Part shown: in pieces, positions 1 to 24,634 of the stretch
Numbering within the stretch: the stretch's first letter is position 1
Layout of the letters: each line of letters opens with the position of its first letter
Virus record (IMG/VR): IMGVR_UViG_3300046532_001033
Coordinates: 1-24,634 of that record
Source of the DNA: a virus
Reading direction: 5' to 3' (one strand)
Length of the DNA: 24,634 nucleotides
Notes under the pieces: model-generated
Databases searched by the model: none
What the model saw: only the letters and a program-made list of their open reading frames with translations
What the model was told of the DNA's origin: nothing
Made by a program: the position numbers and the translations under genes

Positions 1-1
1 T

Positions 2-103
2 CAAAACATGAAAGAAAAATATGGTAGGGCAGTTGAAACAATGCCTGAATTAATCATTGGAACTCCTCCTAATACACTAACCACAAAAAAAGAAGATGAG
101 TAA
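2..103 (+). CDS. C-terminal end of an unknown protein (partial)
   Basis: An open frame enters from the left edge and stops at a TAA (101-103), giving a 33-residue tail ending in TTKKEDE. The start lies outside the window. The tail is polar with a PPNT segment and shows no recognisable domain. The next gene starts inside its last codons (ATG at 96), so it is very likely the end of a real gene in the same operon. Function unknown. Confidence 0.55.
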   Translation, partial: QNMKEKYGRAVETMPELIIGTPPNTLTTKKEDE

Positions 104-266
104 AAAAACATGGAATGATTTTATCGCTGAAAAATCACAAACATATGACAAGTGGTTACAGAGGTATAAAGGTAAAAGTGTACATGATATTGATGTCAAT
201 GAACACACTAAATTTTCAAAGGAGTATAAAGCTTGGAAGGCAGGAAACATAGAAAAAATGACGTGA
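96..266 (+). CDS. small hypothetical protein, 56 aa
   Basis: ATG at 96 overlaps the stop of the upstream frame, and its TGA (264-266) overlaps the GTG start of the next gene, so it sits between two translationally coupled neighbours. The product is charged and rich in Lys, Asp and Trp (it begins MSKKTWNDFIAEKSQTYDKW) and is probably helical. There is no signal peptide or membrane segment. I do not recognise the family. The reading frame is supported by tight packing rather than by homology. Confidence 0.6.
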   Translation: MSKKTWNDFIAEKSQTYDKWLQRYKGKSVHDIDVNEHTKFSKEYKAWKAGNIEKMT

Positions 267-1186
267 AATCATTAACATTATTTAAATCAATATTTGATAA
301 TAAAACTAATAAGCAAATGGACTTTGAAGATTGGTCTGTACTTGAACGTATGCTTTATGATTTATCTAAATATCCTCGTAAAGATAAAAAATCAGCACAA
401 TTGATATCCCCTGCAACGTATAAACCAGATACGACTAGGGCAAATGATAATGTAATAGGTTGGGCAGGCTGGTGTGCAGTAGATGTAGATGAACATATAT
501 TCGATGGTAACCTTGAGAAAGAACTACAGAATAAGTATGGACTATTTAATTATGTTGTTTACTCTACTGCTTCATCTTCTAAAACACACCCAAAGTTTAG
601 AGTAGTATTTCCATTGAGTGATGATGTTCCTAAAGATAAGATTAAACATTTTTGGTTTGCATTAAACAAAGAGTTAGGTGACATTGGTGATCCTCAAACA
701 AAAGATTTAAGTCGTATGTATTATATCCCTGGTCAATATGAAGGTGCATATAATTTTATATTTAGTTGCTTCACTGGTACAGATATGAATCCATATGATA
801 TTATGGCAAAGCATGATTATGTTGAACGTAGTGGTTCTTTATTAGATAATCTTCCACCAGAACTTCGTAAGGCTATGCTTGCTCATCGTAAAAATGAAAT
901 GACAAACACAAACATAACATGGGGTAATTATAGAGATTGCCCATTTGTTAACAAGAAATTAGTTAAAGAGTACAATCAAATAACTGATACAGGCTGGTAT
1001 ACAAAAATGTATGCCATTATGGTTTCAATTGCTGGTAATGCGATACGTAAAAAATATCCTATTACTGCACAAGAAATCACTACACTATGTAAGGAAATTG
1101 ACTTTGAAAATGGAAATTGGTATAAGTCAAGACCTTTTGATAAGGAGGCAGATCGTGCAATCGAATACATCTACGGTAACAATTGA
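263..1186 (+). CDS. AEP (Prim-Pol)-like DNA primase/replicase domain protein
   Basis: About 307 aa if started at GTG 263, which overlaps the upstream TGA; a TTG at 233 is possible but less well placed. Visible motifs follow the archaeo-eukaryotic primase pattern: a hydrophobic strand ending in D-x-D (CAVDVDEH), then a strand with a His (YSTASSSKTHPKFRVVFPLS), then a D...SR-hydrophobic-Y-hPG segment (DLSRMYYIPGQ). The C-terminal third (ITAQEITTLCKEIDF, then FDKEADRAIEYIYG) looks like the helical PriCT-type region that often follows such domains. No helicase domain is fused to it. It is likely to make primers or copy short DNA, and might stand in for or add to a gp61-type primase, which is not in this window. 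The fold assignment is by eye; the role is inferred. The nuclease-like gene downstream begins inside its 3' end. Confidence 0.66.
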   Translation: MKSLTLFKSIFDNKTNKQMDFEDWSVLERMLYDLSKYPRKDKKSAQLISPATYKPDTTRANDNVIGWAGWCAVDVDEHIFDGNLEKELQNKYGLFNYVVYSTASSSKTHPKFRVVFPLSDDVPKDKIKHFWFALNKELGDIGDPQTKDLSRMYYIPGQYEGAYNFIFSCFTGTDMNPYDIMAKHDYVERSGSLLDNLPPELRKAMLAHRKNEMTNTNITWGNYRDCPFVNKKLVKEYNQITDTGWYTKMYAIMVSIAGNAIRKKYPITAQEITTLCKEIDFENGNWYKSRPFDKEADRAIEYIYGNN

Positions 1187-1610
1187 TACAGGCGAACTAG
1201 GAGAACAAATAGTTGAAGAACATTTTAAACATGCAGAACGTTCAGATGACTGGTATGATTCTGAAAAAGATGGTACTATAAAGGATAAGACCTATGAAGT
1301 AAAAACGTTTAGGCTAAATAATAGAGACCAAGGGTTTTGGGTTGAGAGTTCTCAATTTCGTAAATTAGATAATGTTGATATATTATATTTTGTTAAGATT
1401 CCAGAATCATTAGAAGAGGGTGCAACTATTTATGAATGTTTAAATCATACAGGTGAAGATGCGTATGAAGCTTTTACATTAGGAGCAACCAAACAAATGA
1501 GATGTTATTTTATTGATAATTGTAAACTCATTAAAAATGTTAATGATGAAAGAACAACTACAATATATGAAAATTCAATAGCTATGTCAAAGCATAATAG
1601 ATTTTCATAA
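1155..1610 (+). CDS. PD-(D/E)XK nuclease-like protein, 151 aa
   Basis: The start is taken as GTG 1155 because a strong Shine-Dalgarno sequence, AAGGAGG, lies 6 nt upstream (1142-1148), inside the 3' end of the primase-like gene. Longer upstream starts would overlap that gene needlessly. The protein opens with GELGEQIVEEHF and then has an Asp-rich stretch leading to YEVKTFRL. An N-terminal Glu, a central Asp and E-V-K on a strand are the layout of PD-(D/E)XK restriction/recombination nucleases. The following FWVESSQFRKLDNVDILYFVKIP resembles the beta-alpha-beta core after the catalytic strand. Coupling to the primase-like gene suggests the two act on the same DNA. The nuclease call rests on motif pattern only. 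Confidence 0.55.
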   Translation: MQSNTSTVTIDTGELGEQIVEEHFKHAERSDDWYDSEKDGTIKDKTYEVKTFRLNNRDQGFWVESSQFRKLDNVDILYFVKIPESLEEGATIYECLNHTGEDAYEAFTLGATKQMRCYFIDNCKLIKNVNDERTTTIYENSIAMSKHNRFS

Positions 1611-1613
1611 GCT

Positions 1614-1643
1614 GTTTACTTTGGCCTATAACTATGATATAAT
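1614..1643 (+). promoter_or_regulatory. early-type sigma70 promoter P1
   Basis: GTTTAC (1614-1619) and TATAAT (1638-1643) are separated by 18 nt, with an extended -10 TG at 1635-1636. The same arrangement, preceded by AGCT or AAGCT, recurs before 6727 and 19359. It lies directly after the stop of the nuclease-like gene and before a GGAG ribosome site (1658-1661) and ATG 1669, so it should start the cytosine-modification operon with a leader of about 19 nt. It resembles T4 early promoters. Confidence 0.8.
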
Positions 1644-1668
1644 ATAACTATATTTAATGGAGTAGTAC

Positions 1669-2106
1669 ATGAAAGAATCACTAAAAGTTCTGCAAGCAGC
1701 AGCAGATATACAACAAAAAAAATCAAACGATTATCAAAATCCTAATTCTAGGATTAAACAAGCTGACTATTATCCACATGGTTGTTCAACCATTTTAGAT
1801 ACAATGCATGCAAAAATATTACGTATGCATTCTGTTGTCGAAGCTATGGAATCAGATCCAAATTACACACCTAACTTTGAATCCCTTGAAGATTCATGTA
1901 TTGATATTATTAATTATGCATCATTCTTTGTTAGTTATTCAAAAGGTATGATGGAAGGTCAGTCACCAGATCGTGACTTTTTAAACAGGTATAAAGAAAC
2001 GGATGAAGTAAAACATTCCCAATTATACGACTCAAAATATTTAAAAATAATGCGAGAAGATGATGACTGGGATGTAAGTAAACAAATGCGAGATACTCAA
2101 GTCTGA
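1669..2106 (+). CDS. Nmad1 (DUF1599)-like nucleotide-modification-associated protein
   Basis: 145 aa, ATG 1669 with GGAG 8 nt upstream and promoter P1 just before it. The region KKSNDYQNPNSRIKQADYYP followed by DTMHAKILRMHSVVEAM resembles the Nmad1/DUF1599 family, which has a DYG-like segment, then Lys and Arg-rich helices, and recurs in phage nucleotide-modification loci. The rest is acidic and helical. Its TGA overlaps the ATG of the dCMP hydroxymethylase gene, which strengthens a role in the modified-nucleotide pathway. The exact reaction is unknown; a MazG-like nucleotide-handling role is conceivable. The family call is from memory of the motif and is moderate. Confidence 0.5.
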   Translation: MKESLKVLQAAADIQQKKSNDYQNPNSRIKQADYYPHGCSTILDTMHAKILRMHSVVEAMESDPNYTPNFESLEDSCIDIINYASFFVSYSKGMMEGQSPDRDFLNRYKETDEVKHSQLYDSKYLKIMREDDDWDVSKQMRDTQV

Positions 2107-2831
2107 TGTTAATTAGACCATATAGAGTTACAGATGTTCGTGACTATTTCATTAGTGCAAAGAATCATGATTATGCTACAACTACAGATAAGACAGGTGT
2201 AAAATGCCTTGAACTTATTGGTGCATCCTTTGAAGCTGATGAGCCTGCAATATTTGGTACACCTAATATAGAATACATTAAGAAAGAAATAGATTGGTAT
2301 CAGTCAATGTCTTTAAACATAAATGATATATATGATGAATTTGGTAAAGCTCCACCTGCAGCATGGCAATATGCAGCTAATGCAGATGGCATGATACATT
2401 CTAATTATGGTTACTTAATATATCATAAAGACAATGGTTACCAATATGATAATGTTGTACAAGAATTAAAAGATAATCCTGAAAGTCGTAGAGCAGTTAT
2501 GATATATCAAAGACCAGAAATCTGGAATGAATATGATCTTCTTGGTTGTAATGATTTCATATGTACTAACTCAGTAGCTTATTATATACGCGATGGTAAA
2601 TTAAATTGTTCAGTCTCTATGAGATCTAATGATGTCGTATATGGATATAAAAATGATTATGCATGGCAACAGTTTGTGCTATATGAATTAGCCGATGAAC
2701 TTGGTGTAGAGCCAGGTAAAATGATTTGGCAAGTACAGAACTTACATGTATACGAAAAACATTTTGGTTTAGTTAAACCATCAGAAACGGCTCATGGAGT
2801 TAACTTAAACTATAAAAGCGAGTGGAAATGA
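2106..2831 (+). CDS. 42: dCMP hydroxymethylase (T4 gp42-like)
   Basis: 241 aa, thymidylate synthase superfamily. It converts dCMP and methylene-tetrahydrofolate to 5-hydroxymethyl-dCMP. Diagnostic segments match T4 gp42: DKTGVKCLELIGASFEADEP near the N terminus, the nucleophile Cys153 in FICTNSV, and MRSNDVV followed by YGYKNDYAWQ. Asp184 is 31 residues after Cys153, the same spacing as Cys148 and Asp179 of T4 gp42, where Asp replaces the Asn used by thymidylate synthases to select dUMP. It ends with WQVQNLHVYEKHF. ATG 2106 overlaps the upstream TGA, and the glucosyltransferase ATG overlaps this gene's stop. The product should be phosphorylated and built into DNA as hydroxymethylcytosine. A plain thymidylate synthase is the alternative but fits less well. 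Confidence 0.9.
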   Translation: MLIRPYRVTDVRDYFISAKNHDYATTTDKTGVKCLELIGASFEADEPAIFGTPNIEYIKKEIDWYQSMSLNINDIYDEFGKAPPAAWQYAANADGMIHSNYGYLIYHKDNGYQYDNVVQELKDNPESRRAVMIYQRPEIWNEYDLLGCNDFICTNSVAYYIRDGKLNCSVSMRSNDVVYGYKNDYAWQQFVLYELADELGVEPGKMIWQVQNLHVYEKHFGLVKPSETAHGVNLNYKSEWK

Positions 2832-4099
2832 AGATAGGTGTAATATTAGGTAGAGGTGTTGAAGGCGTTGGTGTAACAAAGAATGTTGTAGAATTTCAAA
2901 AACTCTTTCCGGGAGTAGAAATATTTGCTACAATGGATAAGCTTTGGCCACGTAGAGAGTCTATGAATTTTCCAGTTACTTATTTTAAAGGTGCTGATTG
3001 GGATATAGTTACTAAACCAACCAAAAAGTTCCCTGATTTAGTTGCTTGTAACGATGTAGTCCATAGGATCAATCAGCTTGATCTCTGTATCATTTGGAGC
3101 ATACCTTCAAAGTCACATTCAGAAGAGTGTATAGACAATTTTATAAGACTGTTAAGTAATATTAATGTTCGTAAAGGTCTTGTACAAGTTGATCATAAAA
3201 TGGCATCAATCACACGTAATGCAAGACTTGCAGATGTTTGTAATAATGTAGATGTTTTAATGTGTCATTCAGTTGAGAATGATTTTGCAAGATGGACAAG
3301 AAAAAATAATGTAAAGACACCATTGACTGACATGGGTGTTGGATTTAATTTTAATAAAGATTATTGGAAACCAGTCGAAGATCAAGATACACGCTATGTT
3401 CGTTGGGTTGGCCGTACAGCAATGTGGAAAGGACCAGATGTTATGATTGATCTACATAATGATCACTTTCGTAAAGCAGGATTTATTACAGTGCTTGAAG
3501 GTTTAGAAGCTTCAATACAATATCCATTAGTATTATATAAGAATTCAAAAGAATTGAAAGATCGTAGAGATGTTATTAATTTCTTTAGGCCTGAAAAGGG
3601 TTTAGATATAAATGAAACTAGACATCCTGTTTATGGTTCAGAAGAAGAAGACAAAGGTGCATATCTTTATTCATCATATACACATTCTGAAATGATGGAA
3701 CGTATGAGTCTTGGTGGATTTGGTTCAGACCTTATGTACTTTAAGAAAAATCTTTATGGAAACAATCTTGAATATTGTCATACAGATTCATTTGCTGCAG
3801 GCGTTATACCAATATTCCATAAACATTTATGTGATAATATAATACATCGTGGACAGGAAAAACCAATTAGCCAATGTAGAAATACAGGAACAATTGCAGT
3901 TGATCATACTAATGCAGAAGATGTAACAAAGCTAATGGTTAATTTAAGAAATGATAATATGATGCGTGATGAAATGCGTATTCAAATGTATGAATTTTGG
4001 AAAGATCATTGTAGTGCAGATATTGTATATAAAGACATTATAGATAAAACATTAACCTTTGATAAAACAGAGGACGTTGGCTTGGAGGCATTCTTTTGA
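2828..4099 (+). CDS. agt: DNA alpha-glucosyltransferase (T4 Agt-like)
   Basis: 423 aa from ATG 2828, which overlaps the upstream TGA; a GTG two codons earlier is possible. The N terminus MKIGVILGRGVEGVGVTK lines up with T4 Agt. Further blocks are shared: RYVRWVGRTAMWKG (near residue 190), ITVLEGLEAS, and SEMMERMSLGGFG followed by an EY.H element and GVIPIF near the C terminus. T4 Agt moves glucose from UDP-glucose to 5-hydroxymethylcytosine in duplex DNA (GT-B fold). Its position directly after the dCMP hydroxymethylase gene supports the same substrate here. The sugar could differ, given the epimerase two genes downstream. Homology to T4 Agt is clear; the sugar donor is inferred. Confidence 0.85.
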   Translation: MKIGVILGRGVEGVGVTKNVVEFQKLFPGVEIFATMDKLWPRRESMNFPVTYFKGADWDIVTKPTKKFPDLVACNDVVHRINQLDLCIIWSIPSKSHSEECIDNFIRLLSNINVRKGLVQVDHKMASITRNARLADVCNNVDVLMCHSVENDFARWTRKNNVKTPLTDMGVGFNFNKDYWKPVEDQDTRYVRWVGRTAMWKGPDVMIDLHNDHFRKAGFITVLEGLEASIQYPLVLYKNSKELKDRRDVINFFRPEKGLDINETRHPVYGSEEEDKGAYLYSSYTHSEMMERMSLGGFGSDLMYFKKNLYGNNLEYCHTDSFAAGVIPIFHKHLCDNIIHRGQEKPISQCRNTGTIAVDHTNAEDVTKLMVNLRNDNMMRDEMRIQMYEFWKDHCSADIVYKDIIDKTLTFDKTEDVGLEAFF

Positions 4100-4656
4100 G
4101 ATTAAGAAATAACGCTTGGACATTTGAAGGTGTACTATCTAAAGATATGTGCGATGAAATAATTGCACAGGGTTTAGCAGCAAAAATTGTTAAAGGTGAT
4201 ACTGCTAATAAAAATATTAATAAGAAAAGGGATTCACAAATAGCTTGGTTATATGATCCTAATATAATGCAAATGTTAGAGAGATATATTCAAATAGCAA
4301 ATAGAGAAGCTGGTTGGAACTTCCAATGGGACTCAGTTAAAGCAATACAATTTACACAATATAAATCAGGTCAACATTATGGTTGGCATAGAGATACTGC
4401 TATTCCAGCGCGTAAAGATGGTAAAATAAGAAAGCTAAGTCTCACAGTAAATCTAAATAATGATTATGTGGGTGGTGAAATGTACATAGATACAGAATCA
4501 AATTATGGTAAAAAAGATCCTCAGCAACTTAAAAAATTACAAAAAACTGGGTCAATATCTGTATTCCCAGCTGATACATGGCATAAAGTTGCAAAGGTTA
4601 CAGAAGGTACCAGATATAGTTTAGTTGTTTGGTTAATAGGAGATGAATGGAGATAG
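4096..4656 (+). CDS. 2-oxoglutarate/Fe(II)-dependent oxygenase (P4H-like)
   Basis: 186 aa, TTG start at 4096 supported by GGAGG (4084-4088) 7 nt upstream; the TTG overlaps the previous stop. The double-stranded beta-helix metal triad is intact: His98 and Asp100 in YGWHRDTA and His163 in FPADTWHKV, with the 2-oxoglutarate-binding Arg173 in GTRYSLVVW. Such oxygenases are numerous in marine T4-like phages and mostly of unknown substrate. It sits between the DNA glucosyltransferase and the epimerase, so oxidation of a modified cytosine or of a sugar are plausible roles. The sequence looks like the prolyl-hydroxylase branch rather than TET/JBP. The enzyme class is secure, the substrate unknown. 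Confidence 0.85.
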   Translation: MRLRNNAWTFEGVLSKDMCDEIIAQGLAAKIVKGDTANKNINKKRDSQIAWLYDPNIMQMLERYIQIANREAGWNFQWDSVKAIQFTQYKSGQHYGWHRDTAIPARKDGKIRKLSLTVNLNNDYVGGEMYIDTESNYGKKDPQQLKKLQKTGSISVFPADTWHKVAKVTEGTRYSLVVWLIGDEWR

Positions 4657-4657
4657 C

Positions 4658-5392
4658 ATGAGAGTATTAATAACAGGATCAAGTGGATTTATAGGTTCAC
4701 ACTTAAAAAAGAAATTAGAATTACATGGTCATACCATTGTTGAATGGGATCATAAGATTGATAAAGCAATAGAAAATTTCGAACTTGGTGATGCTGAGTT
4801 TGTAATACACATGGCAGCATGGGCTGATGTTAGAGCAAGTATAAAAGATCCACAGCTTTATTGGGATAACAATATTACAAACACAACTAAAATACAAAAG
4901 ATGTGTTATCAATCTAATGTTCCATTAATATATGCATCATCTTCTTGTATTCACGAATGGCATAAATCACCTTATGGAATAAGTAAAAAGGTTAATGAAG
5001 AAACAGCATACGCAGGTCAAATTGGTTTAAGGTTTACTACAGTCTATGGCGGAGACGGTGCTGGTCGTGGTATGTTTATGGATAAACTTAAAGATCGTAG
5101 TCTTGAATATGTAACAAATCATGTTCGTGATTTTGTCCACATTGATGATGTTGTTGCTGCAATTACTCTTTTAATGAGTCAAACAAATCTTTATGGATTA
5201 AATCCTGCATATGATATTGGCACTGGCAAAGGTTACGTAGTATCAGAATTAGCTCAAGCTGGTGGATACGCCGTTGAACCTGCAGAAGGTGATGAATGCG
5301 AAGCACTAGATAACACTGCAGATATTACTGAAATTAAAAAACTTGGGTGGCAACCAACTACTGATGTATTGGAGTACATAAAATCACTATGA
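4658..5392 (+). CDS. NAD-dependent epimerase/dehydratase (extended SDR)
   Basis: 244 aa. ATG 4658 is chosen because it gives the usual MRVLITGSSGFIG start and has GGAG 5 nt upstream; an ATG at 4643 directly abuts a GGAG and is less likely. The Rossmann motif GSSGFIG is at residues 7-13. IHMAAWADV follows, then the catalytic Ser cluster ASSSC and the Y-x-x-x-K motif in SPYGISKK. It also has RFTTVYGG and DFVHIDDV, standard in nucleotide-sugar epimerases. It probably converts a UDP- or dTDP-sugar. Next to a DNA glucosyltransferase it could supply the sugar attached to DNA, but a role in host surface glycans cannot be excluded. Its TGA overlaps the ATG of the methyltransferase gene. Confidence 0.85.
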   Translation: MRVLITGSSGFIGSHLKKKLELHGHTIVEWDHKIDKAIENFELGDAEFVIHMAAWADVRASIKDPQLYWDNNITNTTKIQKMCYQSNVPLIYASSSCIHEWHKSPYGISKKVNEETAYAGQIGLRFTTVYGGDGAGRGMFMDKLKDRSLEYVTNHVRDFVHIDDVVAAITLLMSQTNLYGLNPAYDIGTGKGYVVSELAQAGGYAVEPAEGDECEALDNTADITEIKKLGWQPTTDVLEYIKSL

Positions 5393-6684
5393 CTGAAGAA
5401 GATAACTGGCCATGGCCAGACGGAATGAGGTGGGCAAGCATAGTACCACTCATTGGCGGTGAAACAATCGCAATGGAAAAGGTCTTTGAGAAAAAGCCAG
5501 CTTACATGATGACATATAACGGATTTGAAGGTAATGATCAACACATAGTAGAACATTATAATAATCAACAACCAGATCCTGAAAAGCCTGGCTATGTTCC
5601 TTATTACATATTAGAAAATAAACATAAGAATGGATTTATCTGGCATGGCCAACAACAAGGTGAAGGACCTGAAGGAGAGAAAAATGGAAGGTATGTTGAT
5701 GTAGTTAATACTATATGTCCATGTGCTGGTCTTTCTTCATTAAATGTTGCACCATCTGGTGAAGCAGAAGTGAATGATTATATGGCTAAGACAGCTAAGT
5801 ATGTATTAGAAAATATAGGGCCAAAAGTATTATGGGGTGAGAATGCTCCACGATTAGCTACTAAACTGGGTGAGCCTGTTGTAAAAAAATTAAGAGCTAT
5901 AGCAAAAGAGAATGGGTATACCTTCTCTTTGTATAAAACAAAAAGCTTATTACATGGATTAAGTCAAGTTAGAGATAGATCATTTTATTTTTTCTGGAAA
6001 GGCGATGCTGTACCTATGTTTGATTGGTATGATAGACCTAATGAAAAGATAGAAGATACAATTCGTAATGTCAAGAGGGATCCAGCAGACCCGATGTCTG
6101 CACTGGCTAATACCAAAACACCAAGTAAGGATGACCTATATTATAGGTATGTGTTAGAAGTATTACATAACGGCATGAAACATAGTGACTTTGTTAAAAC
6201 AATAAAGAAAAGTTGTAATATTCAAGACTATATTGAAAAACATAGTGATTACCGACAATTAGCAAAATGGCTTGAAGGCTTAGGTGAAACTAAAGCAAAA
6301 GATAAAGCTATAAGGAATGCAGAAAAACTTGAAAGCGGTGGTAATATAATGAGAAGAACAAGTGAAATACCAGCCGATTATATAGGTGCATTTGTAGGTC
6401 ATATGCCATTAAGTCTAACTCACCCCGATGAAGACAGATATTTGACATATAGAGAATGTATGGAAATTATGAAATTACCTAGCGATTTTAATATAATAAA
6501 CCCTAAGAAGAATCTTAATCATTTATGTCAAAATGTTCCAGTGACTACTGCAATGGATATGGCATATAATATTAAAAGATTTTTATTTGGTAGATCAGAA
6601 ATGATATATGATGACTTCGTTGTACAATGTAATAAGTCACATTCAATTAAAACCACACCTAATACCTTAGATAAATTCCTATAA
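5389..6684 (+). CDS. divergent C5-cytosine DNA methyltransferase
   Basis: 431 aa with the motif order of C5-cytosine methyltransferases in altered form. Motif I is PLIGGETIAME (residues 20-30). The Pro-Cys nucleophile is in ICPCAGLSS (Cys112). The ENV equivalent is GENAPRL (150-156). Motif VIII is LSQVRDRSF (191-199). The target-recognition region is followed by YLTYRECMEIMKLP (351-364) and motif X, QNVPVTTAMDMA (381-392). It should methylate, or otherwise modify, cytosine C5 using S-adenosylmethionine. In a phage that also encodes dCMP hydroxymethylase the purpose is not obvious: it may mark residual cytosine or act with the 2OG oxygenase. The motif I departure and low similarity to standard enzymes leave activity uncertain. 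It is the last gene of the P1 operon. Confidence 0.75.
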   Translation: MTEEDNWPWPDGMRWASIVPLIGGETIAMEKVFEKKPAYMMTYNGFEGNDQHIVEHYNNQQPDPEKPGYVPYYILENKHKNGFIWHGQQQGEGPEGEKNGRYVDVVNTICPCAGLSSLNVAPSGEAEVNDYMAKTAKYVLENIGPKVLWGENAPRLATKLGEPVVKKLRAIAKENGYTFSLYKTKSLLHGLSQVRDRSFYFFWKGDAVPMFDWYDRPNEKIEDTIRNVKRDPADPMSALANTKTPSKDDLYYRYVLEVLHNGMKHSDFVKTIKKSCNIQDYIEKHSDYRQLAKWLEGLGETKAKDKAIRNAEKLESGGNIMRRTSEIPADYIGAFVGHMPLSLTHPDEDRYLTYRECMEIMKLPSDFNIINPKKNLNHLCQNVPVTTAMDMAYNIKRFLFGRSEMIYDDFVVQCNKSHSIKTTPNTLDKFL

Positions 6685-6688
6685 AGCT

Positions 6689-6718
6689 GTTTACTTATGC
6701 TGTAAACTATGGTATAAT
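6689..6718 (+). promoter_or_regulatory. early-type sigma70 promoter P2
   Basis: GTTTAC (6689-6694), 18-nt spacer, TATAAT (6713-6718) with extended -10 TGG. It is nearly identical to P1 and P3. Only 8 nt separate the -10 box from the ATG at 6727, so the expected transcription start falls at or within 1-3 nt of the start codon and the message would be leaderless. Confidence 0.8.
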
Positions 6719-6726
6719 ATAACCAT

Positions 6727-7854
6727 ATGAAGAAATTAATCTTACTATTCCTTGCAGTACAAACTTCTGTATTAGCAGGTACAAATACCTGGTATAAACC
6801 AGGAAATTACCCTGAAGACCCTCGAAATTTTGCTAAAGATATGCAAGAGATTAAAGGGAATTATCGTTATTATAGATTTGAATCAGATCTAAGAAAAGAT
6901 AAAGATGTATTAGATGAATTTAAAACTAATGACGTAAATGGAATCATTAGTTACTTACAATTTGAAAATAATAAAATTGTAATAGATGAAGTAGATATGC
7001 CACCTAAAGTATTTAATGGTTTATTACCATCAAATTCTGTAGGTAAAAGTTTAGTGTCTTATGTTACAGGTCATGCAATTTGTCAAGGATACATTAGTAG
7101 TGTTGATGAAGTGATGGATTGGGATTTACTTGATAATACTTTATATGAAGATCAAGCATTAATTGATATATTAAATATGTCAGCAGGTGATCAAGCATTG
7201 ATTGGGCAATCACTTCACCCAAAACAAGATAATATGTTGAAAACTAATAACGTAAATTTAAATATGACTTCATTAGAAACAATAATGAATACACATATGC
7301 AAAACACTATTAAAGGAAATCCAATGTATAACTATAGTGCTTTAACAACTCACGTATTAATGAATTACGTAATGCATAAAGCTGGTGATAATTGGGAAAG
7401 ATTACTCTATAGGGTTTTTGTTGAAAATGCAAAAATAAAAAATAAAGTTTATTTTCAAAAAACACGAAAAGGTAAAGGTGATTCACTTAGATATAGTTTT
7501 TATGCAGATAGATACGACTACTTAAGAATTGCAAAAGCAATAATGAATGATTGGAATAATAATACGTGTGTTGGTAAATATTTACAAACAGTTTATGATA
7601 GAAGAATTCCAAAGAACGAAGATGATCTTTTTGCATGTAAGACATGTGATGTCAATAACAATACAAGAAGTTATGGAGGTCAATTTCATTTTGATGTTGT
7701 TGGAATGGAAGACAGAAAGATAATAGGTATGAGTGGATTTGCAGGACAAAACATTGTAATTGATATAGATAATGAAAAAATCATAGTGATTAATTCAAAG
7801 TATAGCAATTTCGATTGGCAAGAATTAGTTTATGAAACAATAAAGGAGATATAA
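6727..7854 (+). CDS. secreted beta-lactamase/DD-peptidase-fold serine hydrolase
   Basis: 375 aa. It begins with a signal peptide, MKKLILLFLAVQTSVLA then G, with a type I cleavage site expected after Ala17, so the product should reach the periplasm. Serine penicilloyl-transferase motifs are in order: SxxK as SVGK (Ser104, Lys107), the Tyr motif in YNYSALTTHVLMNYV (201-215), and the third-strand motif in GMSGFAGQ (334-341) followed by IVIDIDNEKIIVI. This matches class C beta-lactamase/esterase-like proteins. Substrate unknown: peptidoglycan, an amide or an ester are all possible. There is no ribosome site because the promoter lies directly before the ATG. It is an odd first gene for an operon that continues with uvsX and helicase. 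Confidence 0.78.
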   Translation: MKKLILLFLAVQTSVLAGTNTWYKPGNYPEDPRNFAKDMQEIKGNYRYYRFESDLRKDKDVLDEFKTNDVNGIISYLQFENNKIVIDEVDMPPKVFNGLLPSNSVGKSLVSYVTGHAICQGYISSVDEVMDWDLLDNTLYEDQALIDILNMSAGDQALIGQSLHPKQDNMLKTNNVNLNMTSLETIMNTHMQNTIKGNPMYNYSALTTHVLMNYVMHKAGDNWERLLYRVFVENAKIKNKVYFQKTRKGKGDSLRYSFYADRYDYLRIAKAIMNDWNNNTCVGKYLQTVYDRRIPKNEDDLFACKTCDVNNNTRSYGGQFHFDVVGMEDRKIIGMSGFAGQNIVIDIDNEKIIVINSKYSNFDWQELVYETIKEI

Positions 7855-8901
7855 ATGGGTATAATGGATAAATTACAGAAGAATTCTAGGATTAAGGAGA
7901 CAGCAGTTCTCTCTAAATCTAAACTTTTTTCTAATAAAGATATGGTAACCACACCGGTTCCAATGATTAACGTTGCACTATCTGGTGACCCAGACGGAGG
8001 CCTGACTTCAGGACTAACAGTATTAGCAGGACCATCGAAGCACTTTAAGACTTCCTTTGGTTTGTTAATGGCAGCAGCATACTTAGACAAGTATGAAGAT
8101 GCTATATTGTTATTTTATGATTCAGAGTTTGGTAGCCCGCAACAATACTTTAAGTCGTTCGGTATTGACACATCAAGAGTTCTCCATTCTCCCATTACGA
8201 ATGTAGAAGAACTCAAATTCGATCTAATCAATCAATTAGAAAATATCGAACGCAATGACAAAGTCATCATTATGATTGACTCTATTGGTAACCTTGCATC
8301 TATTAAGGAATTAACTGATGCTATGAATGAAAAATCTGTAGCAGATATGTCAAGAGCAAAAGCCCTTAAAAGTTTATTTAGAATGACTACTCCATATTTA
8401 ACTATGAGAGACATTCCATTAATTGCAGTTAACCATACATACCAAGAGATTGGTCTATTCCCTAGGGCTGTTGTATCAGGTGGCACAGGTATATATTACT
8501 CAAGTGATAATATCTGGATCATTGGTAGACAACAGGAGAAAAAGGGTACTGAAATCATGGGCTATAACTTTGTGATCAATGTAGAGAAATCTAGATTTGT
8601 AAGAGAAAAGTCTAAGATTCCTATTAGTGTTACATGGGAAGGCGGTATGGAAACATACTCTGGCTTATTAGATGTAGCAATGGAAGGTGGTTATGTTGTT
8701 AAGCCTACGATGGGTTGGTATTCTAAAGTTGATAAAGTGACCGGTGAGATTGAAGATAAGAAAGTTCGTCAAGCTGAGACTCTTAAAGAATCATTTTGGA
8801 AACCTATTTTTGCTAATACAGATTTTAAAGAATTTCTAAAACGCAAGTATGAAGTAGGTCATGCAGATATGATTAAGACACACACTGAGGAAGATGTTTA
8901 A
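7855..8901 (+). CDS. uvsX: UvsX RecA-like recombinase
   Basis: 348 aa, ATG 7855 directly after the upstream stop, with AGGAG about 8 nt upstream. Walker A is GPSKHFKTS (residues 59-67), the UvsX form also seen in T4 (GPSKSFKS). Walker B is KVIIMIDS (136-143), followed by a VNHTYQEIG element and the L2-like SGGTGIYYSSD segment. It forms filaments on single-stranded DNA and performs strand exchange for recombination-dependent replication and repair. Usual length for T4-like UvsX is 340-390 aa. It lies next to gene 41, in keeping with T4-like replication modules. Confidence 0.92.
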   Translation: MGIMDKLQKNSRIKETAVLSKSKLFSNKDMVTTPVPMINVALSGDPDGGLTSGLTVLAGPSKHFKTSFGLLMAAAYLDKYEDAILLFYDSEFGSPQQYFKSFGIDTSRVLHSPITNVEELKFDLINQLENIERNDKVIIMIDSIGNLASIKELTDAMNEKSVADMSRAKALKSLFRMTTPYLTMRDIPLIAVNHTYQEIGLFPRAVVSGGTGIYYSSDNIWIIGRQQEKKGTEIMGYNFVINVEKSRFVREKSKIPISVTWEGGMETYSGLLDVAMEGGYVVKPTMGWYSKVDKVTGEIEDKKVRQAETLKESFWKPIFANTDFKEFLKRKYEVGHADMIKTHTEEDV

Positions 8902-10238
8902 TGCAGATTGAAACATTAATCTTACGCAACTTAATGTTGAATGAGGAATATACAAGAAGTGTAATCCCTCATTTAAAACTACGATATTTTGAAGAACCAT
9001 ATAGAGCAGTCTTTAGTGAGATCATTGACTTTGTAACTAAATTTAATAAGTTACCAAGTGCTGATGCATTAAATATTGAATTAAGGAATAATCCTAAAGT
9101 TGGTTCTGATTCATTAGCTCTTATACCAGAAATCAGTGTGCCTGACGGTGAACAAACTGTTGATTGGTTAAATGAAAAAACTGAGAAATGGTGTCAAGAT
9201 AGAGCAATCTATTTAGCAATCATGGACTCTATCAATATAATTGAAGGCAAACATGAGACATTAGATAAGAATGCATTACCTGATGTTTTATCTGAAGCTT
9301 TAAGTGTTAACTTTGATATGAGAGTTGGCCATGACTATGTAGATGATTCTGATATGCGTTATGAATTTTATCATAGAGATGAAGAACACCTCCCATTTGA
9401 TTTAAGTATGTTTAATAAAATTACTAAAGGTGGTCTTGTTAACAAGAGTTTAAATGTTGCTTTAGCAGGAACAGGTGTAGGTAAGTCATTATTCATGTGT
9501 CATGTCGCTGCAGGCGCTTTAACACAAATGAAAAATGTATTATATATAACTATGGAAATGGCAGAAGAAAGAATTGCTGAACGTATAGATGCTAACTTAA
9601 TGAATGTACCTATTGACCAATTAGAAAATCTATCGAAAGATATGTTTGATAAGAAGATGCATAAGCTTACTGATAAAGGTGTAGGTAAACTTATTGTAAA
9701 GGAATATCCTACAGGCGCAGCAAGTACTACTCATTTTAGATCATTACTTAAAGAATTAAAAGTCAAACGTGATTTTAAACCTGATCTTATTTGCATAGAC
9801 TATTTGAATATATGTGCTTCATCAAGAATGAAAGCAGGTGGTGCTATTAACTCATACACATATGTTAAAGCTATTGCTGAAGAATTGCGTGGCATGGCAG
9901 TAGAGTTTAATTTACCTATTGTCACCGCCACACAAACTACAAGAGGTGGATTCGGTAATTCAGATGTAGGCTTAGAAGATACATCAGAATCATTTGGTCT
10001 ACCAGCAACTGCAGACTTAATGTTTGCTATTATATCTACTGAAGAGTTAGAAGGTTTAAATCAATTAATGATTAAACAATTAAAGAATAGATATAATGAT
10101 CCAACTGGAACAAATAAAAAGTTTGTTATTGGAGTTGACAGGGCTAAAATGCGATTATATGATGTAGAAGATACTGCCCAAACTCTCAATATAGATGACC
10201 CACAAAAAGCAACACAATATGAGGACTTTAACGTATGA
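8901..10238 (+). CDS. 41: gp41 replicative DnaB-type helicase
   Basis: 445 aa; the ATG shares its first base with the last base of the uvsX stop. The N-terminal helical domain (residues 1-140) is followed by the RecA-type core with Walker A AGTGVGKS (189-196), TMEMAEERIAERI (217-229) and Walker B DLICIDYLN (295-303). TATQTTRGG and the arginine-rich QLKNRYNDP segment follow. This is the T4 gp41 family hexameric helicase that unwinds ahead of the polymerase. The usual partner primase gp61 is not in the window, although an AEP-like primase gene is at 263. Its end overlaps the dCMP deaminase start by 4 nt. Confidence 0.92.
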   Translation: MQIETLILRNLMLNEEYTRSVIPHLKLRYFEEPYRAVFSEIIDFVTKFNKLPSADALNIELRNNPKVGSDSLALIPEISVPDGEQTVDWLNEKTEKWCQDRAIYLAIMDSINIIEGKHETLDKNALPDVLSEALSVNFDMRVGHDYVDDSDMRYEFYHRDEEHLPFDLSMFNKITKGGLVNKSLNVALAGTGVGKSLFMCHVAAGALTQMKNVLYITMEMAEERIAERIDANLMNVPIDQLENLSKDMFDKKMHKLTDKGVGKLIVKEYPTGAASTTHFRSLLKELKVKRDFKPDLICIDYLNICASSRMKAGGAINSYTYVKAIAEELRGMAVEFNLPIVTATQTTRGGFGNSDVGLEDTSESFGLPATADLMFAIISTEELEGLNQLMIKQLKNRYNDPTGTNKKFVIGVDRAKMRLYDVEDTAQTLNIDDPQKATQYEDFNV

Positions 10239-10705
10239 GTAAAATGCATGGTAAGAAATGGGGAGATAGATATCTCAACTTAGCTAAAGAAGTATCTACA
10301 TGGTCAAGAGACCCAAGCACTAAAGTTGGTGCAGTAGTTGTTGGAGATCATGGTCAATTATTATCTCAAGGATATAATGGTTTCCCAAGAGGTGTTGGTG
10401 ATTCAGCTGCAAGATATAAAAATCGTGATGTAAAGTATAAATTAGTTGTACATGCTGAAATGAATGCCATATATAATGCTGGTCTTAATGGCATTTCTTT
10501 AGATGGAGCAACCTTATATGTATATGGTTGTCCTATTTGTAATGAATGTGCTAAAGGTATTATTCAAGTTGGTATTAAAAAAGTTGTTTCTCTAAGGCCT
10601 AAAGATCTTAAAAGCTTAGACAGATGGACTCAATCAATAAAAGATGCTAAAGCTATGTTTACAGAAGCTGAAGTAATGTACTTAACAGATGTGGAAAAAT
10701 CATGA
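10235..10705 (+). CDS. cd: dCMP deaminase
   Basis: 156 aa. It deaminates dCMP to dUMP for thymidylate synthesis. The catalytic zinc site is HAE in VVHAEMNAI (His73, Glu75), with Cys102 and Cys105 in GCPICNECAKGI. The N terminus SRDPSTKVGAVVVG and the QGYNGFPRGV loop are typical of the dCMP deaminase group. It competes with the hydroxymethylase for dCMP, and T4 encodes both too. ATG 10235 overlaps the helicase stop. Confidence 0.9.
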   Translation: MSKMHGKKWGDRYLNLAKEVSTWSRDPSTKVGAVVVGDHGQLLSQGYNGFPRGVGDSAARYKNRDVKYKLVVHAEMNAIYNAGLNGISLDGATLYVYGCPICNECAKGIIQVGIKKVVSLRPKDLKSLDRWTQSIKDAKAMFTEAEVMYLTDVEKS

Positions 10706-11010
10706 TAGAAAGAGAAGTCCCTTTTAAAAAATGGTCATTTGTAGATCAACATGGTAGAGATGATGAACATTGGTATGTACGATTAGATGGTGGTACCTAT
10801 ACAGGTATCGTTTATAGATATTTAAATGTCAAGCTTAATGAGACTACAAAATCTATAAATTTTGATTATGAAATAGTAGAATACCCAATGGATAATCCTC
10901 ATGGCGATCCTAAATTTAATGAAGCAGCAGGAGATATATTAAAAAGTATATTAGATGATGCTTTCGAAAAACAGGACTATGTATTAGGCCCTAAGAAAAA
11001 TGAACATTAA
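10702..11010 (+). CDS. hypothetical protein, 102 aa
   Basis: Starts at ATG 10702, overlapping the dCMP deaminase stop by 4 nt, and its end overlaps the MazG-like start by 11 nt. Acidic and soluble. It alternates beta-like segments (WYVRLDGGTYTGIVYRYLNV, then INFDYEIVEYP) and ends with a helical tail (DILKSILDDAFEKQDYVLG). Not recognised. It resembles small unknown proteins kept beside nucleotide genes in T4-like marine phages, but no function can be given. Confidence 0.65.
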   Translation: MIEREVPFKKWSFVDQHGRDDEHWYVRLDGGTYTGIVYRYLNVKLNETTKSINFDYEIVEYPMDNPHGDPKFNEAAGDILKSILDDAFEKQDYVLGPKKNEH

Positions 11011-11272
11011 AGAAACACTAACCATTCTTTCTGAAGAATGCGCAGAAGTTATACAAGCAAATTCAAAATTAATTCGATTTGGTCCATACGATGAAGAGAA
11101 TGTGGATGAATTAGAAAAAGAATTAGGTGATGTTGTAGCTATGATGCTTGTACTTGATTATTATGGTTATATAAAACTAGATAATGTACAATCAAATGTT
11201 AAACCTAAGCTGCAAAAGCTTAAAAAGTATAGCAAAATCAAAAATTTAAATAAGATAATTAAGAACTTGTAA
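11000..11272 (+). CDS. MazG-like nucleotide pyrophosphohydrolase
   Basis: 90 aa. The metal-binding signature of the all-alpha NTP pyrophosphatase superfamily is present: EExxE in LSEECAEVIQ (Glu12, Glu13, Glu16) and ExxD in ELGDVVAMM (Glu41, Asp44), with a KLIRFG turn between. It would hydrolyse a (d)NTP to the monophosphate. Beside dCMP deaminase, and in a genome with dCMP hydroxymethylase, a dCTPase-like job (T4 gp56 has this fold) is possible but unproven. The Shine-Dalgarno is weak, so coupling to the upstream gene is likely. Confidence 0.78.
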   Translation: MNIKETLTILSEECAEVIQANSKLIRFGPYDEENVDELEKELGDVVAMMLVLDYYGYIKLDNVQSNVKPKLQKLKKYSKIKNLNKIIKNL

Positions 11273-11275
11273 AGA

Positions 11276-11283
11276 TATAAATA
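11276..11283 (+). promoter_or_regulatory. T4-type late promoter TATAAATA
   Basis: An exact TATAAATA lies in the 45-nt gap between the MazG-like stop and ATG 11318, the only clear gap in this part of the window. The box lies within an inverted repeat, AAGATATA (11272-11279) and TATATCTT (11288-11295). Transcription would begin about 11288-11290. It would switch from early nucleotide/replication genes to the putative capsid-associated block. Other exact matches (14385, 22382, 23748) are inside genes and no more than chance predicts in such A+T-rich DNA. Confidence 0.6.
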
Positions 11284-11317
11284 GTTCTATATCTTCAACT
11301 CGAATAAAAGGTTTTTA

Positions 11318-13330
11318 ATGAATTCTTTCAAAGATCAAACAAACGTATCAGAAAATCTAAAATTTTATGACTTGCTTCCTAAGAAAGTAAGACATACTAT
11401 TAACAGATATAGAAATAAAGACAAATACAAAGGTGCGTTGTTAATGATGAAGCACCTAAGAAAAAACCCTGATGTTATAAAAAGAGGTTTGACAAAAAAC
11501 AGAATTCAAGGAATTGCTGCAGATCATTTTGGTTTAAATCACAAAGAATTTGATAAAATACTTAATCGTCAAACACGATATGAGATGGATGAAGCTTATA
11601 CAATAGCTTATAAAGGTCCAAAAGATATTAAATCTACACCTTATTCTGATGATCAATTAGATGATATCGATAAATTATATACTGCCACAAAAGATAAGAC
11701 TGCAAATCCTTTGATATTTGATACAGATTCAGATATTAAAAATAAAATTAAAGTCCACCCTGATGTTTATACAAAGGGATTGGAAAAAGATTATCCTTAT
11801 TTGGTAGGTCCATCAGGAAGAAGTTCACTTCTTGTATCTGGTTCTGGTTCAGTTGGTAAAGGATCTGATCAAGCTAAATTAGCTATTGACTTAGCAGCCT
11901 TTGGTATAGCAACTAAAACTGACTTCTTAGAATTCTTTCAATGTATTGGCTTATTCATACCTACAGCTTTAGATGCAAGTAATCTTAAAAGCGAATTAGG
12001 TAAATTAAAAATTAGAGGTGACTTTAAGATAAGAACTTACATTAGTGAATGGGAAAAGTTTGTAGCATATATTGATGCAGATAAATCTCTTGGTAAAGAC
12101 GTAATCACACTCGTTAATGGTTCATTCTATTATCGTACTAAAGATATTAAGTTTAGTCTACCAACAGTAATTTGGACAGGCATTGACAAATATTATACAG
12201 CGTTAAAAACTAAAGAAGGTATTGAAGGTAATATTAAAAAGAATACTTCTGATTGTGTTCTGATCAATGGTACATCAGCAGATTTATATAAAGTATTAAG
12301 TGGCAAAGCACCAATAAAAACAGATGATAAAACTGGTCTCTTGTCATGCGATGGTCTTGAATGGTATCAAATATCTTTAAAGAAAGGCGATGGAGTTGCT
12401 AAGCTTGGTAAGATAACAACATTTATGAAAGGTAAATATGAACCTGATGTAAGTAATATGGACTTAGGTAAAGTAACTGATGAATTCCCTGAACTTATAG
12501 GCGAACATTATTTACAAGAAGGATTCTTCGGTGATACACTATCTAAATTAAAAGATATTTCTGTTGATATAGCTAAAAACTTTGCAGTTGCAGCAAAGAA
12601 AGTTCTTCAGTTTGGTAAAGATGTATTTAAAAAGATAAAAGCACTAGGAAAGAAATATGAAAATAGCACAGAAAAAGAAATTGAAAGACTTACGAAACGT
12701 AGTAAGTTTTTAAAAGAAAATTATCTTGGAGAGATGACTCAAAAAGCAATGCTAACTGCTCTTGTTGATGACCCTAGAATAAATAAATCTTATACATCAA
12801 AGATAGAAAAGTATCGTAGTTCAGTAGATAGCAAAAGTAATGATACTGTACAAATAATAAATACAAAGCATAATAAAATAAGCCTTGACGAGAATACAGT
12901 TAATTTCTTGGTTACTAATGTTATATCATTCCAGCTTATGGATGATATCATTAAAGATGTAAAGAAGAATGGTATTAATGTTATTAATGACTTAAATCAA
13001 AGTATGGCTATGGGTGATACCAACCTTCCAGTTGTTAAAGTATATGGTAATCCAACTCAAGCTGATACTGAAGTTATTACTGTTGGTAAAATTAGCCAAG
13101 CTGCTCCAAAGAGAGAAGGGAAACCAATTAGTGTTTTAAAGGTTCTAATCAAACCACATAACTCTAAACCATACTATGTAACGAATATGTGGTTATTTGC
13201 CGAGCTCGTTGATGGTGTAGCTAAATACCATAAGATAGCATTTAAAAAGAGTGGAGCAAGTACATTCAATTTTAATATTGAAGGTACATCAACTATTCCA
13301 GAAGATAAGATATCGGAGTTTCCATTATGA
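11318..13330 (+). CDS. large hypothetical protein, 670 aa, possibly virion-associated
   Basis: Not a family I can name. The N-terminal 130 residues are basic and helical (FYDLLPKKVRHTINRYRNKD). A Gly/Ser-rich stretch, SGSGSVGKGSDQAKLAIDLA, lies near residues 170-190; it is not a true P-loop. The middle has a mixed alpha/beta region, and near 390-470 there are helical, lysine-rich segments. Two sites fit the T4 gp21 prohead-protease rule (Leu/Ile-x-Glu): YLQE then G at residue 401, and YLGE then M at 472. Preceded by a late-type promoter and overlapping by 4 nt the ligase-like gene with a capsid-targeting-like N terminus, it may be an internal head protein cut during maturation. That role is inference. 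Confidence 0.75.
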   Translation: MNSFKDQTNVSENLKFYDLLPKKVRHTINRYRNKDKYKGALLMMKHLRKNPDVIKRGLTKNRIQGIAADHFGLNHKEFDKILNRQTRYEMDEAYTIAYKGPKDIKSTPYSDDQLDDIDKLYTATKDKTANPLIFDTDSDIKNKIKVHPDVYTKGLEKDYPYLVGPSGRSSLLVSGSGSVGKGSDQAKLAIDLAAFGIATKTDFLEFFQCIGLFIPTALDASNLKSELGKLKIRGDFKIRTYISEWEKFVAYIDADKSLGKDVITLVNGSFYYRTKDIKFSLPTVIWTGIDKYYTALKTKEGIEGNIKKNTSDCVLINGTSADLYKVLSGKAPIKTDDKTGLLSCDGLEWYQISLKKGDGVAKLGKITTFMKGKYEPDVSNMDLGKVTDEFPELIGEHYLQEGFFGDTLSKLKDISVDIAKNFAVAAKKVLQFGKDVFKKIKALGKKYENSTEKEIERLTKRSKFLKENYLGEMTQKAMLTALVDDPRINKSYTSKIEKYRSSVDSKSNDTVQIINTKHNKISLDENTVNFLVTNVISFQLMDDIIKDVKKNGINVINDLNQSMAMGDTNLPVVKVYGNPTQADTEVITVGKISQAAPKREGKPISVLKVLIKPHNSKPYYVTNMWLFAELVDGVAKYHKIAFKKSGASTFNFNIEGTSTIPEDKISEFPL

Positions 13331-14556
13331 ATTTAAAACAACACATAGCAGAAGCTAAGAATACTCACATGACTCATATCGAAGATATGGTAATAGACGG
13401 TGGAGTAGACGGAGCTAGAGGAGCTATCTTTGCTTTAAGAGATTTAAGAGATATGTTAGGCGGTAATACTAATGCCTCAAAACAAGTAACGGTTAAATGG
13501 GATGGTGCACCAGCTGTATTTGCTGGCATTGACCCTAGCGATGGTAAATTCTTTGTTGCAAAAAAAGGAATATTCAATAAGAATCCTAAAGTATATAAAA
13601 CAGTTAAGGAAGTTAAAGCTGATACTAAAGGTGATTTAGCAACGAAACTTGTTGTAGCATTTCAAGAATTAAGTAAACTTGGTATAAAGAAGGGAGTCTA
13701 CCAAGGTGACATCATGTTCACCAAAAAAGATCTTAAGAACCAAACAATTGATGGGCAGAAGTATGTAACCTTCCACCCGAATACTATAGTATATGCAGTA
13801 CCGTTGTCAGCAGCAAAAGAAATTAAAGCAGCAAAGATTGGTGTAGTGTGGCATACTTATTACCAAGGTCCAACCTTTGAAAAAATGAGTGCTTCGTTCG
13901 GTGTAACCACCGCGGCATTTAAAAATGTTAGAACAGTGTGGCAGAAGTCTGCTAACTTCCCTGACATTTCGGGTGTAGCTACCTTATCCAAAAAGGAAAC
14001 AGATGAAATTACAAAACATATATCAAACGCTGGGAAGCTCTTTCAGAAGATCGCAGCCGGGACGCTTACTGACGTGGCTGCAGATCCAGATATTAATTTA
14101 TATATCAATACCTTTCGTAATACGAAGGTTAGATCGCAAGAGGATGTCACGGACTCGAAAGCCTACGTTGACGAACTCATCAGCTGGATATCTGCTCGTT
14201 ACGACACCGAAAAGGAGCGTCTTAAGTCGGATGCTGGGAAGGACAGGAAAGAAGAAGCAAAGCTGGTAGCATTAGAATGGTTCTCAGAAGATCGTAAAAC
14301 TGATCTTGTAAGCATGTTTGACATGCAAAATGAATTAGTTATGGCTAAGAAAAAGCTATTAACACACCTTGATACTATGGATAGTATAAATACATTTATA
14401 AAGACTAAAGATGGTTTTAGAGTAACAGGTGCCGAAGGCTATGTTGCAATAGATCACCTAACAAACGATGCAGTAAAGATTGTGGATCGTATGGAATTTA
14501 GTTTTAATAATTTTAGTAAAGATATAATCAAAGGATGGGAGTCTGAATCGCGATGA
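13327..14556 (+). CDS. ligase-like nucleotidyltransferase with capsid-targeting-like N terminus
   Basis: 409 aa. Motif I of the covalent nucleotidyltransferase (DNA/RNA ligase) superfamily is seen as TVKWDGAPAVFAG (Lys57 in K-x-D-G). A motif III-like segment is GVYQGDIMF (123-131). Motifs IV and V are AEGYVAI (369-375) and AVKIVDR near residue 384. The spacing between motifs III and IV is unusually long, with a large helical insertion. The first ten residues, MNLKQHIAEA, resemble the T4 capsid-targeting peptide (MKTYQEFIAEA), with a gp21-type site after IAE. It may therefore be packaged and injected, like T4 Alt. A G+C-rich patch at about 13860-14280 sets part of the gene apart. Enzyme class fairly likely; nucleic acid versus protein substrate unknown. 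Confidence 0.65.
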   Translation: MNLKQHIAEAKNTHMTHIEDMVIDGGVDGARGAIFALRDLRDMLGGNTNASKQVTVKWDGAPAVFAGIDPSDGKFFVAKKGIFNKNPKVYKTVKEVKADTKGDLATKLVVAFQELSKLGIKKGVYQGDIMFTKKDLKNQTIDGQKYVTFHPNTIVYAVPLSAAKEIKAAKIGVVWHTYYQGPTFEKMSASFGVTTAAFKNVRTVWQKSANFPDISGVATLSKKETDEITKHISNAGKLFQKIAAGTLTDVAADPDINLYINTFRNTKVRSQEDVTDSKAYVDELISWISARYDTEKERLKSDAGKDRKEEAKLVALEWFSEDRKTDLVSMFDMQNELVMAKKKLLTHLDTMDSINTFIKTKDGFRVTGAEGYVAIDHLTNDAVKIVDRMEFSFNNFSKDIIKGWESESR

Positions 14557-14720
14557 AAACTATAAATGAACTTAGAAAATCAGCTATTGATAAACATCCA
14601 GATGTTATAGCTGCAAGAAAAGCACATAAGGCTGGAAATTGGGATGGTAACGTAGATAAAGACGGCGAAGCTATTGTATATATAAAAGGTAAGCCACATA
14701 CCGTAACAAATAATAATTAA
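14553..14720 (+). CDS. small protein, 55 aa
   Basis: ATG 14553 overlaps the upstream TGA; the frame ends with TAA at 14718-14720. Begins MKTINELRKSAIDKHPDV, then an Ala/Lys helix and a short beta-like end (EAIVYIKGKPHTV). The MKT...EL start echoes the N termini of its neighbours, so it may belong to the same set of head-associated small proteins, but there is no clear I/L-x-E cleavage site. Not recognised. Confidence 0.6.
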   Translation: MKTINELRKSAIDKHPDVIAARKAHKAGNWDGNVDKDGEAIVYIKGKPHTVTNNN

Positions 14721-14729
14721 GGGATAACG

Positions 14730-14978
14730 ATGAAAACATTAAAACAAATAATAAATGAAAAATTTGATATGAAACGTTTACATAAAGAAGTTAGTGCAAT
14801 TAAATTACCAGGCTTTGAAAGCGACTATGCTAAAAAAGCAATGGATAACCTATTAGCAGCAATTAAAAAAGCTAAGAAGTTTTCAGACTATGAAGAAGAG
14901 TATGAAACAATTGGTGATTCTATTAACAGACCAGATGCAATTAAAATCCTTAAGCTAGTAGACAAATTCGGTAGATAA
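14730..14978 (+). CDS. small protein with capsid-targeting-like N terminus, 82 aa
   Basis: ATG 14730 follows the upstream stop by 9 nt. The N terminus MKTLKQIINEKF matches the pattern of T4 capsid-targeting peptides (MKTYQEFIAE), with Ile-Asn-Glu as a possible gp21 cleavage site at residue 10. The remainder is a lysine- and glutamate-rich pair of helices (YAKKAMDNLLAAIKKAKKF), like small internal head proteins that bind DNA. No enzyme motif. The role as an internal protein is inferred from the N terminus and neighbourhood. Confidence 0.6.
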   Translation: MKTLKQIINEKFDMKRLHKEVSAIKLPGFESDYAKKAMDNLLAAIKKAKKFSDYEEEYETIGDSINRPDAIKILKLVDKFGR

Positions 14979-14982
14979 ATTT

Positions 14983-15810
14983 ATGAGTAATTTATATACC
15001 TTTAAGGAACACTATTTAGGCGAGGCTGCAGGTATAACTGTGACCATCAATTGGGGTCGCTTTAACCCTCCAACTATTGGTCATGAAAAACTTTTAGATG
15101 TAAGTCATATGAAAGGTACAGGCGAGCATAGAATTTATGCAACTCAAACAACAGATAGTAATAAGAATCCATTAGAGTGGAAGACAAAGATTAAGTATAT
15201 GCGTAAGGTATTTCCTAAGCATGCACGCATGATCCTCATGGATAAAAAAGTTAAGACTATATTTGATGCTTTAGTTATAGCACATGATGATGGATTTAAA
15301 AATCTAGAATTAGTTGCTGGCTCAGATAGAGTAAAAGAATTCGAGAAATTAGTAAACAAATACAATGGTAAAAAAGGACCACATGGCTTTTATGATTTTG
15401 CTGAAATAACAGTTATAAGTGCCGGTGAAAGAGATCCTGACGCGGAAGGTGCAGAAGGTATGTCAGCTTCTAAGATGAGAGCTGCAGCAAAAGATAATGA
15501 TCTTGTCTCATTCACACAGGGTTTACCAAAAAAATATAAAGATGCTGAAGGACTTATGAATGCAGTTCGTTCAGGTATGGGTTTAAGTGAAGAGAAATCA
15601 TTTAGACAAGATGTAAAATTAAAACGAGCTTCATTACTTAGAGAAAAGTATGTAGCTGGTAATTTATTTAATGTTGATGATGCCGTAACAACCCTTGATG
15701 GTGTTGAAGGTACTATTAGTAAATTAAGTAGTAATCACGTTGAAGTGAAACTGAAAGAATCACAAAGGTTTAAAACCTATTGGTTATCAGATGTATGTTT
15801 AAATAATTAG
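14983..15810 (+). CDS. HxGH-type nucleotidyltransferase (NMN/cytidylyltransferase-like) with capsid-targeting-like N terminus
   Basis: 275 aa. Residues 18-40 form the first strand and loop of the HxGH superfamily: VTINWGRFNPPTIGHEKLL, with TIGH at 31-34. AGSDRVKEFEKL follows, and then the KMSKS/ISSTxIR equivalent MSASKMRAAA (160-169), as in NMN and pantetheine-phosphate adenylyltransferases. It would transfer a nucleotidyl group to a small phosphate substrate, perhaps in NAD synthesis. The C-terminal part (225-275, with VDDAVTTLDGVEGTISKL) looks like a small SH3-like beta domain. The N terminus SNLYTFKEHYLGE then A could be a gp21-type cleavage site, as in neighbours. Superfamily is clear, substrate not. 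Confidence 0.78.
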   Translation: MSNLYTFKEHYLGEAAGITVTINWGRFNPPTIGHEKLLDVSHMKGTGEHRIYATQTTDSNKNPLEWKTKIKYMRKVFPKHARMILMDKKVKTIFDALVIAHDDGFKNLELVAGSDRVKEFEKLVNKYNGKKGPHGFYDFAEITVISAGERDPDAEGAEGMSASKMRAAAKDNDLVSFTQGLPKKYKDAEGLMNAVRSGMGLSEEKSFRQDVKLKRASLLREKYVAGNLFNVDDAVTTLDGVEGTISKLSSNHVEVKLKESQRFKTYWLSDVCLNN

Positions 15811-15818
15811 GAGAGATT

Positions 15819-16103
15819 ATGAGTGGAGAAACAAAAGACATGTTCCCAGAGGGAACTACAGCAACACAAAACGGTTTTTATTCACCAGCTGGTGAATTAT
15901 TAAGAGGCGTTGGATTATCCCAAGAAGAAGTTAATGCTTGGAATGGTGTAAAGAAAAAGAAAGCTAAACCTGCTAAATCTACTATTACTGAAAAGTCTAG
16001 TAAATCTGACATGGAAGCTGAAGGACGCAAACATGGAATTGAATTAGATAAACGTAAAGGTAAAAAGACTTTATGGAATCAATTAAAGAACGTACTTAAA
16101 TAA
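15819..16103 (+). CDS. small basic protein with SAP/HeH-like C-terminal motif, 94 aa
   Basis: ATG 15819 is preceded by GGAGAG 5 nt upstream. The first half is neutral (FYSPAGELLRGVGLSQEEV) and is followed by a Lys/Ala/Ser-rich linker. The last 30 residues, including DMEAEGRKHGIELDKRKGKK and TLWNQLK, have the helix-loop-helix look of SAP/HeH motifs that bind nucleic acid. It may be a DNA-binding protein of the head block. The motif is short, so the call is tentative, but the gene itself is well supported by its ribosome site and packing. Confidence 0.55.
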   Translation: MSGETKDMFPEGTTATQNGFYSPAGELLRGVGLSQEEVNAWNGVKKKKAKPAKSTITEKSSKSDMEAEGRKHGIELDKRKGKKTLWNQLKNVLK

Positions 16104-16108
16104 AACTT

Positions 16109-16116
16109 AATAAATA
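16109..16116 (+). promoter_or_regulatory. possible late promoter AATAAATA
   Basis: AATAAATA fits the looser NATAAATA late box described for marine T4-like phages and lies in the 19-nt gap before ATG 16123. The start codon is only 6 nt downstream, so the message would lack a normal leader, and such strings are frequent in A+T-rich DNA. Weak. Confidence 0.25.
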
Positions 16117-16122
16117 TATATT

Positions 16123-16479
16123 ATGGAACTGACTAAAGATAACTTTGAGTTATATGCTGCGAAGCATTATCAAAAAGATAAGTGGGCAACCACCGAAGAT
16201 TTTAAAGAAGATATATCAAGATTCAAATATATCAACCGGCTAATTAATCGGTATTACCGCGATGATGATTTAAAAGAAAGATTGATATTAAATCATATTA
16301 TTATATTAGGTAATGTGTTAGGACCTGATGTATGTGCAGAGATATTAATGTCTAAGACACATATAACTTTAAGAAGTATTATTAAAACCTTCTTGGTATA
16401 TTTAAATTATTTACCAGAAGACAAATATGTTGAAGTCCCATTGGACGCAACGATTATAGATGTATTAAGGAAACTATGA
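16123..16479 (+). CDS. conserved T4-like marine phage protein, 118 aa
   Basis: Mostly helical. A basic and aromatic stretch, FKYINRLINRYYRDDDLKER, runs into hydrophobic helices (ILNHIIILGNVLG, then SIIKTFLVYLNYLPED). This arrangement resembles a small unknown protein found in many T4-like cyanophages and related marine phages; function not known. ATG 16123 has no clear ribosome site. Its TGA overlaps the ATG of the next gene. Confidence 0.7.
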   Translation: MELTKDNFELYAAKHYQKDKWATTEDFKEDISRFKYINRLINRYYRDDDLKERLILNHIIILGNVLGPDVCAEILMSKTHITLRSIIKTFLVYLNYLPEDKYVEVPLDATIIDVLRKL

Positions 16480-17006
16480 GTCAATATTTAAAAGAAGGAG
16501 CTGTAGAATTATTCATTACGTATAAATTCGTTAAGCTACTCGTCACCCCTTGGAAAAAGACTGAGGCCTTTGAGGCAGGTGTAATTGACAATAAAGGAAA
16601 GTTGTTAATCAAAGCTGCACAACAGACATCAGCTCAAAAGAAAACCTATACACTATTTCATAAGTTAGTGTTTAATATAAAAAGAATTTTAGAGAAAGTA
16701 CCTTTTGGTAAATCTAGAATTGCTTCTTATGCTGCAGCACTCTATCTATTAAAAGAAGAGACTGGCATGGCTGAAGAAGATATACTTAAAGTCCTAGAAG
16801 ACTCGGGCTATAATACTTCAATTGACTTAGAAGAGGATGTTAAAGACATTCAAATAGGTCAACACATACTAAATCATGATGTAATGGATAATATCAAAGG
16901 ATCCATTGTGAATTTAGATTCTGTAGAGCCTGTAGAATATTTTGCAGGTGTTCCCCTATATAAAACAAGAGAAGATATTCTTATATCTGCTGGAAATATA
17001 CTGTAA
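16476..17006 (+). CDS. conserved marine myovirus protein, 176 aa
   Basis: ATG 16476 overlaps the upstream TGA by 4 nt. The first 85 residues contain ELFITYKFVKLLVTPWKKTE and TLFHKLVFNIKRILEKVPFG. The latter, with the KSRIASYAAALYLLKEETG helix, resembles a conserved protein of T4-like cyanophages with no known function that is usually kept with the preceding gene. The C-terminal half is acidic (DLEEDVKDIQIGQ). No signal peptide and no enzymatic motif. Translational coupling suggests the pair works together. Confidence 0.7.
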   Translation: MSQYLKEGAVELFITYKFVKLLVTPWKKTEAFEAGVIDNKGKLLIKAAQQTSAQKKTYTLFHKLVFNIKRILEKVPFGKSRIASYAAALYLLKEETGMAEEDILKVLEDSGYNTSIDLEEDVKDIQIGQHILNHDVMDNIKGSIVNLDSVEPVEYFAGVPLYKTREDILISAGNIL

Positions 17007-17024
17007 TAAAATAATTGGAGTGAA

Positions 17025-19319
17025 ATGACGTCTATTTTTGTAACGAAAAGGTCGGGTGAAACCGAACCGTTTAATATTAATAAAATCCATAGAGTTCTTG
17101 AATGGGCTTGTAATGATTTAGTAGGAGTATCAGTATCAGAGATTGAAATTCGTGCTAATGTACAACTATATGATGCGATGCAATCAACATCTATTCATGA
17201 TCTTCTAATCAAATCAACAGCAGAACTCATTACAGAGTCAACACCTAACTATCAATTTGTAGCAGCAAGGCTTATTAATTATAAGCTTAAAAAATTAGTG
17301 TATGGTGATAAAGATCCTTGGGCTCTTAAAGATATTATTGATCATAACATTGAGGCTGGAGTTTATGATAAAGATATATTAAACAAATATTCTGACTCTG
17401 AAATAGATTACATTAATGAACACATATTAGAACACTCAAGAGATGATGACTTCACATATGCTGGCATGGAGCAAATGAGATCTAAGTATCTTGTACAAAA
17501 TAGATCAGATGGAACTATATATGAAACACCTCAGGTGTTATACATTATGATTGCCATGACCTTATTTGCTAAGTACAATGGAAGACGTATGAAGTATGTA
17601 CGTGAATTCTATGATGCTATCAGCCAATTCTATATTTCATTACCAACACCTATTATGGCAGGTGTACGAACACCAACAAGACAATTCTCATCATGCGTTG
17701 TATTAGAATCAAATGATTCGTTAGATTCTATTAATGCTACATCAACATCTATTGTTAAATACATCAGTAAGAAAGCTGGATTAGGTATTAATGCTGGTAA
17801 AATCAGAGCAGTTGGTAGTCATATTGGTGATGGATCTACTGTACATACTGGATTAATTCCATTCCTTAAATTGTTTCAGGCATCTGTTAAATCATGCTCA
17901 CAGGGTGGAGTACGTGGAGGAGCAGCAACTGTTTATCTACCTGTATGGCATTATGAATTTGAAGATTTAGTTGTACTTAAAAACAATAGAGGTACTGATG
18001 AAAATAGAGTACGTAATATGGATTACGCATTCCAATTTAATAAGCTTATGTATGAGAGATTATTAAGTGGTGGTAAGATAACATTCTTTAGTCCTCATGA
18101 TGTGCCTGGATTATATGATGCATTCTTTGAAGATCAAAATCTATTCGAAGAGTTATATGTTAAGTACGAGAAATCACGTAAGATACGTAAGAAGTCTCTA
18201 CCAGCATTAGAAGTATTCTCTCAATTCCTTACTGAACGTAAAGAGACAGGTAGGATATACTTACAGAATGTAGACCATGCAAATACACATGGATCATTCA
18301 TTGAGAAACAAGCACCGATACATCAGTCTAATCTTTGTTGTGAAATTAATCTACCTAGTCATGGATTAGAATCTTATGATGATGCAAATAAAGGTGAGAT
18401 ATCTTTATGTACTTTATCAGCAATCAATTGGGGATTAATTAATGATCCTAAAGATTTCGAGAAGTATTGCCATTTAGCTGTACGTTCCCTTGATGCTTTA
18501 TTAGATTACCAAGACTATCCTATTCTTGCAGCGCAAAGATCAACAATGAATAGAAGACCATTGGGTGTAGGTATCATTAACCTTGCATACTTCTTAGCGA
18601 AGCGTGGATTAAAGTATGATGATGCAGCCCTTGATACTGTTGATGAATACACAGAAGCATGGTCTTATTACCTTATTAAAGCCTCTGCCGATTTGGCTCG
18701 GGAGAAGGGCACGTGTTATAAAAACCTAGAGACCAAATATGGTCACGGTATACTGCCTATAGACACCTATAAAAAAGAGGTTGATGAACTAATTAAGCAT
18801 AAAGAAAGAATGCCTTGGAAGCAGTTGAGAGAGCAGCTTTTGAAAGATGGCATCAGAAACTCAACTCTAATGGCCATCATGCCGGCTGAAACCTCAGCCC
18901 AGATAGGCAATGCAACGAATGGTATTGAACCACCTCGTGCCCTTGTATCTTATAAGCAATCCAAGGATGGAGTCATGGCACAGGTTGTACCACAGATACA
19001 CAACCTTAAAAACAAATATGATTTGTTATGGGATCAAAAAGGACCTGAAGGTTATATAAAAATCATGGCTGTTATTCAAAAGTATGTAGATCAAGGGATG
19101 TCTATTAACACTAGTTATAATCCTGCTCAGTATGAGGATAATAAAGTTCCTATGTCAGAAATGATGAAAGACCTAATAACTTTTTATAAATATGGTGGTA
19201 AGCAATTATATTACTTTAATACAAATGACTTGGCTAATGAAGATGAGTCAACGATGGAAAGAGGTGATTTTGATACAGATGCAGAATATGAAGAATATTG
19301 CGATAGTTGTACCCTTTAG
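17025..19319 (+). CDS. nrdA: ribonucleoside-diphosphate reductase alpha subunit (class Ia)
   Basis: 764 aa, ATG 17025 with GGAG upstream. An N-terminal ATP cone (residues 1-95, opening VTKRSGETEPFNINKIHRVL) suggests allosteric activity control. Active-site cysteines are placed as in E. coli NrdA: Cys224 in SSCVV, Cys438/439 in SNLCCEI, Cys462 in SLCTLSAINWG. The radical-transfer tyrosine is in NTSYNP (Tyr698), and the shuttle cysteines are at the C terminus (CDSCTL). It reduces ribonucleoside diphosphates with NrdB, which lies at 20491. The two are separated by the small membrane gene, tmRNA and hesB-like gene. A moderately G+C-rich stretch (about 18660-18960) differs from its surroundings. 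Confidence 0.95.
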   Translation: MTSIFVTKRSGETEPFNINKIHRVLEWACNDLVGVSVSEIEIRANVQLYDAMQSTSIHDLLIKSTAELITESTPNYQFVAARLINYKLKKLVYGDKDPWALKDIIDHNIEAGVYDKDILNKYSDSEIDYINEHILEHSRDDDFTYAGMEQMRSKYLVQNRSDGTIYETPQVLYIMIAMTLFAKYNGRRMKYVREFYDAISQFYISLPTPIMAGVRTPTRQFSSCVVLESNDSLDSINATSTSIVKYISKKAGLGINAGKIRAVGSHIGDGSTVHTGLIPFLKLFQASVKSCSQGGVRGGAATVYLPVWHYEFEDLVVLKNNRGTDENRVRNMDYAFQFNKLMYERLLSGGKITFFSPHDVPGLYDAFFEDQNLFEELYVKYEKSRKIRKKSLPALEVFSQFLTERKETGRIYLQNVDHANTHGSFIEKQAPIHQSNLCCEINLPSHGLESYDDANKGEISLCTLSAINWGLINDPKDFEKYCHLAVRSLDALLDYQDYPILAAQRSTMNRRPLGVGIINLAYFLAKRGLKYDDAALDTVDEYTEAWSYYLIKASADLAREKGTCYKNLETKYGHGILPIDTYKKEVDELIKHKERMPWKQLREQLLKDGIRNSTLMAIMPAETSAQIGNATNGIEPPRALVSYKQSKDGVMAQVVPQIHNLKNKYDLLWDQKGPEGYIKIMAVIQKYVDQGMSINTSYNPAQYEDNKVPMSEMMKDLITFYKYGGKQLYYFNTNDLANEDESTMERGDFDTDAEYEEYCDSCTL

Positions 19320-19321
19320 CT

Positions 19322-19351
19322 GTTTACATTAACGGCAAACTATGGTATAAT
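19322..19351 (+). promoter_or_regulatory. early-type sigma70 promoter P3
   Basis: GTTTAC (19322-19327), 18-nt spacer, TATAAT (19346-19351) with extended -10 TGG; third near-identical copy of the motif. It begins within 3 nt of the nrdA stop. It drives the small membrane protein and tmRNA transcript that ends at the terminator at 20133-20171, making a self-contained unit. Confidence 0.8.
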
Positions 19352-19358
19352 ATATAAT

Positions 19359-19421
19359 ATGGAAAATCAAATTATTATATATAATATATATTCTGGGAAA
19401 CAGGATAAGAAAAATTCATAA
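19359..19421 (+). CDS. possible leaderless 20-codon leader peptide
   Basis: An ATG 7 nt after the P3 -10 box opens a 20-codon frame (MENQIIIYNIYSGKQDKKNS) with no ribosome site. The placement mirrors the leaderless ATG after P2. It could be a leader peptide or just chance in an untranslated leader; nothing else supports it. Confidence 0.2.
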   Translation: MENQIIIYNIYSGKQDKKNS

Positions 19422-19550
19422 GTAGTCAATCGACGCGAAGAAAATATATATATATAATACACGAATTTATTAAAACCGTTTATGGTTTTGATGAAGGTAC
19501 ACCTTCGAAATAAGGTTAAACTATTTTTAAAAAACGACATAGGAGAATAT
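19422..19550 (+). promoter_or_regulatory. structured 5' leader of the small membrane protein gene
   Basis: About 190 nt separate the expected P3 transcription start from ATG 19551, far longer than other leaders here. It contains two perfect hairpins: AAAACC/GGTTTT (19472-19477 with 19484-19489) and GAAGG/CCTTC (19493-19497 with 19502-19506). An A+T repeat tract precedes them and the AGGAGA ribosome site (19541-19546) follows. It may control translation or message stability. No known riboswitch is recognised. Confidence 0.45.
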
Positions 19551-19778
19551 ATGTTAGATAAAATCACAAGCGGCGTAGCAGCTGCAACAACGGTAGCAAT
19601 GAGTTTAATTGGTCTTGCGATCATGTTACAAATTGTTTTCGGCGGAGCAGTACCTTTCTTAGGTGGCGACGTTATTGGTACCATTATTGGTATCGTCTCT
19701 CAGCTAGGTGACGCTGGTTTAGTAGGCTTAATTTCTGCAGCGGTATTGTGGAAGCTACTAACTCATGATGATGCATAA
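19551..19778 (+). CDS. small two-helix membrane protein, holin-like, 75 aa
   Basis: ATG 19551 with AGGAGA 4 nt upstream; an in-frame ATG at 19482 would run through the hairpins and is rejected. Two hydrophobic helices are seen: ATTVAMSLIGLAIMLQIVFG (residues 12-31) and a second around TIIGIVSQ and GLVGLISAAVLW (44-67). A glycine-rich turn (GGAVPFLGGD) lies between them, with short charged ends. Size and layout fit a small phage holin or an abundant inner-membrane protein. Codons are richer in G+C than in neighbours, which with promoter P3 suggests high expression. It is co-transcribed with the tmRNA. Function not proven. Confidence 0.7.
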   Translation: MLDKITSGVAAATTVAMSLIGLAIMLQIVFGGAVPFLGGDVIGTIIGIVSQLGDAGLVGLISAAVLWKLLTHDDA

Positions 19779-19780
19779 CA

Positions 19781-19864
19781 TTCATTATTCAATGAAGTGA
19801 AAACGACGTAAAGGTAAAAGTAGGAGCACTTAACACGTGGGTTCAATTCCCACCTCCTCCACCA
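19781..19864 (+). ncRNA. ssrA: permuted tmRNA, acceptor piece
   Basis: The tRNA-like 3' end is complete: T stem GTGGG/CCCAC (19837-19841, 19849-19853), T loop TTCAATT, acceptor 3' strand CTCCTCC (19854-19860), discriminator A and encoded CCA (19862-19864). No complementary 5' acceptor strand lies upstream; it occurs downstream at 19998-20004. That order is the hallmark of a circularly permuted (two-piece) tmRNA gene. The pairing gives seven base pairs including G3-U70 (20000 with 19858), the alanine identity element used by AlaRS. A hairpin TTCATT/AATGAA (19781-19796) may be the start of the piece; its exact 5' end is unknown. Confidence 0.9.
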
Positions 19865-19871
19865 TAAGTAT

Positions 19872-20024
19872 ATGAAAGAAATAATTTGGCATTTTAGTTG
19901 TAAGATTTGTTTAGGTTGGTGGTCAATAGCTGTTTCAGATAATTGGCAACCAAAGAAATTATTTTGTCCACATTGTGGTAAACCGTATATTTATGATGGG
20001 GGAGACACGGCTTCGATTAGGTAG
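19872..20024 (+). CDS. zinc-ribbon protein encoded within the tmRNA spacer, 50 aa
   Basis: ATG 19872 lies 7 nt after the CCA end of the tmRNA acceptor piece. The frame fills the spacer and stops (20022-20024) 27 nt inside the tmRNA coding piece. The product has a zinc-ribbon pattern, SCKIC then CPHCG, with FSCKICLGWWSIAVSDNW between. It resembles small zinc-ribbon proteins of T4-like marine phages. Its last residues (GGDTASIR) are encoded by the tmRNA acceptor stem and D-loop analog. There is no obvious ribosome site. Cutting of the precursor would destroy the message, so translation and tmRNA maturation exclude each other. Confidence 0.65.
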   Translation: MKEIIWHFSCKICLGWWSIAVSDNWQPKKLFCPHCGKPYIYDGGDTASIR

Positions 20025-20161
20025 CGGATCCGCTTGAGACTCGTCAGTCAACAAAGACTTTAAAATGAAAATTTAATCGGCAATCAAAGCGATTATGCAC
20101 TAGCTGCTTAGTTTAGTTAGTTGAGGTTTTCTCCGGAGTTCCTTATCACCCAATACTCCGG
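19998..20161 (+). ncRNA. ssrA: permuted tmRNA, coding (mRNA-like) piece
   Basis: It starts GGGGGAG (19998-20004), which pairs with the acceptor strand at 19854-19860. The D-loop analog GGCTTCGATT (20009-20018) follows. A palindrome (20024-20033) and a small AGTC/GACT hairpin (20046-20059) precede the tag reading frame at 20079. TTTAATC before the resume codon GGC resembles the UAGUC preceding the E. coli resume codon. After the tag stop there is a U-rich segment and the terminator hairpin. The RNA rescues stalled ribosomes with host SmpB and AlaRS. All key landmarks are present; its processing into two pieces is inferred from gene order. Confidence 0.9.
20079..20111 (+). other. tmRNA proteolysis-tag reading frame
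   Basis: Eleven codons from resume codon GGC to TAG encode GNQSDYALAA. Length and ending match the E. coli tag (ANDENYALAA). The terminal YALAA is the signal read by ClpXP/ClpAP and SspB-type adaptors. An in-frame TAA lies a few codons upstream, so translation must begin within this segment. Confidence 0.85.
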
Positions 20162-20171
20162 TCTTTTTTTT
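20133..20171 (+). terminator. intrinsic terminator after the tmRNA
   Basis: CCGGAGT (20133-20139) pairs perfectly with ACTCCGG (20155-20161), followed by TC and eight T residues (20164-20171). It closes the P3 transcript 14 nt before the next ATG. It is the only strong rho-independent terminator I see in the window. Confidence 0.85.
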
Positions 20172-20185
20172 ATATAACTAATGCT

Positions 20186-20494
20186 ATGATAAACCTTACT
20201 GACCACGCTGTTGAAAAATTAACTACATTACTGAAAGGTCAAATGCTTCGAGTGTTGGTTAAAACTACAGGCTGTTCAGGCCTAGCATATCATTTAGAGT
20301 ATTCCCTCTATAAAAATATCACTGACGATAAAGAAATAGTCAAGGGTATTCCTATTGTTATAGATCATAAATCTTTAGCTTATGTAGATGGATGTGAGAT
20401 AGACTATAAGTACGAAGGTCTTAATGAAGGCTTTGAATTCTATAACCCTAAAGAAAAAGCCAGATGTGGCTGTGGAGAATCATTTACGATATGA
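20186..20494 (+). CDS. HesB/IscA-like A-type Fe-S carrier
   Basis: 102 aa. The three conserved cysteines of A-type carriers are present: Cys30 in TTGCSGLAY and Cys94/Cys96 in RCGCGESF, with the spacing of IscA. The central DHKSLAYVDGCEIDY segment also fits. It binds or transfers Fe-S clusters or iron. Such genes are common in marine T4-like phages. It precedes nrdB, which needs a di-iron centre, so iron supply to NrdB is an attractive but unproven role. Its TGA overlaps the nrdB ATG. ATG 20186 has no clear ribosome site and follows the terminator closely; its promoter is not evident. Confidence 0.85.
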   Translation: MINLTDHAVEKLTTLLKGQMLRVLVKTTGCSGLAYHLEYSLYKNITDDKEIVKGIPIVIDHKSLAYVDGCEIDYKYEGLNEGFEFYNPKEKARCGCGESFTI

Positions 20495-21567
20495 AAAAAT
20501 CTGTATTTCAAATAAACACAAAGGGACACATGGAAAAGGATTTATTCTTTGACGAAGGTGTTGACGTAGCAAGATATGATGTAGTAAAGTATCCAGCTTT
20601 GCAAAAGTTATATGAAAAGATGTTATCATTCTATTGGACTCCTGACGAGATTGATGTTACAAAAGACAAGATTGATTTTGGTAAGCTAACCGATAATGAG
20701 AAACATATATTCACATCAAATTTAAAGAGACAAATTCTATTAGACTCAGTACAGGGCAGATCACCTGACTTGGCTTTACTGCCACTTGCAAGTAATCCTG
20801 AATTAGAGTTATTGATTGAGACATGGGCATTCTTTGAGACTATCCATTCAAGATCTTACACACATGTCATACGAAATGTATATTCTAATCCATCTAAAGT
20901 CTTTGATGAGATCACATCTATCCCAGTAATTGCTGATTGTGGCAATGCAATATCAGAACATTATGACAACCTAATTAATTATAAAGGTCCTCATGGTAGT
21001 CCTAAACATAAAAAACTATTATATCTATGTCTGATAAGTATATACATCTTGGAAGGCATTAGATTTTATGTTTCATTTGCTTGTAGCTGGGCCTTCGCTG
21101 AGCTTAAACAAATGGAAGGTAATGCAAAGATCATTAAGCTTATTGCAAGAGATGAGAATCTACACCTTGCTGCAAGCCTTAATATTATTCGAACTCTTAT
21201 TAAAGATGATAAAGAATTCGTAAAAATTAAAGAAGAAACAAACGATGAAGTAATGAAACTATTCGAAGATGCATTAGTTCAAGAAGAAGAGTGGTGTGAT
21301 TACCTATTTGGTAATGGCTCAATGATTGGATTGAATGCAGATTTATTAAAAGAATATGTACGTTGGATTGGTGCAAAGAGAATTAAAACTCTTAACTATA
21401 AAGTACCATTTTCAATACATCAACATAACCCGTTACCATGGACTGAGAAATGGATAAGCGGAGGAGCCGTACAGGTAGCTCCACAAGAAACAGAAATAAC
21501 ATCTTATGTCGTTGGTGGCGTTAAACAAGATGTCAATAAGAAATCATTTGAGGGATTAAGTTTATGA
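20491..21567 (+). CDS. nrdB: ribonucleoside-diphosphate reductase beta subunit (class Ia)
   Basis: 358 aa from ATG 20491, which overlaps the hesB-like stop; a start 27 nt earlier lies inside that gene. Di-iron ligands and radical tyrosine match E. coli NrdB shifted by one: Asp85 in LLDSVQGRSPD, Glu116 and His119 in FFETIHSRSY, Tyr123 as the radical site. The second ligand helix is ARDENLHLAASLNII. It generates the tyrosyl radical passed to NrdA. The C-terminal tail (KKSFEGLSL) would dock on NrdA. A glutaredoxin gene follows, overlapping by 4 nt, as its likely reductant. Confidence 0.95.
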   Translation: MKKSVFQINTKGHMEKDLFFDEGVDVARYDVVKYPALQKLYEKMLSFYWTPDEIDVTKDKIDFGKLTDNEKHIFTSNLKRQILLDSVQGRSPDLALLPLASNPELELLIETWAFFETIHSRSYTHVIRNVYSNPSKVFDEITSIPVIADCGNAISEHYDNLINYKGPHGSPKHKKLLYLCLISIYILEGIRFYVSFACSWAFAELKQMEGNAKIIKLIARDENLHLAASLNIIRTLIKDDKEFVKIKEETNDEVMKLFEDALVQEEEWCDYLFGNGSMIGLNADLLKEYVRWIGAKRIKTLNYKVPFSIHQHNPLPWTEKWISGGAVQVAPQETEITSYVVGGVKQDVNKKSFEGLSL

Positions 21568-21812
21568 GTAGAGCGGTAATATGGAGTAAGAACAACTGTA
21601 TCTATTGCAACAAAGCAAAAGCTGTATTAGATCAGAAAGGAGTAAGTTATGAGGAGAGAAATGTTGAAGGTCCTGATTGGACACCTGAACAATTCTTTGA
21701 AGCAGTTCCACCAGGGACTAGGACATTTCCTCAGATATATATAGATGAGAAGTATATAGGATCATATGATAATATGATGAGTTATTGGACAGTAGGAGAA
21801 TTAAGTTTATGA
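21564..21812 (+). CDS. glutaredoxin
   Basis: 82 aa, ATG 21564 overlapping the nrdB stop. Thioredoxin fold with active site C-I-Y-C (Cys12, Cys15), the cis-proline in RTFPQIYIDEKYIGSYD and a glutathione-site GSYD segment. It reduces ribonucleotide reductase disulfides; adjacency to nrdB supports this. Comparable to T4 NrdC in role. Confidence 0.92.
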   Translation: MSRAVIWSKNNCIYCNKAKAVLDQKGVSYEERNVEGPDWTPEQFFEAVPPGTRTFPQIYIDEKYIGSYDNMMSYWTVGELSL

Positions 21813-22003
21813 TATGTAATAATTGTAATAGCCAACCCTTTGAGGTTATGGTTAAAGATGATATGGGATTTGCTACTGAATCAATTGAGCTAGATGTACC
21901 AGCTACTAATTGTCCATTCTGTGGGTCAAATTTAGAATGGGCTGAGCGTGGAGGATACGATGCATCAGAATACGATAACGATGAAGAACGATTGGACGCA
22001 TAA
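21809..22003 (+). CDS. small zinc-ribbon protein, 64 aa
   Basis: ATG 21809 overlaps the glutaredoxin TGA; longer starts lie inside that gene. Two CxxC knuckles are seen, CNNC near the N terminus and CPFC in the middle, followed by an acidic tail (ASEYDNDEERLDA). Fits a single zinc ribbon of unknown target, possibly nucleic acid or protein binding. The downstream GIY-YIG-like gene starts inside its 3' end. Confidence 0.75.
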   Translation: MICNNCNSQPFEVMVKDDMGFATESIELDVPATNCPFCGSNLEWAERGGYDASEYDNDEERLDA

Positions 22004-22421
22004 CGGTGAAAGATTTACCTCTGATGATATTGGTGATTTTTATGGTTATGTGTATCGTATTACCAACCTGGTCAATGGACATGATTACGTTGGTCGTAAA
22101 TACTTTAATACCGTCAGGAAGCTAAAGCCTTTAATGGGCTTTAAAAGAAAGCGTAAAGTCATTAAAGAAACTGATTGGAAAGAATATTGGGGATCGAGTA
22201 AGAGATTATTAGAAGACATTGAAAAACACGGAAAACACAACTTTAAGCGTGAAATCATTTGTCTCTGCGACACCCGAGGTCAGACGAACTATATGGAGGC
22301 TAAAATCCAATTTGAAGAAGATGTACTGATTAAAGAAAATAACTATAATGGAATCATAGCCATTAAACTTGGTCAAGGATCTATAAATAAATTAGCCGAG
22401 AGGTATGTACAATCGGACTAA
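21960..22421 (+). CDS. GIY-YIG-like endonuclease
   Basis: 153 aa from ATG 21960, chosen because GGAGG lies 5 nt upstream; an ATG at 21981 and a GTG at 21948 are alternatives. FYGYVYRITNLVNGHDYVGRKYF is split by the family pattern: YGYVYR for GIY and DYVGRKYF for YIG, with the catalytic Arg in VGRK. A WKEYWGSSKRLLEDI segment and Glu residues in MEAKIQFEED follow. Related genes in T4-like phages are often free-standing homing endonucleases. The gene overlaps the zinc ribbon in another frame, so it is integrated in the operon. Catalytic ability is unverified. Confidence 0.7.
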   Translation: MHQNTITMKNDWTHNGERFTSDDIGDFYGYVYRITNLVNGHDYVGRKYFNTVRKLKPLMGFKRKRKVIKETDWKEYWGSSKRLLEDIEKHGKHNFKREIICLCDTRGQTNYMEAKIQFEEDVLIKENNYNGIIAIKLGQGSINKLAERYVQSD

Positions 22422-22434
22422 ACTATGATATAAT
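22405..22434 (+). promoter_or_regulatory. weaker early-type promoter P4
   Basis: TATAAT (22429-22434) with extended -10 TGA, embedded in AACTATGATATAAT exactly as in P1. The -35 region at the same 18-nt spacing (ATGTAC) matches GTTTAC only partly, so activity may rest on the extended -10. It would begin the RNase H operon with a leader of about 20 nt. Confidence 0.6.
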
Positions 22435-22461
22435 AGATCTATATTATGAATGGAGTATTAA

Positions 22462-22986
22462 TTGAATATATTTTACCTAGATAAAAATCCAAAAGCCAGT
22501 GCTGAAATGCATGTAGATAAACATGTTAGTAAAATGTTAGTTGAATATGCTCAACTTATGTCAACATCTCATCGTGTTTGTGACGGTACAAAAATACAAA
22601 AACTAAATAAGATTGGTCGTAAAATGACTACCTACACACACCCTAATATGGAAACAGATTTATATAAATCTTGCCATGTGAATCACCCAAGTAATATATG
22701 GTTAAGACAAAGTATAGAAAACTATGAATGGTTATATGAGATGTGGCTTTGTTTGCATAAGGAATTTCAAATTCGATATGGTAAAGATCATATGTCATAC
22801 GTAAAACTCAAAAAAGTATTAAAGAACCCACCGGTTAATTGTACTAATTCTCCATTTACTCAACCACTTCAAGCTATGCCAGATGATGTTAAAGACACTG
22901 ACAGTGTTGTAGCTTATAGGAACTATTATCGTAAGTATAAGAAACACATTGCAACTTGGAAAACGGAGGTACCAGCATGGTATTAG
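22462..22986 (+). CDS. conserved phage protein of unknown function, 174 aa
   Basis: TTG 22462 with GGAG (22452-22455) 6 nt upstream and promoter P4 before it. The start MNIFYLDKNPKASAEMHVDK, with DKHVSKMLVEYAQLMSTSHRV after it, is a pattern I have seen in proteins of many tailed phages. A P-x-N-x-W-L-R-x-S segment (HPSNIWLRQS) and a basic C terminus (NYYRKYKKH) follow. Conserved His, Asp and Lys suggest an enzyme or DNA-binding role, but I cannot name a reaction. It overlaps the RNase H start by 10 nt. Confidence 0.7.
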   Translation: MNIFYLDKNPKASAEMHVDKHVSKMLVEYAQLMSTSHRVCDGTKIQKLNKIGRKMTTYTHPNMETDLYKSCHVNHPSNIWLRQSIENYEWLYEMWLCLHKEFQIRYGKDHMSYVKLKKVLKNPPVNCTNSPFTQPLQAMPDDVKDTDSVVAYRNYYRKYKKHIATWKTEVPAWY

Positions 22987-23834
22987 TAGACTTTAACGGC
23001 TTAGCTGTAGGTAGTATTATGGGCTCTTTAAATAGAGGTGAAGGACTATCTGAAAATTTAGTTAAACATATTATTATTAATAACCTTAGGCTATATAGAA
23101 AAAAATATACTGAAGAAAAATATGGCAAAATAGTTATTTGTTGTGATAGTAGATCTTGGCGTAAAGATGTATATCCTGAATATAAAGCTAATCGTAAAAC
23201 TGGTAGGGAAAAAGATAAACATGACTGGGCTGCAATATTTGATTTAATTGAATCAACATTAAATGACTTAAGGGAAAACTTCCCATACCCAGTTATTAAA
23301 ATAGAAAAAGCTGAAGCAGATGATATCATTGGTGCATTAACTGTACATAAATCCATTCCTCTTATTGGTGAGGATGTAGTTATTATATCTGCAGATAAAG
23401 ATTTTATTCAATTACAAAGACATGGCCATGTTATTCAATGGTCACCGTTATTTAATAAAATGGTAAAAGATCCTGATCCAGTTAAATACTTATTTGAACA
23501 TTTATTAAAAGGTGATACTGGCGATGGTGTTCCTAATGTATTAAGTCCAGACAATGTTTTAGTAGATCATATTAGACAAAGTCCAATGACTAAAAAGAAG
23601 ATGGCAGAATGGTGGGATAGTAAAGATAAGCTTAAAGAAGTTATGCCACAAGAAGTATTTAGAAATTACATACGTAATCGTGAAATGATTGATTTAGATA
23701 GAACACCTGAAGCAATTAAAAAAGAATCTATTGACCAGTATGAAAACTATAAATACCCTAGGAGAGATAATATTTTAACATATTTAATAGAGAATAGAAT
23801 GAAAATGTTAATTGAAAATGCTGGAGAATTTTAA
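22977..23834 (+). CDS. rnh: T4-type RNase H (5'-3' exonuclease/flap endonuclease)
   Basis: 285 aa. ATG 22977 is used because GGAGG lies just upstream and MVLVDFNGLAVGS carries the first catalytic Asp. FEN-family motifs follow: YPEYKANR, EADDIIGAL, ISADKDFIQL, then HVIQWSPLFNKMV and LLKGDTGDGVPN as in T4 RNase H. It removes RNA primers and flaps on the lagging strand. The C-terminal YKYPRRDNILTYLIENRM also resembles T4 Rnh. The next gene begins in its stop (TAATG). Confidence 0.92.
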   Translation: MVLVDFNGLAVGSIMGSLNRGEGLSENLVKHIIINNLRLYRKKYTEEKYGKIVICCDSRSWRKDVYPEYKANRKTGREKDKHDWAAIFDLIESTLNDLRENFPYPVIKIEKAEADDIIGALTVHKSIPLIGEDVVIISADKDFIQLQRHGHVIQWSPLFNKMVKDPDPVKYLFEHLLKGDTGDGVPNVLSPDNVLVDHIRQSPMTKKKMAEWWDSKDKLKEVMPQEVFRNYIRNREMIDLDRTPEAIKKESIDQYENYKYPRRDNILTYLIENRMKMLIENAGEF

Positions 23835-24232
23835 TGAAGCTTGAAATATTTGAAGTTTTTACAGCTCTTGGTAGAGCTAATAAACATGAAGAAAAAGCTA
23901 ATGTTTTAATGCAGAATGATAGCTTAGCATTAAGAACACTTATGCGTTTAAATTTTGATAATAGAATAAAATTAAATGTATCTGAGACAGTTGAATATGA
24001 AGAGAGAACTGATGGTAGTGCAACTTTGCATGAAGTAACTAAAGATTACCCAAGGTTAACTAGTCTTAACATATCAAGAGATATAGCCGATGCAAGGTTT
24101 AAAGCTATATTAGAATCACTTGATCCAAGAGAAGCTAAAATTTTAAATGCAGCTAAATGCAAAGAACTAAAAATGCGTGGTTTATCAAGAAAACTTGCAG
24201 TTGAAGTTTGGGGAAATCGGATATTTAATTAG
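23834..24232 (+). CDS. conserved T4-like phage protein, 132 aa
   Basis: ATG 23834 shares its first base with the rnh stop. The start MKLEIFEVFTALGRANKHEE continues into helices, a middle segment rich in Glu and Thr, and a C-terminal helical region (PREAKILNAAKCKELKMRGL). It resembles an uncharacterised protein that follows RNase H in marine T4-like phages. No catalytic motif seen. Position beside rnh suggests a replication-related role; that is inference only. Confidence 0.7.
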   Translation: MKLEIFEVFTALGRANKHEEKANVLMQNDSLALRTLMRLNFDNRIKLNVSETVEYEERTDGSATLHEVTKDYPRLTSLNISRDIADARFKAILESLDPREAKILNAAKCKELKMRGLSRKLAVEVWGNRIFN

Positions 24233-24240
24233 GAGATATA

Positions 24241-24366
24241 ATGGGAAAACAAATGATACCTGGAGCTAAGAAAAGAGTAAAGGGCCAACCAAGGTTTGTC
24301 AAGGATATGAGTCATAGCACTCATACAGCAAAAAGACATCCTACATCAAAGAGGATAAAAAAATAA
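24241..24366 (+). CDS. small basic protein, 41 aa
   Basis: ATG 24241 has AGGAG about 5 nt upstream. The product is strongly basic (Lys/Arg-rich, beginning MGKQMIPGAKKRVKGQPRF) with several His, and may bind nucleic acid. Its TAA overlaps the next ATG. Not recognised. Confidence 0.65.
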   Translation: MGKQMIPGAKKRVKGQPRFVKDMSHSTHTAKRHPTSKRIKK

Positions 24367-24634
24367 TGTTTAAATCACTTTTTAACGAAGGCTATACAAA
24401 AGCCTTTATGGACAGAATAGAATTCAGACGTAAAGAGTATTACGAAAATCGTAGGATCGCAACGATAAAAACTAATGCTGCTAAGATGGCAATGAATTGG
24501 ACACATGAGTATCCAACAGGAACTCCACTTAGTTATATCAGAGATGATATAATTGAAACATGGGAAAGAAATGCAAGGGTAGGTATTTACTCTGGATTAG
24601 ATGGAGTCAAAAGTCCTACAGAACCAACTCGTGG
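24366..24634 (+). CDS. hypothetical protein, N-terminal part (runs off the window)
   Basis: ATG 24366 overlaps the upstream TAA. The frame stays open to the right edge (about 89 codons). The start MFKSLFNEGYTKAFMDRIEF is followed by an Arg/Tyr-rich helix and an Ala/Met-rich helix, then THEYPTGTPLSYIRDDIIET. No domain recognised; end not visible. Confidence 0.6.
   Translation, partial: MFKSLFNEGYTKAFMDRIEFRRKEYYENRRIATIKTNAAKMAMNWTHEYPTGTPLSYIRDDIIETWERNARVGIYSGLDGVKSPTEPTR

Follow-up and report, generated by a model that had tools for sequence, protein, structure and literature searches.

A putative protein gene nested in the spacer of a circularly permuted phage tmRNA gene

Introduction

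Can the part of a two-piece tmRNA gene that is expected to be discarded on maturation hold a protein gene, and how might such a gene be expressed from a transcript that also has to become tmRNA? The question is raised by a 24.6-kb virus record of IMG/VR (IMGVR_UViG_3300046532_001033; "the window" below is the whole stretch of 24,634 nucleotides analysed). It carries genes for UvsX, a DnaB-like helicase, ribonucleotide reductase and a T4-type RNase H, and by this gene content its source is a T4-like phage. A first-pass annotation of the locus had recognised a phage-encoded circularly permuted (two-piece) tmRNA, correctly as we find, and had overlooked the protein gene that fills its spacer, the 19872–20024 reading frame described here. 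Excerpts of the paper on phage Melnitz (PMC9004378) give 53 two-piece tmRNAs in phages, mostly aquatic. Since phage-borne permuted tmRNAs have thus been published, the permuted phage tmRNA is itself not new as a kind, and the least ordinary feature of the locus is the nested protein gene.

Results

The permuted tmRNA gene and its neighbours

The tmRNA gene was located at about 19804–20131 by ARAGORN, Rfam and direct reading. The Rfam covariance model tmRNA_permuted (RF04321) matches 19804–20111 over its full model length at 71.9 bits (E 2.9e-12; gathering score 47), and ARAGORN calls a permuted tmRNA at 19772–20202 with the tag GNQSDYALAA at 20079–20111. The parts and the flanking genes are as follows.

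19551–19778, + strand: gene for a 75-aa glycine-rich protein, probably with two TM segments (ORFs in L002, L006, L007 and L271)
19804–19864, + strand: tmRNA 3' (tRNA-like acceptor) piece (RF04321, ARAGORN, direct reading)
19837–19853, + strand: T arm (direct reading)
19854–19860, + strand: 3' acceptor strand CTCCTCC (direct reading)
19861–19864, + strand: ACCA (direct reading)
19865–19997, + strand: spacer (intervening sequence), 133 nt, expected to be removed on maturation (comparison with sister phages)
19998–20131, + strand: tmRNA 5' (mRNA-like) piece, with D-loop GGCTTCGA (RF04321 to 20111)
19998–20004, + strand: 5' acceptor strand GGGGGAG (direct reading)
20079–20111, + strand: tag reading frame GNQSDYALAA plus stop (ARAGORN; kept in 17 relatives)
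20133–20171, + strand: likely intrinsic terminator with the stem CCGGAGT...ACTCCGG and a T run behind it (direct reading)
20186–20494, + strand: HesB/IscA-like gene, directly downstream of the tmRNA (PF01521, E 1.7e-12; synteny)

The acceptor piece with its CCA lies upstream of the mRNA-like piece, and the positions first assigned to the T arm, the CCA end and the 5' acceptor strand hold on direct reading. A 5' piece able to pair with 19854–19860 is present at 19998–20004, with seven of seven positions paired; the third pair is the G3-U70 wobble, which is kept across the window's clade. The tag frame that had been proposed, GNQSDYALAA ending at 20111 in the hydrophobic LAA, is borne out by ARAGORN and by 17 related phage copies, whose tags include GNQSDYALAA, GNQNDYLLAA, GNQIDYALAA, GNTSDYALAA, GNDSVYALAA, GNNDYLLAA and others; as the frame is kept through synonymous changes in these copies, we take it to be the real tag frame. 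The 3' acceptor piece is invariant or changes in a compensatory manner in 17 relatives. The terminator stem, not listed by the automated terminator scan owing to its long loop, is invariant or nearly so among relatives, and the 3' end of the mature 5' piece would lie near it. The agreement of ARAGORN with Rfam, together with the tag frame and likely terminator kept in 17 copies, shows that the tmRNA is real and very probably functional. No smpB gene was found in six related phage records, all possibly partial, and the phage tmRNA presumably uses the SmpB of its host. Rfam gave no match to a group I intron core in the window.

The gene for the 75-aa protein sits directly upstream of the tmRNA in all relatives read, and no family match was found for the longer ORF call of this gene. 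Elsewhere in the window, genes for a thymidylate-synthase-like protein, a DNA alpha-glucosyltransferase (PF11440), a 2OG-Fe(II) oxygenase, an NAD-dependent epimerase and a C5-cytosine methylase stand in a row at 2106–6684 and a dCMP deaminase lies at 10235, which together look like a DNA hypermodification cluster. The 375-aa protein encoded at 6727–7854 begins like a signal peptide, may contain the SxxK and YxN motifs of a serine hydrolase, and has no Pfam match.

Origin of the tmRNA and its tag

The suggestion that the phage took ssrA from a host with a permuted tmRNA gained no support from the tag pattern. Scanning 84,980 species for tags of the form GN-x-x-DY-x-LAA picked up one-piece tmRNAs in Deltaproteobacteria and Bacteroidales, together with a single permuted copy (L271); a host origin by tag pattern was rejected, as nothing matched but one-piece tmRNAs from unrelated bacteria and one contig that resembles a phage. 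The permuted copy, which has CCACCT in place of CCACCA, lies on a 5-kb contig with the gene order of this phage, and the contig belongs to a Rhodobacteraceae MAG (G011) with eight permuted tmRNA matches. The phage gene order and the presence of eight permuted tmRNAs in one MAG indicate that this is probably a phage contig binned with the MAG. The unusual tag is typical of this phage lineage.

A zinc-ribbon-like reading frame fills the spacer

An open reading frame begins 7 nt past the CCA, at 19872, and ends at a TAG (20022–20024) inside the tmRNA 5' piece.

19872–20024, + strand: nested zinc-ribbon-like ORF, 50 codons plus TAG (homologues L002–L011 and L138–L178; pN/pS 0.17)

The predicted product reads MKEIIWHFSCKICLGWWSIAVSDNWQPKKLFCPHCGKPYIYD up to codon 42, after which the predicted RNase P site falls, and continues as GGDTASIR, so that the last eight codons and the stop are predicted to overlap the mature tmRNA. 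Among embedded copies the pN/pS of 0.17 compares with 1.4 and 1.8 in the other two frames, which are rich in stops; judged by these substitutions, the nested frame is under purifying selection. Constraint is weaker (0.54) in the overlapped last eight codons, as expected if the tmRNA sequence dictates the codons there. The product has the arrangement CxxC...CxxC with IWHF and WW-S-A motifs, and its cysteines and key residues are invariant in 24 homologues. An AF2 model (mean pLDDT 80, residues 46–50 below 50) has the whole zinc-ribbon fold in place by codon 42, followed by a disordered overlapped tail. Since the model is confident for the ribbon and not for residues 46–50, the tmRNA-encoded tail is probably a passive extension.

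Searches gave little indication of function. The protein of the window has no Pfam match and only a weak PHROG match (phrog_21525, E 0.024); Foldseek with the model found no match at E < 0.001, the resemblance being generic, to zinc ribbons and ribosomal proteins, and no similarity to known rescue factors was found. The neighbours of the ORF are ribonucleotide reductase and the HesB-like protein, and the window shows no clear Shine-Dalgarno sequence for it.

Sister phages with and without the nested gene

Five more IMG/VR contigs (L002–L006) share the nested layout, always with a spacer of 133 nt; their embedded homologues are 88–98% identical and occupy exactly the same position, and the six contigs come from different metagenomes. 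About a dozen sister phages have a plain 27–38-nt hairpin spacer and no nested ORF (comparison set L007, L016, L046, L048, L061, L103, L123, L184, L186, L199 and L271). In one of them, L007, a 27-nt hairpin makes up the spacer, and the zinc-ribbon gene stands outside, between hesB and nrdB, in a gene order that is otherwise the same (nrdA, TM protein, tmRNA, hesB). By this comparison of gene orders, a neighbouring zinc-ribbon gene has moved either into the spacer or out of it; short spacers are the commoner state, which suggests movement into the spacer. Remoter homologues of the zinc-ribbon protein lie in unrelated gene contexts. The shortest spacers in this analysis, 3 nt (CCA-TAT-GGGGG), were seen in the permuted tmRNAs of L110 and L130.

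The spacer cassettes also appear to move between tmRNA genes. Between the window and L002 the spacer is 99.2% identical, the tmRNA 5' piece 92% and the flanking genes 75–81%. No difference separates L003 from L005 between nrdA and the spacer's end; beyond that point, in the tmRNA 5' piece and hesB, the two sequences part abruptly, so that their tmRNA looks like a recombination junction. A single origin of the embedded state was not recovered on the tmRNA tree, which is poorly supported and gives three changes. Given that the embedded state does not form one clade and that spacers reach 99% identity, cassette exchange by recombination in the conserved tmRNA arms is the best explanation.

A predicted helix covers the start codon

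In the minimum-energy fold of the whole gene, the start region of the nested ORF pairs with its own end, which places the ORF in the loop of a lengthened acceptor hairpin.

19863–19874, + strand: acceptor-extension helix, 5' strand, running from the CA of CCA to the start codon (ATG) of the nested frame (predicted fold, 12 pairs)
19984–19995, + strand: acceptor-extension helix, 3' strand, within codons P38–D42 of the nested ORF (predicted fold)

The 12 pairs, two of them G-U, stack on the acceptor stem across a small internal loop, and a 12-bp helix was reached in 13 of 200,000 shuffles. All 19 pairs of acceptor and extension are kept across the window's clade, in which there are only five distinct embedded sequences. 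A compensatory change is present in L006 (T19869C with A19989G, giving I40V in the nested protein); this single pair in the window's clade is not significant alone (93 of 500 shuffles). In the sister phages the short hairpin stands where the window has the extension helix. A start codon buried in this manner could equally mean very low expression.

Three further coding sequences in permuted-tmRNA spacers

We found three further nested sequences in the spacers of other phages' permuted tmRNAs, unrelated to the zinc ribbon (group 1) or to each other; representatives match RF04321 at 84–144 bits. Group 2 is a Cys-rich ORF (MVICSCRDIRD...CCGTCQDEFLVD, with GGD... beyond the predicted cut) on 18 contigs (L280–L297). 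Its Shine-Dalgarno sequence, AGAGGA, abuts the CCA, it reads into the 5' piece, and its pN/pS is 0.12. Group 3, recognised by the sequence WYYTENEW (...WYYTENEWSRLGMLGPLPPERN...LLTNEY, then GGD beyond the cut; L309–L326 and others), likewise reads into the 5' piece. No clear start codon is seen, the frame staying open through the T arm; its pN/pS is 0.11 over nine codons, and no acceptor-extension helix was found. On one group 3 contig a manA RNA motif lies about 1.4 kb downstream of the tmRNA (L317:4652–4868).

Group 4 encodes a 41-residue TM protein on 15 contigs (pN/pS 0.25). Here Shine-Dalgarno, ORF and the ORF's own TGA exactly fill a 138-nt spacer, the stop lying just before the predicted cut, and the tmRNAs that contain it have differing acceptor stems (GGGGGTG, GGGCCTG, GGGGCCG). 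The extension helix, in which the Shine-Dalgarno sequence lies, shows 100% pairing across 11 sequences, and four of its pairs have changed in a compensatory way; the acceptor adds three more, and G3-U70 is invariant. In two of the three other groups, as in the window, a helix that prolongs the acceptor stem covers the start codon or the Shine-Dalgarno sequence. Signs of exchange and relocation recur as well: L419 and L425 share 79% identity in their group 4 spacers between flanks that cannot be aligned, and in L432 the group 4 TM gene stands directly upstream of a tmRNA with an ordinary spacer, which together with the zinc-ribbon gene of L007 points to relocation next to or into the tmRNA in two families.

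Across the four groups pN/pS is 0.11–0.25, compared to 0.9–2.6 in other frames, and the excess of third-position changes is significant in all three groups tested. Among 53 IMG/VR stretches with permuted-tmRNA spacers of 112–142 nt, one of the four sequences is present in 36 and none in the other 17, a tally of contigs and not of independent events.

Discussion

On balance we favour the view that the spacer of a permuted tmRNA here hosts a protein gene whose single precursor would act first as mRNA and then as pre-tmRNA, with initiation shut by maturation. The tmRNA and the nested ORF would be transcribed as one precursor serving in turn in the two roles. On the nascent RNA the ATG would be free and a ribosome could initiate; once transcribed, the end of the ORF would base-pair with the region around its start, which would block initiation and complete the acceptor-extension hairpin. 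As in other permuted tmRNAs, the two pieces would then be freed by RNase P, acting where the mRNA-like piece begins, and by 3' processing behind the CCA, and a cut exactly after codon 42 would leave a 133-nt RNA with a start codon and without a stop. Late ribosomes on such a stop-less RNA would be substrates of trans-translation. The zinc-ribbon protein may thus be made in a burst tied to tmRNA synthesis and then shut off by maturation.

The gene could instead be a passive insert, that is, an ordinary permuted tmRNA whose spacer puts up with added DNA, into which a zinc-ribbon gene landed by recombination and from which it is translated with no regulatory link to maturation. We regard this as possible, with the balance against it. 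Long non-coding structured spacers are common among permuted tmRNAs (17 of the 53), L007 has the gene intact elsewhere, and spacer exchange is seen; what a passive insert does not account for is that in three groups of unrelated sequences the spacer ends re-form a helix over the start codon or Shine-Dalgarno sequence, and that this helix covaries in the group with the best sampling.

Returning to a precursor that serves both as mRNA and as pre-tmRNA, its broader form is one we put forward tentatively and as less likely than not. The spacer would be an exchangeable gene slot with its own control, translated only from the nascent precursor and silenced by the fold and cut that make the tmRNA; in some phages the cut would in addition turn the message into a substrate of the released tmRNA. 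Taken from the positions of the stops, the processed spacer would be a stop-less message in groups 1–3 and not in group 4. That the spacer RNA is nonstop in every case is therefore ruled out by the TM protein, with its own stop before the cut.

This last point bears on an unlikely alternative modelled on ArfA of E. coli, whose mRNA lacks a stop codon and is repressed by trans-translation. Maturation would make the ORF nonstop, the product would be tagged and destroyed unless rescue fails, and the zinc ribbon would be a rescue or translation factor. The ORFs of groups 1–3 do lack a stop in the spacer and read into the 5' piece codon-aligned with the cut, and the zinc-ribbon fold is complete at codon 42 with a disordered tail in the model. 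The unprocessed precursor of the zinc-ribbon ORF has a stop, and the nonstop form is predicted only if the RNA is processed like other permuted tmRNAs. The group 4 stop inside the spacer speaks against such a circuit, making it possible for some phages and not a general rule, as do the lack of similarity to known rescue factors and of a significant Foldseek match. The likeness to ArfA is hypothetical, and ArfA is a different protein encoded outside the tmRNA gene.

We consider it very improbable that the spacer ORF is an untranslated relic, its similarity reflecting recent insertion and RNA constraint only: the ribosome-binding site in the window is indeed weak, but the pN/pS contrast between the nested and the other frames in four groups and the third-position excess in the three tested argue for coding. 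An assembly chimera or a mis-called tmRNA, conceivable as all relatives are metagenomic and searches with the tmRNA and the nested ORFs gave no relative from an isolate, is refuted in practice by six contigs from different metagenomes sharing the 133-nt layout, three further families repeating the nesting and full-length covariance-model matches.

The locus can be set beside known systems. In excerpts of PMC9004378, Methylophilales phage Melnitz and Pelagibacter phage Mosig likewise have a permuted ssrA with its own tag frame in T4-like marine phages; the Mosig spacer is a 43-nt hairpin without an ORF, whereas that of the window has 133 nt and an ORF, and those excerpts make no mention of a nested protein gene in phage permuted tmRNAs. 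Alphaproteobacterial permuted tmRNAs (RF04321, RF01849) share with the window the order of the pieces, G3-U70, the encoded CCA and a tag frame, but have short spacers, most of the matches listed spanning 184–280 nt (289 genomes searched). Two long bacterial spacers among the matches listed, L407 and L408, were considered as further coding cases, and coding was not established. Excerpts of a recent tmRNA survey (PMC11915505) describe one tRNA gene and one repetitive element in permuted intervening sequences and report no protein-coding gene there; the intervening sequence can hold foreign content in both cases, a tRNA gene or repeat there and a protein gene here. In the open-licence literature we found no description of an ORF in a tmRNA intervening sequence. 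A tmRNA gene with a group I intron encoding a homing endonuclease also has a protein gene inside it, but there it is contained in a self-splicing intron of the T loop, whereas the window has no intron, the ORF lies in the spacer between the pieces and its product is not an endonuclease.

Where a structural RNA carries a protein gene in its excised part, and gene and mature RNA have bases in common, one transcript would link two products. Four unrelated coding sequences at one site, together with the signs of exchange, suggest a recurrent solution in phages, and permuted-tmRNA spacers are a new place to seek small phage proteins missed by annotation. Nested genes might also explain why a permuted tmRNA is retained by some phages. 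The coupling of ribosome rescue to phage gene expression becomes testable and, if the spacer is indeed an exchangeable slot, it would by its own wiring tie ribosome rescue to a phage effector in some phages.
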